Shown here: piece after piece, positions 1 to 64,000 of the stretch | Layout: each line of letters starts with the position of its first letter | How positions within the stretch are numbered: the first letter of the stretch is position 1 | Assembly: GCA_023667315.1 (NCBI GenBank) | Contig: JAMPAI010000001.1 | Location: 180,820 to 244,819 of the forward strand | DNA: 64,000 bases | Source: Ruminococcus flavefaciens | GTDB lineage: Bacteria; Bacteroidota; Bacteroidia; Bacteroidales; P3 | Direction: 5' to 3' | Translations under genes and position numbers: made by a program | Notes under the pieces: generated by a model | The model's input: the letters and a program-made list of their open reading frames with translations, nothing else | What the model was told of the DNA's origin: nothing | Databases searched by the model: none

Positions 1-323
1 ACGTTCCCGTGGGATCCGGTGACGGAGACGAAGACGCTGCGTGGTACGGGCACGTGCCAGGAGGTGGACGCCGACTGCGAGGTGACGTACACGAGGGAAC
101 GCGAGGGTTCGGTAGAGACGGTGAAGGCGACGGTGAAATGCCCGGAAGCTGGCACGACGCCTCCGGAAGAGCAGCCGAAGCCGAAGAAGACGGTATGCGA
201 CACGATCTACGACATCACGACGGTGCCGGGTACGTTCCCGTGGGATCCGGTGACGGAGACGAAGACGCTGCGTGGTACGGGCACGTGCCAGGAGGTGGAC
301 GCCGACTGCGAGGTGACGTACAC
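1..323 (+). repeat. 77-codon tandem repeat, two visible copies
   Basis: Bases 1-92 and 232-323 are identical over 92 bases, a period of 231 bases or 77 codons, so the reading frame is kept. The array probably continues to the left of the window. Identity at the DNA level means recent duplication or ongoing gene conversion. Confidence 0.9.
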
Positions 324-384
324 AACAGAGCGTTCATCCGACAACAAAACTGAAACGGAGCGTGCCGTAGTTCATTGTGAGTAG
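1..384 (+). CDS. C-terminal end of a tandem-repeat protein (5' end outside window)
   Basis: The frame is open from base 1 and stops at 382-384, so only the last 127 codons are present. The visible protein is made of a 77-residue repeat. Each copy has the core TFPWDPVTETKTLRGTGTC followed by a Cys-containing segment (EVDADCEVTYT), and the copies are joined by a Pro/Lys-rich linker (PEEQPKPKK). The protein ends shortly after the last repeat with Cys-Glu. It shows no T9SS sorting domain. Paired cysteines and proline-rich linkers suggest an exported, surface-exposed repeat protein, but that is inference. I recognise no family. A second frame (from about 9) is also open because the repeat is GC-rich; I prefer frame 1 because it runs from the edge and gives the repeat with the linker. 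Confidence 0.6.
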   Translation, partial: TFPWDPVTETKTLRGTGTCQEVDADCEVTYTREREGSVETVKATVKCPEAGTTPPEEQPKPKKTVCDTIYDITTVPGTFPWDPVTETKTLRGTGTCQEVDADCEVTYTTERSSDNKTETERAVVHCE

Positions 385-386
385 TA

Positions 387-419
387 TTGGGTATTAATGC
401 GGGAAAAGTATTAAATTTG
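387..419 (+). promoter_or_regulatory. Bacteroidota-type promoter for the T9SS cargo gene
   Basis: TAAATTTG at 412-419 matches the -7 consensus TAnnTTTG. A TTG at 387-389 lies 22 bases upstream, close to the expected -33 position. Transcription would start near 426. That makes the TTG at 434 an unlikely start and favours the ATG at 455. Confidence 0.55.
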
Positions 420-454
420 CAGGTTTAGCAGTTTTGAAAAGAACGCAAACACTG

Positions 455-3400
455 ATGGAAAGACCAAAGGTGAATAGAATAAAGAAGATGTTACGCGGGC
501 TTTTGAGCAGGCTTGAAACAAAGTTCTTGCTTAAAGGGTGTGTATTGTCTTCATTATTGGCTGTTTGTGCTTTACCTTATACATTAAAAGCTGTTGAAAA
601 TGGTTTGGTTTTGCCAGAACAAGAAATAATTAACAATATATTATATCTTAATCTTTCCGATACAGTTCGTTTAGATGGTTCAGCATATCCTTCAGATGGT
701 GATGGGCTTTATGAACAGTTGTGTGGGTCGGAAACTTTCTACCATGTAAAGACTGAGATTGATTTTATAACAGGACTTCCGATTTTGGACAGTATCCCCT
801 ACGACAGTGTAGTCTGCAAATTGGTTCCCATCAAGGGCAAATACCCTATAACGCATTGCGATTCCGTTTGGCATTTGTTGTCGCAGACCATTGACAGTTT
901 CCCTATCGGTAAGAAATCCGTGGAAAAGGACGGTATTTTTGTGCTGATAGATGAATATCACTATGATACAATCAGCGAATACGCCTTCGAGGTTCATTGC
1001 CGTGAGATAGACACTTCCTACTACTTCGATACCATCACCACGCGCCATTGTGTGGATATTTACGATACGGTTCACAGCAACGACAGCCTTATCGTGTATG
1101 GCCCCTACGACCATACCGACACCACGATGACCTTCCATCCCCATCTTTCCACTACCTACAATCCCTTTAAGGATTGGTCGTTACGCAACAAGGACAGCCT
1201 GCAGGCGCTTATCGGCCGCCTCAACGCACTCTTGGCGACCTGGCCCGACGACCTGCGCGAGGAAATGAGTCTGGAAGACAGGATTGCCTCCGTTATCGCC
1301 ACGCTCGGCTTGCCCGACGACTCGGCCACCAACGCCTCCGTGCGCGATTCGCTCAATGCCATCGTGCCCGTTACCCCGGCCTATTACCGTGCCTGGATCG
1401 CCGCCTTGGAAGATGCCCTTAAGCAGTATAACGAAGATGTGGAACGCACCCAGGAATACCATATCGACAGCGTGCGGGTCAAGGTGATCGCCCACCTGAA
1501 GAACGGGGTGGTGGCCACCGACACCTTTACCATAAAGACCATTCCGATTCTGTACGCGCGCCAGCCCGATACAGGTATTCAGCAAGACCATGACCTTTGT
1601 CTATGGGCGGGTTCGCCCGATCTGCCCGACGGCAGCGGCAAATACGCCAACATTACTTGGTATAAGCCCTTGGATAAATACGGGAATCCGATAAATCCCC
1701 ACCAGAAATTCAATCCCAGTGGCCTGCAGCCCTACGGCGATGTTTCGATGACCGACAGCGTGCACATCAAGACCTTGCTGGGGCAGGGCGGAACCAATCT
1801 TTTTGCGGGACAGGGGCCGCTCTATGTTTCCGATACCTTGGACGGCGATACCTTGCTGTTCCCCATCAAGGTGGAAGCCACGCCCGAACTCAAGGCCCTT
1901 TATCCCCATGCGCCCGAACATCTCTGCTCGTACTACGACACCATTCGGGTGGCCATCATCAAGGGTTTCCGGGTAAGCGGCTTTGTAAGTTACGCCAGCT
2001 TCTGGAAACCTTCCATGCTTACCCCGCCCGATACCCGTAGCTCCGATGCGCCTTGCGATCAGGATATAACGGTTGGAAACGCCATAAAGGACAAGCATCG
2101 CCCTGTGGCCAACGTTACCGTGCAGCTTTACGATATGAATGGTGTCTTGCTGGATACGGCGCTTAGCGATGCCGAAGGTTATTTCGATTTCGGCAAGTAC
2201 TATATGCAGGGCAGGTACATCATTACGGGAAAAAGTCCGCAAAAGCAGAGTTATTACGGCAGCATAGGCCTTAACGGGAACGATGCCACCTGGATACAGA
2301 ACTATGTGGCCCGTGTATTGAATCAGGATAAGTTGCCGGAAAAGGTTAACCCGCAGTATTCCATGTGGTGGTGGGCGAGCAACGTGAACCTTACCTCCAT
2401 TCCGGAGGCTACCAGGGGTTTGGATGGTAACGATGCCACGGCTGTGCAGAATAAGGTGGCTCAGATTTTGGGCAATGGAAACCGCTATACCGACAACAAT
2501 ACAAAGAAGCCTCTCGATGACTGGGCATATAGTATTGATACCATGCATCTTGTAAAGGATACTATGTTCCATGTGCGCGGGGTGATGCGTGGGGATGCCG
2601 ACCGTAACTACAACGACAATTCGAGTTCCGGCCAGCTGCAGAAGGGCAGGCGGATCCAAAAGGCCTCGCTGGCGAAATTCGGCAAGATTTCCGTCTATGC
2701 CAACGAACGTCTGCTGGATTTCCCGGTCTTGAGTGTGGACGAAGGTTATCTCTCTGGATTCCAGCTGTTCCTGTATTTCGATCCCGCCAAGATAGAGCCG
2801 GTTAACGTGCGTATGCCGTCGATCCTCAATCCCAAGACCTCCAATCTGGCGCAGAATGTGGTGGACGACCAGATCCTCACCACCTGGATCAGCAAGGACA
2901 AGCCGTACTTCCACAAGGGAGACACCATCTTGATGTTGCGCTTCAAGCTGAACGGCAACCCGGTTAAGAATGTGGGAAGCTACTTCAAGAACAACCTTAC
3001 GCAATACGTGGTTTCGGATACGCTTGCGCGCATCGTGCCTTGGGAAGTGGCCATGCCGCAGCTCCAGCTGCTGGAAGTGGACGAGGAGGAAGAGGAAGAC
3101 GACTTCCGTTGGGAACCCTTGGTTGAGAACGGCGACACCATATATCTGCCGTTTGTGAACGAAGAAAAGGGTCTGGTGACGAACAGCGGCGACCATCACG
3201 GCGAAAAGAAGCACGACAGCCATATCATCAGCGTGATTCCCAACCCGATTTCCTCCTGGGGCGACGCTACCTACCATGTGGGCGAAAGTTGTCTGGTGAA
3301 CCTCAAGCTGTATTCGCTCTTGGGCGAGAATGTGCTCACCTTCGTGGAAGGCGAACGCCAGCAGGGTCTGTACCGTATCAGCATGAACATGCAGTCCTTG

Positions 3401-3487
3401 CCCAGCGGTATCTATATCCTGAGGCTGGAAACCCTTAAGGAAGGCAAGACCGAGTTCGATTTCGTAAAGGTGATCATCCGTCGGTAA
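455..3487 (+). CDS. T9SS-secreted multidomain protein with dockerin-like and cohesin-like segments
   Basis: About 1010 residues. A hydrophobic signal segment (VLSSLLAVCALPYTLKA) lies near the N-terminus after a long basic stretch; TTG 434 and ATG 488 are alternative starts. Residues about 545-592 look like a carboxypeptidase-regulatory-like beta sandwich. Two dockerin-like helices follow, at about 604 (GNDATWIQNYVARVL) and 655 (GNDATAVQNKVAQIL). Residues about 740-865 resemble a cohesin fold (SGFQLFLYFDPAKIEP). An acidic stretch comes next, then a type A T9SS sorting domain from about 927 (VIPNPISS) to the end (LPSGIYILRL). The product is therefore probably exported by T9SS and anchored to the cell surface or released. 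The first 450 bases are clearly more AT-rich than the rest. The domain calls are by eye; the sorting domain is secure, its function is unknown. Confidence 0.75.
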   Translation: MERPKVNRIKKMLRGLLSRLETKFLLKGCVLSSLLAVCALPYTLKAVENGLVLPEQEIINNILYLNLSDTVRLDGSAYPSDGDGLYEQLCGSETFYHVKTEIDFITGLPILDSIPYDSVVCKLVPIKGKYPITHCDSVWHLLSQTIDSFPIGKKSVEKDGIFVLIDEYHYDTISEYAFEVHCREIDTSYYFDTITTRHCVDIYDTVHSNDSLIVYGPYDHTDTTMTFHPHLSTTYNPFKDWSLRNKDSLQALIGRLNALLATWPDDLREEMSLEDRIASVIATLGLPDDSATNASVRDSLNAIVPVTPAYYRAWIAALEDALKQYNEDVERTQEYHIDSVRVKVIAHLKNGVVATDTFTIKTIPILYARQPDTGIQQDHDLCLWAGSPDLPDGSGKYANITWYKPLDKYGNPINPHQKFNPSGLQPYGDVSMTDSVHIKTLLGQGGTNLFAGQGPLYVSDTLDGDTLLFPIKVEATPELKALYPHAPEHLCSYYDTIRVAIIKGFRVSGFVSYASFWKPSMLTPPDTRSSDAPCDQDITVGNAIKDKHRPVANVTVQLYDMNGVLLDTALSDAEGYFDFGKYYMQGRYIITGKSPQKQSYYGSIGLNGNDATWIQNYVARVLNQDKLPEKVNPQYSMWWWASNVNLTSIPEATRGLDGNDATAVQNKVAQILGNGNRYTDNNTKKPLDDWAYSIDTMHLVKDTMFHVRGVMRGDADRNYNDNSSSGQLQKGRRIQKASLAKFGKISVYANERLLDFPVLSVDEGYLSGFQLFLYFDPAKIEPVNVRMPSILNPKTSNLAQNVVDDQILTTWISKDKPYFHKGDTILMLRFKLNGNPVKNVGSYFKNNLTQYVVSDTLARIVPWEVAMPQLQLLEVDEEEEEDDFRWEPLVENGDTIYLPFVNEEKGLVTNSGDHHGEKKHDSHIISVIPNPISSWGDATYHVGESCLVNLKLYSLLGENVLTFVEGERQQGLYRISMNMQSLPSGIYILRLETLKEGKTEFDFVKVIIRR

Positions 3488-3526
3488 GGTTTTCCGGTAG
3501 TTTATAATCTTGTTACATTACACATA

Positions 3527-5230
3527 ATGAAGAATTTTAGAAAACTTTTGTGCGCGATAGGCTTTGCAGCTCTTTGCGTGGGTAACGGCTTTGCCTGTAC
3601 CAATTTCCTGATTACCAAGGGTGCCAGCAAAGACGGCTCCACCATGATCAGTTATGCCGCCGACAGCCATGTGCTCTACGGCGAACTGTATTACATTCCG
3701 GCCGCCGACTATCCCGAAGGGGCGATGATGGACATCTACGAATGGGATTCGGGCCGCAAGATGGGGCAGATCAAGCAGGTGCGCCACACCTATTCGGTGG
3801 TGGGCAATATGAACGAATACCAGTTGGCCATCGGCGAGACCACTTTCGGCGGCCTTCCCCAATTGGTCGATACCACGGCCATTATGGACTACGGCAGCCT
3901 GATTTACGTAACCCTGCAGCGTGCCAAGACCGCCCGCGAGGCCATCAAGGTGATGGACGAGCTGGTGCGTACCTACGGCTATGCTTCGGGCGGCGAATCG
4001 TTCTCGATCTGCGACCCCGATGAAGTGTGGATTATGGAAATGGTGGGCAAGGGAGTAGGCAACAAAGGCGCGGTCTGGGTGGCCTACCGCATTCCCGACG
4101 GGTATATCTCCGGCCACGCGAATCAGGCGCGCATTACCAAGATCAAGCCTGCCAACGGCAAGACCTCCATTACCAGCAAGGATTTGGGCAAGAAATACAA
4201 TCTGGCCACGGTGGAATGTATCTACGCCGCCGATGTGGTCGATTACGCCAAGAGCGCCGGCCTGTACAGCGGCAAGTTTGAGGATTTCAGTTTCTCGGAT
4301 ACCTACTGCCCGCTTACCTTTAGCGGTATGAGGGGTTGCGAGGCCCGTGTGTGGGCCGGTTTCATGAAGGCCAACCGCGCCGAAGCCGCCCAATACGAAG
4401 ACTATGCCCGCGGCGAGAACGCCTCCCACCGCATGCCGCTCTGGATCAAGCCCGACCGCAAGCTTACGCTCAACGATATGATGAGCTTTATGCGCGACCA
4501 CTACGAAGGAACCTCGATGGACATGACCAAGGACCTGGGCGCCGGTCCGTTCGCCTGTCCTTACCGTTGGCGCCCCATGGACTTCGAGGTGGACGGCAAG
4601 AAGTACATCCATGAAAGGGCTACTTCCACGCAGCAGACCGGTTTCTCGTTCGTGGCGCAGTGCCGTGGCTGGCTGCCCCGTCAGATCGGCGGCATCCTCT
4701 GGTTCGGCGTGGACGACACCTATTCCACCTGCTACGCTCCCATGTACTGCGGTATCACCGAGATTCCCCTCTGTTTCCGCGTGGGCAACGGCGATATGGT
4801 TACCTATTCGCCCACCTCGGCCTTCTGGCTGTTCAATCTGGTTACCAATTTCGCCTATGGCCGTTACAGCGACATGATCGTGGATATCCAGATGGTTCAG
4901 TCGTATCTGGAAAACGCTTTCCAGCAGGAAGTGGCCGAGAATGACGCCAAGATGAAGGACGAAACCGACAATGCCAAGCTGGTGGCTTTCGCCAATCAGT
5001 TCTCGAACGCCAAGGCCGAGCAGATGTTCAACTCCTGGAAGAAACTGAGCGAATACCTGCTGGTGAAATACATCGACGGCAATGTAAAGAAGACCAATGC
5101 CAACGGCAACTTCACCACGACCCCTTACGGGCATATGGAAATGCCGGAATGGCCGCCCTATCCCGAATTCTGGTACAGGAAAATCGTGGAAGACTGCGGC
5201 GACAACATCAAGGAAGTGGAAGTGAAGTAA
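3527..5230 (+). CDS. C69-family dipeptidase (PepD-like)
   Basis: 567 residues. Peptidase family C69 (N-terminal nucleophile hydrolases) uses a cysteine exposed after processing. Here a signal-like hydrophobic segment is followed at once by Cys24 in the expected setting ACTNFLITKGASKDGS. Later family features are present, such as GESFSICDPDEVWIMEM and the Trp-rich C-terminus. It probably removes dipeptides in the periplasm or outside the cell and supports peptide use. It follows the cargo gene by 39 bases, with a weak -7-like sequence (TAATCTTG, 3505-3512) between them, and is closed by its own terminator. The exact substrate cannot be told from sequence. Confidence 0.88.
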   Translation: MKNFRKLLCAIGFAALCVGNGFACTNFLITKGASKDGSTMISYAADSHVLYGELYYIPAADYPEGAMMDIYEWDSGRKMGQIKQVRHTYSVVGNMNEYQLAIGETTFGGLPQLVDTTAIMDYGSLIYVTLQRAKTAREAIKVMDELVRTYGYASGGESFSICDPDEVWIMEMVGKGVGNKGAVWVAYRIPDGYISGHANQARITKIKPANGKTSITSKDLGKKYNLATVECIYAADVVDYAKSAGLYSGKFEDFSFSDTYCPLTFSGMRGCEARVWAGFMKANRAEAAQYEDYARGENASHRMPLWIKPDRKLTLNDMMSFMRDHYEGTSMDMTKDLGAGPFACPYRWRPMDFEVDGKKYIHERATSTQQTGFSFVAQCRGWLPRQIGGILWFGVDDTYSTCYAPMYCGITEIPLCFRVGNGDMVTYSPTSAFWLFNLVTNFAYGRYSDMIVDIQMVQSYLENAFQQEVAENDAKMKDETDNAKLVAFANQFSNAKAEQMFNSWKKLSEYLLVKYIDGNVKKTNANGNFTTTPYGHMEMPEWPPYPEFWYRKIVEDCGDNIKEVEVK

Positions 5231-5249
5231 GCTAGATTCCGTGTTAAAG

Positions 5250-5290
5250 GAAAGGGCATTTGACCATCGGTCGGATGCCCTTTCTTGTTA
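5250..5290 (+). terminator. Rho-independent terminator after the C69 peptidase
   Basis: A 10-bp perfect stem, GAAAGGGCAT (5250-5259) with ATGCCCTTTC (5275-5284), is followed by a short T-rich tail. It lies 20 bases after the stop codon. Confidence 0.85.
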
Positions 5291-5374
5291 TCGATACCGG
5301 TGGCAGGCGGAGAGGCTGGCCGTGGAGGAGCGGGGCTTGCCGGCAAAATCAAAAAAGACCTATTGAAAATTTAT

Positions 5375-5382
5375 TATCTTTG
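5375..5382 (+). promoter_or_regulatory. -7 promoter box for the giant surface-protein operon
   Basis: TATCTTTG at 5375-5382 fits TAnnTTTG exactly and lies 57 bases before the GTG start at 5439. No good -33 TTTG is seen at the usual distance. A TGTTGATAA sequence at 5396-5404 lies just downstream, in the leader. Bases 5291-5374 show nothing else I can name. Confidence 0.5.
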
Positions 5383-5438
5383 TAAGGGTATGTGTTGTTG
5401 ATAAATTTATTAAAACACAGATAATCAATAGTTTTCTT

Positions 5439-8400
5439 GTGAATAACTATTTTTTTAAACAGCGTGTCCATATAGGTAAATGCGCTGTGGTGTTCTTTTT
5501 GAGTTTGTGGGGCTTTTTATGGCTCGGCAACGTGGTCTGTGCACAAGATTCGCGCCTGTATATGAGTGTGCCCGCCAAGGCGGGGGCTTCCAAATCGGGG
5601 GGAACTATCGGCCCGCTGAAGAACGGGGAAGTGTATTGTGTCTACGAGGCGGGATCCCGCCCCAACCTTTTTCTCGAAAATGCCGGGACCCAATGCACGT
5701 GGTCGGTGCTTCCGGCAAACAAGGTGGAGATAGCGAACCAATACGGGCCTTACGGCGATACGGTCACCCTCAGGATAAGCACGCCCATAAACGAGTTGCT
5801 GAGCATAACCCTTACCGTAAGGGAAGGCGGCGGGGAACCGAGGGATCTGCGCATTATCGTGCCCCGTCAGGCTCTTGGAGCAGGAGAAATAATGGTGGAA
5901 GACCTGTTGGACGACACCACCTATTGTGCCGATTTGGAATATCAGGTGCGTGTGGCCGAAGATCCCAACTACACCAAAGACGGATCTGTAAACAACTATG
6001 GCCAGGGTCTGTATCCGGATGCGGATCTACGCTACCAATGGAGCCTTTTGGACGGTATCTCCCCCCTGAAGTCGGACATCTACGTGCAGCAGCCCGCGCA
6101 GATGTACGGCTGGCGGGCCGATGTGCCCGCGTACGCCCGCAGATGGCAGGTCCAGCCCATGACCTGCGAAAACAGCAATCATCCCGCCAACCCCACCACC
6201 CGCGAGATCCTCAACGTGATTCCCAGGAACCTCAGTTCCGAAAAACTTTCCGTCAAGGCCATCCGCTTCACGAAGGAAGGTGTCGGGGAAATGGACGACA
6301 TGGGCAATCCCATTCCCGACTGGGACACGTCCGGCATGGAAGAATACGGCAACGCCTGCGTGTGGTACTCCGCCAAGTTCAACGGGAGCGTCCGGAACAT
6401 ACAGGCCGAGCATCTGGGCTACAGGGAGTCGGAAAACGGTTTTGTCTATCTTCAGGCTGTTCCCTACAGGCCGGAAGACATAAGTTTCCGCAACTACACC
6501 TACGAGTGGCTTTTCGATACCGCAGACCTTGTCTTGGACACCGCCCGCATGGCACAGATGGCCAATATGAGCGGCTACGGCTTCGGGGCCGACAAGGGGC
6601 GGGTGTGCTTCCGGATAAAGGAACGGAAAGACGACGACGGGCTTAACATCGAGGACATAAAGGTTTCGTATGTGATGCACTGCCCCGCCTGCAATGAACG
6701 TGCGGCGGCGCGGGGGCAGTCGTTCGTCTACAGGTCGGCCGAATCGGAAAAGATAACCCTCAAGCGTATCGACACGCTGGTGGATGCCAGGATTGCCTAC
6801 CATTCGGAAATACACAACAAGGACGGCATGCCCGTGCAGGTGCTGGACGAACTGCCCCGGCTCTGCGGCCTTACCGAATACAATTTCTGTTCCACCACCG
6901 ACAAGGACGGGAATGGCGGGCAGACGGAATACCGCTGGGCAATGCCGCCTAAATTGGGGGAGAAAGATGAGGAGCAATGGATTGAGACCGACGGAATCTC
7001 CGACTGTCTTGGAGAAAGATCTCCCGCCATTGTGGAGACAGACACCAAGACAGGCGACACGGTGCGCTTCATGGTGTATCCGGCGAACTACTGCTTTGTT
7101 AACGGAAAGGACACATCGCGCAATGCGAAATACATGTATGCATTCCTGCGCAGCGTGCCTCGCGCGCCCCGTATCATAGACACGATAGAGCACAGGTATT
7201 ATCCCGGCTACTCGAAAGACGAGCTGCAGCAGCTGGTGGACAACGAGTCGGGTGTCGGCGGGGGAGCCGGTGGAGGCGGAGCCGTCGCCCCGGGTGGTGG
7301 TGCGGGAGGCAACGACGAGATTCCCTGGCCCTCCAAGGGGGTGGAGAACCCGGTACTGCTTTGCAACCGAACCTATTTCGGGCATAATGTGGTGTCGTTC
7401 AGCGAGAAACAATCGTTCTTGCTGCACACCCCCAAAAACGAGCTCAAGGCCAACGACTACAGCAAGAACCCGCTGGCGGAGAGCGGCTTTGTGGTGACTT
7501 TTCCCAAGGAGGACGATGCGTCAAGGGATGCGCTGGAATCGGCCATGACGATAGAGCGGTACAAGGGCAGGGAAAGCGGAGACACCAACCTGCTTTCCTT
7601 CAGCATCGATTTGGGCAAGCGTGCGGCCTTGGTGGGCAAGCGGCAGATTATCATGCGCCTTCAGGCCGCCAACGAGTGCGGGGTCGGCAATCCTTCCTAT
7701 TTTCCCGTAAACATCATCGACACCATTCCCGTAATCGGCCACGTGCGCGATGCCAACCGGGGGGACGGCGACCCGGATCTGGTTTACGACTACGTGGATT
7801 CCCTGTGCGAGGGCACCCGGATGAACATGACCAACGAAAGCGCCTTGGCCAAGGACGGCAGCGGCGAACCGGTTTACATCACCGCTTCTTCAGACCCCTA
7901 CCGCAATACCGACAAGGTGGAATACCGCTGGCAGATTCCCTCCACCTGGCGTTTCGAAGACCCTGTGAACGGTCCCTTGGTGAACCCCACCTGGGTTTCG
8001 CTCGGACAGGAAGACGGCGCGGTCCGTCTGGCATTGAGGAACCGTTGCGGGCAGAGTCGGTACCGCAGCGGAGACTCCATTAACGTGAACCCCTTCACGA
8101 GGGTCAGCATCAAGGTGGTGAAAGGGCTTGAAACCACCGATGTCGCCCTGGATCCCAAAAGCAGCGACCCTGATGTGTTGCAGTCGTTTAAAGACAATCC
8201 TTTCCTGCTTTTGCCCTGCCGGGGCTCGGAAATGATGTATGCCGGCGACACTTCCGAACGCACCGACCGCTACCGCTGGGAGTTTCCTTCCGACTGGCAG
8301 GTGGTTACGGGCATGGAGGGACAGTATAACGGCACGGCGGAAGCCGACCCATCGCATCCCAACTGGGCCTATACCGACCACCTCGGGCTTACCAGCTACT

Positions 8401-11400
8401 TCGGCGACATGCGGGTGCGCGTAAGGGTGGGCGGCGACACAGGCAACATCTACGTGGTGGGGCAGACCTTAGACTGCCGGTTCAGGTTCGACAACTACGC
8501 CCCCGACCGTACCGTCGACCCGCCTTGGTTAGGACACCGCCGTGACAGCATGAAGGCGGTGGTGCGCCCCTACACGGGCAAGCCGGAGCCGGACGGTGTC
8601 TGGCCCGATTCGGTATGCGTGCGAAAGGTGGCGAGCCTTTCGGTGATGCCCGACCCCACGCAGGATTCGCTTACCCGCAGCCAGACCACCTTTATCTGGA
8701 AATTCCCCGATGACTATTCGGACATCGCCTATTCCAACACAAACCCCGATGATCCGCGTCAGGTAAGGAACACCCTTTTCTTTACCGTTCCCGACCGGGC
8801 GGGCGACCGCGACACCATAACGGTTTTCTCGCACCGCACCGACTGCGATGCCACCAACAGGATGGATTCCATACAGGTAGTCATCAAGCTTACCGACACC
8901 ATACCTTTTGTGGCGAACCGCTATCTGAACGACGCCCGTAGGCCGACATCCAGAATCAATACCACGCCTTGTGAGGGCGATACGGTGGTGTATCGCGTGC
9001 TTCCCGACCCCAAGAAATATTCGGACGGGGTCTGGTTCACCTGGAATGGCGGCAATGCGTTTATCGATACCGCGCAAGGGCTTATCGACACTACCGGCTG
9101 GCGGGCGCTTAATCCCACGGGCATTTATTCCGATACCCTCAAGATGATTGTGGGTCGCAATGCCTTGGCGTTGGGGGCGCAGATCAAGTCGCCCTGCGGA
9201 TTGTCCTCGGTATTTGCCACCGTCTTCAACCCCGTCGGCCTGGTGCGCGACACCGTTCACCCGGTGGACGGCAGGCATCTGCTCTGCATGGGCGAGAAAG
9301 TTACGTTCGAATGGGATTCGGTAAGATATGCGACCCAATACGACTGGTTCTATCCCTGGGGCAAGGAACACGACACCCTTTTTATCGAGAACAAGATGTT
9401 CTACCGCGAGTTCGGCCGTAAAACGGAATTCGCCGAAGGCTTTGTCTATGTATTGCCGAGCAACAAATGCGGCGTGGGACCTTATTCCGACACGGTAAGG
9501 ATCGAAAACGTAATTAAGGATTTAAAGGCTCCTTCTGTAACGGATTTCGATAAGGTGGTGGATTTTACGGTATCGGGCGACACCGTTTTCGATACGGTTT
9601 GCCTGCGTACCGACCGCAAATACCTTGTTGAGTACAAAGATGAATCATACGAAGAAGGCATGGCGTGGCGCTACAAATGGTTCGAGTTTGCTGTCAATTC
9701 CGAAGATGCCTTGACGGTGGAGGCCGGCTATGAAACCGATAGCAGTGTGGTTCAATTTGCCAATCAGGCGGGGTTTGAAGAAAAGTTTCTCGGTGTAGCG
9801 ATACGTCACAAGGAGTGCGCCTTGTGGGGCGACACGCTGACGATTCGGATTAAACCCGCCGATACGGTGGTGATAACCGATGCGGATCTGGCCGACCGTC
9901 TTTCCGACTGGGAACAGGAAGACAAAAAGATCGTAACACGTCCGTGTGGGGGCAGTGCGGCGAACGCCGAATGGCATTTCAACAGTGATTTCGGGGAAGA
10001 AGGGATCCGGTACCGTTTTGTGTGGTGGGATTCCCTTTCGCAGACCCGGGCGCGTTATCACGATGCCGACGGAGTTATGGTGAGCGGTGCCGTTAAGAAA
10101 GACGACAATTTTACGTGGCTTAATCCCAAGCAGGAAGACGATCTCGAAAATACATGGTACAGCGGCGACGAGGATGTGCTGAAAGTGAGCATCCCCAACA
10201 ATCAGCTGCTTTACCTTTCGGTGGATTTGAAAAACCGTTGCGGTGTTTCCAGACTGCCTTCGCTGGCGATCCGGACGGTGGTCAGCATCGTTGATTCCAT
10301 CTATAGGCTGCAGATGCTTTCCGAAAGGGTCTGCGACGGCGATTCGCTGGTGTTCCGCGTGGATTCCTCGGCCAATATCGGCGGTTTTATCTGGCATTAT
10401 CCCTGGGGTGCGCAGCTCGATACCGTCAATGTGGGAACCCAGGTGGTGCGTACTTTCAATACCAAGGAATACCAGACGGGAGAAGTCTATGTGATTCCTT
10501 ACAACGGTTGCGGAAACGCCAAGGAAAGCGACCGGATCGATATCGCTGAAGTGTTACGCATTCCCTCGCGCGCCGTTCCGGTGGATTTCGACCCCGCCTA
10601 CGATGCCGAAAAGAATCCCGTGGCCAAAGACACGCTCTGCATGCGCGAAAAAATCACCCTGCACGTGCATTCGGACAGTTGGGAAGAGGGCAGATACGAA
10701 ACCCGGTGGCGTCTGGTGCAGGGCAGCGCGACGGGCTTTGAAAGGGAGGACGAATCCTGCACCCTGACCCAGACCGATGTGAACGCCGAGCCTTTCGTGC
10801 TTGAATTTTTCTCGCGCGCCAAGGGCTGCCGACGTTATTCGGATACCTTGCAGATCCGGATCCTCTCGATGGACACCCTTACGTTCGCCCTGGTGGAAGA
10901 CGAAGATGAGGATTTGGGCAGACTGGAAGTGCTGTTGCCGTCTATCGTGGATTATGCCGACGATACGCCTGCCGCCCTTGATCCTTGCGGAGGAACCGAG
11001 CAGAAATACACGATAGCCAGAAACATCCATTGGAGTATCCTGTCGGATGCGGAATCGTATTTCTCGTGGAACGCCAAGGGTGAGGCGCCACAATCTTCCG
11101 TGGGCGACGACCTTGCCTTGGGTAGCACCGATTGGACGTATGTAGGCAGCCCGATAGACGGATTCTACCGCGACCTGCCCTTGAAGGTGGGTGCGGATGA
11201 ATTGCGGCTGCACGTAAACCTGCGCAATATATGCGGCATTTCACATTCGCCGGCACTGGCCTTGGTACCCAAACCGGCGGTGTTGCAGGAGCCCACGATT
11301 ACCCCGGAATCGGTGTGTCTGGATGAAGTATTGGATCTTGATTGCGAGGATGTAGCTAACGCAGAAAAATATTATTGGGAATTTCCATGGGATCCCCGAA

Positions 11401-14400
11401 AGGAAGAAAGCGAAGTTCCTCACCTGACTGTCGATCGGGTAACGGATATAGACGGAACGGTTACGGTGTATGGTTCCAATGCCTGCGGCCCTGGCCCGAA
11501 GGCCACTTTCGAGGCAAAGGTGATCCATACGCCGCATAAGCCTCTTCCCGATTGGCATGCACAGGAAGACTATGTCTATTCCAAGGATGCCGATACGGTA
11601 ACCGATGTGGTGTGCCTGCATGGCGGCGGTATTCATCTTAAGGTAAGGCAAGACGGGGCGGACGCTCCGGGCGTCGAGTTCCGGTATGTGCTTCTGCGCG
11701 GGGAATCGATGACGGTAACCGAAAAAGGCATCATTACCCCCAAGGCTACGGCAACCGTCGACAGCTCGGTGCTGGTGGCCGTCTATGGTTACTATACCGC
11801 CTGCGGCGGTTCGGGAGATCCTCTGTATATACGTCTCGGCTACGAAGACACTGTTTCTTCGGCAGCGTTGGGCAAGGTGAATGTCAGCCCAGCCGAATGG
11901 GAGGAAAATCCCGAGCCCTGCCCCGAAGAAGAAATGGAATTCAGCGTAGAGCATCCTATTGCCCTGGCTTACAAATGGGTGCTTCCCACCGGTTGGAACT
12001 TTAAGGAAGGCACCGACAGCACCCAGGCCACGGTAACCGTAGTGGTAGGCAACCAGAGGGGTGCCGTGGGGGTAAGCCCGGTAACGAGTTTCAGCGAACT
12101 GGGTTGCGGCTCGCTGTTGGCCAAGCCCGTGTATTCGGTTACGTTTACGCCCAGGGCGGTTCCTCAGACTCCCGGATTTTCCGTTTTTGAGGAAAGGCCT
12201 TGCGTGGGTGAAGTGGTAAGATATGAGTTGCCCCAAAGCACGGCTTCCAACATAAAGGCATACCGCTGGGAATTTCCGGAAGACTGGCTTATCGCCACCA
12301 CCGATGCGGCTGTGGGTGGAGCCGTGGGCGACACCAACATCTTGCCGAATACGCAGAACAACTCCTGTTCGGTAATCGTGGGCAAGGATACCGGCGATAT
12401 CGTGGTGTATGCCATGGACGAATGCGGCGACCGCCTGGTGCGCGGAATACCGGTCTCCCAAACGGCCTATCCCGTCGACACGGCCAGACTGCTGGTGTCG
12501 GGCGACCAGAACGTTTGCCTCGACAGTACCGTCTATCTTACGGTTCAGGCACTGAACCGTTATACCGACGCCACCGACTACGATTTACGGATAGAATACG
12601 CCAAGGAAGGCGATAATGAAATCGAGGTCAGCGAAGACGGCGGCAAGATGCGTCTGGTGATCAAGTGCGTCAACACGGATACGGCCAGACTTGTCTTTAC
12701 GCCGAAGAACCTCTTTGGCTGTGCGGCGGAACCTTTTGTACATTACCTGATTACCGATACCGTTCCTGAGATTCCGGGCGTGATCGACGGTCCCGATATG
12801 GTTTGCGAGGACAATCCCTATACCTTTGTCTTTACGGTGGCTCCCGAAAAGAAGGCCATTTTCGAAGACATCGACTATCATTGGGAAGTTCCGCAGGGCT
12901 GGCATATCGACAGCATCGTGAGCGGCGATACGGTGCTGCACGCCTATTTCGACACCTTGTCGGCGCCGAGCCGCACCAAAGACACCATTCTGTGTTACCC
13001 GCGCTCGGGTTGCGGCACGGCCTTCCCCACCGTGCGCGAGGTAAGCATCCGTCCGCAAGACGAGTTCAACGACAGCATTCTGGTGGAAAGGCCGGCCCCC
13101 TGTCTGGGTACGGAACTGCAGGCGTGGATGAAGGACAAGGATTCGTACGATCTCGATACGTTCCGCTTCTTCTGGAACACGCCCGCGGGCTGGACGCGTC
13201 TGGACGGAAACGAGCTGCCGCAGACCTCGTATCTGGTTCAATACGATACGGCTTCATATATCAGTGTGCGCTACCAACGCCACAACAGCTGCGGTATGAG
13301 CAAGGCCGTCGGCCTGCGCGTAACCGTAAAGGACAGCGCGGCCAAGGCCCGGTTCGAAGGCATCGCCTATCCGTGCTATACCCGCGATGTGTACGAAATG
13401 GCGGTATGGCCCGATCCGGAACATATCGACAGTGTGACCTGGGACTACGGAAGCCTTGCGGCCACCGTACTTACCCGGCGGGGTTCGTATATGCAAAACG
13501 ATTCCTTGGTTATCGACAATGCAGCGCATACCACGCAGCCGGTAAGCGTTACGGTGAGTTCGCACAACGAGTGCGGAAGCCGGGATACGGTGTTCACGAT
13601 ACGTCCGATCACCACGATCTCCGATTTCAACAGCACGGTTCAGGTGCCGCGCTACTGCCTCTCCGATACGGGCTATGCCTATATCAACCTCACGGCTGCG
13701 CAACGCAACCAGGGGCTGTTCTTCGAATGGAGCTTCGAGCCCGATTCGATCTATACGCCGCTCGACGCCTTCGTGCTTGGCGACAGCGTGTCGGTGCTGC
13801 AGTATCTGTCCGGTGCAACCGACGATACCCTGCGTCTCGTGATGCTGGCCGGCAACGACTGCAGCCGTCTGGCCGACAGTATGCTCAGTCCGCGTATCGT
13901 TGAGCTCGTGCCGTTCCGCTACCGGATCTCTGCCGCCTACGATACATCGTACAATGTGGTTTACGGTTCGGAACATGTGCCGGTACTGGTGGCGGGAACC
14001 TCGGTATCCGACACCAACGCCTACACCTACCGCTGGCAGCCCGACAACCGGCTCTATCCGCTGCAGGACAGCAGCCGAACCAACCGGCGCTACACCAAGA
14101 CCCTGGTGCAGGATGTGGAAACGTTCTACGTGGATTCGCGCCAGAAGGAGGATGCCGGCCAGGCTTTGCTGCCGTTCTACCGCCGCGACGGGCTTTGCTA
14201 TGCCTACGATACCGTGCGTATCCGGGTGGACAGCCTGCTGGGCGTGACGTTCGCAGGCGAGTGGTTCGCCTGCGCGGGTATGGATAAGGAACTGCCGGCG
14301 CTCGTTGCGGGCGGCAACTACGACCGGATGCGCGTGGATACGGCGGGCGGCCAGAACGAGTACCGCCATAATATCCGTTGGTACCGCTGGAACGACAGTG

Positions 14401-15107
14401 TATGGCAGGAACTGGAGGCAGACCGCGACCGTGCCACGGCTACCGTTGCGCACGATAAGGCGGGCGATTACCTGTACCGCGTGATTGTGTCGGACAGCAC
14501 CTTCCTGCGCGACTCGGTGTCGGAAACGGTGTCCGTTCATGGCGATACGGCGGATGTGTGGCTGGGCGTCTTCGACAGCCCCACCGTGCGGTTCACCAAT
14601 GTATCGTCCAACCCGGTGGAAGTGCCGGTGGGCAGCCGCATCCAGGTGCAGGCCCGGGTGGACGAAGGCACCGGCGAATACGTTTACCGTTGGACTTCGG
14701 CGCCCGATACCACGCTCGTTCTGCCCGGCTACGAATCTGAACCCGAAACCAAGACCCATTCCATCTACCAGGCCTCTGAACTGCGCCTGGTGGTCTTGGA
14801 TACCTTGAGCGGATGCACGGCTTCCGACACGGTTTACATCAAGTTGGGCAAGGGCAGCGATATCCCCAACGCCTTTACGCCCAACGGCGACGGCAAGAAC
14901 GACGTGTTCCTCAAGGGAGTTTCGGAACTGACCATCTTTACCCGCTGGGGTGAGGAGATATATCATACCACGACGGGCGAGGGCTGGGACGGCACGGACA
15001 AGAACAAGAAAGTGCGTCCGGGCGATTACCTGTATGTGGCCGTTGTACGCGAAAACGGCAAAGACCTTGTGTTCAAGGGAGTGGTAACGGTGTTAAAGGT
15101 TGATTGA
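5439..15107 (+). CDS. Giant PKD-like repeat surface protein with type B T9SS (gliding-type) C-terminal domain
   Basis: 3222 residues from a GTG start, with a signal peptide (about 1-35, ending VVCA before QDS). Most of the protein is a long series of PKD-like beta modules. A typical module opens with a Cys motif (PCEGD, VCDGD, PCVGE), has a Tyr/Phe-x-Trp core (YRWEFPSDW, YKWVLPTGW) and closes with N-x-C-G. A Gly-rich linker lies near residue 610. The last 80 residues (IPNAFTPNGDGKND ... WDGTDKNKK) are the gliding-motility-associated, type B T9SS sorting domain. Such proteins form long surface filaments or adhesins; SprB of Flavobacterium is the best known. The next genes are an OmpA-type protein and a PorP/SprF-like protein, the usual partners of type B cargo. 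Ligand unknown. Confidence 0.9.
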   Translation: MNNYFFKQRVHIGKCAVVFFLSLWGFLWLGNVVCAQDSRLYMSVPAKAGASKSGGTIGPLKNGEVYCVYEAGSRPNLFLENAGTQCTWSVLPANKVEIANQYGPYGDTVTLRISTPINELLSITLTVREGGGEPRDLRIIVPRQALGAGEIMVEDLLDDTTYCADLEYQVRVAEDPNYTKDGSVNNYGQGLYPDADLRYQWSLLDGISPLKSDIYVQQPAQMYGWRADVPAYARRWQVQPMTCENSNHPANPTTREILNVIPRNLSSEKLSVKAIRFTKEGVGEMDDMGNPIPDWDTSGMEEYGNACVWYSAKFNGSVRNIQAEHLGYRESENGFVYLQAVPYRPEDISFRNYTYEWLFDTADLVLDTARMAQMANMSGYGFGADKGRVCFRIKERKDDDGLNIEDIKVSYVMHCPACNERAAARGQSFVYRSAESEKITLKRIDTLVDARIAYHSEIHNKDGMPVQVLDELPRLCGLTEYNFCSTTDKDGNGGQTEYRWAMPPKLGEKDEEQWIETDGISDCLGERSPAIVETDTKTGDTVRFMVYPANYCFVNGKDTSRNAKYMYAFLRSVPRAPRIIDTIEHRYYPGYSKDELQQLVDNESGVGGGAGGGGAVAPGGGAGGNDEIPWPSKGVENPVLLCNRTYFGHNVVSFSEKQSFLLHTPKNELKANDYSKNPLAESGFVVTFPKEDDASRDALESAMTIERYKGRESGDTNLLSFSIDLGKRAALVGKRQIIMRLQAANECGVGNPSYFPVNIIDTIPVIGHVRDANRGDGDPDLVYDYVDSLCEGTRMNMTNESALAKDGSGEPVYITASSDPYRNTDKVEYRWQIPSTWRFEDPVNGPLVNPTWVSLGQEDGAVRLALRNRCGQSRYRSGDSINVNPFTRVSIKVVKGLETTDVALDPKSSDPDVLQSFKDNPFLLLPCRGSEMMYAGDTSERTDRYRWEFPSDWQVVTGMEGQYNGTAEADPSHPNWAYTDHLGLTSYFGDMRVRVRVGGDTGNIYVVGQTLDCRFRFDNYAPDRTVDPPWLGHRRDSMKAVVRPYTGKPEPDGVWPDSVCVRKVASLSVMPDPTQDSLTRSQTTFIWKFPDDYSDIAYSNTNPDDPRQVRNTLFFTVPDRAGDRDTITVFSHRTDCDATNRMDSIQVVIKLTDTIPFVANRYLNDARRPTSRINTTPCEGDTVVYRVLPDPKKYSDGVWFTWNGGNAFIDTAQGLIDTTGWRALNPTGIYSDTLKMIVGRNALALGAQIKSPCGLSSVFATVFNPVGLVRDTVHPVDGRHLLCMGEKVTFEWDSVRYATQYDWFYPWGKEHDTLFIENKMFYREFGRKTEFAEGFVYVLPSNKCGVGPYSDTVRIENVIKDLKAPSVTDFDKVVDFTVSGDTVFDTVCLRTDRKYLVEYKDESYEEGMAWRYKWFEFAVNSEDALTVEAGYETDSSVVQFANQAGFEEKFLGVAIRHKECALWGDTLTIRIKPADTVVITDADLADRLSDWEQEDKKIVTRPCGGSAANAEWHFNSDFGEEGIRYRFVWWDSLSQTRARYHDADGVMVSGAVKKDDNFTWLNPKQEDDLENTWYSGDEDVLKVSIPNNQLLYLSVDLKNRCGVSRLPSLAIRTVVSIVDSIYRLQMLSERVCDGDSLVFRVDSSANIGGFIWHYPWGAQLDTVNVGTQVVRTFNTKEYQTGEVYVIPYNGCGNAKESDRIDIAEVLRIPSRAVPVDFDPAYDAEKNPVAKDTLCMREKITLHVHSDSWEEGRYETRWRLVQGSATGFEREDESCTLTQTDVNAEPFVLEFFSRAKGCRRYSDTLQIRILSMDTLTFALVEDEDEDLGRLEVLLPSIVDYADDTPAALDPCGGTEQKYTIARNIHWSILSDAESYFSWNAKGEAPQSSVGDDLALGSTDWTYVGSPIDGFYRDLPLKVGADELRLHVNLRNICGISHSPALALVPKPAVLQEPTITPESVCLDEVLDLDCEDVANAEKYYWEFPWDPRKEESEVPHLTVDRVTDIDGTVTVYGSNACGPGPKATFEAKVIHTPHKPLPDWHAQEDYVYSKDADTVTDVVCLHGGGIHLKVRQDGADAPGVEFRYVLLRGESMTVTEKGIITPKATATVDSSVLVAVYGYYTACGGSGDPLYIRLGYEDTVSSAALGKVNVSPAEWEENPEPCPEEEMEFSVEHPIALAYKWVLPTGWNFKEGTDSTQATVTVVVGNQRGAVGVSPVTSFSELGCGSLLAKPVYSVTFTPRAVPQTPGFSVFEERPCVGEVVRYELPQSTASNIKAYRWEFPEDWLIATTDAAVGGAVGDTNILPNTQNNSCSVIVGKDTGDIVVYAMDECGDRLVRGIPVSQTAYPVDTARLLVSGDQNVCLDSTVYLTVQALNRYTDATDYDLRIEYAKEGDNEIEVSEDGGKMRLVIKCVNTDTARLVFTPKNLFGCAAEPFVHYLITDTVPEIPGVIDGPDMVCEDNPYTFVFTVAPEKKAIFEDIDYHWEVPQGWHIDSIVSGDTVLHAYFDTLSAPSRTKDTILCYPRSGCGTAFPTVREVSIRPQDEFNDSILVERPAPCLGTELQAWMKDKDSYDLDTFRFFWNTPAGWTRLDGNELPQTSYLVQYDTASYISVRYQRHNSCGMSKAVGLRVTVKDSAAKARFEGIAYPCYTRDVYEMAVWPDPEHIDSVTWDYGSLAATVLTRRGSYMQNDSLVIDNAAHTTQPVSVTVSSHNECGSRDTVFTIRPITTISDFNSTVQVPRYCLSDTGYAYINLTAAQRNQGLFFEWSFEPDSIYTPLDAFVLGDSVSVLQYLSGATDDTLRLVMLAGNDCSRLADSMLSPRIVELVPFRYRISAAYDTSYNVVYGSEHVPVLVAGTSVSDTNAYTYRWQPDNRLYPLQDSSRTNRRYTKTLVQDVETFYVDSRQKEDAGQALLPFYRRDGLCYAYDTVRIRVDSLLGVTFAGEWFACAGMDKELPALVAGGNYDRMRVDTAGGQNEYRHNIRWYRWNDSVWQELEADRDRATATVAHDKAGDYLYRVIVSDSTFLRDSVSETVSVHGDTADVWLGVFDSPTVRFTNVSSNPVEVPVGSRIQVQARVDEGTGEYVYRWTSAPDTTLVLPGYESEPETKTHSIYQASELRLVVLDTLSGCTASDTVYIKLGKGSDIPNAFTPNGDGKNDVFLKGVSELTIFTRWGEEIYHTTTGEGWDGTDKNKKVRPGDYLYVAVVRENGKDLVFKGVVTVLKVD

Positions 15108-15122
15108 CATTTTTAAAAGAAG

Positions 15123-18100
15123 ATGTGTAAGATGAGGTTAGCTTTTGTTTCGTTTGGCTTGGCGGTTCTTGTCGGGTTGGGAAGCGTGTCTGCGCAACAG
15201 CCCGTCATGGACGGTTCGAAAGAAGACGTGCAGCAGCAAATCCGGCAGGATCAGGCGATGAAGGCCGTTAAGGACGATGTTAAGGGCGACGGCTTCAAGG
15301 GGGGCGTGCGCAAGCAGGTGGAGTTGGGCATGGCGGCGTTCAGTCTGGAACAGTACGCGGTGGCCTACGACCGTTTCTTGCGGGCTTTCTCGCGCGAGAA
15401 GGATTCCGCGCGCCTGCTCAAGATCGAGTACCTGATGGGGCAGAGCCAGCAGCGCATGAACCATCCCAAGGCGGCGGCCCTGCACTATTCGCATATCTGG
15501 CGCAAGGGCGTGCGCGATGCCGCTTTCCTGCAGGCATATGCCGACGTGCTCTTTGCCGTGAGCGCCTACGACCGGGCGCAGCGTATTCTCGACGACCTCA
15601 AGGCCAAGGGGGTCTCCACCCCGGCCACCCGGGTTCGCGAACAGAGCCTGCAGAATATGGAATACGCGCGGCAGATGCAGGAAGCCTTCGGGCTTCTTCC
15701 CAAAGACCTGCACTACGACACGGCCCTTAACACGGCCTTCAGCGAATACGCCCCCTCCTTGGTGGCGGGGCAGCTGGTGTTCACCTCCTCCCGCCCGCAG
15801 CAGGGGCAGACGGTAAGCGACCCGCGCACGGCGCAAGGGTATTCGCGGCTCTTCTCGGCAACCTACAATTCGGTTACCCAGACATGGGGCGATCCGCAGC
15901 CTTTCCGGGGTGAGATAGCCAATCTGAAAGGCAATATCGGAACGTTCAGCTACGACTCGGTGCATAACATAGGCTTCTTTACCTGGAATCAGGTGAACAG
16001 CAGCGGCATCTACACCGTGCAGCGCGAGGCCGACGGCTCCTGGGTCAACCTGCAGGAGTTCCTTTTCAACTATATGGAAGGCGACGACAACTTCCTGGGC
16101 AAGGTGGCGCATCCCTCTGTCAGCAAAGACGGGAACCGCCTCCTGTTCGTGTATCGCGACGAGGCCCGCCGCACCGGTTCCGACATCTGGTATGTGGAGC
16201 GCACGGTGCCCAAGGCGGAGCCGGTTGCCAAAGGCAGGCGCAAGAAGGTAACGCCTCCTTCGGCACAGGGCAAGACCTCTTCGCGCAAGAAAAAGACGCA
16301 GGTGGTTACCGGCCCGCAGGCGGTTATCGTGAATGCCGACTGGGGGGTTCCGGTGCGTTACGATTCGTTGGTGAACACGCCTGGCCGCGAGGTATTCCCG
16401 CAGTGGGTCAACGACAGCATGTTCATCTTCGCCTCCGACGGACACGTGGGCTACGGCGGCACCGACCTGTATGTGGCCATGCTCGATTCGAACCGCAGCA
16501 AGGTGCGCAACATCAACACCTTGCCCATGCCCGTAAACTCCTCGTTCGACGACAACGCACTCCTGCCCGATGTGGCGCACGGCATGCTGATCCTCTCCTC
16601 GAACCGCCACACCGACTGGGGGCGCACCGACAACCTTTTCCTGATGCGCACCTGGGGCGTGAAATATCAGGTGGAGGGTACCGTTTCCTCGTGGGAAATA
16701 CGCTACGACACGCTTACGGTAAAGAAAACCCGCACGCTGGAACCCGCTCCGGTCGATTCGGCCTCCTTTGCGCTCGACAGCCTCGGCAATCCGGTCTTGG
16801 ACAGTCTGGGTAATCCGGTGCCTGCCGAAGGCCTTGTAGGCGTGCCCGAAACGGTAACCGAAGAAGAACAGAGCTTCAAGGCCGACACGATTCACAACGT
16901 GCTCAAGAACTACTACATCATGGTGCGGAGTAAGGAAAGCGATTTCTATACCTCGGCCAGGCCCGACAGCACGGGTAAATATTCCGTTTCTTTCCTGGCA
17001 CCGGGAACCTACGACTTTACGGTGTATTCCGACGGTTTCAAGGATACCACGCGCACCGTGGTCCTGGAAAAAGACGGGCAGGTGCTGCCCATTCTGGTGA
17101 CCCGCCGGGTGGATTTCGAGACCCGCAAGCTGGTACAGCCAAAGAAACCCGCGCCCAAGCCCAGGAAGAAGCCGGAAGAAAAGCCCAAGCCCAAACCGAA
17201 ACCGGCACCCAAACCGAAGCCCAAGCCCAAAGACACGATCTCCACCCCCAAGGCCTTGATTTCCAAAATCAACAAGGAAAAGAAGATAGAGCAGAAACCC
17301 GATGTGCGCACGGTGGACAATTACAAGAAACGTATCAACGACCCCCTGCGCCGCGCCAAGCTTACCGTGGTGCCGCCCGACGCCAAGTGCGAGGTGTGCA
17401 GCGACAAACCCGAATGGAGGCGCAACGTGGGCGAGGACTTCTACATCAAGTCGGGCGAAGACAAGGCCCTGATTACCCTTACCGACCAACAGGGACACGT
17501 CTCCTATATCGACCTGGCGCCCAACACGGCCTATTCGCTGCAACTGCAGATGACCTCCAACGCCAACCTGCCGTCGCTGCCCAAGGGCATCACCCAAGAC
17601 GATATCCGCAAGAAAGTGGTTACGCGCGACTACATCCTCTTTGAGTGCACGCCCAAACTGGCGGAGGTGAACGACGAGGTGTACATAAACAACGTCTATT
17701 ACGATTTCGACAAGGAAGAACTGATCAAAGACGGATCGCGCGAACTGGACCGCATGATCATCATCGCGCTCAAGAACCCGCAGATGATTTTCGAGGTGGA
17801 GGCCAACACCGACGAACGCGGCTCGGAAGAATACAACCAGAAACTTTCCGACCGCCGTCTGGAAACGGTACGTTCGTATGTGGCCAAGAAGGGCATGGAC
17901 ATGAGCCGCTTCAAGGGCAAGTCGTACGGCGAGAGCAACCCACTGATACGCAATGCCGTCACCGATAAGGAACACTACCTGAACCGCCGCACCACCTTCC
18001 GCCTGCGCAACCCCAAGGCGGTGAACGCCAAGAAAGACGACCTGAGCTATCCGGCGCCCGAGGTAAGCTCCCCGCAGGAGGAACAGGTGCGCTTTATGGT

Positions 18101-18380
18101 GCAGGTGGGCGCCTTCCGCGTGCCCTTGGACGACCCCAAGGACTACTACCGCGACATTCTGGAGAAGAACCCCGATTTCGAGATAACCTATTACATGGAT
18201 GGTGACGGCCTGTACAAGTACAACGTAGGCAGCCATTACAACACCTTGGAAAAGGCGCAGGCCGTAGTGAAACGGCTTCTGGACCAGAACCGCGAGTGCT
18301 ACATCGCGGCCTTCTACAAAGGCCGGCGCATTACGGTAAACGAAGCCAAGGCCATCCTGCAACATAACAAAAGGCGTTGA
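15123..18380 (+). CDS. PorE-like OmpA-family protein with TPR, PD40 propeller and C-terminal SPOR-like domain
   Basis: 1085 residues. Order: signal peptide ending SVSA (about 1-24); TPR-like helices (about 50-200); WD40/PD40-type propeller blades (about 200-540); a short tandem DSLGNPVL repeat (about 557-570); a carboxypeptidase-regulatory-like sandwich (about 595-655); a Lys/Pro-rich linker (about 672-704); an OmpA-C peptidoglycan-binding domain (about 852-964, with VYYDFDKEEL and NTDERGS); and a SPOR-like domain (about 988-1080, from FMVQVGAFRVP). P. gingivalis PorE has the TPR-propeller-CRD-OmpA order and ties the T9SS to peptidoglycan. The SPOR-like addition is not part of that description. 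It is 15 bases after the giant gene and shares one base with the PorP-like gene, so one operon is likely. Confidence 0.82.
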   Translation: MCKMRLAFVSFGLAVLVGLGSVSAQQPVMDGSKEDVQQQIRQDQAMKAVKDDVKGDGFKGGVRKQVELGMAAFSLEQYAVAYDRFLRAFSREKDSARLLKIEYLMGQSQQRMNHPKAAALHYSHIWRKGVRDAAFLQAYADVLFAVSAYDRAQRILDDLKAKGVSTPATRVREQSLQNMEYARQMQEAFGLLPKDLHYDTALNTAFSEYAPSLVAGQLVFTSSRPQQGQTVSDPRTAQGYSRLFSATYNSVTQTWGDPQPFRGEIANLKGNIGTFSYDSVHNIGFFTWNQVNSSGIYTVQREADGSWVNLQEFLFNYMEGDDNFLGKVAHPSVSKDGNRLLFVYRDEARRTGSDIWYVERTVPKAEPVAKGRRKKVTPPSAQGKTSSRKKKTQVVTGPQAVIVNADWGVPVRYDSLVNTPGREVFPQWVNDSMFIFASDGHVGYGGTDLYVAMLDSNRSKVRNINTLPMPVNSSFDDNALLPDVAHGMLILSSNRHTDWGRTDNLFLMRTWGVKYQVEGTVSSWEIRYDTLTVKKTRTLEPAPVDSASFALDSLGNPVLDSLGNPVPAEGLVGVPETVTEEEQSFKADTIHNVLKNYYIMVRSKESDFYTSARPDSTGKYSVSFLAPGTYDFTVYSDGFKDTTRTVVLEKDGQVLPILVTRRVDFETRKLVQPKKPAPKPRKKPEEKPKPKPKPAPKPKPKPKDTISTPKALISKINKEKKIEQKPDVRTVDNYKKRINDPLRRAKLTVVPPDAKCEVCSDKPEWRRNVGEDFYIKSGEDKALITLTDQQGHVSYIDLAPNTAYSLQLQMTSNANLPSLPKGITQDDIRKKVVTRDYILFECTPKLAEVNDEVYINNVYYDFDKEELIKDGSRELDRMIIIALKNPQMIFEVEANTDERGSEEYNQKLSDRRLETVRSYVAKKGMDMSRFKGKSYGESNPLIRNAVTDKEHYLNRRTTFRLRNPKAVNAKKDDLSYPAPEVSSPQEEQVRFMVQVGAFRVPLDDPKDYYRDILEKNPDFEITYYMDGDGLYKYNVGSHYNTLEKAQAVVKRLLDQNRECYIAAFYKGRRITVNEAKAILQHNKRR

Positions 18381-19318
18381 TGCATTTTAAACCAGCACAT
18401 ATACACTCTTGGGCTCTGCTTGCCGTGTTATTGTGCTCTGTTCCCTTGCGGGCGCAGAACAATACGCCGATATTCACCCAACAGCTGTTCCACAAGGTGA
18501 ATTTCAACCCGGCGGCGGTAAGGCCCGATCCCGTGGTGGATGTGTCGTTGTTCGGACGTATGCAGTGGGTGGGCATCAAAGGCGCGCCCAAGAACATCAT
18601 GCTCAATGCTTCCGGCTACCTGCCCGAGATAAAGTCGGGTATCTCCGGCTCGATCATGGGCGAGTCGTTCGGGCTCACCTTTACGATGAACGCCAAGTTC
18701 GGCTATTCCTACCATATCCACTTAGGGCGCAAGAACTACCTCTCGTTCGGCGTGAATGCGGGTCTGATTTACAAGAACTTCGAGGGCAGCAAGATAAAAG
18801 TGGAGGATGAAACCGACGAATTGGTTAACTTTGAGGACGTAAACGACCTGAAACCCGATGTGGATTTCGGCCTGATGTTCACCTTCAACAAGTTCAGCCT
18901 CGGTCTGAGTGCCACGCACCTTACCGCCTGGGCTTACGACCGCAAGCACGATTACTTCGCGCCGCAGGAGGGATACCATGCCTTTATACAGTTTAAGGGC
19001 GACATCAGTCCCAAATTCGCCATCGACCCCTATATCGCCGCCCATTATGTGGGAGGTTACCTGAAGGCGGACGCCATCCTCAACTTCCGCATTCTGGATA
19101 TCTTCTGGTTCGGCGGAGGCTACCGCTACAACGATGCGGTGGTGCTGATGGCGGGGGCGAAGATCGGCAGGGTGTTTTCGATCGGATACTCGTACGACCT
19201 GGGGATGGGCGGCATGAAGAAGTACCATTCCGGTTCGCACGAGGTGTTCCTTTCTTTGAAGTTTGAGACCACGCGCAAGGTCGGGGAAGTTACCGACACT
19301 CCGTTGATGTTTGAATAG
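18380..19318 (+). CDS. PorP/SprF-family outer-membrane protein
   Basis: 312 residues, a PorP/SprF-type beta barrel. A signal peptide (ends PLRA before QNN) is followed by the family opening (PIFTQQLFHKVNFNPAAV) and by alternating amphipathic strands, ending near VFLSLKFET. SprF-like proteins are needed for secretion or surface attachment of SprB-type proteins with type B sorting domains, so this is probably the dedicated partner of the giant protein upstream. The ATG at 18380 shares its A with the TGA of the OmpA gene, giving translational coupling; a TTG one codon earlier is possible. Confidence 0.88.
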   Translation: MHFKPAHIHSWALLAVLLCSVPLRAQNNTPIFTQQLFHKVNFNPAAVRPDPVVDVSLFGRMQWVGIKGAPKNIMLNASGYLPEIKSGISGSIMGESFGLTFTMNAKFGYSYHIHLGRKNYLSFGVNAGLIYKNFEGSKIKVEDETDELVNFEDVNDLKPDVDFGLMFTFNKFSLGLSATHLTAWAYDRKHDYFAPQEGYHAFIQFKGDISPKFAIDPYIAAHYVGGYLKADAILNFRILDIFWFGGGYRYNDAVVLMAGAKIGRVFSIGYSYDLGMGGMKKYHSGSHEVFLSLKFETTRKVGEVTDTPLMFE

Positions 19319-19355
19319 TCCCGGAGTCGCGTTTAAACGTTTAAATAAGGAAGAA

Positions 19356-19712
19356 ATGACCAGACAGGCAGAAAACGAGGCATTGCAATCGTACAACGTG
19401 TTGGGTGCGGGCACCAGTGTAAAGGGAGCCCTTAGCAGTAACGGCAATTTACGTATAGACGGTTCGTTTGAAGGCACCCTTGCCATCGAAGGCAAGCTGG
19501 TGGTGGGAAGCACGGGCAGTCTGATTGGAAGCGTGCGCTGCGCCTCCGCCGAAATCGAAGGGAACGTGAAGACCGACAAGATGGAAGTTTCCGGTTTGCT
19601 CTCGCTCAAGAGCACTTCGATGGTGGAAGGCGAGATCACGATACAGAAACTGTTTATCGAGCAGGGCGCTGTATTCAACGGCCAGTGCAATATGCCGCAG
19701 GAAAGGGCCTAA
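19356..19712 (+). CDS. Bactofilin-family cytoskeletal protein
   Basis: 118 residues from the ATG at 19356, which follows an AAGGAAG Shine-Dalgarno-like stretch; an upstream TTG at 19311 would overlap the previous gene and is less likely. The sequence has the bactofilin pattern of short beta-helix turns rich in Gly and hydrophobics: GTSVKGALSSNGNLRIDG, IEGKLVVGSTGSLIGSV and SLKSTSMVEGEI. Bactofilins polymerise without nucleotide and scaffold cell-wall enzymes. No M23 peptidase, a frequent neighbour, is next to it here. It sits between the surface-protein operon and gcvT. Confidence 0.88.
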   Translation: MTRQAENEALQSYNVLGAGTSVKGALSSNGNLRIDGSFEGTLAIEGKLVVGSTGSLIGSVRCASAEIEGNVKTDKMEVSGLLSLKSTSMVEGEITIQKLFIEQGAVFNGQCNMPQERA

Positions 19713-19748
19713 GGCCGTATCATGGAAGAAGTAAAACAATCAAGAGAT

Positions 19749-20852
19749 ATGAAAACTACCGTATTTACCGACACCCACATCAAGCTGGGTGCCAAGATGG
19801 AACCGTTTGCCGGTTACAACATGCCTGTGCAATATCAGGGTATCATTATCGAACATAACAACGTGCGCCAGAAAGTAGGCGTTTTCGACGTTTCGCATAT
19901 GGGCGAGTTCTGGATCAAGGGCCCCAAGGCCTTCGCCTTGCTGCAGCACCTCACCACCAACGACGTGGCCGCTCTGGAAGACGGCAAGGTGCAGTACACC
20001 ACCGTGCCCAACGGCAAGGGCGGCATCGTGGACGATATGCTGGTATATCGCATTGACGAACAGACCTATATGGTGGTTCCTAACGCCGCCAACATCGACA
20101 AGGACTGGGCCTGGTTCGCCGAACACGCCAAGGAAATGGGTATGGAAGTGGGCAAGGAACTCTACAATGCCTCCGATGAGATTTCCCAGTTGGCCGTGCA
20201 GGGTCCCTTGGCTTTGAAAGTCATGCAGAAGCTTACCGACACGCCCATCGAGGACATGGTTTACTATACCTTCAAGAAAGTGAACCTGGCGGGTGTGAAA
20301 GACGTGATCCTGAGTACCACCGGATATACCGGCGCGGGCGGTTGCGAAATCTACTTCGCCAACAAGGACGGTCAGAAAATCTGGGACGCCGTGTTCGAAG
20401 CCGGCAAGGAATTCGGCATCATGCCTTGCGGTCTGGGCTGCCGCGACACCCTGCGTCTCGAAATGGGTTTCTGCCTTTACGGTCACGAAATCAACGATGA
20501 AACCTCGCCGATCGAAGCCGGTTTGGGCTGGATCACCAAGATGGTGCCGGGCAACGATTTCATCGACCGCGACAAGATGGAAAAACTGAAGGCCGAAGGC
20601 GTGAAACGCAAGCTGGTCGGCTTCGAAATGGTGGACCGCGGTATCGCGCGCGCCGAATATCCCATCTGTGACGAACAGGGCAACACGATCGGACATGTCT
20701 GCTCCGGCTCGCAGTCGCCTTCGTTGGGCAAGGCCATCGGAACGGGCTACGTACAGGCCGGTTTCAGCAAGGCCGGCAGCGAGATCTACATCGACGTCCG
20801 CGGCCGCAAGCTCAAGGCACAGGTGGTAAAGATGCCTTTTTACAAGGGATAG
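19749..20852 (+). CDS. gcvT: Glycine cleavage system aminomethyltransferase (T protein)
   Basis: 367 residues from the ATG at 19749; family members begin at this MKTT, although an in-frame ATG at 19722 would add nine residues. The T protein moves the methylene group from the aminomethyl-lipoyl H protein to tetrahydrofolate and releases ammonia. Diagnostic stretches are FAGYNMPVQY, VGVFDVSHMGEF, QGPLALKVMQKL, TGYTGAGGCEIYF and LRLEMGFCLYGHE. It is complete and ends at a strong terminator. The other glycine cleavage genes are not in the window. Confidence 0.96.
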   Translation: MKTTVFTDTHIKLGAKMEPFAGYNMPVQYQGIIIEHNNVRQKVGVFDVSHMGEFWIKGPKAFALLQHLTTNDVAALEDGKVQYTTVPNGKGGIVDDMLVYRIDEQTYMVVPNAANIDKDWAWFAEHAKEMGMEVGKELYNASDEISQLAVQGPLALKVMQKLTDTPIEDMVYYTFKKVNLAGVKDVILSTTGYTGAGGCEIYFANKDGQKIWDAVFEAGKEFGIMPCGLGCRDTLRLEMGFCLYGHEINDETSPIEAGLGWITKMVPGNDFIDRDKMEKLKAEGVKRKLVGFEMVDRGIARAEYPICDEQGNTIGHVCSGSQSPSLGKAIGTGYVQAGFSKAGSEIYIDVRGRKLKAQVVKMPFYKG

Positions 20853-20873
20853 ACACTTTTCCTCATAACGGAA

Positions 20874-20906
20874 AAAGGGTCGGTTCAATGAACCGGCCCT
20901 TTTTTG
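20874..20906 (+). terminator. Rho-independent terminator after gcvT
   Basis: A 14-bp stem with one G-T wobble (AAAGGGTCGGTTCA with TGAACCGGCCCTTT) is followed by a run of T. It is a strong intrinsic terminator, so the dcw cluster must have its own promoter. Confidence 0.9.
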
Positions 20907-20987
20907 TTGGCGAACGCAGTGGTAAATCGAATTTATGGATCTCAAAAGGAGGGTTATGGAAAGAATCTGAATGTTGAAACAGAAAAT

Positions 20988-21019
20988 TTATCAACAATTC
21001 AACACAAAATTGTTAATAA
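20988..21019. promoter_or_regulatory. DnaA-box-like inverted pair upstream of mraZ
   Basis: TTATCAACA at 20988-20996 and TGTTAATAA at 21011-21019 face each other in an AT-rich stretch. The first differs at one position from the DnaA box TTATCCACA, the second at two. The 344-base gap between gcvT and mraZ otherwise holds the terminator, the candidate MraZ operator and the promoter. A small open frame (20971-21228) there has no gene-like character. Confidence 0.3.
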
Positions 21020-21081
21020 CTTTCGTTGAAAAAATTTATATTATATTGATATTCAATAATTTGTTTTTGATTCCCGTGAAA

Positions 21082-21136
21082 TGGGATTTTTTGGGTCGAA
21101 AAGGAAATTTTATGAACAAAATGGGAGGACAAGGGA
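21082..21136 (+). promoter_or_regulatory. Candidate MraZ operator: TGGGN repeats in 10-bp phase
   Basis: TGGGA (21082-21086), TGGGT (21092-21096), TGGGA (21122-21126) and AGGGA (21132-21136) all fall on one 10-bp register. E. coli MraZ binds direct TGGGN repeats with 5-base spacers upstream of its own operon, which is the same geometry. The downstream pair lies just before the -7 box at 21146, where bound MraZ would block the -33 region. MraZ binding here is inferred. Confidence 0.55.
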
Positions 21137-21145
21137 TTTTATATC

Positions 21146-21153
21146 TATTTTTG
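21146..21153 (+). promoter_or_regulatory. -7 box of the dcw cluster promoter
   Basis: TATTTTTG fits TAnnTTTG exactly, 43 bases before the mraZ start. No TTTG stands at the -33 position. That place is taken by the TGGGA/AGGGA pair. Confidence 0.55.
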
Positions 21154-21196
21154 CCGATGTGGAAGACGGACGATAAAACCCTTTCACAATGCGTTT

Positions 21197-21658
21197 ATGG
21201 CCATTTTAGTTGGAAAAGAGTTTTGTAAGGTAGATGCCGGAGGCCGCTTCAAGTTTCCCGCCGTCATGAAAAAGGCGTTGGGTGCTTGCGTGGAAGAAGG
21301 CTTCGTGATCAAGGAGAGCATTTTCGATGCCTGCCTCGAGCTCTATCCGCGCGCCGAGTTCGAAAAGGAAATCGAGACCAAGGTGGCCAGACTGAATCCT
21401 TACAATCCGCAAGACAGGCTGCTGATCCGCAAGCTGTCGGAGGGCAATCCGGTGTCGCTCGACAACAGCGACCGCTTGCTCATTCCCATGGATCTGAAAA
21501 AAATCAAGAACATCGACAAGGAAATCGTTCTCATTTCGAGGATCAACATTATCGAGATCTGGGATGTGGATACCTACAACAAGATGAATGAAGCCCAGTT
21601 CGATTTCGCCAAGATGGCGGCCGAACGCCTGGGGCAGATCGACACGCAAGAAATATAG
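21197..21658 (+). CDS. mraZ: MraZ, transcriptional regulator of the dcw cluster
   Basis: 153 residues with two SpoVT/AbrB-like MraZ repeats. The first has the motif KVDAGGRFKFPAVMKKAL and the second NSDRLLIPMDLKK, each carrying the DxxGR/DxxxR-type signature. In E. coli MraZ is a DNA-binding repressor of its own operon. It is the first gene of the division and wall cluster, preceded by helically phased TGGGN repeats, so autoregulation is likely. RsmH, its usual partner, follows after 11 bases. Confidence 0.95.
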   Translation: MAILVGKEFCKVDAGGRFKFPAVMKKALGACVEEGFVIKESIFDACLELYPRAEFEKEIETKVARLNPYNPQDRLLIRKLSEGNPVSLDNSDRLLIPMDLKKIKNIDKEIVLISRINIIEIWDVDTYNKMNEAQFDFAKMAAERLGQIDTQEI

Positions 21659-21669
21659 GAGTTCATGCC

Positions 21670-22593
21670 ATGTGTAACGACTATCATGACCCGGTTTTGT
21701 TGCGCGAGACTTTGGAGGGGCTTTCCATTCAGGAAGACGGAACGTATGTGGATGTTACTTTCGGCGGCGGCGGCCATTCCCGCCGCATCCTTTCCAAGTT
21801 GAACGAAAACGGACGGCTCTTTGCCTTCGATCGCGACCCGGACGCCCTGCAACGGGCTTCGGAAGACCCCGACTTCAAGGGCGACGGCCGCTTTACGCTT
21901 ATCGGCGAGAACTTCCGCTATCTCAAGAATCACCTCCGTTTTTACAAGGCACTTCCCGTAAACGGCATCCTGGCCGACCTAGGCGTTTCCTCCCATCAGT
22001 TCGACACGCCCGAACGCGGCTTCTCCATACGTACCGACGGCCCCTTGGACATGCGCATGGACAGGGAAGGCAGGCTCACGGCGGCCGATGTGCTCAACAC
22101 CTATCCGCAGGAACGCCTTGCCGATATCTTTTTCCGTTTCGGCGAGATTCCCTTTGCCCGCCGTCTGGCGGCCGAAGTGGAGAAAGCCCGCGCCCTGCAG
22201 GAGTTCCGGCATACGGCGCAGGCGGTGGAGTTCTTTAAGAAATTCACCCCGCGCGGCAAGGAAAACAAGTTCCTGGCCATGGCTTTCCAGGCCTTGCGCA
22301 TCGAGGTGAACGGCGAGATGGAGAACCTGCAGGAATTCCTGCAACAGAGCCTGGACGCGCTCGCTCCGGGCGGACGTCTGGCCGTTATCTCCTACCATTC
22401 GCTCGAAGACCGGATGGTAAAGAACTTTATGCGTTCGGGCAACCTGCAGGGAGAGATAGAGAAAGACTTCTACGGCAACAACCTTTCGCCTTTCGAGCTG
22501 GTTACGCGCAAGGCCGTGGTGCCGTCCGAAGAGGAACTGGAACGCAACCCGCGTTCGCGCAGCGCCCGCTTGCGCGTGGCACAGAAGAAATAG
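21670..22593 (+). CDS. rsmH: 16S rRNA (cytosine1402-N4)-methyltransferase
   Basis: 307 residues, normal for the family. RsmH (MraW) uses S-adenosylmethionine to methylate N4 of C1402 in 16S rRNA. The start HDPVLLRETLEGL, the SAM-binding VDVTFGGGGHSRRIL with FAFDRDPDAL, the GILADLGVSSHQFD motif and the terminal SLEDRMVKNF and RSRSARLRVA are all present. It lies between mraZ and ftsL with short gaps, as is standard for the cluster. Confidence 0.97.
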   Translation: MCNDYHDPVLLRETLEGLSIQEDGTYVDVTFGGGGHSRRILSKLNENGRLFAFDRDPDALQRASEDPDFKGDGRFTLIGENFRYLKNHLRFYKALPVNGILADLGVSSHQFDTPERGFSIRTDGPLDMRMDREGRLTAADVLNTYPQERLADIFFRFGEIPFARRLAAEVEKARALQEFRHTAQAVEFFKKFTPRGKENKFLAMAFQALRIEVNGEMENLQEFLQQSLDALAPGGRLAVISYHSLEDRMVKNFMRSGNLQGEIEKDFYGNNLSPFELVTRKAVVPSEEELERNPRSRSARLRVAQKK

Positions 22594-22602
22594 GAGGCGG
22601 AA

Positions 22603-23103
22603 ATGGGAAAGAACAAGCTGAAGCCGAAACCGAAGCCTCCCGTCAAGGACCCGCTGCCCGAACCGGAACTGGTTATGGAGTTCGAGGGCAGGAAGCCCGA
22701 AAAGGAAGCCGCGAAGGAGCCCGAGATCGACGAGGCCGCCTTGCAACGCAGGGAACAGCGTCGCGCGCGCCGGCAGAAGATCCGCTCGGCCTTGGACGGT
22801 TCGGTGCTGCTGGACAAAGGCTTGCAGAAATACGGCTGGCTGGTGCTGTACGTTTTTTTTCTGGCCATGCTGCTGATCGCCAACAACTACCGTTCCGAAG
22901 CGGTGGTGCGCGAATGCTCGCTCATCAAAGGAGAACTGAAGGATCTGCGTTACCGGCAGATAGAAAGCCAGGCGAACCTTACGCAAATCAGCCTCCAGTC
23001 TTCGGTGGCCAAGAGGCTACAGGAAACGGGGCTCAAGGAATCGGTGGTTCCTCCCTACAAGATAAAGGAAACGAAAGAATCGGCGAAAGGCCGCAAAAAA
23101 TAA
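22603..23103 (+). CDS. ftsL: FtsL-like cell division protein
   Basis: 166 residues. A long charged cytoplasmic N-terminus (about 1-82, Lys/Pro/Glu-rich) is followed by one membrane segment (about 83-101, WLVLYVFFLAMLLIANNY) and a short periplasmic heptad-like helix ending in a basic tail. This single-pass layout and its place between rsmH and ftsI fit FtsL, the divisome linker that pairs with FtsB/FtsQ. Sequence conservation in FtsL is low, so the call rests on topology and position. The cytoplasmic part is long for FtsL but common in Bacteroidota. Confidence 0.85.
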   Translation: MGKNKLKPKPKPPVKDPLPEPELVMEFEGRKPEKEAAKEPEIDEAALQRREQRRARRQKIRSALDGSVLLDKGLQKYGWLVLYVFFLAMLLIANNYRSEAVVRECSLIKGELKDLRYRQIESQANLTQISLQSSVAKRLQETGLKESVVPPYKIKETKESAKGRKK

Positions 23104-23113
23104 AGAAGAACCG

Positions 23114-25231
23114 GTGGGCAAAGACGGCAGACATACGAAAGTGTCCGACAGCAAGACGGGCTTTTGGTGGAAGGTGTACTTGGTGTACATGCTTCTGTTC
23201 GTTTTTGCCGTGCTGATTGCCGTGCGTATGTGCAAGGTGATTTTCGTGGAGGGAAGCGAACTGCTGGCCAAGTCGAACGTGCAGAGCCTGCGCTACGAGG
23301 AGACCCCGGCCGTGAGGGGCAACATCTATTCGGCCGACCATTCGCTGCTGGCCGTCTCTGTGCCGTACTTCACCCTGCGGATGGACCTGCATCCGAGCGT
23401 GGTCTGCAACGACACCTTCCTCCACAACCTGCGCCCCCTGTGCGACAGCCTGCACAGGATGTATCCCGAGAAGAGCAGCGACCGTTACCGCAGGGAGCTT
23501 ACGGAGGCCAGGCGCGCCCGAAAGCGCAATTACCTGTTGCGCAAAGACGTTACCTATGCCGAGCTGAGCCGTATCCGCACCTTCCCGATTCTGAGGAAAG
23601 GGCAGTACCGGGGCGGTTTCGTGGTGGAGGAAAAGGAAAAGCGGGTGCGTCCCAACGGTTTGTTGGCGGCGCGCACCATAGGTCGTTTCAAGACGAAGAG
23701 CCAGGCGGGCGTGGGCTTGGAATACGCCTATCAGAAGGAACTGTACGGCGTGAACGGGAAACGCCTGACCCAAAAGGTGTCGAACGGCGTGTGGCGCCCC
23801 GTGTATAACGCGGATGCGGTGCTGGCCGAGAACGGCAAGGACGTGATAACCACCATCGACATACGCATACAGGACGTGGCCGAATCGGCCCTGCGCGAAT
23901 GTATGGAGACGAACGAGGCCGAGCACGGCTGCGTGGTGCTGATGGAGGTGAAGACGGGCAAGGTGGTATCGATCGCCAACCTGCGCAAGGAAGCCGACGG
24001 TTCCTATACCGAAAGCCAGAACTACGCCGTGTGGGAGGCCGTGGAGCCGGGCTCCACCTTCAAGCTGGCCTCCACCATCGCCATTCTGGAAGAAAGCCAT
24101 TGCGACCCCTCGGTGATCGTGCCTACCGGCGAGCGGAAGTTCTACAACCGCTGGATGAGAGACTCGCACAAGGGTGGCTGGGGAGATGTAACGCTGCAGG
24201 AGGCCTTCGAGAAATCGTCGAACGTGGGGATCTCGTACCTGGCCGACACGGTGTTCCGCAAGAAGCAGGCCCGCTTTGTGGAATACCTGCACAGGATGAG
24301 GTTGAACCAGCCCCTGGGCGTGGAAGTGGCCGGGGAGGGGATGCCGTATATCAAGGACCCGTCGGACAAGACCTGGTCGGGCGTTTCGCTGCCGTGGATG
24401 TCGATAGGCTACGAGGTGAAGCTTACGCCCTTGCAGATTCTGGCGCTGTACAACGCGGTGGCCAACGACGGCAGGCTGATGAAGCCGCTTTTCGTGAGCG
24501 AGATACGGCACGGAAACGCGCTGGTAAGGAAAATGGAGCCGCAGGTGCTGGTAGACAGGATATGCAGCAGGGAAACCTTGGGCAAGGTAAGGCGGATGCT
24601 GGAAGGCGCGGTGGAGAACGGAACGGGTGTGTGCATGAAGAACCCCCTCTACAAGGTGGCCGCCAAGACGGGCACGGCGCAGATGAACTACGGTAACCGC
24701 GGCGAGAAGATGACCTACCGGGCTTCGATTGCCGGGTATTTTCCCGCCGACAATCCGCGCTACTCCTGCATCGTGATGATCACCAACCCGCAGAAGAACC
24801 GCATCTACGGCGGTGCGGTGGCCGGGCCCGTGTTCAGGAGCATTGCCGACAAGGTGTATGCCACCCTGATGAAGGGCGGTTTGCAAACCGAAGGTTTGCA
24901 GCCGGAGGCGGCCGGCGCGCCGGCCGCCTCCGGTTACGCCGCCGATATCGCCACGGTCTATACGCATATCGGACAGCCCGACCCCCTGCTGGAGCCCACC
25001 ACCTTCGTGAAGTTCCGGCAAGGCGGCGTAAACCGCCCCACGGAGATCGGCCTCATGAAAGACGTTATGCCCGATGTGCGCGGCCTGGGGCTGCGCGACG
25101 CGGTGTACCTGCTGGAGAAATACGGCCTTAAGGTGCGCGTCAGCGGCAAGGGCAAGGTAAGGCGGCAGGATCCGGCGGCAGGCACCTCCTGCGCCAAGGG
25201 TCAGCCGGTGTTTTTGGAACTGGTAGGATAG
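23114..25231 (+). CDS. ftsI: Division-specific transpeptidase (PBP3/FtsI type) with PASTA domain
   Basis: 705 residues from a GTG start, 10 bases after ftsL. A short cytoplasmic tail, one membrane segment (about 17-37) and a PBP dimerisation domain precede the transpeptidase. The active site is complete: Ser314-Thr-Phe-Lys317 (SxxK), the SSN motif near 369 and Lys518-Thr-Gly-Thr521. A Gln/Gly/Ala-rich linker (about 595-610), encoded by a long palindrome, leads to a PASTA domain at about 648-705 (MPDVRGLGLRDAVYLLEKYG). It cross-links septal peptidoglycan together with FtsW, which is encoded downstream. Confidence 0.95.
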   Translation: MGKDGRHTKVSDSKTGFWWKVYLVYMLLFVFAVLIAVRMCKVIFVEGSELLAKSNVQSLRYEETPAVRGNIYSADHSLLAVSVPYFTLRMDLHPSVVCNDTFLHNLRPLCDSLHRMYPEKSSDRYRRELTEARRARKRNYLLRKDVTYAELSRIRTFPILRKGQYRGGFVVEEKEKRVRPNGLLAARTIGRFKTKSQAGVGLEYAYQKELYGVNGKRLTQKVSNGVWRPVYNADAVLAENGKDVITTIDIRIQDVAESALRECMETNEAEHGCVVLMEVKTGKVVSIANLRKEADGSYTESQNYAVWEAVEPGSTFKLASTIAILEESHCDPSVIVPTGERKFYNRWMRDSHKGGWGDVTLQEAFEKSSNVGISYLADTVFRKKQARFVEYLHRMRLNQPLGVEVAGEGMPYIKDPSDKTWSGVSLPWMSIGYEVKLTPLQILALYNAVANDGRLMKPLFVSEIRHGNALVRKMEPQVLVDRICSRETLGKVRRMLEGAVENGTGVCMKNPLYKVAAKTGTAQMNYGNRGEKMTYRASIAGYFPADNPRYSCIVMITNPQKNRIYGGAVAGPVFRSIADKVYATLMKGGLQTEGLQPEAAGAPAASGYAADIATVYTHIGQPDPLLEPTTFVKFRQGGVNRPTEIGLMKDVMPDVRGLGLRDAVYLLEKYGLKVRVSGKGKVRRQDPAAGTSCAKGQPVFLELVG
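24902..24933. repeat. 32-bp perfect palindrome inside ftsI
   Basis: CCGGAGGCGGCCGGCG (24902-24917) is followed directly by its exact reverse complement (24918-24933). A 12-bp palindrome GGTTTGCAAACC (24878-24889) and a second GGTTTGCA (24893-24900) stand just before it. All lie in the low-complexity linker between transpeptidase and PASTA domain. Confidence 0.95.
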
Positions 25232-25240
25232 AAAACGGAT

Positions 25241-26755
25241 ATGGAAGACAGGAATCGTACATTGGAGCGTTTGCTTGCCGGATGCACGCCCGCCGTTACG
25301 GGAGCGTGGAAAGCGACAGGTTCTTTAGACAGGGAGGTTTCCGGCCTTGCGCAGGACTCGCGCGCGGTGGCTCCCGGTTTCGTGTTTTTTGCCATCAAGG
25401 GCACGTCCGTGGATGGCCACGCCTATATCGACAAGGCCGTTCAATCGGGCGCGGTGGCGGTGGTCTGCGAACAGATGCCCGAACATCCGCAACAGGACAT
25501 CACCTATATACAGGCTCAAGACAGCAGCCTGCTGATGGGCCATATGGCCTCGGCCTTCTACGGCCATCCCTCGCGCCAGCTGCAACTGGTGGGCATTACC
25601 GGCACCAACGGCAAGACCACCACGGTAACGCTGCTGTACCGTCTGTTCCGCCTGCTGGGCTATAAGGCGGGGCTGCTTTCCACAATAGAGAACCGCATCG
25701 ATACCCAGACGGTGCCCAGCACCCACACCACGGGCGACGCCTTAGAGATAAACGCGCTCCTGCGCCGCATGGTGGACGAAGGCTGCGACTACGCCTTTAT
25801 GGAGGTGAGTTCCCACGCGGCGGTGCAGAACCGCATTGCCGGACTGAACTTCCGGGGCGCCATCTTCAGCAACATCACGCGCGACCACTTAGACTACCAC
25901 AAGACCTTCGACGCCTACATCAAGGCCAAGAAACTGTTCTTCGACCGGCTTCCCTCCACGGCTTTCGCCCTGGTGAACGCCGACGACCGCAACGGGGAGG
26001 TGATGCTGCAGAACACCAAGGCGCTTTGCCGCACCTATTCGCTGCGTTCACCCGCCGATTTCAACGTGAAGATACTGGAAGACTCCCTCTCGGGACTTCA
26101 ACTGGATATGGACGGCACCGAAGTGTGCATGCGGCTGGTGGGGCGTTTCAACGCCTACAACCTTACCGCCATCTACGCCTCGGCCCTGCTGCTGGGTATG
26201 GACAAGACGGAGGTGCTGCGCGCCATGAGCTGCCTTACCGAGGCGCCGGGACGTTTCGAGACGCTCAAATCGACCGAGGGCAACAAGTTGGGCATCGTGG
26301 ATTACGCCCACACGCCCGATGCCTTGCAGAACGTGCTTTCCACGATCGACAGCCTGCGCGGGGAAGTGCGGCAGGTGGTGTGCGTGGTGGGCTGCGGCGG
26401 CAACCGCGATACGGGCAAACGCCCCATCATGGCGCAGATTGCCTGCGATTTGAGCGACCGCCTCATCATCACCACCGACAATCCCCGCTTTGAGGAACCG
26501 CAGGATATCATCGACCAGATGATGGCCGGCCTTTCGCCCTCCCAGCGTGCCAAGACCCTCTGCATTGCCGACCGCAAGGAGGCCATAAAGACCGCCTGCG
26601 CCCTGGCCGGCAGCGGCGACGTGATTCTGGTGGCGGGCAAGGGGCACGAGAACTACCAGGAAGTAAAGGGCGTGAAGCACCATTTCGACGACCGCGAGGT
26701 GTTGGCCGAATGTCTTCCCGCCGTATGGAAGAACGAAACGGATACGGATAAATAA
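25241..26755 (+). CDS. murE: UDP-MurNAc-tripeptide synthetase, meso-diaminopimelate type
   Basis: 504 residues, full length. MurE adds the third residue of the stem peptide to UDP-MurNAc-L-Ala-D-Glu in the cytoplasm using ATP. The Mur ligase ATP motif GITGTNGKTTT is present, with SSHAAVQNRI and ITRDHLDYH of the central domain. The substrate motif DNPR (about residue 413) marks enzymes that add meso-diaminopimelate. Its substrate is the product of MurD, which matters because the murD of this cluster is truncated. Confidence 0.96.
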   Translation: MEDRNRTLERLLAGCTPAVTGAWKATGSLDREVSGLAQDSRAVAPGFVFFAIKGTSVDGHAYIDKAVQSGAVAVVCEQMPEHPQQDITYIQAQDSSLLMGHMASAFYGHPSRQLQLVGITGTNGKTTTVTLLYRLFRLLGYKAGLLSTIENRIDTQTVPSTHTTGDALEINALLRRMVDEGCDYAFMEVSSHAAVQNRIAGLNFRGAIFSNITRDHLDYHKTFDAYIKAKKLFFDRLPSTAFALVNADDRNGEVMLQNTKALCRTYSLRSPADFNVKILEDSLSGLQLDMDGTEVCMRLVGRFNAYNLTAIYASALLLGMDKTEVLRAMSCLTEAPGRFETLKSTEGNKLGIVDYAHTPDALQNVLSTIDSLRGEVRQVVCVVGCGGNRDTGKRPIMAQIACDLSDRLIITTDNPRFEEPQDIIDQMMAGLSPSQRAKTLCIADRKEAIKTACALAGSGDVILVAGKGHENYQEVKGVKHHFDDREVLAECLPAVWKNETDTDK

Positions 26756-26771
26756 TTAAAAACAGACAGCG

Positions 26772-28022
26772 ATGTTGTATTATTTGTTTTCCTATTTGCA
26801 CGAACAGTTCGATATGCCGGGGGCTGGGGTGTTCCAGTACATCTCTTTCCGGGCGGGCATGGCGTTCCTGTTCTCGTTGGTCATCATGTGGGTGGGCGGA
26901 AAATGGATGATCGCCAAATTGCGCCGTAAACAGATTGGCGAGACCGTGCGCGAATTGGGGCTGGACGGGCAGAAAGAAAAGGAGGGAACGCCCACGATGG
27001 GCGGCCTGATCATCATCGCCGCCATCCTTATTCCGGTGCTCCTGTTGTGCCGTCTGGACAACATCTATGTGCTGCTGATGCTGCTCACCACCGTGTGGCT
27101 GGGCGCCATGGGCTTTATGGACGACTACATCAAGGTGTTCAAGCACGACAAGCACGGCCTGCAGGGCAAGTTCAAGGTAGTGGGGCAGGTGGTGCTGGGG
27201 CTGGTGGTCGGCTTGGTGATGTGCTTCCACCCCGACGTGGTGGTTTCGGGCAAGAACGCCTCGGCCTACGTGGAAAACCACAATATGCTCGACCAGTCGG
27301 AATACGAGCAGGCCAAGGCCGCTTTCGAGGCCAGCACCGAGAAATCGCTCGTCACCACGATTCCTTTCGTCAAGAACAACGAACTCGATTACCGGGGCAT
27401 CGTTGAATGGGTCAACCCGAGCTGGGGCAAATACGCCTGGATCCTGTTCGTGCTGGTGGTGATCTTCGTGATAACGGCGGTGTCGAACGGCAGCAACCTT
27501 ACCGACGGCATCGACGGCCTGGCCACCGGAACCTCGGCCATCATCGGGGCGACCCTGGCCATCCTCTCCTGGGTGTCGGGCAACATCATCTTTGCCGACT
27601 ACCTCAATATCATGTATATCCCGCACGTGGGCGAGCTCACCATATTCATCTCGGCCTTCGTGGGAGCCACCATCGGCTTTTTGTGGTACAACACCTATCC
27701 GGCGCAGGTGTTCATGGGCGATACGGGCAGCCTCACCATCGGCGGCATCATCGCCGTGTTCGCGCTCCTGATACGCAAGGAACTGCTGCTGCCCATCCTC
27801 TGCGGCATCTTCCTGGTGGAAAGCCTTTCGGTAATCATGCAGGTTTCCTACTTCAAATACACCAAGAAACGCTGCGGCGAGGGCAGGCGCATCTTCAAGA
27901 TGACCCCGATTCACCACCATTACCAGGTGGCGGGTTTCAAGGAACCCAAGATCGTGATGCGCTTTTTCATTATCGGCCTGCTGCTGGCCGTGGTTACATT
28001 GGTTACGTTAAAACTCAGATAA
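26772..28022 (+). CDS. mraY: Phospho-MurNAc-pentapeptide translocase
   Basis: 416 residues, usual size in Bacteroidota. MraY transfers phospho-MurNAc-pentapeptide to undecaprenyl phosphate and makes lipid I at the inner membrane. Family motifs include GTPTMGGL, the Asp pair in [30 protein letters not shown] and PIHHHYQ. About ten membrane segments are visible. The C-terminus is intact, so the loss in the next gene did not cut into mraY. Confidence 0.97.
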
Positions 28023-28032
28023 TTACATAGCG

Positions 28033-28581
28033 ATGAAAATGAATATCGAAACATTGGCGAAACAGGGCTATGCCTCCGCATCGATGGCGGAAACGGTGGC
28101 CGCGCATATCCAGAACCTGCGCAAGCGCGCCATTCAGGAAAGCTTCCGGGATTTCCGTCAGACGGGACACCGCATGGAGTATGTGGCCAAGGTGCGTGGG
28201 GTCGAATACATCGACGACGCCAAGTCCTACAACGTGAATTCCACCTGGTTCGCGCTCGAGAGCATGACCCGCCCCGTGGTATGGATCGTGGGCGGACAGA
28301 CCAAAGACGTGGATCTGGCGGCCTTGCGTCCCATGGTGGCCAAGAAAGTGTGCCGCATCGTGTGCCTGGGTTCAGACAACGCGCCGGTGGTGGCGGCTTT
28401 CGGCGACCTCGTTTCCGATATCGTGGAGACCGACAATATGGCCAACGCCGTGCAGGCGGCCTACCTGATGGCCAACGAAGGCGAGATCGTGCTGCTTTCG
28501 CCCGCCTGCCCCAGCTTCGACCTGTTCGAAAGCTACCAGGACAAGGGCACGCAGTTCAAACAGGCGGTTTACGAATTGTAG
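28033..28581 (+). CDS. murD: Truncated MurD: only the C-terminal ligase domain
   Basis: 182 residues, against about 440-450 for MurD (UDP-MurNAc-L-alanine:D-glutamate ligase). It begins within the last helices of the central domain (MAETVAAHIQNLRKRAI) and covers domain 3. Family motifs of that domain are kept: GHRMEYVAKVRGVEYIDDAK, SYNVNSTWFALESM, VVWIVGGQTKDVD and LLSPACPSFDLFESYQDKG. The UDP-MurNAc-binding domain and the P-loop ATP domain are missing, and only 10 bases separate it from mraY. The frame has no stops or shifts, and it has its own ATG. Alone it cannot bind ATP or the nucleotide substrate as known MurD does. It may work with a separately encoded N-terminal part, regulate, or be a recent remnant. 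Confidence 0.85.
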   Translation: MKMNIETLAKQGYASASMAETVAAHIQNLRKRAIQESFRDFRQTGHRMEYVAKVRGVEYIDDAKSYNVNSTWFALESMTRPVVWIVGGQTKDVDLAALRPMVAKKVCRIVCLGSDNAPVVAAFGDLVSDIVETDNMANAVQAAYLMANEGEIVLLSPACPSFDLFESYQDKGTQFKQAVYEL

Positions 28582-28602
28582 ATCCCTAAATTTTTCGGAA
28601 CC

Positions 28603-29760
28603 ATGGCCAACAAGGGTACGGGCATATTCAAATACTTGCGTGGAGACAAGGGCATCTGGACCATCATGATGATCCTCACCTTCGTTTCCATTGCGGCGGT
28701 ATACAGCTCTACCGGACGTCTGGCCTATCTCAAGCAGGGGGGCGACACCACCTACTATATGCTCAAGCATCTGGGCATCCTGGTGGTGGCCTGGGGTATC
28801 ATGTACGGGGTGCACCGCGTCAAGTACACGTATTTTTCCCGCTTCGCGCAGCTTATGGTGCTGCCGGTGCTGGGCTTGCTGGTGGTGACCCTTACCATGG
28901 CCACCGTAAACGATGCCGCCCGCTGGATAAGGTTGGGGCCGATCTCGTTCCAGCCCTCCGAACTGGCCAAGCTGGTTATCGTGGTGTTCCTGGCGCGGCA
29001 GCTTACCAAATACCAGCCGGTAATCAAGGAGGGAAGCACCTTGTTTCGCCTGCTGTGGGCACCCTTGCTGGGCGCCGCCCTGATCTTTCCCGAGAACCTT
29101 TCCACGGCGGCCCTGTTGTTGCTTACCTGTTTCGTGATGATGACCGTGGGCGGTGTGGCCGCCCGCTATATCTGGAGCATGGTGGGGGCGGGCGTGTTGT
29201 TCGTGGCCGTGTTCCTATCCGTGCTGTATTTTGTGCCGGCCGAGAATCTGCCCGGGCGATTCTCCACATGGAAGGCCCGTGTGGAACGCTTCGGAAGCGA
29301 GGAAGACGAGTCCTATCAGGTAACGCAGTCCAAGATAGCCATTGCCGGCGGGGGCGTGTTCGGCAAGGGGCCGGGCAACAGCACGCAGCGCAACTTCCTG
29401 CCGCACCCGTATTCCGACTATATCTATTCGCTCATCATCGAGGAATACGGCATGTTCGCGGGCATCGGCGTCATGCTGCTCTACCTCTGGTTCCTGATGC
29501 GCGGCATCAGCATCGCCCGCAGGTGCCGGGGTTCGTTCGGCAGCTATATGGTGCTGGGCATTACGTTCATGCTGACCTTGCAGGCGCTCATCAACATGGG
29601 TGTGGCGGTCGACCTGCTGCCGGTAACGGGGCAGCCGCTGCCTTTCCTGAGCATGGGGGGAACCTCGCTGTTCTTTACCGCCTGCGGCATGGGGGTTATC
29701 CTGAGCGTGAGCGCGGATGTGGAGAAGACGGAATTGGAAGAAAACAAAAAAGAAAACTAG
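28603..29760 (+). CDS. ftsW: Septal peptidoglycan glycosyltransferase, SEDS family
   Basis: 385 residues with about ten membrane segments. FtsW polymerises lipid II at the septum with its partner transpeptidase FtsI. SEDS motifs are seen: DAARWIRLGPISFQPSELAK, GGGVFGKGPGNS (the glycosyltransferase loop region), PHPYSDYIYSLIIEE, and NMGVAVDLLPVTGQPLPFLS with the terminal GGTS. It lies between murD and murG in standard order. Confidence 0.96.
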   Translation: MANKGTGIFKYLRGDKGIWTIMMILTFVSIAAVYSSTGRLAYLKQGGDTTYYMLKHLGILVVAWGIMYGVHRVKYTYFSRFAQLMVLPVLGLLVVTLTMATVNDAARWIRLGPISFQPSELAKLVIVVFLARQLTKYQPVIKEGSTLFRLLWAPLLGAALIFPENLSTAALLLLTCFVMMTVGGVAARYIWSMVGAGVLFVAVFLSVLYFVPAENLPGRFSTWKARVERFGSEEDESYQVTQSKIAIAGGGVFGKGPGNSTQRNFLPHPYSDYIYSLIIEEYGMFAGIGVMLLYLWFLMRGISIARRCRGSFGSYMVLGITFMLTLQALINMGVAVDLLPVTGQPLPFLSMGGTSLFFTACGMGVILSVSADVEKTELEENKKEN

Positions 29761-29766
29761 ATAATC

Positions 29767-30864
29767 ATGCAGAAGCAAGCGTTAAAGGTGATTATAAGCG
29801 GCGGCGGCACGGGCGGCCATATCTTTCCGGCCATCGCCATCGCCAACGAGATAAAGCATCGCGAGCCCGATGCCGACATTCTTTTTGTGGGTGCCGAGAA
29901 CCGCATGGAAATGGAGAAGGTTCCGGCCGAAGGCTACCAGATCGTGGGCTTGAACGTGGTGGGTCTGGACCGCAAGCATCCGTTCAAGAATCTCTCGCTG
30001 CCTTTCAAGCTGGCCAAGAGCCTGCGGCAGACGCGCAGGATCATCCGCGATTTCGCCCCCGACGTGGTGGTGGGCGTGGGCGGTTATGCCAGCGCTCCCA
30101 CGCTGTATTCGGCGCAAAGGCTCGGGATCCCCACGCTGATTCAGGAGCAGAACTCGCTGCCGGGCATGACCAACCGAATCCTGAGCAAACGCGCCAAGTG
30201 CATCTGTGTGGGATACGACGATATGGAAAGGTTCTTTCCGCGCGAGAAGATTGTCTGGACGGGCAATCCCATCCGTCAGGACATTTCGGACATCGGCGCC
30301 AAGCGCGAGGAGGCCTATTCGTTCTACAACCTGAAGAAAGACATGCCCACGCTTTTGGTGATGGGCGGAAGCCTGGGCGCCGGCACCATCAACGAAGGCA
30401 TGAAGGGGAACATTGACTACCTGCTTGCCCAGGGTTTCCAGGTTATCTGGCAGACGGGCAAGTATTACTATCAGAAGATGCTTCCCTATGCCGAGGGCAA
30501 GGAAAACTTAGTGCTGCTCGACTTCGTGCGCCGGGTCGATCTGGCGTATGCGGCGGCCGACATCATCGTTTCGCGCGCCGGTGCCATCACCATTTCGGAA
30601 CTCTGCGTGGTGGGCAAGCCCCTGGTGCTGATACCTTCGCCCAACGTGGCCGAAGACCATCAGACCCGAAACGCCGAGGCCCTCAGCTCGCGCAACGCCG
30701 CCATCCTCCTGCACGACGACCGCACGGTGGCCGACCTGGGCAAGACGGTGGTGGAACTCTGGCAGAACGACCGCCGGAGGGAGCTGCTCTCGCAGAACAT
30801 CTCGCGCATGGGCACCACCTCGGCGGCCAAGATGATTGTTGACGAGGTGATGAAACTGATATAA
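29767..30864 (+). CDS. murG: UDP-GlcNAc:lipid I N-acetylglucosaminyltransferase
   Basis: 365 residues. MurG adds GlcNAc to lipid I to make lipid II at the inner face of the membrane. The glycine-rich loops SGGGTGGHIFPAIAIA and VGVGGYASAPTL, the EQNSLPGMTNRIL stretch and the UDP-GlcNAc site SRAGAITISELC are present. It is six bases after ftsW and three before murC. Confidence 0.97.
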   Translation: MQKQALKVIISGGGTGGHIFPAIAIANEIKHREPDADILFVGAENRMEMEKVPAEGYQIVGLNVVGLDRKHPFKNLSLPFKLAKSLRQTRRIIRDFAPDVVVGVGGYASAPTLYSAQRLGIPTLIQEQNSLPGMTNRILSKRAKCICVGYDDMERFFPREKIVWTGNPIRQDISDIGAKREEAYSFYNLKKDMPTLLVMGGSLGAGTINEGMKGNIDYLLAQGFQVIWQTGKYYYQKMLPYAEGKENLVLLDFVRRVDLAYAAADIIVSRAGAITISELCVVGKPLVLIPSPNVAEDHQTRNAEALSSRNAAILLHDDRTVADLGKTVVELWQNDRRRELLSQNISRMGTTSAAKMIVDEVMKLI

Positions 30865-30867
30865 AGC

Positions 30868-32247
30868 ATGGATACGCACCGCATCACATATCCCTATTTC
30901 CTGGGCATCGGCGGCATCGGAATGAGCGCGCTGGCCTGCCATTACCTGCACCAAGGCTGCAAGGTGGCGGGCTACGACCGCGTGCGCACGCCGCTTACCC
31001 GGAAATTAGAGGCTATGGGGGCGGAGATCCATTATACCGAATCGCCCGGACTGTTGCCCGAAGCCGTGGACGCGGTGGTCTATACGCCCGCCATCCCTTC
31101 CTCCCATGCCGAATGGGGCGAGATAAGGCGGAGGGGCCTGCCGGTCTATAAACGGGCGCAGGTGCTGGGCATGCTGAGCCGGCGGTACAAGACGCTGGCG
31201 GTGGCCGGAACGCACGGCAAGACCACCACGTCGGCACTGTTGGCCTACCTGATGCACGGCAGCATAGGCTGCAACGCCGTGTTGGGCGGCATAGTCCCCG
31301 ACCTGGACGGCAACTACCTGCACAACGGCCGAAGCCCCTATCTGGTAACGGAGGCCGACGAATACGACCGTTCTTTCCTGCAGTTGAACCCCTGGTTCTC
31401 GGCGGTCACGGCCTGGGATGCCGACCATCTGGACATCTACGGCGATGTGGAAACGATGCGCGAGGCTTATGTGCAGTTTATGCGGCAGTCGGAGCATTTT
31501 ATCGCCGAAGCCTCTTTGGAACTTCCGCTGAAGGCAGACTACGTATATGGCATGGCGGCGCGCAACGATAGCGGTGGTGCGGCTTTTGCCGAGAACGTGC
31601 GGGTAAGTGACGGATGTTACACCTTCGATTATTCGGGTCCCAAGGGGCGTATCGAAAACCTGCGGCTTTCCTGTCCGGGACGGCACAATATAGAGAACGC
31701 GGTGGCGGCCGTTAGCCTTGCGCTGGAAGCAGGCGTGGAAGCCCACGACATACGGCGGCTCCTGCCGCTTTTCAAGGGCGTTCGCCGCAGGCTCGAACCC
31801 ATTTTCGTACAGCCGGGATTGGCCTATTACGACGATTACGCCCATCATCCGGCCGAAATAACGGCCAGCATAGACGCCTTGCGCGAATTTTATCCCGATT
31901 ACCGCATGGCGGTGTTCTTCCAGCCGCACCTGTACACCCGCACGCGCGACCTGGCGCAGGGTTTCGCCCAGAGCCTGCGGGCGGCGAACGAACTCTGCCT
32001 GGTGGACATCTATCCGGCGCGCGAGCTGCCGATACCTGGCGTGGACACCCGCCTGATAGGCGATAAGGTCGAGGGGGTTCAGGTAAGGTATGCCGCCAAG
32101 GAAAACGTATTGGCGCAGGTGGAGGAATACCTGCGGGAACAGGCCGCCGGCAAGCACAGGCTGCTGCTCGTTACGATGGGTGCCGGCGATATCGACACCC
32201 TGGTTGAACCCATCCGTAACCGTCTGCAGAAAGGAGGGGCGGCATGA
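30868..32247 (+). CDS. murC: UDP-MurNAc:L-alanine ligase
   Basis: 459 residues, full length. MurC adds L-Ala to UDP-MurNAc with ATP. The N-terminal GIGGIGMSALA nucleotide-sugar loop, the P-loop AGTHGKTTTSALLAYL, the Glu-Asp motif EADEYDRSFLQL, DHLDIYGD and the C-terminal DDYAHHPAEI are all present. Unlike murD, all three Mur-ligase domains are here. Its last four bases (ATGA) overlap the ftsQ start. Confidence 0.96.
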   Translation: MDTHRITYPYFLGIGGIGMSALACHYLHQGCKVAGYDRVRTPLTRKLEAMGAEIHYTESPGLLPEAVDAVVYTPAIPSSHAEWGEIRRRGLPVYKRAQVLGMLSRRYKTLAVAGTHGKTTTSALLAYLMHGSIGCNAVLGGIVPDLDGNYLHNGRSPYLVTEADEYDRSFLQLNPWFSAVTAWDADHLDIYGDVETMREAYVQFMRQSEHFIAEASLELPLKADYVYGMAARNDSGGAAFAENVRVSDGCYTFDYSGPKGRIENLRLSCPGRHNIENAVAAVSLALEAGVEAHDIRRLLPLFKGVRRRLEPIFVQPGLAYYDDYAHHPAEITASIDALREFYPDYRMAVFFQPHLYTRTRDLAQGFAQSLRAANELCLVDIYPARELPIPGVDTRLIGDKVEGVQVRYAAKENVLAQVEEYLREQAAGKHRLLLVTMGAGDIDTLVEPIRNRLQKGGAA

Positions 32248-33053
32248 AAAGGGCAATGCGCATCATCATCCTGCTTTTCTTTTTTGCGCTGTTGGCGGGC
32301 ACGGCCATCGTGATGCTCCGGTATGCGGCGCGTCAGCAACAGGCGGCGGTGTGCGGCCGGGAGCAGATCGACATCGAGCGCGGCAGTTTCGAGATATACC
32401 TGCAGAACCGCGATATCGAGAACTGGCTGGCCAGACACGAGATAAGCATCAAGGGCAGGAAGAGCGATGAGGTGAACGCCGCCCTGATAGAAAAGGTGCT
32501 GTTGAAGAACCCCTATGTGGGCGGGGCGCAGGTGTTCATGACCCGCGACGGCGTGTGCCACCTCGAAGTGGCGCAGCGCAACCCTTTCCTGAAGGTGGTG
32601 ACGAGCAACGGCACGATGTTCCAGATAGACCGCAAGGGCATAGAGATGCCCGTAAACACAGACTATGCCGTGCGTCTGCGCGTGGCCAGCGGATATATTC
32701 CGGTTACTCCCCAATATGGGGCGGACGTTACCGCCATCGCCGACACGCTCCGGGCCTCGGTGTTGAAGCGGCTCTACGAAATCAATGTGTTCTTGGCGGA
32801 AAATCCGTTTTGGGACGCGATGTTCGAACAGATTTACGTTACCTACGCCGGCGAATACGAACTGATACCCAAGGTGGGCGGCCAGTTGGTGAAGTTAGGC
32901 AAGGTGGCGGACATGGCCGACCTGGCGGACAAGCTCAAGCGGCTCGACCTTTTTTACCGCAAGGGCGTGAATGCGGGCGGCTGGGACAAGTACTCGGTGC
33001 TGAACCTGAAGTACGCCAACCAGTTGGTGGCCACAAAAAAGACAGTTTTTTAG
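32244..33053 (+). CDS. ftsQ: FtsQ-like cell division protein
   Basis: 269 residues. One N-terminal membrane segment (about 5-24) is followed by a periplasmic POTRA-like region (NPYVGGAQVFMTRDGVCHLEVAQRNPFLKV) and the beta domain. FtsQ links the early cytoplasmic divisome to the late wall enzymes. It overlaps murC by four bases and precedes ftsA, the usual place. The sequence is weakly conserved; the call rests on topology, POTRA pattern and context. Confidence 0.88.
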   Translation: MKRAMRIIILLFFFALLAGTAIVMLRYAARQQQAAVCGREQIDIERGSFEIYLQNRDIENWLARHEISIKGRKSDEVNAALIEKVLLKNPYVGGAQVFMTRDGVCHLEVAQRNPFLKVVTSNGTMFQIDRKGIEMPVNTDYAVRLRVASGYIPVTPQYGADVTAIADTLRASVLKRLYEINVFLAENPFWDAMFEQIYVTYAGEYELIPKVGGQLVKLGKVADMADLADKLKRLDLFYRKGVNAGGWDKYSVLNLKYANQLVATKKTVF

Positions 33054-33085
33054 ACGATTGTGAAATAATTTAAAAATTAAAGGAT

Positions 33086-34510
33086 ATGGCAGAAGAAGCG
33101 AAATTCCGGGCTACTCCCGACGACGATGTGGATGTGGTGGTGGGTCTTGACATCGGTACGACCAAAGTGGTTGCCGTGGTGGGTCAACGCGACACGGCTA
33201 CCGGAAAGATCAAGATTCTGGGTTACGGAAAGACCGAATCCACCGGTGTGGTACGCGGTGCGGTCATCAATATACAGACCACTTCCGAAGCGATCAAGCG
33301 CGCCGTGGAACAGGCTTCCGTTTCGTCGAACGTGGACATCAACGAAGTCTATGTGGGCATTGCCGGACAGCATATCCGGAGCGAGGTTCAGGAATACAGT
33401 TTTGTGCGCGAAAACTGCGACGACGTGCTTACCCGCGAGGAAATCGAACGTCTCAAGGTTAAGGTAAGCCACGGCACGGTATCGGCCGGCCGCAAGATCA
33501 TCCACGTTATTCCGCGCACGTTTGCGGTCGATGGCGAAGGCGGCTTTACTGAAGACAATATCGTGGGCATGGTGGGCGCGAACATCAACGCGGTGCTCAA
33601 CGTGATCACGGCCGATGCGGTGGCCATGCGCAACATACAGCGCAGTGTGGAAATGGCGGGACTGGACCTTATCGGCTTTATCCTCGAACCCCTGGTGAGC
33701 GCCGAATCGGTGCTGGACGAAAGCGACAAGGAAGCCGGCGTGGTGCTGGTGGATATCGGCGGCGGCACCACCGATGTGGCGGTGTTCATGAACGGTATCC
33801 TGACCCATACGGCGGTAATCCCCTTGGCCGGTAACGTCATTTCGAACGATATCCGCCTGGGATGCCTTATCCTGCCCCGGCAGGCGGAAGCCCTCAAGGT
33901 TAAGTTCGGCTCGGCCTTGCCCAGCGAGAGCAGCGAAGAACAGATCGTTTCCATTCCGGGAATAAAGGGAAAGTCGGCCAAAGAAATATCACTCAAGCAA
34001 TTGGCCACGATTATCGGGGCGAGGGTCTCGGAAATATTCAGCAGCGTGTCTTGCGAGATATCCAACTGCCAGTGCGACCTGGATCGTTTTATCGGCGGTA
34101 TCGTGCTTACCGGCGGTGGTTCCAAACTCAAGCACATAAGCCAGGTCTGCGAATTTCATACGCAGTTGGAAACCCGTCTGGGTTCACCCAAGGAACACCT
34201 TACCTCCGATTCGCCGGCGGAACTGGCGGATCCCATCTTCGCCACCGCCATCGGTCTGGTGATTTACGGGGTGCGCAGCGAAGAAGAGAACCGCATTATC
34301 CACGTGGCCGAGCATGGGCAGGTGGCGCATACCCACCAGGCTGAACCGCAACAGCCGGTTGTGCCCGCAACTCCGGTTGAAACCGCGCCGGCGGAACCGG
34401 AGGAATCCGAAGCCAAAGAGGGCCGGAAAGGCGGCAAGAAAGGCGGCTTTACGGCGGCCACCAAGCTTAAGGACTGGATTGTGGGTCTTTTCGACGACGA
34501 TATCCAGTAA
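33086..34510 (+). CDS. ftsA: Actin-like cell division protein FtsA
   Basis: 474 residues. FtsA is an actin-family ATPase that tethers FtsZ to the membrane and recruits the divisome. Phosphate motifs DVDVVVGLDIGTTKVVAVVG and VLVDIGGGTTDVAVF are present, as are AGQHI and TGGGSKLKH. After an Ala/Pro/Glu-rich linker (about 415-445), the end is an amphipathic helix (AATKLKDWIVGLFDDD) that fits the membrane-targeting sequence. An AGGA stands close before the ATG. Confidence 0.96.
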   Translation: MAEEAKFRATPDDDVDVVVGLDIGTTKVVAVVGQRDTATGKIKILGYGKTESTGVVRGAVINIQTTSEAIKRAVEQASVSSNVDINEVYVGIAGQHIRSEVQEYSFVRENCDDVLTREEIERLKVKVSHGTVSAGRKIIHVIPRTFAVDGEGGFTEDNIVGMVGANINAVLNVITADAVAMRNIQRSVEMAGLDLIGFILEPLVSAESVLDESDKEAGVVLVDIGGGTTDVAVFMNGILTHTAVIPLAGNVISNDIRLGCLILPRQAEALKVKFGSALPSESSEEQIVSIPGIKGKSAKEISLKQLATIIGARVSEIFSSVSCEISNCQCDLDRFIGGIVLTGGGSKLKHISQVCEFHTQLETRLGSPKEHLTSDSPAELADPIFATAIGLVIYGVRSEEENRIIHVAEHGQVAHTHQAEPQQPVVPATPVETAPAEPEESEAKEGRKGGKKGGFTAATKLKDWIVGLFDDDIQ

Positions 34511-34533
34511 ACCCCTTTTCCCGTTTCGCGCCC

Positions 34534-34555
34534 TATAAACAGGCCCTTGTTTATA
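34534..34555. repeat. Inverted repeat between ftsA and ftsZ
   Basis: TATAAACA (34534-34541) and TGTTTATA (34548-34555) form perfect 8-bp arms with a 6-base spacer, 71 bases before the ftsZ start. No T-run follows, so it is more likely an operator or mRNA hairpin than a terminator. A weak -7-like TAATTTTA stands at 34596-34603, which could give ftsZ extra transcription. Confidence 0.6.
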
Positions 34556-34626
34556 AATCCCGGCGGGAGAATCGGAAGCGCGCCGATAGTCGCAGTAATT
34601 TTATAGACTGAACAATACATGCGAAA

Positions 34627-36561
34627 ATGAACGAAATGACCAATCAAAGCGGTGACATTCTGAACTTTGTGTTACCCAAAGATCAGTCTTCCTACATTAA
34701 GGTGATCGGTGTGGGCGGCGGTGGCGGCAACGCGGTGAACCACATGTACCGCGCCGGCATCAAAGGCGTCGACTTTATAGTATGCAACACCGATGCCCAG
34801 GCCCTGGAAAGCAGCCCTGTTCCCGTAAAGGTGCATCTGGGCAAGGGCTTGGGTGCGGGCAACGTGCCGGAAGTGGCCAAGGTGGCCGCCGAAGAGAAGC
34901 GCGATGAGATCCGCGACAAGATAAAGGATGCCCGTATGTTGTTCATCGCCGCCGGTATGGGTGGCGGAACGGGCACGGGCGCCGCTCCGGTGGTGGCTTC
35001 CATCGCCAAAGAGATAGAACTGGCAGGCGACGAGGTAACCAGCATCCTTACGGTGGCCATCGTTACCACGCCCTTTACGTTCGAGGGCCGCAAGCGCATC
35101 GAGCAGGCCAAGCTGGGTATCGCCGAGTTGCGCAAGCACGTGGATGCCATTCTGGTGATCAACAACGACAAATTGCGCGAGTTCGGCAAGATGACCCTCA
35201 ACGAGGCCTTCGCCATGGCCGACAACGTGTTGACCACGGCCGCCAAGGGTATTTCCGAAATCATTACCGTTCGTTCGTACGTGCAGATCGACTTCAAGGA
35301 TGTGAACACGGTGATGCACAACAGCGGTGTGGCCCTGATGGGTTTCGGTACGGCCAACGGCGAGACGCGCGCCAAGGATGCGGTGATGATGGCCATGGAT
35401 TCGCCCCTTTTGAACGACAACAGCATAGAAGGCGCCAAGAATATGTTGCTCTATCTGGGCTACAGCTCCGAATCGCCCTTGTGCATGGACGAGATCGAGA
35501 CCATTACCGGCTCCATTCTCGAGAAAGCGGGCGACGGGGTGGATCTGATCTGGGGTGCCGGCGAAGACGACTCCTTGGGCGGCAATCTCAACATTACCCT
35601 GATCGCCACCGGCTTTAACGAACGCAAGGTCTTGGGCGACCATGAGGTAAGGCGCATCTCCTTAGACGAGACTTTTGAGGAAACCAAGGCCGAAAAGGCG
35701 CCTGCCCAGCCGCATCCGGCTCCGGTGGCGCCCGTGGTTCCCGAAATAAAGGCAACGCTTGCGGAAACGCCCGCGGTGGCGGCACAGCCCGCTCCGGTGG
35801 CGCCCGTGGCTCCCGTGGCACAGGAAGTTCCGGTACAGGCTCCCGTCAAGCGTCAGGTGGCCGTGCTGGACATGAATTCCGATGCGGAACCGGTGTTCCA
35901 GGAAGAAAAGCCGCAGACGGTGGCGCAGGAAGCCCCCCTGCTCGATTTTGAATTGCCGCACAAACCTGCCCGGCAGGAAGAAGCGGCGCCGGTGGCCCGT
36001 CAGGAAACGGTAAGCGAAACTGTAAGCGAGGAAGCCGACGATTGGTTCAAGCAGATAAGTCACAGGGAAGAACCGGCCTTTATGGTGGATTTTCCCGAAC
36101 CGACGGCCGAAAAGAAGGAAGAGGTTGAGAACTACGGTATGCCCACCATGGTTCGTCAGGAGCAGGTAAGGCAGGAAGAAGACCTCTTTACGGCGGCGCC
36201 CGCTGCGGTGGAAGAAAAGCAGATGAACGCGCAGGAAAACGTGGTCAGACAGGCTCCGGCGGTGGAAGTGGCCGAACCGGTGGCCCAGGTGGCGCAGAAA
36301 AGCACGGTGGCCGACGGCCTGTTGCGTGGACGTTGCGAAGCCACGGCCGAACGCATGCAGCGTTTGCGCGAGTTCTCGGGGCTTATCCGCACGCCGCAGG
36401 GTTTGCGCAAGATCGAGGAAGTTCCGGCCTACATGCGCCAGAACATCACGATAGACCCGGTGGTTCCGTCTTCCTATTCGGAAGCCAACCGCAACACCAT
36501 AAGCAAAGACGGCAGCGTAAACTACAACACGCCGCCCTTCCTCACCGACAACGCCGACTAA
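34627..36561 (+). CDS. ftsZ: FtsZ with an unusually long C-terminal linker
   Basis: 644 residues. The tubulin-like GTPase core (about 15-335) has the signature GMGGGTGTGAAPVVA, the N-terminal VGGGGGNAVNHM and the T7-loop region with NNDKLREF. FtsZ polymerises at midcell to form the division ring. The core is followed by about 260 residues of Ala/Pro/Val/Gln/Glu-rich, probably disordered sequence with internal repeats (APVAPV), then the likely FtsA-binding peptide EEVPAYMRQ at 597-605. A further 39-residue tail comes after that peptide. Many FtsZ proteins are 380-450 residues long. Confidence 0.96.
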   Translation: MNEMTNQSGDILNFVLPKDQSSYIKVIGVGGGGGNAVNHMYRAGIKGVDFIVCNTDAQALESSPVPVKVHLGKGLGAGNVPEVAKVAAEEKRDEIRDKIKDARMLFIAAGMGGGTGTGAAPVVASIAKEIELAGDEVTSILTVAIVTTPFTFEGRKRIEQAKLGIAELRKHVDAILVINNDKLREFGKMTLNEAFAMADNVLTTAAKGISEIITVRSYVQIDFKDVNTVMHNSGVALMGFGTANGETRAKDAVMMAMDSPLLNDNSIEGAKNMLLYLGYSSESPLCMDEIETITGSILEKAGDGVDLIWGAGEDDSLGGNLNITLIATGFNERKVLGDHEVRRISLDETFEETKAEKAPAQPHPAPVAPVVPEIKATLAETPAVAAQPAPVAPVAPVAQEVPVQAPVKRQVAVLDMNSDAEPVFQEEKPQTVAQEAPLLDFELPHKPARQEEAAPVARQETVSETVSEEADDWFKQISHREEPAFMVDFPEPTAEKKEEVENYGMPTMVRQEQVRQEEDLFTAAPAAVEEKQMNAQENVVRQAPAVEVAEPVAQVAQKSTVADGLLRGRCEATAERMQRLREFSGLIRTPQGLRKIEEVPAYMRQNITIDPVVPSSYSEANRNTISKDGSVNYNTPPFLTDNAD

Positions 36562-36582
36562 ATTTCCGCGTTGACGGATACG

Positions 36583-36620
36583 AAAAGCCCTGTGAAATCC
36601 TTAGATTTCACAGGGCTTTC
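36583..36620. terminator. Bidirectional terminator between ftsZ and ispF
   Basis: A 16- to 17-bp near-perfect stem (AAAAGCCCTGTGAAATC with GATTTCACAGGGCTTTC, loop CTTA) with an A-run on the left and T-run on the right. It serves the convergent ftsZ and ispF ends. Confidence 0.93.
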
Positions 36621-36631
36621 TTGTATCCGCT

Positions 36632-37117
36632 TCACCGGTTACGGTACACCAGGGCCACGGCCGAGGCCGAAGCGCCTTCCCCGCTGCCTTCGAAGCCCAT
36701 TCTTTCGGTGGTGGTGGCCTTTACCGAGATTTGTTCGGGTTCAACATCCAAGGCCTTGGCCAGGTTCTGTTGCATCTGCGGCACGTAGGCGGCTATCTTG
36801 GGCTTCTGCAGGCGTAAGGTAACGTCGAGGTTTCCGATACGGTAACCGTGGGAGGCGATGAGTTCGCCGGTTTTCTTGAGGAGGATCAGGCTGTCGATGC
36901 CCTTGTAGGTAGGATCCGTGTCGGGAAAATGCTGGCCGATGTCGCCCAAGGCGAGCGAGCCCAAGAGGGCATCGCACACGGCGTGCACCAATACGTCGGC
37001 ATCCGAATGACCGTCCAGGCCTTGTACGTACGGCACATCCACCCCGCCCAGAATCAGTTTGCGGTCGGGGGCGAAGCGGTGGGCGTCGTAGCCGTAGCCG
37101 ACCCTGAAATTATTCAT
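36632..37117 (-). CDS. ispF: 2-C-methyl-D-erythritol 2,4-cyclodiphosphate synthase
   Basis: 161 residues, full length. IspF forms the cyclodiphosphate intermediate of the MEP isoprenoid pathway. The zinc-binding start GYGYDAHRF, GGVDVPYVQGLDGHSDADVL, the SLALGDIGQHFPDTDP stretch and the end TTTERMGFEGSGEGASASA are diagnostic. Its first 8 bases overlap the end of porV, so the two are co-transcribed and probably translationally coupled. Confidence 0.97.
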   Translation of the reverse strand: MNNFRVGYGYDAHRFAPDRKLILGGVDVPYVQGLDGHSDADVLVHAVCDALLGSLALGDIGQHFPDTDPTYKGIDSLILLKKTGELIASHGYRIGNLDVTLRLQKPKIAAYVPQMQQNLAKALDVEPEQISVKATTTERMGFEGSGEGASASAVALVYRNR

Positions 37118-38372
37118 TGCCCACTCGCTTGGCTTGGCGTGCGGCTCTTTCGGTGCGGTTAAAGTTGAACGAAACGCCTACACGCAGGGTGTTCTTAAGC
37201 GGGTTCGAGCCCGATATCGTGGAGGTGGGAATCAGGTAGGAGAAATCCAATCCGATCATCTTGTAGCGCAAGCCTACGCCCAAGGTAAAGTATTGGCGGT
37301 AGCCCTTGAGCTTGCTTTCGTGGAAGTAGCCCATGCGGACGGCCACCATTTCGCGCCACCAGTATTCGGCGGCAAGGCTCCACTGTATCTCGCGCATCTC
37401 TTCCTTGAATCCGCCGGGGGCATCGCCGAACGACTGGAAAAGACCCTTCATTACGTTCACATTGTTGTCTTTACCGGAAACGATAACATCTTTTAAGGTA
37501 TCGCCGTTAACAATCTTGTCTCCGTAAATAGGGGGCGTGGGAACGAGCAGTTTATAGGCCTCGGCGTAGAAGCCCACCGAGTTGTAGTCGTCGATATGCC
37601 AGTTGAAACCGATACCTAAGCGCAGGGTGGCGGGCAGGAAGTTCTTCTCGGACTCTTCCGAAAGGTCGGTGGTGTAGCTCATCTTGTTGCCGATATTGGT
37701 GAAGCTCAAGCCGGCGCTCAGGGTTCCGCCCTTGTATTTCTTGCCCAGATCGAAGTCCTGGCAGTAGTACAGGCCGATGTCGGCGGCACCCGCCAGACCG
37801 GCTTTGGTGTCGACCCCGCCCACATATTGGCCCAAGGTAAGGTTGGAGTAGATGAAACGGCCGGTAACGGCAATCGAGAGCACGTCGATCAGCTTGCGCG
37901 AGTAGCTTACGTCGATGGCGAATTCATTGGGCTTGTAAGTCGTACCCGCATCGTTCGGGTTGTTGGTGAAGGTAACCGAACCCATGCTGAAATACAGCAA
38001 TGAGAAACCGATAACGTTGCGTTCGTCCTTGAACTTGTACGCCCCCGAAAGGTAGGCCAGCGACATATCGGGCACTAAGTTGATGAGCCAGGGACTGTAG
38101 GTGAGCGAAAGCCCGAACTGATCCTTCATGAAAGGGTACTTGGCGGCGTTGTAGTGCTGGGAATTGAGGTCGGCCGAGGTGGCCACCCCAACGTCCGCCA
38201 TACCCCCCGAACGGGCGTCGGGCGAAAGCGTAAGGAAAGGCACCGCCGTGGAGATTGGATTGTTTACCTGCCCCGTAGGTTGAACGACGCCGTTGTTGTT
38301 AATCTGTGCATACGAATAAGCGCCGAGGCTCAGGAAAAGCAGGGTAACGACTACCCACGATTGTCTGTGCAT
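37110..38372 (-). CDS. porV: T9SS outer-membrane protein PorV (LptO)
   Basis: 420 residues from the ATG at 38372; the longer frame upstream overlaps the promoter and is not used. The signal peptide ends in AYSYA before QINN. The mature start with FLTLSPDARSGGMADVGVA is typical of PorV, a 14-stranded FadL-like barrel that shuttles T9SS cargo and works with the PorU sortase. The C-terminus shows alternating barrel strands. porU often neighbours porV but is not here. It is the main evidence besides cargo domains that T9SS works in this organism. Confidence 0.93.
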   Translation of the reverse strand: MHRQSWVVVTLLFLSLGAYSYAQINNNGVVQPTGQVNNPISTAVPFLTLSPDARSGGMADVGVATSADLNSQHYNAAKYPFMKDQFGLSLTYSPWLINLVPDMSLAYLSGAYKFKDERNVIGFSLLYFSMGSVTFTNNPNDAGTTYKPNEFAIDVSYSRKLIDVLSIAVTGRFIYSNLTLGQYVGGVDTKAGLAGAADIGLYYCQDFDLGKKYKGGTLSAGLSFTNIGNKMSYTTDLSEESEKNFLPATLRLGIGFNWHIDDYNSVGFYAEAYKLLVPTPPIYGDKIVNGDTLKDVIVSGKDNNVNVMKGLFQSFGDAPGGFKEEMREIQWSLAAEYWWREMVAVRMGYFHESKLKGYRQYFTLGVGLRYKMIGLDFSYLIPTSTISGSNPLKNTLRVGVSFNFNRTERAARQAKRVGNE

Positions 38373-38394
38373 GTCGAAATTTTTTAAAAGCGGA

Positions 38395-38469
38395 CAAAGA
38401 TACTTGCTTTGGTCGAGGCGGAGTATCTTGACCAACGGGCAAAGATAGCATAATCCCTCAAAAAACAAA
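38395..38469 (-). promoter_or_regulatory. porV-ispF promoter region with two -7 boxes
   Basis: On the minus strand, TATCTTTG occurs twice, at 38447-38440 and 38402-38395. The upstream one has a TTTG (38469-38466) 18 bases before it, a good -33. The downstream one lacks a clear -33 and would give a leader of under 20 bases. Confidence 0.55.
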
Positions 38470-38507
38470 GCGGATTATTTGCCGAAAACTTCGTCCGGCA
38501 ATTCCGA

Positions 38508-41222
38508 TCAACCGCACTTGGAATAGCCGCAGGAGGGGCAGGTAAGGCAGCCTTCCTTATAGACAAGGCCGGCTTCGCCACATTCGGGGCATTTGGTCTT
38601 TTCGGCGATGGTTCCGTTGGGAATGTACTTCTTGAGCGCGCGGACCACCCCGTTTTTCCAGGTGTTGATCTGGTCGTCGGAGCCTAACTTAAGCCCGTTG
38701 ATGAGGTCGATGATCTTGGGTAGGTCGGCTCCCTGGCGCAAGATGCTGGAAATCAAGATGGCGTAGTTCCAATACGTTTCGTCGAACGTACGGGAGAGGC
38801 CTTCCCAGTGAACGCCGTAGCCGTCGCGGTCCTTGAATTCGAAGTCGTAGCGGGCGGGCGAGTTCTCATCTTTGCGCACGCGGATAATCTCTCCCTTGTT
38901 TACGAAAGAGGGTAGGGGGAAGTCGTCGGCGCGGCCGGTAAATATCTCGTAAGGACGGCCTTCGTACAGACCCACCACGGCGATCCACTTTTCGTAGTCG
39001 TTCTGAAAACGCACCACGTCGGCCTTCAGCACGTCGGGACGGGTGGGGGCCTTCTTGGCCACTTCGGGTTCCTCTTTCTTCTTGTCGGCCACCAGCACGC
39101 CCGAGCGCGAGCCGTCGCGGTAGATGGTCATGCCCTTGCAGCCGCATTCCCAGGCCGTCTGGTAAATCTGGCTCACCAGTTCCTCCTGGGTCTGGTTGGG
39201 TACGTTTACGGTAACGCTGATGGAGTGGTCGACCCACTTCTGCACCGCACCCTGCATCTTTACCTTGCTCACCCAGTCGATATCGGTGGAAAGCGCCTTG
39301 TAGTAAGGCGACTGGGCGATGATTTCCTGCAACTGATCTTCGGTGTAGGCGTTCAGGTTGGAGGTGTCGAGGCCGGTTATCTTCATCCATTCCAGGAACT
39401 TGGGATGAACCACGGTGTATTCTTCGTAGGAATCGCCCACTTCGTCCACGAAATCCACGTGCACGCCCTTGTCGCCCGGATTAACCTTGCGGCGGCGCTT
39501 GTAGGCCAGCATAAAGGCGGGTTCGATGCCGGAAGTGGTTTGGGTACAGATACTTACACTACCCGTGGGGGCCACGGTAAGCAATGCGATGTTGCGGCGG
39601 CCGTATTTGGCCATGTTCTCGTACAGTTCGGGTTCGGCTTCCTTAAGGCGGTTCACGAACGGGTTGTTGGCCTCGCGCTTGGTGTCGTAGATGGGGAAGG
39701 CGCCGCGTTCCTTGGCCATTTCCACCGAGGAACCGTAGGCGGCCAGTGCCAGGTTCTTGTGTACTTCCACCGAGAAGTTCGTGGCCTCGTCGGTGCCGTA
39801 GCGAAGGCCGAGGGCGGCCAGCATATCGCCTTCGGCGGTAATGCCCAAGCCGGTGCGGCGGCCTTGGCGGCTGCGGTCCTTGATCTTGTCCCAAAGCTCG
39901 TTTTCGGTACGTTTAACGTCTTCGTTCTCAGGGTCTTGGTCTATCTTTTCGAGAATGCGGTCCACGTGTTCGAGCTCCAGGTCGATAATGTCGTCCATAA
40001 AGCGCTGGGCTACACGCACATGCTGGCGGAAAAGCTTCATGTTGAACTTGGCGTCCTTCGTAAAGGGATTTTCCACGTAGCTGTAGAGGTTCAGGGCCAG
40101 CAGACGGCAGCTGTCGTAGGGACAGAGGGGAATTTCGCCGCAGGGGTTGGTCGATACGGTGCGGAAGCCGAGGTCGGCATAGCAGTCGGGCAGGGACTCG
40201 CGGGTAATGGTGTCCCAGAACAATACGCCCGGTTCGGCCGATTTCCATGCGTTGTGGATAATCTTGTTCCAGATCTTGCGGGCATCCACCTTCTTTATAT
40301 ACTGGGGATGGTTGGAGTCGATGGGATATTGCTGGATAAAGGGCGTTCCGTTCACCACGGCCTGCATGAACTCGTCGGTAAGCTTTACCGAAACGTTGGC
40401 GCCGGTTACCTTGCCTTCTTCCAGTTTGGCATCGATAAAGCGTTCGGAATCAGGGTGTTTTATACTGATGCTCAACATCAGGGCGCCACGGCGGCCGTCT
40501 TGGGCCACTTCGCGGGTCGAGTTGGAGTAACGTTCCATAAAGGGCACGATGCCGGTGCTGGTGAGCGCGCTGTTCTTTACGGGACTGCCGGCGGGACGGA
40601 TATGGGAGAGGTCGTGGCCCACGCCGCCGCGGCGCTTCATCAGCTGCACCTGTTCCTCGTCTATCTTCATGATGCCGCCGTAAGAGTCGGAATTGCCCTT
40701 GTTGCCGATCACAAAGCAGTTGGAGAGCGACGAGATCTGGAACTTGTTGCCGATACCGGCCATCGGGCTTCCCTGGGGGATGAGGTAGCGGAAGTCTTTC
40801 ATCAGCTCGTAGGCTTCGTCTTCCGAAACGGGGTTGGGATACCTGCTTTCGATGCGCGCCAGTTCGCGGGCTATGCGGCGGTGCATTTCGTCGGGCGTCT
40901 TTTCGTAGATACGTCCGTCGCTGTCCTTAAGGGCGTACTTGTTCATCCAAACGGTGGCGGCCAAGGCATCTCCCTTAAAGTATTTGGTGGAGGCTTCCAA
41001 AATTTCTTCGTGCGAGAACTCTTTGAGTTCCGCTTCCATCGGCATGTCTTTCCCCGACAAAGTCTGTTCCTTGCTCATATCCAGATTAGCTCTATGTTCC
41101 TTTAATTTTTGGTAAGGGCTGGCCTGAACCGAATCTTTCGGTTCGTTTTCAACTACCATACTGTCGGACTTTTGCGAAAATAACCCGTCCGACCCTCTTC
41201 CGGAGAATAAATCAGCTTGCAT
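38508..41222 (-). CDS. nrdJ: Adenosylcobalamin-dependent (class II) ribonucleotide reductase
   Basis: 904 residues. NrdJ makes deoxyribonucleotides with adenosylcobalamin as radical source, with or without oxygen. The substrate-site stretch FQISSLSNCFVIGN, the radical-site region STNPCGEIPLCPYDSCRL, the APTGSVSICTQTTSGIEPAF loop and the C-terminal zinc-ribbon-like CPECGEAGLVY with CPSCGYSKCG are all present. The N-terminal about 50 residues look non-conserved and the true start may be a later Met. A PduO-type cobalamin adenosyltransferase at 59954-60508 could supply its cofactor. Confidence 0.95.
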   Translation of the reverse strand: MQADLFSGRGSDGLFSQKSDSMVVENEPKDSVQASPYQKLKEHRANLDMSKEQTLSGKDMPMEAELKEFSHEEILEASTKYFKGDALAATVWMNKYALKDSDGRIYEKTPDEMHRRIARELARIESRYPNPVSEDEAYELMKDFRYLIPQGSPMAGIGNKFQISSLSNCFVIGNKGNSDSYGGIMKIDEEQVQLMKRRGGVGHDLSHIRPAGSPVKNSALTSTGIVPFMERYSNSTREVAQDGRRGALMLSISIKHPDSERFIDAKLEEGKVTGANVSVKLTDEFMQAVVNGTPFIQQYPIDSNHPQYIKKVDARKIWNKIIHNAWKSAEPGVLFWDTITRESLPDCYADLGFRTVSTNPCGEIPLCPYDSCRLLALNLYSYVENPFTKDAKFNMKLFRQHVRVAQRFMDDIIDLELEHVDRILEKIDQDPENEDVKRTENELWDKIKDRSRQGRRTGLGITAEGDMLAALGLRYGTDEATNFSVEVHKNLALAAYGSSVEMAKERGAFPIYDTKREANNPFVNRLKEAEPELYENMAKYGRRNIALLTVAPTGSVSICTQTTSGIEPAFMLAYKRRRKVNPGDKGVHVDFVDEVGDSYEEYTVVHPKFLEWMKITGLDTSNLNAYTEDQLQEIIAQSPYYKALSTDIDWVSKVKMQGAVQKWVDHSISVTVNVPNQTQEELVSQIYQTAWECGCKGMTIYRDGSRSGVLVADKKKEEPEVAKKAPTRPDVLKADVVRFQNDYEKWIAVVGLYEGRPYEIFTGRADDFPLPSFVNKGEIIRVRKDENSPARYDFEFKDRDGYGVHWEGLSRTFDETYWNYAILISSILRQGADLPKIIDLINGLKLGSDDQINTWKNGVVRALKKYIPNGTIAEKTKCPECGEAGLVYKEGCLTCPSCGYSKCG

Positions 41223-41293
41223 AAGCTATTAGCGTTAAAGTGTTTACAGTGTGTTGCCCCTTGGAATTCGCAATCCCCTCATGCAACGATATG

Positions 41294-41301
41294 CAAAAGT
41301 A
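41294..41301 (-). promoter_or_regulatory. -7 box of the nrdJ promoter
   Basis: The minus strand reads TACTTTTG at 41301-41294, an exact TAnnTTTG, about 70 bases before the nrdJ start. No -33 TTTG is clear. The leader is too short for a cobalamin riboswitch. Confidence 0.45.
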
Positions 41302-41328
41302 TAGCTTTTCCCTGCGGGGGGATTTGAG

Positions 41329-41440
41329 TTATCCCCAATGTTATAAACAATACCTGTTTGTTACTTTTTTTTGTTTCGTTAATTTATTGATTTTTATCCG
41401 TTTCTATTGTTAAGAACATTTATCAACACTGTGTTGATAA
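41329..41440. promoter_or_regulatory. AT-rich tract with DnaA-box-like sites between nrdJ and the M49 gene
   Basis: TTATCAACA (41420-41428) and its exact reverse complement TGTTGATAA (41432-41440) form a palindrome with a CTG centre. A TTATCCCCA stands at 41329-41337. Between them is a very AT-rich, T-rich tract. These could be DnaA boxes or a site for another dimeric regulator. Confidence 0.35.
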
Positions 41441-41497
41441 CTTGTTGCTTCTTTTCTTGGAAGCGGGCCTTCATCGAGAGGGCTTCGCGGTAAAATG

Positions 41498-41656
41498 GAT
41501 ACTTCGTCTCGGCATAGCCAACCCGAAAGCAGGCTTTCGGTTGTCTCTGCACTCAACTTTGCGTATCTTTGACTTTGTCCAAGATACTTCGTCTCGGCAT
41601 AGCCAACCCGAAAGCAGGCTTTCGGTTGTCTCTGCACTCAACTTTGCGTATCTTTG
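41498..41656 (+). repeat. 74-bp direct repeat carrying a complete promoter
   Basis: Bases 41498-41571 and 41583-41656 are identical over 74 bases, period 85. Each copy ends with the -7 box TATCTTTG (41564-41571, 41649-41656) and has TTG 20 bases upstream (41541-41543, 41626-41628). An inverted repeat CCGAAAGC-AG-GCTTTCGG (41523-41540 in copy 1) abuts the -33. The M49 gene therefore has two tandem identical promoters and two operator-like sites. Confidence 0.92.
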
Positions 41657-41714
41657 TCAGATTGGTCTTGGCCTTGCCTGGGCTTTTGGAAAGGTAACTA
41701 TTAAATATCTCGAT

Positions 41715-43358
41715 ATGAAAAAGGTGATTTTGGGCGTGGCTGCGGGCGCGCTTTTGTTCAGTTCCTGTTGCGACAAGAAAAAGTGCAATCTTGCAGACGA
41801 TGCCGTGGTGAACGGTTACGCCCGCGTGGAACTCAAATCCGATTTGAGCCGCTTCAGCGACCAGGACAGGAAGATGATGGCCTATCTGTGCGATGCGGCC
41901 GAGGTGATGGAAGACATCTATTGGAAAGAGGCCTTTCCCGGCGACCGCAACGAGTTCCTCAACTCCATTCAGGACAAGACCCTTCGCAAGTTCGCCGAAA
42001 TCAACTACGGCCCCTGGGATCGCCTGAACGGCAACATCGCCTTTATGGCCGTGCCCGGTGCCAAAGACGGCATGGACGACAAGCCCCGTGGCGCCTGCTT
42101 CTATCCGGAAGATATGACGGTGGCCGAGTTCGAGGCCTGGAACGACCCCGACAAGGATTCGCACTACACCATGATTGTACGCGACGAGAACGGCAAGCTG
42201 AAGGCCGTCTGGTATCACGACTACTTTAAGGAAGACATCGAGAGGGCGGCGGCCTTGCTTGATTCTGCTGCGGCGCTGGCTTCCGACGAAGGTTTCAAAA
42301 AGTATCTGAGCCTGCGCGCCCGGGCCCTGCGCACCGACGACTATTTCGAGAGCGACCTGGCCTGGATGGACGCCAAGAGCTCCGACATCGATTTCGTGGT
42401 AGGCCCCATCGAAGACTACGAAGACGACCTGTTCGGCTACAAGTCGGCCCACGAGTCCTTCCTCTTGGTAAAGGATCCCGAATGGAGCGCCAAGCTCTCC
42501 AAGTTCGCCGGCATGCTGCCGCAGCTGCAGCGCGAGCTTCCGGTGGATCCCAAGTACAAGAGCGAGATGCCCGGCACCGATTCCGACCTGAACGTGTATG
42601 ACGTGCTGCTGTATCGCGGCGACGGCAACGCCGGGGGCAAGACCATCGCCATCAACCTGCCCAACGACGAACGGGTGCACATTCAGAAAGGCACGCGCAA
42701 GCTCCAGCTCAAGAACGCCATGAAGGCCAAGTTCGACAATATCGTGATTCCCATCGCCGACATCGTGATGAGCCCCGAACAGCGCAAGATGGTGGATTTC
42801 GACTGCTTCTTCGAAGACGTTACCTTCCACGAAGTGGCGCACGGCCTGGGCGTGAAGAACACCATCAACGGCAAGGGCACGGTGCGCGCGGCCTTAAAGG
42901 AAACCTATTCCGCGCTCGAGGAAGCCAAGGCCGACATCATGGGGCTCTACATGGTCGATCAGCTCTATCAGAAGGGCGAGATGAGCGGTTCGGATGTGGA
43001 TAAGAACTACATCACCTTCTTTGCCGGCATCTTCCGCTCGGTGCGTTTCGGCGCCGCCAGCGCGCACGGCAAGGCGAACATGCTCTGCTTCAACTTTATG
43101 AAAGACCACGGTGTGTTTACTCGCGATGCCGAAGGCAAATATACCGTGAACCTGCCCAAGATGAAGGAGGCCACCAAGGCCCTGATGGCGCAGATCCTCA
43201 AATATCAGGCGGAAGGCGACTATGAAGGCGTCCGCCAGTGGATGGCCGAAAAGAGCGTGGTTCCCGCCGACCTGCAGGAAGATCTGGACCGCATTGCCGA
43301 AGCCAATATCGCCAAAGACATTTACTTCGTGCAGGGCAAGTCGGTGCTGGGCCTGTAG
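41715..43358 (+). CDS. M49-like zinc dipeptidyl-peptidase lipoprotein
   Basis: 547 residues from the ATG at 41715. The open frame extends 91 codons further up, but that part is the promoter repeat. The N-terminus is a lipoprotein signal (ALLFSSC before CDKKKC), so the product is membrane-anchored. Its zinc site is His372-Glu-Val-Ala-His376 in FHEVAHGLGVKN, with the second motif Glu402-Glu-Ala-Lys-Ala-Asp407. These parallel HEXXGH and EECRAD of family M49 (dipeptidyl peptidase III), but here the His-Glu motif has the five-residue HEXXH spacing. It probably removes dipeptides from short peptides, complementing the C69 and S9 peptidases of the window. Exact specificity is not predictable. Confidence 0.8.
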   Translation: MKKVILGVAAGALLFSSCCDKKKCNLADDAVVNGYARVELKSDLSRFSDQDRKMMAYLCDAAEVMEDIYWKEAFPGDRNEFLNSIQDKTLRKFAEINYGPWDRLNGNIAFMAVPGAKDGMDDKPRGACFYPEDMTVAEFEAWNDPDKDSHYTMIVRDENGKLKAVWYHDYFKEDIERAAALLDSAAALASDEGFKKYLSLRARALRTDDYFESDLAWMDAKSSDIDFVVGPIEDYEDDLFGYKSAHESFLLVKDPEWSAKLSKFAGMLPQLQRELPVDPKYKSEMPGTDSDLNVYDVLLYRGDGNAGGKTIAINLPNDERVHIQKGTRKLQLKNAMKAKFDNIVIPIADIVMSPEQRKMVDFDCFFEDVTFHEVAHGLGVKNTINGKGTVRAALKETYSALEEAKADIMGLYMVDQLYQKGEMSGSDVDKNYITFFAGIFRSVRFGAASAHGKANMLCFNFMKDHGVFTRDAEGKYTVNLPKMKEATKALMAQILKYQAEGDYEGVRQWMAEKSVVPADLQEDLDRIAEANIAKDIYFVQGKSVLGL

Positions 43359-43367
43359 TTAGCAGCC

Positions 43368-44360
43368 ATGGAGAAAAGAAAGATAGCCGTTATCGGCGGT
43401 GGAAGCTGGGCCACGGCGGTGGCCAAGATCCTGCTGCACAACCACGAGCACCTGTACTGGTGGGTGCGCGAGGAAGAGATCAGGCAGGGTCTGGAGACCG
43501 AAGGGGTGAACCCGATGTACCTTTCGTCGGTGGAATTCCCCGTTTCGCGCATCACGGTAAGCAACGACATCAATGAAATCGCCCGTCAGGCGCAGACCCT
43601 GGTGATTGTGGTTCCCGCCGTGTATCTGCCGGGCGCCCTGCAGGAGCTGGACCCCGAGTTGTTGCGTTCCAAGCTGCTGTGCTCGGCCACCAAGGGCATC
43701 GTGCCCGAGAAGAACCAGGTGGTGTGCGAGTACCTGCGCGACTTCTACGCCGTTCCCGAAGAGAATATGGCGGTGATAAGCGGGCCGTCCCATGCCGAGG
43801 AGATAGCCCTGAACCGGCTTACCTACCTTACGGCGGCCGCGCGCAACGCGGACCTGGCCCAGTATGTGGCGCGCTGCTTCTCTTGCGAGTACGTGAATAC
43901 CCGCTGCAGCGACGACCTCTATGGCATCGAATACGCGGCGGTGCTCAAGAACGTGTATGCGCTGGCCGTAGGCATCGCCAAGGGATTGGGCTACGGCGAC
44001 AATTTCGTAGCCGTGCTGGTAAGCAGCGCCGCCGACGAGATGAAGCGTTTCCTGCAGCTGATCCACGACATAGACCGCAACCTGCATTCGGCGCCTTACC
44101 TGGGCGACCTGCTGGTAACGGCCTATTCCCAGTTCAGCCGCAACCGCACCTTCGGCAACATGATAGGGCAGGGCTATTCGGTAAGGTCGGCCAAGCTGGA
44201 GATGAAGATGGTGGCCGAAGGCTATTACGCGGCCGGAAGCCTGCACGAGGTGAAGGCCAACTTCGATATCAGGATGCCCGTTTTCGAGGCGGTTCACGCC
44301 GTGTTGTATCAAAACAAATCGCCCCGGCAGGTATATAGGAAACTGTCGGATTTACTGTAG
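43368..44360 (+). CDS. gpsA: NAD(P)-dependent glycerol-3-phosphate dehydrogenase
   Basis: 330 residues. GpsA reduces dihydroxyacetone phosphate to sn-glycerol 3-phosphate for phospholipid synthesis. The Rossmann loop IAVIGGGSWATAVAKIL, SATKGIVPEKN, the GPSHAEEIAL motif, the catalytic Lys in EYAAVLKNVYALAVGIAKGL and the substrate-binding SRNRTFG region are present. It lies nine bases after the M49 gene and 11 before the nuclease gene, so the three probably share the duplicated promoter. Confidence 0.95.
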   Translation: MEKRKIAVIGGGSWATAVAKILLHNHEHLYWWVREEEIRQGLETEGVNPMYLSSVEFPVSRITVSNDINEIARQAQTLVIVVPAVYLPGALQELDPELLRSKLLCSATKGIVPEKNQVVCEYLRDFYAVPEENMAVISGPSHAEEIALNRLTYLTAAARNADLAQYVARCFSCEYVNTRCSDDLYGIEYAAVLKNVYALAVGIAKGLGYGDNFVAVLVSSAADEMKRFLQLIHDIDRNLHSAPYLGDLLVTAYSQFSRNRTFGNMIGQGYSVRSAKLEMKMVAEGYYAAGSLHEVKANFDIRMPVFEAVHAVLYQNKSPRQVYRKLSDLL

Positions 44361-44371
44361 ATTTTACGAAG

Positions 44372-46285
44372 ATGAAGAAAATCGCGTTGTTCGTTTCGGT
44401 TCTTGCGCTTGCGGCTTTCGCGCAAATGCGCGCACAGGAAAGCGTTTCCATCGCCCGGATCCAGGGCACGGAAACCGCCTCGCCCTATGCGGGAAAACAA
44501 ATCCGCACCGAGGGTGTGGTTACCCATACCTTGTTCGGCTCGGGTCAGGTGGACGGCTTCTTCCTGCAAGATACGGCCAAAGGCGGAGACGACGCAGCTT
44601 CCAAAGGCATTTTCGTGTATGGGCAGGCCGATGTGAGGCAGGGCGATTTCATTACCTTGACCGCCACCGTGAGCGAATACAGGCAGCGCACCCAGCTTAG
44701 CGGCGCCTCCGACCTGCAGGTGCTGGCGCAGGGGCTGCCGGTGCCTTACACTACGGTGAAGTTCCCCGAAGACTTGTCTTCGTCCGCCGATTTCGAACGC
44801 TTCGAGGGCATGGCCTTGCGCATCGCCCATCCGCTGTATCTGGTGTCCACCTACCAGCTTGCAAACGATGCCGCGATCGAGCTGAGTTCCAAACGCCTGC
44901 GTTCGCCCACCGACTACAATATGCCGGGCAGCGACGCCTACCGCCTCGCGGTGGACTCCAACCGCACGAACCGTCTGCTGTTGGATGACGGCAGCACGAA
45001 CCGCAATCCTTCCGAAAATCCGTGGCTGGATGCCGACGGCACCTGCCGCACGGGCCAGATCACCGACAGCCTGCTCTTTGTGATCGACCAGGTGGACGAC
45101 CGCTACCGGGTGTATGCCGTTCAAAAGCCTGTTTTCTACGGCAACGAACGCACGGCCGCGCCCGACGAAGAGGCCCTGGGCGATTACGAACTTAAGGTGT
45201 GCGGCTTCAACCTGGAAATGTATTTCGATCAGGAGCCCGTGCAGCGGGCGCGCCTGATTTCGGCACTCTCGGCCATCGATGCCGACATGTTCGGACTGGT
45301 GGAAGTGGGGGGCGGCAGGAAGGTGATCGACTCGCTGGTGGCCGCGCTCAACCGGAGCAAGGAGGGCAACGACTACACCTACCTTAGTTGGAGCGGGCAC
45401 GAGGCGGTTTCGTCCTACACGCTGAACCATATCGTGTACAGGGCTTCCAAGGTGGAGCCTTACGACCAGTATTTCATGCTCAACAACGTGACTCCCGTGA
45501 ACCGTAAGCTGATTCAGGCTTTCAGGGAACTCAAGCACGGGCAGAAGTTCATCTTCAGCATCAACCATTTCAAGGCCAAGTCGGGCTCGGGCACGGGGGC
45601 GGATGCCGACCGGGGCGACGGGCAGGGGGTTTACAACAACCAGCGGGTGCAGGAGGCCTACGCGGTGCAGGACCGGCTCAATTCGCTTAAATTCTACTAC
45701 AACACCGACCGTGTGCTGATTATGGGCGACCTGAACGCCATGTACATGGAGGATCCCATCCGGGTGTTTACCGACAACGGCTACCGCAACCAGACGCACC
45801 GTTTCGGCGAGAACTACTCGTACTGCTACGACGGCCAGGTGCAGTATCTCGACTATTCGCTGGCCTCGCCCGAAATGGAGGAATGCGTTACGGGCGCCAC
45901 CGTCTGGCATATCAATTCCGATGAGCCTTCGTTCTGGGACTACGACCGCGACCAGGAGATCCATACGGGTCCCTACCGTTGTTCCGACCACGAGCCGGTG
46001 ATCCTGGGGCTGAGGTTTACGGGTGAACCGAACGTGGCCAATGCCACGAACACGAAGGCTGGATTACGGTTGAGCCCCAATCCGGCCAAGGATTTCGTGG
46101 TGCTGGAGTCCGAAACGGAAGGCCGCCTGCAAATCTTTAACCTAAGTGGCGTTCAGGTACTCGAAAAACGGGTGAACGCGGGCAGCAACACGTTGAACCT
46201 GCATTCGTTGCCAAGCGGGGTGTATGTCTTGCGCTTGGTGGAAAACGGGGGTGAGGTACGCATAGGCAAGCTGCTCCTGCAATAA
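44372..46285 (+). CDS. T9SS-secreted endonuclease/exonuclease/phosphatase-family nuclease
   Basis: 637 residues. A signal peptide (about 1-22) is followed by an OB-fold-like region (about 28-130, GKQIRTEGVVTHTLFGSG) as in secreted nucleases. The EEP domain (about 270-550) has FGLVEVGGG, MGDLNAMY near 451 and SDHEPVILGL near 538, which are the metal and catalytic motifs. The last 75 residues (LSPNPAKDFVVL ... LPSGVYVLRLVENG) form a type A T9SS sorting domain. It likely degrades extracellular DNA or another phosphodiester at the cell surface, for nutrient or phosphate gain. An orphan second sorting domain follows it. Confidence 0.88.
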   Translation: MKKIALFVSVLALAAFAQMRAQESVSIARIQGTETASPYAGKQIRTEGVVTHTLFGSGQVDGFFLQDTAKGGDDAASKGIFVYGQADVRQGDFITLTATVSEYRQRTQLSGASDLQVLAQGLPVPYTTVKFPEDLSSSADFERFEGMALRIAHPLYLVSTYQLANDAAIELSSKRLRSPTDYNMPGSDAYRLAVDSNRTNRLLLDDGSTNRNPSENPWLDADGTCRTGQITDSLLFVIDQVDDRYRVYAVQKPVFYGNERTAAPDEEALGDYELKVCGFNLEMYFDQEPVQRARLISALSAIDADMFGLVEVGGGRKVIDSLVAALNRSKEGNDYTYLSWSGHEAVSSYTLNHIVYRASKVEPYDQYFMLNNVTPVNRKLIQAFRELKHGQKFIFSINHFKAKSGSGTGADADRGDGQGVYNNQRVQEAYAVQDRLNSLKFYYNTDRVLIMGDLNAMYMEDPIRVFTDNGYRNQTHRFGENYSYCYDGQVQYLDYSLASPEMEECVTGATVWHINSDEPSFWDYDRDQEIHTGPYRCSDHEPVILGLRFTGEPNVANATNTKAGLRLSPNPAKDFVVLESETEGRLQIFNLSGVQVLEKRVNAGSNTLNLHSLPSGVYVLRLVENGGEVRIGKLLLQ

Positions 46286-46311
46286 ACAAATGTTTCGAAG
46301 GTGTATTGCCA

Positions 46312-46557
46312 ATGGATACAGAGGATGATATGGAACTCATACCCAATCCTACAACCAATCAAGCCCTCCTGCGTTGGGAGACGAATATTGACAGAATTGA
46401 AATTATATCCGAAAGCGGGCAACGAGTGCGCACATTCAACGTTTCAGGGTTGGAACAAAAAACGGTAGATATGTCACATATGCAATCGGGTATCTACTTC
46501 GTTCGGTTCTTGCATGACGGTACTGTCGTGGCGACCAAGAAGCTGATTAAGAAATAG
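46312..46557 (+). CDS. Free-standing T9SS C-terminal sorting domain
   Basis: 81 residues from the ATG at 46312; a TTG at 46306 is possible. It consists only of a type A T9SS sorting domain, with the usual order: LIPNPTTNQALLRW, then IEIISESGQRV, MQSGIYFVRFLHDG and a basic end KKLIKK. It has no signal peptide, so it should not reach the periplasm by itself. The nuclease before it has its own sorting domain in another frame, so this is not a frameshifted tail. It begins the AT-rich block that continues into the next gene, and is probably the last piece of a lost cargo gene or left over from recombination. If expressed, its role is unknown. Confidence 0.65.
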   Translation: MDTEDDMELIPNPTTNQALLRWETNIDRIEIISESGQRVRTFNVSGLEQKTVDMSHMQSGIYFVRFLHDGTVVATKKLIKK

Positions 46558-46565
46558 TTTCTGCA

Positions 46566-49500
46566 ATGAATAACCCAAATAGATGGATTTGCATGCGCCT
46601 TCTCCTCATAGGCGCATGCTTATTCTGTTTGTCGGAAGCCTTTTCACAAACGCAACTGCGGTGTTTGGAAGTGCAAGGGAAAGGCTTTGTAAGGGCGAAC
46701 AGTAGCATTTCCTGTGTGGAGAATGCTACGGCTAAGCCATGTGCGGTTTTTACCGTGGAGGTTGGCAAAGAGGTTTCTTTTTCCATCAAACCTGGTGCGC
46801 AATATTATTTGGAGAAAGTAGAGATAGAAGATACATCGGGGAAAATTAAAGAGGTTGACAGGGAAAAGATATATGCCGAGCGTAATGATACTCTCTATTT
46901 CCAATGTAACGATACAATCAATGTCAAATACCGTTTTGTATTTGAGAATGTGAAGCCATGGCAAGGAAAAATGTATCGGCCTTATAGTAGTCGAGATTAT
47001 GGATATTATCAAATTTACACCCCAGAGGAATTAGTTTATGTCTGTAAGTCACCAGAGTATCACTGGGGGGTGATAAGTGCAATGGCAGTGATACAAAATG
47101 ATTTAGATTTTAATCGAATAGATACGACAGTATCCAACGGATTCAGTTTACATCTAATTATTATAGGGAATAATAAAATTATTAAAAATTTTAGCCTGAC
47201 TTATTTGTGTGGTGGTGTCATAGGTGTTAAGGATTTGCATATTGTAAGTGGAACTAAACCAGTTTTTTATAAGCGTCCTCTGCAAGTAAGCGGTTGTAGT
47301 TCAAATGTTGATGTTGATTATGGAAATAGAGGAGGTGAAGGTTGGGCGCAACGTGGAATATTTAGGTTTGACGGGTCACTTCATATGCCAGGAAAATCAA
47401 TAATATCAGGAAATTGTATAAATTTTGGAGACATTTTCGCTCAACAGGGTGCCGTTATGTTTGATATGAGAGTTGGGGGAAAAAATTTCGTGAATTGGGG
47501 AAGTGCGTGGCGGGTTGGACGGAGGACTCCATATTATGCAACCTATGCATTCCGGGCTAACGAAGCAACAGATACATCGCCTCAGACGACAATTTTTTTG
47601 AATTTTGGCCGAGTGAAGAATCTGGCGTATTCGAGCTGCCGTCAAGGAGATAGTATCTATAAAAAACATGTTTTTTGTGTCGATAATGAAGCCGTTTCCC
47701 GGGCGGTTGAAGCAAAGGTGTATCCATGCGGCGAAAGCCCGGCTATTTATTTTACACCGACGAATAGTCAAATGGTGGACTCATCGTTTATGCGAAATCT
47801 GTTAGGTGACAGTGCAGAAGAAGACTTTATTTTTGAAAACGGTTTTTATCCGCGCCTGCGGCATATGGACGAACGACCGGGGCGGTTGGCGGCCTCACCG
47901 ATTTTGTTTGCGAGGGGAGAAAATGCCGACAGTATAAAGCATCCTTTTTATGTGGATACGAACTATGGGGTGCGTTGGATCTCATTGTCTCCGGGATTGG
48001 TGGATATTGTAGGGGACTCTGGCTATGTGCAGATGCCTGTGGCTGAGGATAGTATGGTTCGGATAGAGGCATGGAAGGAGGATTTCAGCAAGCACGTGTA
48101 CCTTACGGTACGGGCGCGGAAGTTCGTGGATAGGGAAATGGGATACGATACGGTGTGCCCGGGGGATTCGGTGAAGATGGTATATTCGTACGCCCGAGCG
48201 AATGGTTGGAATTACGATGTGGTTTGGGGCGAGGGCGATGATACATCTCCGGATACGGTATATCGTCTGCACTTGTACCATCATCCTGTTTATCACGATA
48301 CCTTGCGTTTCCTTGAGGAACGAGATTCCCTACCGTACATCTACGGAGAGGACACGATACGACACTTTGGATTAACAGAGTTGCGCCGTTATCAGACGGT
48401 GGCGGGTTGCGACAGCATCATTTATATACAGTTGGACACATTGGATATCCGAAGGGAAATTCATCATTGGGACACATTGCATCTTTGTTCGGGAGATACT
48501 TCGTTGCAGTATTGGCGTGGTTTCCCGATTATGGGAGCAGGAGAAGTGTACGATGAAGTATTAGATCCGTACAAAGGAGGAACTGACAATTTCTATCACT
48601 TGCGCGTTGACATCTTCCCCACCTATCGCGATACCTTGTATTTTGCTTTCGATCCCGATTCACTACCATACCTCTACGGCAAAGACACCATATGGCAGTT
48701 CGGCTGGACAGCACTGAAATCCCTTACAGTCAATGGTTGCGACAGTGTCACCTATTTGTACATCCACAAGGAACGGCATTTTTACGATACTTTGCAATCT
48801 TGCGGTGAAGCAGTGTTGGCATGGCGCGGCAAGAAAATTACGGTTTCGGGTGACTATACGGATACTCTGTTCGACCCGTACAAAGGTGGCACTGACAGTA
48901 TCTATCACTTGCGGGCAGATATTTATCTGGAATATCACGATACATTGTATTTCGTTACCGAGCGCGATTCTATGCCCTACATCTACGGCAAGGACACGAT
49001 ACGTCAATTCGGGCTTACGGAGCTGTATCAATACCAGACGGTGCACGGCTGTGACAGCATCACCTATGTGCAGCTCGACACGCTATATATTCATCGACGG
49101 GTGGAAATTGAGGACACCATGCAGGGATGTGAAGGAGATACCCTGTATTGGCGCGGCCAGGAAGTTACGGGTTACTTTGCTCGCGAATTGGTTAAGGATC
49201 CATACAAGGGCGGCACGGATACTTTATTCTGGTTGCTTGTGGACCGATACCCCACGTATGAGAGGACATGGTGGAGCTATATTTACCCCGATGAAATGCC
49301 GTATGTCATCGGTACGGATACGATACGGAACTTCGGGCTTACAGAGCTCGCCTATCATACGGTGCACGGTTGCGACAGTATACTTTACGTGTGGCTGAAT
49401 TCATACGTTGGAACGCTGCATGCTTACGACAGCCTGCATACCTGTCAGGGGGACACTTTGCGCTGGCGCGGCAAGGTGATGACGCGGACAGGCGATTATA

Positions 49501-50903
49501 CGGATACGGTGTTTGACCCATATCAATATGGTGGTCCGGACAGTGTATATCATCTGAGGGCGGAATTTGTTACTTACCGCTACATCTCCACCGACAGCTG
49601 CTACATAGAGGAACTGCCCTACAACCTGGACGGCAGGCAGGTGCCGGATTTCGGCAGTTATACCGACCGCCACGTAACGGCATCGGGCTGCGACAGCGTG
49701 CACGAATACAGCCTGTCGCGGCGCTGGCATCATTACAGGGTGCAGGTGGAAACAAAAGGCAACGGTGCGGCGAACCTCACGGACACGACCTTGCGGGAAG
49801 ACGGAACAGTGCGCCTGCGATTCACCGCGGCCTCCTGCCACGTGCTGGACAGCCTGAGGATAGACGGTCGCCCCGTAGCCCCGAACACGTCCTGTCTGCT
49901 GGAGAACCTGCGCGGCGACTGCCTGGTGGAGGCGGTGTTCCGCGAAAGCGCACCCACGGAAAGCGTGCTGCGCTATGAGGTCTGCACGGACTCGCTGCCC
50001 GTGCGCTACAACGGCGAGTCCTACGGGGCGGGCGAGCACGAGATAAGGTTCACCGATGCGGCGGGCTGCGACAGCATCGTGCGGCTGAACGTACGGGAGA
50101 AGCGCAACGCGGCGCGGATTGCGGTGACGGACACGATAACGCCGCCCTGCGGGGCAAACGCCATACCTGTGGCCTACCGTATTGAGACGGGCAGCCCGCA
50201 ACGGCTGCTGTTCCGCTACGATGCGGCGGCGCACGCGGCTGGCTTCCGCGACACCGCGGTGGATATCCGCGGCGGCGGGACTCGGAAGACAGACCTGCCG
50301 CTGCCGTCGGACGCGCGCTCCGACCGCTACAGCCTGCAGCTGTGGCAGGCGGACGCCACGGGCTGCTACGCCCAAGACGAAACCCTGACCTTCGAGATTC
50401 CGTACCCCTCCAGCATCATCGTGCAGAAGTGGAACGACGTGCTGGCGGTGCTGTCTCCCGAATACAACGGGGGCCACGAGTTCTCCGCCTACCAGTGGTA
50501 CGCCGACGGGGAGCCGTTGGCGGGCGAGACCAGGCCGTATCTCTACCACAGGCCCTACCTGCCCTCCACGGGCCGCTATTCGGTGCTGCTGGAGCGCATC
50601 GCGGACGGCATCCGCCTGATGAGCTGCCCGGTAAAACGTCAGGCCTATCCCAAGGAACTGGCGCTGGAGCTGCGCCCGAACCCGGCGGGGCAGGGCAGCG
50701 AGGTGGAGGTGCGCGTAGGCGGCAAGCCGGAGGCGGAGGGCACGGTCGAGGTGTTCGACAACACGGGCAGACCCGTCTATAGCCGCCCGTTCCTCAACGG
50801 GGTTCACACGCTGAAGGCAAGCTGGCAGCCGGGTACCTACGTGGTGCGGGTGCGTGGCGAGAAGCCCGCGTGGACGGCCTCGGGCAAGCTGCTGGTGCTG
50901 TAA
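46566..50903 (+). CDS. Large repeat-containing T9SS-secreted surface protein, mosaic composition
   Basis: 1445 residues. Signal peptide (about 10-28, LLLIGACLFCLSEAFS). A region beginning YQIYTPEELVYV (about 140-330) resembles GLUG/beta-helix segments. Residues about 575-1010 hold five units of about 103-111 residues, marked by DSLPYIYGKDTI-like, GCDSITY and DPYKGGTD-like motifs. More GCDS modules follow. The end (LRPNPAGQGSEVEV ... PGTYVVRVRGE) is a type A T9SS sorting domain. By eye, G+C is about one third up to 48 kb, intermediate to 49.6 kb and above 60 percent after, which suggests a recombined gene. Probably an adhesin or filament; ligand unknown. Confidence 0.82.
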   Translation: MNNPNRWICMRLLLIGACLFCLSEAFSQTQLRCLEVQGKGFVRANSSISCVENATAKPCAVFTVEVGKEVSFSIKPGAQYYLEKVEIEDTSGKIKEVDREKIYAERNDTLYFQCNDTINVKYRFVFENVKPWQGKMYRPYSSRDYGYYQIYTPEELVYVCKSPEYHWGVISAMAVIQNDLDFNRIDTTVSNGFSLHLIIIGNNKIIKNFSLTYLCGGVIGVKDLHIVSGTKPVFYKRPLQVSGCSSNVDVDYGNRGGEGWAQRGIFRFDGSLHMPGKSIISGNCINFGDIFAQQGAVMFDMRVGGKNFVNWGSAWRVGRRTPYYATYAFRANEATDTSPQTTIFLNFGRVKNLAYSSCRQGDSIYKKHVFCVDNEAVSRAVEAKVYPCGESPAIYFTPTNSQMVDSSFMRNLLGDSAEEDFIFENGFYPRLRHMDERPGRLAASPILFARGENADSIKHPFYVDTNYGVRWISLSPGLVDIVGDSGYVQMPVAEDSMVRIEAWKEDFSKHVYLTVRARKFVDREMGYDTVCPGDSVKMVYSYARANGWNYDVVWGEGDDTSPDTVYRLHLYHHPVYHDTLRFLEERDSLPYIYGEDTIRHFGLTELRRYQTVAGCDSIIYIQLDTLDIRREIHHWDTLHLCSGDTSLQYWRGFPIMGAGEVYDEVLDPYKGGTDNFYHLRVDIFPTYRDTLYFAFDPDSLPYLYGKDTIWQFGWTALKSLTVNGCDSVTYLYIHKERHFYDTLQSCGEAVLAWRGKKITVSGDYTDTLFDPYKGGTDSIYHLRADIYLEYHDTLYFVTERDSMPYIYGKDTIRQFGLTELYQYQTVHGCDSITYVQLDTLYIHRRVEIEDTMQGCEGDTLYWRGQEVTGYFARELVKDPYKGGTDTLFWLLVDRYPTYERTWWSYIYPDEMPYVIGTDTIRNFGLTELAYHTVHGCDSILYVWLNSYVGTLHAYDSLHTCQGDTLRWRGKVMTRTGDYTDTVFDPYQYGGPDSVYHLRAEFVTYRYISTDSCYIEELPYNLDGRQVPDFGSYTDRHVTASGCDSVHEYSLSRRWHHYRVQVETKGNGAANLTDTTLREDGTVRLRFTAASCHVLDSLRIDGRPVAPNTSCLLENLRGDCLVEAVFRESAPTESVLRYEVCTDSLPVRYNGESYGAGEHEIRFTDAAGCDSIVRLNVREKRNAARIAVTDTITPPCGANAIPVAYRIETGSPQRLLFRYDAAAHAAGFRDTAVDIRGGGTRKTDLPLPSDARSDRYSLQLWQADATGCYAQDETLTFEIPYPSSIIVQKWNDVLAVLSPEYNGGHEFSAYQWYADGEPLAGETRPYLYHRPYLPSTGRYSVLLERIADGIRLMSCPVKRQAYPKELALELRPNPAGQGSEVEVRVGGKPEAEGTVEVFDNTGRPVYSRPFLNGVHTLKASWQPGTYVVRVRGEKPAWTASGKLLVL

Positions 50904-50988
50904 GGCATCGGGAAAATATCCCCTGCGTTTCGTAAATTGAGATTTAAACTATACCTTTACAAGCTTTTTTGGCGATTTTAAACTGGAA

Positions 50989-51651
50989 ATGAAGAAACCG
51001 ATACGCTGTATTTTGCTTGTTTTCTTTGCCTTGTTGCTTTCGGCAGGGCAGGCGTTCGGGCAACGCCCCGGTTTGGGGTACTACAATCCGTCTAAGGAAA
51101 GGTTCGGCAACAACACCCTCAGCGTGCAGGCTTTCCCCTTTATTTTCGGCGGCTACGGGCTTTCGTACAGCCGCAACGTGTTCAACCAGCGCCATTGGGT
51201 CGGCATCAGCCCCATACTCTACACATCTTCAAACAACCATACCACCCGCTTAAAGGAAAAGCAGAAGATGCTGGGGTTCTCGGTGAACCTGAACTACCGC
51301 TACAACTATTTCGAGCTGCCCGACGTGGGTTTCCGCATGTTCTTTCAATGCGGCCTGGAGTATTCCTACCTGGATATCCGCAATGTGGCGCAGGCCGAGA
51401 CGCATATCGAGAAGGCCGGGCTTGACATCGCCATCGGCTTCCGGCAGAACATCGCCAAACCGCTCTATTTCGAGTTCTTTATCGGATACGGGCAGCGTTG
51501 GCTGGCCAACTTCAACGTGAACAACAGCCGGGTGTCGTCCGGCATAACGGATTTGGAAATACGCGAGCCTCACTACGACGGCCATATCTTCGACTACGGT
51601 CGCGGCGGGTCGGTGCTGGTGCTCGGGTTGAACCTCGGCTTTTTATTTTAG
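50989..51651 (+). CDS. Small outer-membrane beta-barrel protein
   Basis: 220 residues. Signal peptide ending QAFG before QRP. The mature part has about eight amphipathic strands rich in Tyr and Phe (FIFGGYGLSYSRNVF, VNLNYRYNYFELP, LGLNLGFLF at the end), with a C-terminal Phe as in many outer-membrane barrels. I recognise no specific family. The next gene has the same size and layout, and they are six bases apart; both follow the large repeat protein and may serve it. No clear promoter is seen in the 85-base gap upstream. Confidence 0.65.
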   Translation: MKKPIRCILLVFFALLLSAGQAFGQRPGLGYYNPSKERFGNNTLSVQAFPFIFGGYGLSYSRNVFNQRHWVGISPILYTSSNNHTTRLKEKQKMLGFSVNLNYRYNYFELPDVGFRMFFQCGLEYSYLDIRNVAQAETHIEKAGLDIAIGFRQNIAKPLYFEFFIGYGQRWLANFNVNNSRVSSGITDLEIREPHYDGHIFDYGRGGSVLVLGLNLGFLF

Positions 51652-51657
51652 GCAAGG

Positions 51658-52299
51658 ATGAAGCGGCATTTGAACATACTCCTACTTCTCGGCATGGCGC
51701 TCTGCCTGCTGGTTCCCGCCAAGGCGCAGAACCGCTTTCAGCGCGTGGGCAACCTGCAGGATATGTACGGCGAGCGGTTTATGGTGAGCCTGGTGCCGGT
51801 GCCTCTGGCGTTCAACGGTTTCCGCGTGGATTTCGACTGCCGCCTCAAGGATCGCCTCTGGCTTCAGCTGGCGCCTCAGTATAACTGCAAGCGTAAGAAC
51901 GGCGACATAAAGACCGACGGCTTCTGCCTGGAGGCCAACCTGCGCTATTACGTAAAGAATTCTTCCTCGCGCGGCTTCTACGTGGCTTCCGGCCTGGATT
52001 TCGACTACAACATCATACGCGATTACGACGGCAAGGACGGCGACGACTATTACGATTTCTATCACGTGAATTCCTTCCGTTTCGGGGGGCAGGTGCAGAT
52101 AGGCTACTCGTTCAAGCTGTGGCCGTGCGCCTTGATGGATTTCTACGTGGGGGCGGCCTTCCGCCACTCGTTCAACAGCTACGGCAACGACGAATCCCGG
52201 CGTATCGTGGAAGAGGGTGATGTAAAGCCCTGGCAGTATCATTTCAGCGGCCTGTTCATGCAGGCAGGGGTCCGTATCGGGCTGATGTTTGGCAATTGA
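51658..52299 (+). CDS. Small outer-membrane beta-barrel protein
   Basis: 213 residues. Signal peptide ending PAKA before QNR. Alternating strands with aromatic girdles (FRVDFDCRLKDRLWLQLAPQ, FRFGGQVQIGYSFKL, FMQAGVRIGLMFGN at the end) fit a small outer-membrane barrel. It appears to be a distant relative of the preceding gene and shares its operon. Function unknown. Confidence 0.65.
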   Translation: MKRHLNILLLLGMALCLLVPAKAQNRFQRVGNLQDMYGERFMVSLVPVPLAFNGFRVDFDCRLKDRLWLQLAPQYNCKRKNGDIKTDGFCLEANLRYYVKNSSSRGFYVASGLDFDYNIIRDYDGKDGDDYYDFYHVNSFRFGGQVQIGYSFKLWPCALMDFYVGAAFRHSFNSYGNDESRRIVEEGDVKPWQYHFSGLFMQAGVRIGLMFGN

Positions 52300-52319
52300 T
52301 AGATTTTTAGCTAATTTTA
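52288..52319 (+). promoter_or_regulatory. Candidate promoter for the phosphofructokinase gene
   Basis: TTTG at 52288-52291 and TAATTTTA at 52312-52319, 20 bases apart, fit the -33/-7 spacing with one mismatch in the -7 box. The start would lie about 80 bases before the ATG. Confidence 0.4.
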
Positions 52320-52407
52320 CAAGTTTGAAAATACCGCTTCCGTTGCCCTTGGCAATGGAGGATGGGATTTTTGTAATTGATTGTACAAGAATTAAAAACA
52401 CAATACA

Positions 52408-53640
52408 ATGGGTTTGGATCACAAGCTTTTTCATGGCAAAACTCTGGCCATACTTTCGGGTGGGGGCGACACGCCTGCCATCAATTCGAGCATCGAATGC
52501 GTGCGTAACCGGGCCTCTGTGTTGGGTTATAAGGTTTACGGCATCAAGCAGGGCTGGAAAGGGCTCCTGGGAGACGGACAGGTGGTTGACCTTACCTGCC
52601 AGCCCTACAACGGGCTGTATGGAGGAACGGCCTTGCGTTCCAGCCGCACCAATCCGTTCTCTTCCAAAGAAGGCGAAGACCGCGTGGCGCAGATCCTCAA
52701 GAACCTGGAGCGCTACAAGATAGACGTGCTGGTTACCATAGGCGGCGACGACACCAACGGCGCGGCCAAGAAACTCTACGAAAAGGAAGGCATTCCGGTA
52801 ATCGGATTCCCCAAGACGATCGACAACGACCTGCGTACCCGCACCATGCACCATTACAACGGGCAGGATATCGAGGCGGTCATCTGTCCCGGTTTCCCTT
52901 CAGCGGCGCGCACGGTGGCCCGCCTCACGAGCATGCTGCGCACCACCACCGAATCGCACCAGCGTGTGATGGTGATGGAAGTGATGGGGCGCGACGCCGG
53001 CTGGCTCACCGCCACTTCCGTTTACGGGGGTGCCGACATGGTGCTGGTTCCCGAATGCCCGATGACGGCCGAACGCAAGGAATTCTTCTTTGAGCGTGTC
53101 AAGGAAATGTATATGCGCAACAAGAACCGTTGCCTGATCATCGCCGTTTCGGAAGGCGTGCGCTGGTACGACGAAACCACCGGAAAGACCGATGTGGTGT
53201 ATGCCAGCTCCGAGAAAGACGAATACGGACACGCCCGTCTGGGTGGCGTGAGCGGGGTGGTGGCCGGTGAGATTTCCCGCCGCCTGGGCTTGGATGCCCG
53301 CGCGCAGATAAGCGGCTACTTCGCCCGTTCGGGAGAATGCCGCGAGTACGACCGCCGCCTTACCTCCACCTTGGCCGACAAGGTGGTGGATCTGCTGTTG
53401 CGCAACGCCTACGGTCAGATGCCGGTGCTCAACAAGGTGGTCCGCTACAACGAGCTGGAAGAGTTCAACACCTCCTCCATCGACATGGGCTCCATCGGCA
53501 ACATTCCCCTGCCCGACGTCTATTACGACAAGAACACCTTTAACGTTACCGACGCCTACCGCGACTTTTTGAGTTACGTGATGGAACCCATTCTGCAGTT
53601 ACGTTTCGACAGCGATTTTCCGGTAGTGGTTCGGGCGTAG
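52408..53640 (+). CDS. pfp: 6-phosphofructokinase, probably pyrophosphate-dependent
   Basis: 410 residues. It interconverts fructose 6-phosphate and fructose 1,6-bisphosphate. The residues that separate donors point to pyrophosphate: GGDDT at 112-116, where ATP enzymes have GGDGS, and Lys136 in PKTIDND, where ATP enzymes have Gly. MEVMGRDAGWL, the catalytic-region motif, is intact. PPi-dependent enzymes work in both directions and save ATP, common in anaerobes. Donor use is inferred from these residues only. Confidence 0.93.
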   Translation: MGLDHKLFHGKTLAILSGGGDTPAINSSIECVRNRASVLGYKVYGIKQGWKGLLGDGQVVDLTCQPYNGLYGGTALRSSRTNPFSSKEGEDRVAQILKNLERYKIDVLVTIGGDDTNGAAKKLYEKEGIPVIGFPKTIDNDLRTRTMHHYNGQDIEAVICPGFPSAARTVARLTSMLRTTTESHQRVMVMEVMGRDAGWLTATSVYGGADMVLVPECPMTAERKEFFFERVKEMYMRNKNRCLIIAVSEGVRWYDETTGKTDVVYASSEKDEYGHARLGGVSGVVAGEISRRLGLDARAQISGYFARSGECREYDRRLTSTLADKVVDLLLRNAYGQMPVLNKVVRYNELEEFNTSSIDMGSIGNIPLPDVYYDKNTFNVTDAYRDFLSYVMEPILQLRFDSDFPVVVRA

Positions 53641-53685
53641 ATTTTTGAACCGGACGAGTTTAAGTGATAAAAAAGAATTTTTGAT

Positions 53686-54819
53686 ATGAAATCTTTTGGT
53701 TTGATTACACTGATGGCCGTGTTGGGAACAACCGCCATGCTGCATGCGCAAGTGGGACCGATCGAGGATCCGTTGTTGCAGACTCCGCCGCAAGAGGCAG
53801 CTGCTGAAGACGAGGTTATCAAAGCCAGCACCATCGACGAACAGTTGGAAAAGAAGGCCTACAACGCCGGGGTCGAATTCATGGAAATGGGCGATTTCGA
53901 AAACGCCCTGCTCAAATTCAACGAGGCCATCGAATATAAGCCCGACTATGCCGAGGCCTACACCAACCGCGCCAACATCAAGTGGCAGCAGGGCGAGTTC
54001 GAATCGGCTATCGAAGACTTCAACACCTCCATTTCGATCGAGCCTACGGCAGACGCCTACTTCGGTCTCGGGCAGTGCTTCTATCAGAACAACAAGCGCG
54101 AGGATGCCATGGAAAGCTATTCCAAGGCATTGGCGATAAACGGATCGCACGCGCAGGCGGCCTACTACCGTGGCGGGCTGTTTTTCGAGAACGGCGAGTA
54201 CGAGAAAGCGGTGGCCGACTACGACAAGGCCATTGCCGCCGACCCCAAGTACGCCTACGCCTACAACGACCGGGGCAGCGCCAAGCGTCAGCTGGGCAAG
54301 TACGCGGAAGCCTCTGCCGATTACCGCAAGGCCTGCACGCTGAACCAGAACGATATGTTCATGTACAACAACTGGGGCAGCGCCCTGCGCCGCGCCAAAG
54401 ACTACGACACGGCCTTGATGGTATATACCCGTTCCATTCAGAAAGACCCCAAGAACTACCGCACCTACAACCTCCGGGGGCTTACCTACTACGATATGGC
54501 GCAGTACGAAAGGGCGATCGCCGACTTCGATACCTGCCTGCAGCTGAACCCGCAGTACGCCTATGCCTACATGAACCGGGGCTGTGCCTACTACAAGCTG
54601 TTCGAATACGAAAAGGCCCTGGAGAACGGCAACAAGGCCGTTGAGCTGATGCCCAAGAATGCGGCCGCCTACCTGAACCGGGGCAATTTCCGCGAAATGA
54701 CGCGCGACGCCGCCGGTGCCTGCGAAGACTGGTCGAAGGCCGCCGAATTAGGTAACGAAAAGGCGCAGCGCTATTCCAAGATGCAATGCACCAAAATCGA
54801 AAAAAGAGAAAACCGATAA
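53686..54819 (+). CDS. Periplasmic TPR-repeat protein
   Basis: 377 residues. Signal peptide ending AMLHA before QVG, then about eight tetratricopeptide repeats from about 58 to 370 (for example AYNAGVEFMEMGDFENALLKF, AYYRGGLFFENGEYEKAV, AYMNRGCAYYKLFEYEKAL). TPR solenoids bind partner proteins. It lies 12 bases before a PorE-like OmpA protein, so a shared role in an envelope complex is plausible, but no specific function can be given. Confidence 0.82.
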   Translation: MKSFGLITLMAVLGTTAMLHAQVGPIEDPLLQTPPQEAAAEDEVIKASTIDEQLEKKAYNAGVEFMEMGDFENALLKFNEAIEYKPDYAEAYTNRANIKWQQGEFESAIEDFNTSISIEPTADAYFGLGQCFYQNNKREDAMESYSKALAINGSHAQAAYYRGGLFFENGEYEKAVADYDKAIAADPKYAYAYNDRGSAKRQLGKYAEASADYRKACTLNQNDMFMYNNWGSALRRAKDYDTALMVYTRSIQKDPKNYRTYNLRGLTYYDMAQYERAIADFDTCLQLNPQYAYAYMNRGCAYYKLFEYEKALENGNKAVELMPKNAAAYLNRGNFREMTRDAAGACEDWSKAAELGNEKAQRYSKMQCTKIEKRENR

Positions 54820-54831
54820 AACCTGCAGATC

Positions 54832-57255
54832 ATGAAATCCGTTTGTTTTAAAATATCCAGATGTGTGGCCGTTCTTTTGGCGGCCTTGATGCTTGGGGGT
54901 GTATCGGTACAGGCGAATCCCACCACGCTGCCCGACAATTTCGGGGTGCTGCCCAAGAAAGAGAAAGAAAATCCCACGAACAAGCCGGTAAAGTCGGTAA
55001 AGAGGCCTTGGGAACTTACCGAGGCCCAGCGCGCCTACGAGTTGGTGGGCACGCCCTTTACGCGCGACGCCCTCTCGTCGGTGGACGGCAAGACCTACCG
55101 CACGGCCAAGAAAAGCTACAAGACCGGCTTGGAACTGTTCCGCCAGGCGCGCCGTGTGGAAGCCACGCCCTATCTCCTGCAGGCCTATGAGGTGAACCCC
55201 GACAATCTGCTGCTGAATGTGATGCTGGGTCACTGCAACACGGTTTCCACGATGACCCGCTGGGAAGCCGAACCCTATCTGCGCAAGGCCCTGGCCATCG
55301 ATTCGGGCAACTACGAGGCCCGCTACGATCTGGCCCGCCTGTACGTGTCGCGCTACAAGCTGGATTCGGCCATCATGCTGTTCGAGCAATGCCTGCGCAA
55401 GCCGGGGCTGGACACCATGGCGGTGGACCGCTGCCTGCAACGCATCAAGGAATGTAAGTACGCCCAGATCAAGATGAAGAAGCCGGGCCGTCTGTTCGTG
55501 GACAACCTCGGCATCACCTTCAATTCGCCTTATCCTGAATACGCCCCGCTGGTAAGCGCCGACGAGGAGATGATTTACTTCACTTCCCTGCGTCCCGGTG
55601 CCGTGACCGAAGACGTGGACGTGTATTCGGGCCTGTCTTTCGAAGACATCTACTATGCCTACCGCGACTCGATCGTGGACACGATCTGGCACGTGTACAA
55701 TGCCGGCGAGCCGGTTAACTCCAAGGGGCACGACGCCACCTCGGGCATGGCTCCCGACGAATCGATGTTCTACGTGTATCGCGGCGCCAAGCGTCAGGGC
55801 GAGATCTTTACCGCCCAGTTCGACACCACCGGCTGGCAGAAACCCAAACGCCAGGAAGAATCGAAAGAAACGGGCACCCGCATCTCGCAGGAACAGTCCA
55901 TCTCCTTTACCTTCGACGGCCGGGTGGCCTACTTCGCCAGCGACCGTGAAGGCGGTTACGGCGGTTTCGACATCTGGATGATGAAGAAAGACTCCACCGG
56001 AAACGGCGGTTGGGGCGAGCCCATCAACCTCGGGCCCGACATCAACACGCCCAAAGACGAGATCTCTCCGTTTATCGTGGCCGACGGCAACAGTATGTTC
56101 TTTGCCTCCAACGGCCATCAGACCATGGGCGGACTGGACATCTTCTACGCGCAGAAAAAGAACAACGACACCTCCTGGGATGAGCCCAAGAACCTGGGCT
56201 GGCCTATCAATACGGTGGAAAACGATGCTTTCTACCGCCATTCGGCCACGGGCAAGACCGCCTATTACGCTTCCGAACGCATGGGCGAGAGCGTGGGCGG
56301 CTACGACCTCTACAAGATTACCTATATGGGTGAGGAAAAAGGGGTCATCACCCAGTCGGAAGACCAGTTGATCGCCTATATCACCAAACCCGTGAGCGAA
56401 TCGGTTTCCGAAGCGGCCGCCGAGATCCAGATTACCCCGATCACCTTGTTGAAGGGTTTCGTATATGACGACTACACCAAGGATCCGCTCGGTGCGGACG
56501 TGGTGATGGTGGACAACGACCTGCAGCAGGAAATCGCCGTGTTCAAGTCCAACCCGCGCACGGGCCGTTTCATGATCCAGTTGCCGGCCGGACACAACTA
56601 CGCCATCACGGTGCGCCGCGACGGCTATCTGTTCCACTCCGAGAACTTCGACATCCCCGCCATTTCCGAATATCAGGAAGTGTATAAGGAATTCCCGCTC
56701 AAGAACGTTTCGGTGGGCAGCCGCGTGGTGTTGCGCAACATCTTCTACGAATTCGACAAGGCCACACTGCTCCCGCAGTCGTATGTGGAACTCGACCGAC
56801 TGTATAAGCTGCTGGTGGACGTTCCCACCATCAAGATCGAGATTTCGGGACACACCGACAACAAGGGTTCGGCCTCGTATAACCAAGGCCTGTCGGAACG
56901 CCGTGCCAAATCGGTGGTCGATTACCTGGTTGCCCGCGGCATCGGCATAGACCGCCTCACCTTTATCGGTTACGGTCTGTCGCAGCCCATCGCCACCAAC
57001 GACACCGAGGAAGGCCGTGCGTTGAACCGCCGTACCGAGTTCAAGATTATCGAGAACAATATGGAAGAACCTTCGGGTTCGCGCCGTCAGCCCAAGCAGC
57101 AGATCAGCGTGGAACCTTCCAATCCCGATAATCCGGAAGGCGTCATCATGAACGAGGGCTCGAACGCCCAGCCGCAGGTGGAAGCTCCGGTGGAACCCGC
57201 TTCCGAGCCGGCGCCCGAACAACCGGCGGAACCTGCAGACGCTCCTACCGAATAA
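54832..57255 (+). CDS. PorE-like OmpA-family protein (TPR, PD40 propeller, CRD, OmpA)
   Basis: 807 residues. Order: signal peptide (ends SVQA before NPT); TPR-like helices (about 93-210); PD40 propeller blades (about 233-500, YFTSLRPGAVTEDVDVY, AYFASDREGGYGGFDIWM); a carboxypeptidase-regulatory-like sandwich (about 540-622); an OmpA-C peptidoglycan-binding domain (about 633-743, IFYEFDKATLLPQS, GHTDNKGSASYN); and a Pro/Glu-rich tail. This is the four-domain plan of P. gingivalis PorE, which anchors the T9SS to peptidoglycan, though PorE is a lipoprotein and this has no lipobox. It is a paralogue of the protein at 15123-18380, without the SPOR-like end. Partner of the TPR gene upstream. Confidence 0.83.
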   Translation: MKSVCFKISRCVAVLLAALMLGGVSVQANPTTLPDNFGVLPKKEKENPTNKPVKSVKRPWELTEAQRAYELVGTPFTRDALSSVDGKTYRTAKKSYKTGLELFRQARRVEATPYLLQAYEVNPDNLLLNVMLGHCNTVSTMTRWEAEPYLRKALAIDSGNYEARYDLARLYVSRYKLDSAIMLFEQCLRKPGLDTMAVDRCLQRIKECKYAQIKMKKPGRLFVDNLGITFNSPYPEYAPLVSADEEMIYFTSLRPGAVTEDVDVYSGLSFEDIYYAYRDSIVDTIWHVYNAGEPVNSKGHDATSGMAPDESMFYVYRGAKRQGEIFTAQFDTTGWQKPKRQEESKETGTRISQEQSISFTFDGRVAYFASDREGGYGGFDIWMMKKDSTGNGGWGEPINLGPDINTPKDEISPFIVADGNSMFFASNGHQTMGGLDIFYAQKKNNDTSWDEPKNLGWPINTVENDAFYRHSATGKTAYYASERMGESVGGYDLYKITYMGEEKGVITQSEDQLIAYITKPVSESVSEAAAEIQITPITLLKGFVYDDYTKDPLGADVVMVDNDLQQEIAVFKSNPRTGRFMIQLPAGHNYAITVRRDGYLFHSENFDIPAISEYQEVYKEFPLKNVSVGSRVVLRNIFYEFDKATLLPQSYVELDRLYKLLVDVPTIKIEISGHTDNKGSASYNQGLSERRAKSVVDYLVARGIGIDRLTFIGYGLSQPIATNDTEEGRALNRRTEFKIIENNMEEPSGSRRQPKQQISVEPSNPDNPEGVIMNEGSNAQPQVEAPVEPASEPAPEQPAEPADAPTE

Positions 57256-57265
57256 ACATTCAGAC

Positions 57266-59950
57266 ATGATACGATTTACGAATCATCGCGCAAAGGCACC
57301 TCGCAAGGGTGTCTTTGTGCGTTTCTTGCTGGTGCTGTGCGCGCTGGCGGGAGGCGTTCAGACATACGCCGCCAACGACAACGAAACGGAATACCGTTTG
57401 GAAAACTACCTGCAACTGGGGCCGCTGGCCTTCGACCTGCCTTTGTTCCACAACGAGGCGGACATCAACGGAAAGGCCTTCGGAACCGACCTGCTGTTCG
57501 ACTATGCCTTCTTCGACAAAGAATGTGCATTCGATGCCCGGCCGCATGCGGGAGACCGCTTTTCGTGGCAGGGCAAGACCCAGGCATGGCAGAAACGGGG
57601 CGCCGATTTTCAGGTAAGCCTGCCGTTGCTGGATTCCACGCATTACGCCTGGGTGCTGGACGGTTTTTACCTGCATTCGCCCAACTATGCCAAGGCCACG
57701 CTTAAGGTGGCATTCTCGCCCGCGTTCAAGCTCTATATGGACGGAGTTGAGGTGATGAGCCAGCCCGCGGCGCAGGATACGGCCGTTCCGCAGGCCAAGA
57801 CAGCCAGCCTCAAGATTGAACCCGGCTACCATGTGTTCGTGCTCAAGGCGCTTTACACGGGCAAGGAACAGAATACCGCCCTCTCGGTTGGCCTTACGTC
57901 CGGAGAACCCGGTTTGCGCCTGGGTGCCGGGGTGGAGGAAACCTACGGGCTTTACCACTATCTGCACGCCACCTCGGTGTATGCGCCCCGGCTCTCGGCA
58001 AGCGGAAAATACTTCAAGCTGAGTTTCAACTATGCCGTTCCCAAGCAGAAGAAATACGCTTCGGTGCACCGCATCTACCGCACTTCCGACCTCAATCCGC
58101 AGGAAATGATACAGCCCGTGATGGAATTGGAGGGCATCTCCGGGCTGGACTTCGCCGAAAAGACGGATCAATACGCCTATATGCGCAAGAGCGGCAACCA
58201 TCACCGCATTTATGCGGGTTTCCTGGGCTCGCCGGCGCGCATGGTGTATGAAACCACCGAAGACCTGCAGGGCTTCTCGTGGGATCCGCAGGGCAGATAC
58301 ATGATCCTGCACGTGGCCACCACGGGCAAGGCGCCCGAAAACGGCCTCAAGCACATGGAGAACCCCATGGACCAGTGGCCGTATTACCGCACCCGCACCG
58401 CGCTCAGCAAGCTCGACTTGGCTTCGGGCAGCTGCGTTCCCCTTACCTATGGTTATCACTCGGCCTCGCTCATGGATATCTCGCAAGACGGCCGCTACCT
58501 GCTTTTCTCCACCGAAGACGTGGCCGACTCCATGCGTCAGTACATGCGTCAGAACGTGTACCGCATGGACTTGCAGGATATGCGTGCCGAACTGCTTTAC
58601 CAGACCTATTTTCCCGGTAGTGCGAGCTTCTCGCCCGATGCTGGACGGCTCTTGGTTACGGGTTCGGAACAGATGTTCGCCGACCCGCACACGCCCGGGG
58701 TCAGCGTGCCTTGCGAGGATTGCTTCATTACCAACGACTACGAGGTGAACGCCTTTATTTTCGACATTGCCTCTAAGAAAGCCGAACTGATTACGGGCGG
58801 TTTCGGCCCTTCCTTGCAATCGGGAAAGTGGGCCGCGGCCGACTGCATCTACTTCTATGCCGACGACCACGATAGGGTGAACCTCTACGCCTACCGTCTT
58901 TCCGACAAAAAATTCCGGCAGATTCTGGCCAAGACCGATGTGGTGAACGGTTTCGACGTCTGCGACAACGCCCTGCTCTATACCGGCAGCAGCATCGACA
59001 AGCCTTTCCGCGCCTATCTGGCAAAGGGCAGCGCGGCCAAGAACGATTTCGCCTCGGCCAAGGAGGGCAAGAACTTTTGGCTGGTGGCCGATCCCCAAGG
59101 CGCGCAGCTCAAGGACGTGGCCATAGGCGAGCACCACGACTGGACGTTCGAGAACGCCGAAGGCAGAGCCATCGAGGCCGTGTATTACCTGCCGCCCGAT
59201 TTCGATGCCTCCAAACAGTATCCCTGTATCGTTTATTATTATTCGGGCACCACGCCTACGCCGCGGGCCCTGTCGATGCGCTATCCCAAGAGCGTGTGGG
59301 CTTCCAACGGCTATGTGGTGCTGGTGTTGCAGCCTTCGGGTGCCATCGGCTACGACCGCGACTTCTCGGCCGCGCACGTAAACAACTGGGGCATTACCGT
59401 GGCCGACGAAATCATTACGGGCGTGCGCCGTTTCTGCCGCGAACACGCCTTTGTGGATTCCACCAAATTGGGCTGTATCGGCGCTTCCTACGGCGGTTTC
59501 ATGACCCAGCTGTTGGTAACGCGCACCGATTTGTTTGCCGCCGCCATCTCCCACGCCGGCATCAGTTCCATTTCGTCCTATTGGGGCGAGGGATACTGGG
59601 GCTATCTGTACGGGGCGGGCGCCAATTCGTTCTCTTTCCCGTGGAACCGCAAGGATATTTTCGTGAACCAGAGCCCGCTGTTCAATGCCGACAAGGTGCA
59701 TACGCCGCTCCTGTTGCTGCACGGCACTTCCGACGTAAACGTGCCCATCGGCGAAAGCTACCAGATGTACAAGGCGCTGCGGCTCCTGGGCAGGGAAGTG
59801 GCCATGGTTACCGTGGCCGGCGAAGACCACGGCATTGTGGATTACGCCAAGCGCGTGGACTGGGAAAAGACCATTCTGGCCTGGTTCGAGAAATACCTTA
59901 AGGAAAAACCGCAGTGGTGGGAGGCGCTCTATCCCGCCAAAAAGATGTAG
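57266..59950 (+). CDS. S9-family (prolyl oligopeptidase-type) serine peptidase
   Basis: 894 residues. Signal peptide ending QTYA before ANDN, then a beta-propeller-like region and a C-terminal alpha/beta-hydrolase catalytic domain (about 620-880). The nucleophile is Ser741 in GASYGGFM; the Asp is in LLHGTSDVNVP and the His in GEDHGIVDY, giving a full triad. Family S9 cleaves short peptides, often after proline; in Bacteroidales such enzymes feed on protein in the periplasm. The exact subfamily cannot be decided. Three bases separate it from the adenosyltransferase gene. Confidence 0.9.
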   Translation: MIRFTNHRAKAPRKGVFVRFLLVLCALAGGVQTYAANDNETEYRLENYLQLGPLAFDLPLFHNEADINGKAFGTDLLFDYAFFDKECAFDARPHAGDRFSWQGKTQAWQKRGADFQVSLPLLDSTHYAWVLDGFYLHSPNYAKATLKVAFSPAFKLYMDGVEVMSQPAAQDTAVPQAKTASLKIEPGYHVFVLKALYTGKEQNTALSVGLTSGEPGLRLGAGVEETYGLYHYLHATSVYAPRLSASGKYFKLSFNYAVPKQKKYASVHRIYRTSDLNPQEMIQPVMELEGISGLDFAEKTDQYAYMRKSGNHHRIYAGFLGSPARMVYETTEDLQGFSWDPQGRYMILHVATTGKAPENGLKHMENPMDQWPYYRTRTALSKLDLASGSCVPLTYGYHSASLMDISQDGRYLLFSTEDVADSMRQYMRQNVYRMDLQDMRAELLYQTYFPGSASFSPDAGRLLVTGSEQMFADPHTPGVSVPCEDCFITNDYEVNAFIFDIASKKAELITGGFGPSLQSGKWAAADCIYFYADDHDRVNLYAYRLSDKKFRQILAKTDVVNGFDVCDNALLYTGSSIDKPFRAYLAKGSAAKNDFASAKEGKNFWLVADPQGAQLKDVAIGEHHDWTFENAEGRAIEAVYYLPPDFDASKQYPCIVYYYSGTTPTPRALSMRYPKSVWASNGYVVLVLQPSGAIGYDRDFSAAHVNNWGITVADEIITGVRRFCREHAFVDSTKLGCIGASYGGFMTQLLVTRTDLFAAAISHAGISSISSYWGEGYWGYLYGAGANSFSFPWNRKDIFVNQSPLFNADKVHTPLLLLHGTSDVNVPIGESYQMYKALRLLGREVAMVTVAGEDHGIVDYAKRVDWEKTILAWFEKYLKEKPQWWEALYPAKKM

Positions 59951-59953
59951 GCC

Positions 59954-60508
59954 ATGAAGATTTACACCAAAGGCGGCGACAAGGGAACCACCTCGCTTAT
60001 CGGCGGGCGCAGGGTCGCCAAATGCGATGCGCAGGTGGAGGTTTACGGCACGATAGACGAGTTGAACTCCCATATCGGCTTGTTGGCCGCCTATCCCGTG
60101 CATTCGCCCGAAGAAGCCGCCTTTCTGCAACAGATTCAGCGCTGCCTTTTCGGTATAGGAAGCTTTTATTCGTTCGATTTTTCAGCGGGAAAGGAATTCG
60201 CTTTACCTTTTGTAAACGAAGAAGATATAGCCTGCTTGGAGGCGGCTATCGACACGATGGAATCTTGCATTTCTCCCTTAAAAAGTTTTATTTTGCCGGG
60301 AGGGGTCTTGGCTGCGGCACAGGCGCATGTGGCCCGTACCGTTTGCCGCCGTTGCGAACGCAAGATGACAGGTTTTCAAGGCGTTCCGCAGGCTGAGTCG
60401 GGTAGGGAATCGCTGGCGAAGGCGTATATCAACCGCCTGTCGGATTTCCTGTTCGTAAAGGCCCGTTACCTTAACTTCAAAGCGCAAAACCAAGACATTT
60501 TATATTAA
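59954..60508 (+). CDS. PduO-type ATP:cob(I)alamin adenosyltransferase
   Basis: 184 residues. It moves adenosyl from ATP to cob(I)alamin, giving adenosylcobalamin. The N-terminal ATP loop KIYTKGGDKGTTSLIGG, VYGTIDELNSHIG and the later ARTVCRRCERK and YINRLSDFLFVKARYLN motifs are diagnostic. The class II ribonucleotide reductase in this window needs this cofactor. It is coupled to the S9 peptidase gene, with no evident functional link. Confidence 0.95.
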   Translation: MKIYTKGGDKGTTSLIGGRRVAKCDAQVEVYGTIDELNSHIGLLAAYPVHSPEEAAFLQQIQRCLFGIGSFYSFDFSAGKEFALPFVNEEDIACLEAAIDTMESCISPLKSFILPGGVLAAAQAHVARTVCRRCERKMTGFQGVPQAESGRESLAKAYINRLSDFLFVKARYLNFKAQNQDILY

Positions 60509-60527
60509 CCTATAAAAAGTAACAGAA

Positions 60528-60956
60528 ATGAAAAGATTGAAATTTTTCGCGGCCTTTACCGCCATGGTTGCCGGTATGTTGTTGCTTTCTTCGTGCGAAA
60601 AGGAAGTGGAAACAGCCTATCGCTATGAAATAGACGTAACCCAGCTGACGGAGAATGGAACGTATGCCAATTATACGTATATGTATCTTACCACCGTTCT
60701 GGATTGGGATCACGAAACGGAACGCATCGATAACGACGCTTCGAGCACAAGCAAGGCAAAGGAAAAGAACGACAGGGAAGCCGTGCGTGAATTTGACGAA
60801 GCCGTGTCGAAGTATAACGAAGTGGGGCTGTACGGCTGGCTTACCACCAAGGGGGTAACCGAAGCCACCGGTTATTTTACCTACAAGGTAACGCGTGTAG
60901 AAGACGGAATGGTGTTGGGAGAAAAAAGATTCGTTGTTGACTACCGGCAGAACTAA
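60528..60956 (+). CDS. Small lipoprotein of unknown function
   Basis: 142 residues with a lipoprotein signal: basic start, hydrophobic core and lipobox LLLSSC with Cys at about 23, followed by EKEVE. The mature part is a mixed alpha/beta sequence of about 120 residues with no motif I recognise. It follows the adenosyltransferase gene by 19 bases and faces the convergent gene at 61004-61501. The 47-base gap between them holds no convincing terminator. Confidence 0.75.
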   Translation: MKRLKFFAAFTAMVAGMLLLSSCEKEVETAYRYEIDVTQLTENGTYANYTYMYLTTVLDWDHETERIDNDASSTSKAKEKNDREAVREFDEAVSKYNEVGLYGWLTTKGVTEATGYFTYKVTRVEDGMVLGEKRFVVDYRQN

Positions 60957-61003
60957 ACCGTTTTTGCGGTAACTCCACCACGGGTTTATCGGGAATTTGT
61001 CCG

Positions 61004-61501
61004 TTAATCGAACCTTTGGATAAGTTCCCGGTAATCCCAATAGTCGTAGAACGATTGAAAGTATTTAAAGAGGGGAGATTTCCTGCCGCCCAGCGACGGA
61101 GGGTCGAGAGGCAGGAATGCGGCGCTGAAAATATATTCCGTTTCCGAAAGACGGTGCAACAGATTGTCTATATTCAAGGTATCTAAGCCTGCGCCCACAA
61201 TCAGTATCCAATAATCCACATCAGGCATCTTGGGAATCCAATATTGCTGAGCGGAACGGTTTTCCACCAGCAGATATTGCACGCGGGCAATCGAGTCCAC
61301 ATGGCTGAGTACGTTCAAGGCGCATTGTGGATTTTCCGGAGGAAGATAAGGATCCCTGAAATTGGTCAGGGTCCACGCCATTTTCTTGTTGAGGGAATAG
61401 GCCAATTGATAAAAGAAAGAGCCGGGCGAATGAACGGCGATGGCCAGCAATTCGTCCGACTCTATCTCGAAATCCTCTAAACTCAGTTTAAGCGTAGGCA
61501 T
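61004..61501 (-). CDS. IPExxxVDY-type protein of unknown function
   Basis: 165 residues, no signal peptide. The motif WIPKMPDVDYWILIVG matches the IPExxxVDY signature of a small uncharacterised Bacteroidota family, with Lys in place of Glu. The N-terminus (LKLSLEDFEIESDELLAIAV) and end (FQSFYDYWDYRELIQRF) also fit that family as I know it. It lies five bases after the exported-protein gene at 61507-62001 and shares its promoter. The role is not known. Confidence 0.7.
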   Translation of the reverse strand: MPTLKLSLEDFEIESDELLAIAVHSPGSFFYQLAYSLNKKMAWTLTNFRDPYLPPENPQCALNVLSHVDSIARVQYLLVENRSAQQYWIPKMPDVDYWILIVGAGLDTLNIDNLLHRLSETEYIFSAAFLPLDPPSLGGRKSPLFKYFQSFYDYWDYRELIQRFD

Positions 61502-61506
61502 GCGTA

Positions 61507-62001
61507 CTACAAGCGGTGGATGCGTGTGTTTTCGGGTTTTTCCTCGCGCAGGAAGTCGCTCTTGGCGTTGAACAGCAGGTCGCGGGTAACGGCCTTCTTG
61601 CCCTTGCCTTTCTGCATTACGGCGCGGTAGGCCCGGTCGCGGCCGGCCGACTGATAGTAGAGTTCCTTAAGCGTATAGCCGGCGGCCAGGGTGTCGGCGG
61701 CGGCCTTCAGCTTGGCGGGGCAGTAGTTGAGGGGAATCTGCGTTTCGGAGCAGTAGTGCGCCATATCGCGGTAAATCACTTTCTTATGGTCGCCGTCCAG
61801 GGTGTAGGTACCGATGATGTAGGTGTTGTTCTCGTCTTCCACCTGACGCCAGTCCACCACCACCGTGCCCGAGTTGTAGGCGCGGAAATGCTTGATCACC
61901 TGGTCGGGCGGCAGCTCGATCTTTTCCGATTTTACCTGTGCTTTTACCGGCACCAGGGCGGCCATGGCCAACAGTGCCGTAAAGAACATCTTGCTTTTCA
62001 T
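61507..62001 (-). CDS. Exported protein of unknown function
   Basis: 164 residues from the ATG at 62001; longer upstream frames cross the promoter and the divergent gene. Signal peptide ending PVKA before QVKS. The rest has Lys-rich beta-type sequence (VVVDWRQVEDENNTYIIGTY) and four features worth noting: two cysteines about 10 residues apart (HYCSET, NYCPAK) and two Lys-rich stretches near the end. I recognise no family. First gene of a two-gene minus-strand operon. Confidence 0.7.
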   Translation of the reverse strand: MKSKMFFTALLAMAALVPVKAQVKSEKIELPPDQVIKHFRAYNSGTVVVDWRQVEDENNTYIIGTYTLDGDHKKVIYRDMAHYCSETQIPLNYCPAKLKAAADTLAAGYTLKELYYQSAGRDRAYRAVMQKGKGKKAVTRDLLFNAKSDFLREEKPENTRIHRL

Positions 62002-62054
62002 ATCGTTGATTTTTTTAGTTCCGATGTGTATAATCGCGTTGATAAAAAACACCG

Positions 62055-62062
62055 CAAATTTA
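62055..62062 (-). promoter_or_regulatory. -7 box of the minus-strand operon at 62 kb
   Basis: The minus strand reads TAAATTTG at 62062-62055, an exact TAnnTTTG, about 55 bases before the start at 62001. No -33 TTTG is clear. For the divergent gene, TACCTTCG at 62085-62092 on the plus strand is a weak match. Confidence 0.5.
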
Positions 62063-62104
62063 CAAAACCTGTGCATTATATGGGTACCTTCGCGCACTGA
62101 TAAA

Positions 62105-62872
62105 ATGGGTATGAACCGTCTTACTTTTTTGGGAACCGGAACTTCGCAGGGCGTGCCCCTGGTGGGCTGCCATTGCCCCGTCTGTACCTCGCCCGATCCG
62201 AAAGACAAGCGTTTGCGCACCAGCGCCCTCATCACCACACCTAAGGTTACGGTGCTTATCGATGCCGGACCCGATTTCCGCTATCAGATGCTGCGCGCCG
62301 GGGTGCAGCGCATCGACGCCATCTTGCTGACCCACGGCCACCGCGACCATATCGCCGGACTGGACGAGGTGCGCTCCTACAACTATTTTCAGCAGTGCGC
62401 CATGCCGGTCTATGCCAACAGGCAGGCCATAGAGTCGGTGCATGCGTTCCTGCCGTACGCCTTCGGCCGCCACCGCTATCCGGGCGCGCCGCAGTTCGAG
62501 CTTCACCAGGTGGAGAGGCGCGCCTTTCAGGTGGGCGACCTGAAGATAACGCCCATCGGGGTACAGCATTACGAAATGAAGGTGAACGCCTACCGCATGG
62601 GCGACTTTACCTACATTACCGACGCCAAGGTAATCGAACGTGCTTCGGTGGATAAGATTCGCGGCACCAGGACCCTGGTGGTGAACGCGCTGCGCAAGGA
62701 ACCGCACATGACCCATTTCAGCCTGTCGGATGCCCTGCAGCTGATAGACGAGATCAAGCCGGAACGCGCTTATCTGGTACACACCGGCCATGCCTTGGGC
62801 TATGCCCAGACCCAGGCCGAACTGCCCGAAAACGTATGGATGGCCTACGACGGCCTCACGATAGAATTTTAA
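62105..62872 (+). CDS. PhnP-like metallo-beta-lactamase-fold phosphodiesterase
   Basis: 255 residues from the ATG at 62105; the ATG at 62111 is equally possible. The metal motif LLTHGHRDHIAGLDE (HxHxDH) and a terminal HTGHALGYAQ mark the metallo-beta-lactamase fold. The N-terminal FLGTGTSQGVPLVGCHCPVC, with its Cys cluster, is typical of PhnP-like phosphodiesterases, which cleave cyclic or diester phosphates. No phn genes are near, so the substrate is open. It precedes thyA by six bases. Confidence 0.9.
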   Translation: MGMNRLTFLGTGTSQGVPLVGCHCPVCTSPDPKDKRLRTSALITTPKVTVLIDAGPDFRYQMLRAGVQRIDAILLTHGHRDHIAGLDEVRSYNYFQQCAMPVYANRQAIESVHAFLPYAFGRHRYPGAPQFELHQVERRAFQVGDLKITPIGVQHYEMKVNAYRMGDFTYITDAKVIERASVDKIRGTRTLVVNALRKEPHMTHFSLSDALQLIDEIKPERAYLVHTGHALGYAQTQAELPENVWMAYDGLTIEF

Positions 62873-62878
62873 ACGAAG

Positions 62879-63673
62879 ATGAAAACCTACCTCGACCTGC
62901 TCCGCACCATTATGGAAAAGGGCACCGACAAGTCGGACCGCACGGGCACGGGAACCCGCAGCTATTTCGGGTATCAGATGCGTTTCGACCTCTCGGAAGG
63001 CTTCCCCCTGGTGACCACCAAAAAGCTGCACCTGCGTTCCATCATCTACGAATTGCTGTGGATGCTGCAGGGCAAGACCAACATCGGCTACCTGCATGAG
63101 AACAAGGTTACCATCTGGGACGAGTGGGCGGACGAGAACGGCGAGCTCGGCCCCGTTTACGGCAAGCAGTGGCGCGACTGGGTGGCGCCCGACGGCCGGC
63201 ATATCGACCAGATAAAGGATGTGGTGCAACAGATAAAGGCCAATCCCGATTCCCGCCGCCTGATCGTTACCGCCTGGAATCCCGCCGATGTAGATAAGAT
63301 GGCGCTTCCGCCCTGCCACACCTTCTTTCAGTTTTACGTGGCGGAAGGCCGGCTTTCCTGCCAGCTCTACCAGCGCAGCGCCGACACCTTTCTGGGCGTT
63401 CCGTTCAATATCGCCTCCTATGCGCTGCTCACTTCGATGATGGCGCAGGTGTGCGGGCTCAGGCCGGGTGTTTTCGTGCACAGCATGGGCGACGCCCACA
63501 TCTACCACAACCATTTCGAGCAGGTAAAACTGCAACTGGGGCGTGAACCCTATCCGCTGCCCGGACTGCAGCTCAATCCGGAGGTAAAGGACCTGTTCTC
63601 GTTCAGGTACGAGGATATCGAGATAAGGAACTACCAGTGCCATCCCACCATCAAGGGCGATGTGGCGGTGTAG
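62879..63673 (+). CDS. thyA: Thymidylate synthase
   Basis: 264 residues, the same length as E. coli ThyA. It methylates dUMP to dTMP with methylenetetrahydrofolate. The nucleophile Cys146 lies in [13 protein letters not shown], the dUMP-phosphate Arg site in DPSRR-like [14 protein letters not shown], and [16 protein letters not shown] and [11 protein letters not shown] are intact. The stop is directly followed by the stop of the convergent UbiB gene. Confidence 0.98.
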
Positions 63674-64000
63674 TTAGCGTTTCCTGAAAATCCGCAACAG
63701 AATCATCAGCGTGATGATGATGGCGGAGAATCCCATGAAGTATTTGCCGCTGTGATAGTCGGGCGCGAGCGCCAACAGCAGCACCGAGCCGATAAACAGC
63801 CCAATAAGCAGTATGGCCAGCACGATGCGGTTGCCGATGTTGCGCAGGGCCTTGTTGGTGGAATCGGCATTGTCCATGCGTATCTCGTGCGCGATTTTTC
63901 CTTCCTTGATCTTATAGAGGATCTCGTTGATCTGGTTGGGCAGGCTGCGCGCCAGGCTTACGTAATCGCCCACGGTGTCGAACACCGCCCCCGCCACCTT
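63674..64000 (-). CDS. C-terminal end of a UbiB/ABC1-family atypical kinase (start outside window)
   Basis: The frame is open to the right edge; at least 109 codons are present. The sequence fits the C-terminus of UbiB/AarF proteins: LARSLPNQINEILYKIKEGKI, a basic linker, then two membrane segments (IVLAILLIGLFIGSVLLLAL and a second about 15 residues later) and a basic end RIFRKR. UbiB ATPases support quinone synthesis or lipid handling at the membrane. The kinase core is not visible, so the family call rests on this tail. Confidence 0.75.
   Translation of the reverse strand, partial: KVAGAVFDTVGDYVSLARSLPNQINEILYKIKEGKIAHEIRMDNADSTNKALRNIGNRIVLAILLIGLFIGSVLLLALAPDYHSGKYFMGFSAIIITLMILLRIFRKR

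Follow-up and report, generated by a model that had tools for sequence, protein, structure and literature searches.

The essential enzyme MurD, which is also a drug target, has been studied mainly as a ligase. MurG-centred scaffolds of Mur ligases have been described in Bordetella and Thermotoga, and MurD is engaged there too, but as a whole ligase, and the available portion of that source does not describe a lone C-terminal domain (PMC6420597). Since the same portion reports that Thermotoga MurD binds MurG and MreB, a scaffold role is not far-fetched. The other closely related system is the MurL/MurD2 route of Xanthomonas oryzae (PMC8788868, PMC5808125), for which the available text of the first source gives Glu197 and Arg358 as the two residues that set the L-Glu specificity of MurD2. 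The available portions of these two reviews do not name Bacteroidota in the distribution of MurL, and in the accessible part of the open-licence literature we found no report of a lone MurD C-terminal domain (MurD-C), nor one of MurL in Bacteroidota.

The window, a stretch of 64,000 nucleotides, contains a dcw cluster in which the place of murD is occupied by a short gene:

25241..26755, + strand: murE, 504 aa, full length (family and Pfam profile match)
26772..28022, + strand: mraY, 416 aa, full length, direct upstream neighbour (named in the preliminary description and by cluster position)
28033..28581, + strand: stand-alone MurD C-terminal domain (MurD-C), 182 aa (ORF, TIGR01087 and Pfam match, genus and family conservation, dN/dS)
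28603..29760, + strand: ftsW, 385 aa, full length, direct downstream neighbour (named in the preliminary description and by cluster position)
29767..30864, + strand: murG, 365 aa, full length, candidate scaffold partner (TIGR01133, 308.4 bits, cut-off 250.25)
30868..32247, + strand: murC, 459 aa, full length (family and Pfam profile match)

The MurD-C ORF begins with an ATG 10 bases past the mraY stop and ends 21 bases short of ftsW. It matched the murD model TIGR01087 over profile positions 269-439 of 441 only, scoring 161.8 bits and thus falling below the cut-off of 211.95 for a whole MurD, and it matched Pfam Mur_ligase_C (PF02875) at 44.4 bits (cut-off 28.4), as expected of a homologous C-terminal domain. 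The other two Mur-ligase domains, including Mur_ligase_M, were not matched in the Pfam scan, so that neither a UDP-MurNAc-binding domain nor a P-loop or central ATP-binding domain was found. Solved MurD chains (PDB 8dp2, 7sy9, and 1e0d) aligned with MurD-C over their C-terminal third (E 5.5e-22). The structure predicted for MurD-C from four sequences, those of the window and three related loci, had a pLDDT of 51 and was set aside. The window MurE was of the diaminopimelate type (NF001126, 603.9 bits, cut-off 373). These findings confirm the preliminary description in its account of an intact 182-codon gene in murD's place that lacks the first two domains, of full-length neighbouring genes, and of the type of MurE. 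A second in-frame ATG at 28039, which would give a product of 180 aa, aligned with the methionine used as the start by most short genes; therefore, 28039 rather than 28033 may be the true start.

MurD-C was present in 13/13 genomes of the genus at 62-100% identity, one of those besides the window's own having it at 99%, and was matched in 181 of the 190 genomes of the family (E<=1e-10), including 108 of 109 good-quality genomes and 12/12 genera. Open frames were mostly 176-240 aa among the family matches listed, and an in-frame stop was found among them in one genome, G021. Five longer frames that we examined (245-397 aa, including frames of 255, 315, 364, and 397 aa) were short genes running out of frame back into mraY. 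Presence across genus and family, together with this explanation of the longer frames, indicates that MurD-C is neither a chance ORF nor a local assembly fault. We aligned 70 copies, of which 68 lay between mraY and ftsW and the other two at a contig edge, and the dcw genes stood in the same order in 41/41 family regions, over the extent that each region or match covered. Within the genus, the median dN/dS of MurD-C was 0.138 (49 pairs, dS<2), with neighbour medians of 0.076 for mraY (49 pairs) and 0.180 for ftsW (47 pairs), a pattern unlike the relaxed or neutral evolution and broken frames of a pseudogene. The dS of MurD-C resembled that of its neighbours, indicating no special constraint on synonymous sites. 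We also re-checked 10 genomes seemingly without the short gene, comprising 6 of the 9 unmatched family genomes and 4 from the order. Four of the five in which mraY was assembled (G162, G160, G164, and G260) carried a MurD-C frame of 168-208 aa that had diverged so far as to be detected by profile only but retained its position between mraY and ftsW; mraY was not matched in the remaining five. These results show that the dcw-cluster murD of the window's genome is reduced to its C-terminal domain, and that this domain persists at the same position throughout the family as a protein subject to purifying selection, as the preliminary description had anticipated for a real split or a new role.

A search of the window's genome with the MurD profile gave 11 matches, which included MurD-C, a MurL-MurD2 fusion, MurC, MurE, MurF, an Mpl/MurC-like protein that scored under both cut-offs, a MurB-FolC protein, and a frame of the MurF-alanine racemase type (838 aa, 239 aa of which were scanned); one match on contig C40 had an E value of 0.23. 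The orphan N-terminal half of MurD suggested in the preliminary description was not found among these matches. In the MurB-FolC fusion (L002:1468-3258, contig C33), the C-terminal part of MurB precedes FolC in the same frame.

The sole full MurD-like ligase in the window's genome was the C-terminal half of a 983-aa ORF (L035:10827-13775, contig C22) in which a MurL homologue and a complete MurD ligase are fused. The MurD2 part matched TIGR01087 end to end, including its own C domain, at 288.8 bits (cut-off 211.95), and the ORF carried the MurD2 signature. The MurL part scored 241.6 bits against NF041275, a Xanthomonadales model, below its cut-off of 700. We found no match to glutamate racemase (TIGR00067) at 1e-3 or to D-amino acid transaminase (TIGR01121) at 1e-60 in the window's genome, and no racemase above the cut-off in any of the 190 family genomes, among which G187 alone had a 21-bit match. 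The preliminary description had pointed to the X. oryzae route, in which MurD2 adds L-Glu and MurL epimerises it, as one possible way to D-Glu, and among the options given there this is the one supported: the MurL homologue, the Glu/Arg signature of MurD2, and the lack of a detected racemase all resemble the X. oryzae system as presented in the available portions of PMC8788868 and PMC5808125, whereas here MurL and MurD2 form one fused protein in the window's genome and in 29 of 48 other loci with MurD2 in reach. Judged from homology, MurL-MurD2 would account for the missing D-Glu step. The preliminary description had set against its own reading the combination of a full ligase elsewhere and neutral decay of the short gene; the former does exist, in the form of MurL-MurD2, but the latter was not seen in the dN/dS of MurD-C.

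In 49 of the 50 loci examined, MurD2 was either fused to MurL or adjacent to it, the window's genome being counted twice, and by the same count the two were fused in 30 of 49 loci and separate in the others. A P-loop was read in all 49 MurD2 loci, and for the L-Glu signature the search pattern found Glu in 47 of the 49 MurD2 sequences and Arg in 44, the rest not being matched by it. The fusion was matched in 173 of 189 family genomes and in 12/12 genera.

The route extends to part of this order: among 149 sampled genomes, MurL was found in 54 and racemase above the cut-off in 89, with both in 0 and neither in 6. The dcw murD of the 54 MurL-positive genomes was short in 22 and full in 26; the others were dropped before the counts, three because the gene was cut by the contig start (G241, G283, and G295, the first of which also had a MurL match of only 120 codons at a contig edge) and three because the interval was unassembled or rearranged (G209, G266, and G317). 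G194, in which mraY lies off the contig, was scored as short through an upstream in-frame stop. Among the 95 MurL-negative genomes, a long frame was seen in 93 and a short gene in none, and G204 and G206 had no usable row; one of the MurL-negative genomes, G195, had a 111-aa fragment on one contig and a 436-aa frame on a different one. Short MurD-C thus occurred in 22/48 scored MurL-positive and 0/93 MurL-negative genomes (Fisher p 9e-13, with kinship ignored). In a phylum sample, MurL was detected in 0/157 genomes besides the window's own, of which 20 of known kinship belong to the same class and the other 137 are without kinship shown. In a large bacterial group, a rare alternative route seems to have taken the place of catalysis by the dcw MurD. 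In G266 (L221), an unrelated 340-aa frame follows mraY with no murD or ftsW there, and the dcw cluster seems broken.

The 26 full dcw MurDs of MurL-positive genomes (L162-L187) had a P-loop in 26/26, and the other catalytic positions examined were intact, except that N271 was Asp in 2/26. An apparently intact D-Glu-type MurD thus stands beside MurL in 26 genomes in which no clear D-Glu-forming gene was found. Ten MurL-positive genomes had sub-cut-off matches to the racemase family (25-44 bits versus 146.65), of which six had full MurD (G215, G229, G286, G287, G298, and G302), two were short (G312 and G328), one was cut (G241), and one had the interval unassembled or rearranged (G317). D-Amino acid transaminase as a D-Glu source for the MurL-positive genomes with full MurD was rejected, since 5/149 genomes matched at 1e-60 and none of these had MurL. 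Because full MurD is intact in these 26 genomes despite the lack of a clear D-Glu source, its catalysis there seems to be still valued.

We compared the residues lost and kept in the 70 aligned copies with those of full MurDs; in the residue table, one full gene present twice (G278, as L108 and L193) is doubled among the 14 MurL-negative rows. MurD-C shares with canonical MurD the homology of its C-terminal third and the place between mraY and ftsW. Unlike canonical MurD, it is without the UDP-MurNAc-binding and ATP-binding domains, the Asn pair of the central-domain GxHN motif is lost in most short genes (N268 was changed in 13/13 genus copies), and residues for D-Glu binding are eroding: the D-Glu Lys was retained in 17/70 short genes, Ser415 and its loop decay in short genes outside the genus, and K348 and K319 also erode. 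An Asp at the position that we take to be D317 of E. coli MurD was found in 70/70 copies, and the R302 position was Arg or Lys in 69/70. Asp62, Trp84, and Gly113 (numbered as in the MurD-C of the window) were unchanged over 70/70 copies, and Pro157 and Ala139 (same numbering) were each found in 69/70. In G164, which lies outside the 70 copies, the Asp of the D317 position seems gone as read by eye. We read this pattern of residues as suggesting that MurD-C is held for its fold and a surface and not for D-Glu binding, and ligation by MurD-C alone is not expected from its sequence. The invariant Asp at the D317 position is compatible with a nucleotide contact as well as with a structural role.

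The point at which the short genes begin nearly always corresponds to a methionine within full MurD. In full MurDs of the order, a Met preceded the strand leading to GxHN (MTLEELALQG type) in 34 of 39 distinct genes, from which the repeated G278 gene had been removed, and the other 5 had Ile. The first in-frame ATG after mraY fell exactly on this Met column in 46/70 short genes and at most 4 residues off in 66/70; it lay a median of 22 bases beyond the mraY stop (69 short copies). Two further internal methionines of full MurD were equally conserved (36/39 each); therefore, the conservation of the Met at the start column is not special, but its use as a start is. A bolder and rather doubtful possibility is that full murD is two genes in one, with an internal start at the conserved Met yielding the C-terminal domain as a separate structural protein of the cell wall complex, and that this inner gene alone survives replacement by MurL-MurD2 in lineage after lineage. 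Were that so, the C-terminal third of MurD might serve a function apart from ligation in other bacteria as well.

Trees of the flanking genes bear on how often the truncation occurred. In a tree of mraY and ftsW from 78 loci, the group of short genes needed 12 changes, at least 6 of them forced by starred branches; with the cut rows removed, 13 changes were needed and a single short clade was rejected (p-AU 8e-5). The window's family was not one clade in the tree that included it (4 changes), which indicates that the tree has errors or that genes were exchanged. A tree without the window's family (f1), from which three rows with a missing flank were also left out, contained 52 loci, 18 of them short. 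It needed 13 changes, of which starred branches forced at least 7, and a single short clade was again rejected (p-AU 1.4e-8, with the bootstrap unsettled). In each of families f35 and f27, one sampled genome was short and the other full. The tree of the MurD-C domain itself needed 4 changes, and a slow subset, which omitted 19 short loci and 3 cut ones, needed 6 (p-AU 0.315 for a single origin). Because the domain tree does not reject one clade, a single origin with later exchange is compatible with the gene's own sequence; rapid evolution of the short copies weakens this tree. The flanking genes thus give good support to repeated truncation of the dcw murD, without settling it.

Considering these results together, we think it probable that MurD-C has a ligase-independent role, most likely a structural one, in a Mur or divisome complex; the preliminary description had likewise suggested that a stand-alone domain could act as a partner subunit or regulator. 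In such a model, the C-terminal third of MurD would serve as a structural or docking part of a cytoplasmic Mur or MraY-MurG-FtsW assembly. With catalysis passed to MurL-MurD2, MurD could do without its N-terminal and ATP-binding domains, and a deletion reaching an in-frame internal Met could remove them while the domain with the second role stays; according to the flanking-gene trees, this would have happened several times. MurD-C would then be a noncatalytic part of a dcw-encoded assembly through which precursors reach the membrane. Rates of MurD-C were most strongly coupled to those of MurE (0.34), MurG (0.30), FtsQ (0.29), and FtsW (0.28), values computed on 39 of 41 rows and 9 of 11 genes without a permutation test, and weak beside the 0.59 of FtsI-FtsW, a known partner pair and our yardstick. 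Besides this weak coupling, the domain tree, the failure of the flanking-gene tree to recover the window's family, the intact full MurDs of 26 MurL-positive genomes, and the invariant Asp at the D317 position weigh against the model.

Other functions of the protein deserve consideration. MurD-C may instead work with MurL-MurD2, which we regard as rather unlikely: the short form is found only alongside MurL, but this association would equally arise if MurL did no more than allow MurD to shrink, MurD2 is already complete with its own C domain and a P-loop in 49/49 loci, and in 26 MurL-positive genomes a full MurD stands where the lone domain would be. The coupling to MurE, the strongest although weak, would fit such cooperation. 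Sensing of nucleotides or precursors by MurD-C, with regulation of a neighbour such as MraY, FtsW, or MurE, could account for the persistence of the D317-position Asp and of Arg or Lys at R302; considering that there is no P-loop domain, that N268 and N271 are mostly lost, that K348, S415, and K319 erode, and that the Asp is seemingly gone in G164, we hold a sensor to be unlikely.

Readings in which the protein itself does little fare worse. If MurD-C were a relic whose sole use lay in cis, in spacing mraY and ftsW or coupling their translation, its location between these genes in 68/70 copies and the short distance from the mraY stop to the ATG would follow, but the constraint lies at the protein level (dN/dS 0.14, with neighbour-like dS, and invariant Asp62, Trp84, and Gly113), and one would not expect spacing to preserve a domain of 170-190 aa that is still recognisable at about 30% identity, which makes this very improbable. 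The assemblies are drafts, and the preliminary description had allowed for an assembly error at the locus; we give this, or a decaying pseudogene, practically no credence, since comparison across genomes refuted it, with the same short gene under purifying selection in 13/13 genus and 181/190 family genomes.

The family presents a natural domain-deletion experiment, in which two thirds of MurD are gone and one third is kept, family-wide and apparently several times, and this natural deletion of the other domains opens a role of a Mur ligase beyond ligation to direct testing. Across the 41 dcw regions of the family, FtsI, FtsW, and FtsQ evolved fast, with median distances of 1.2-1.8 versus 0.5-0.8 for MraY, MurE, MurG, and MurC.
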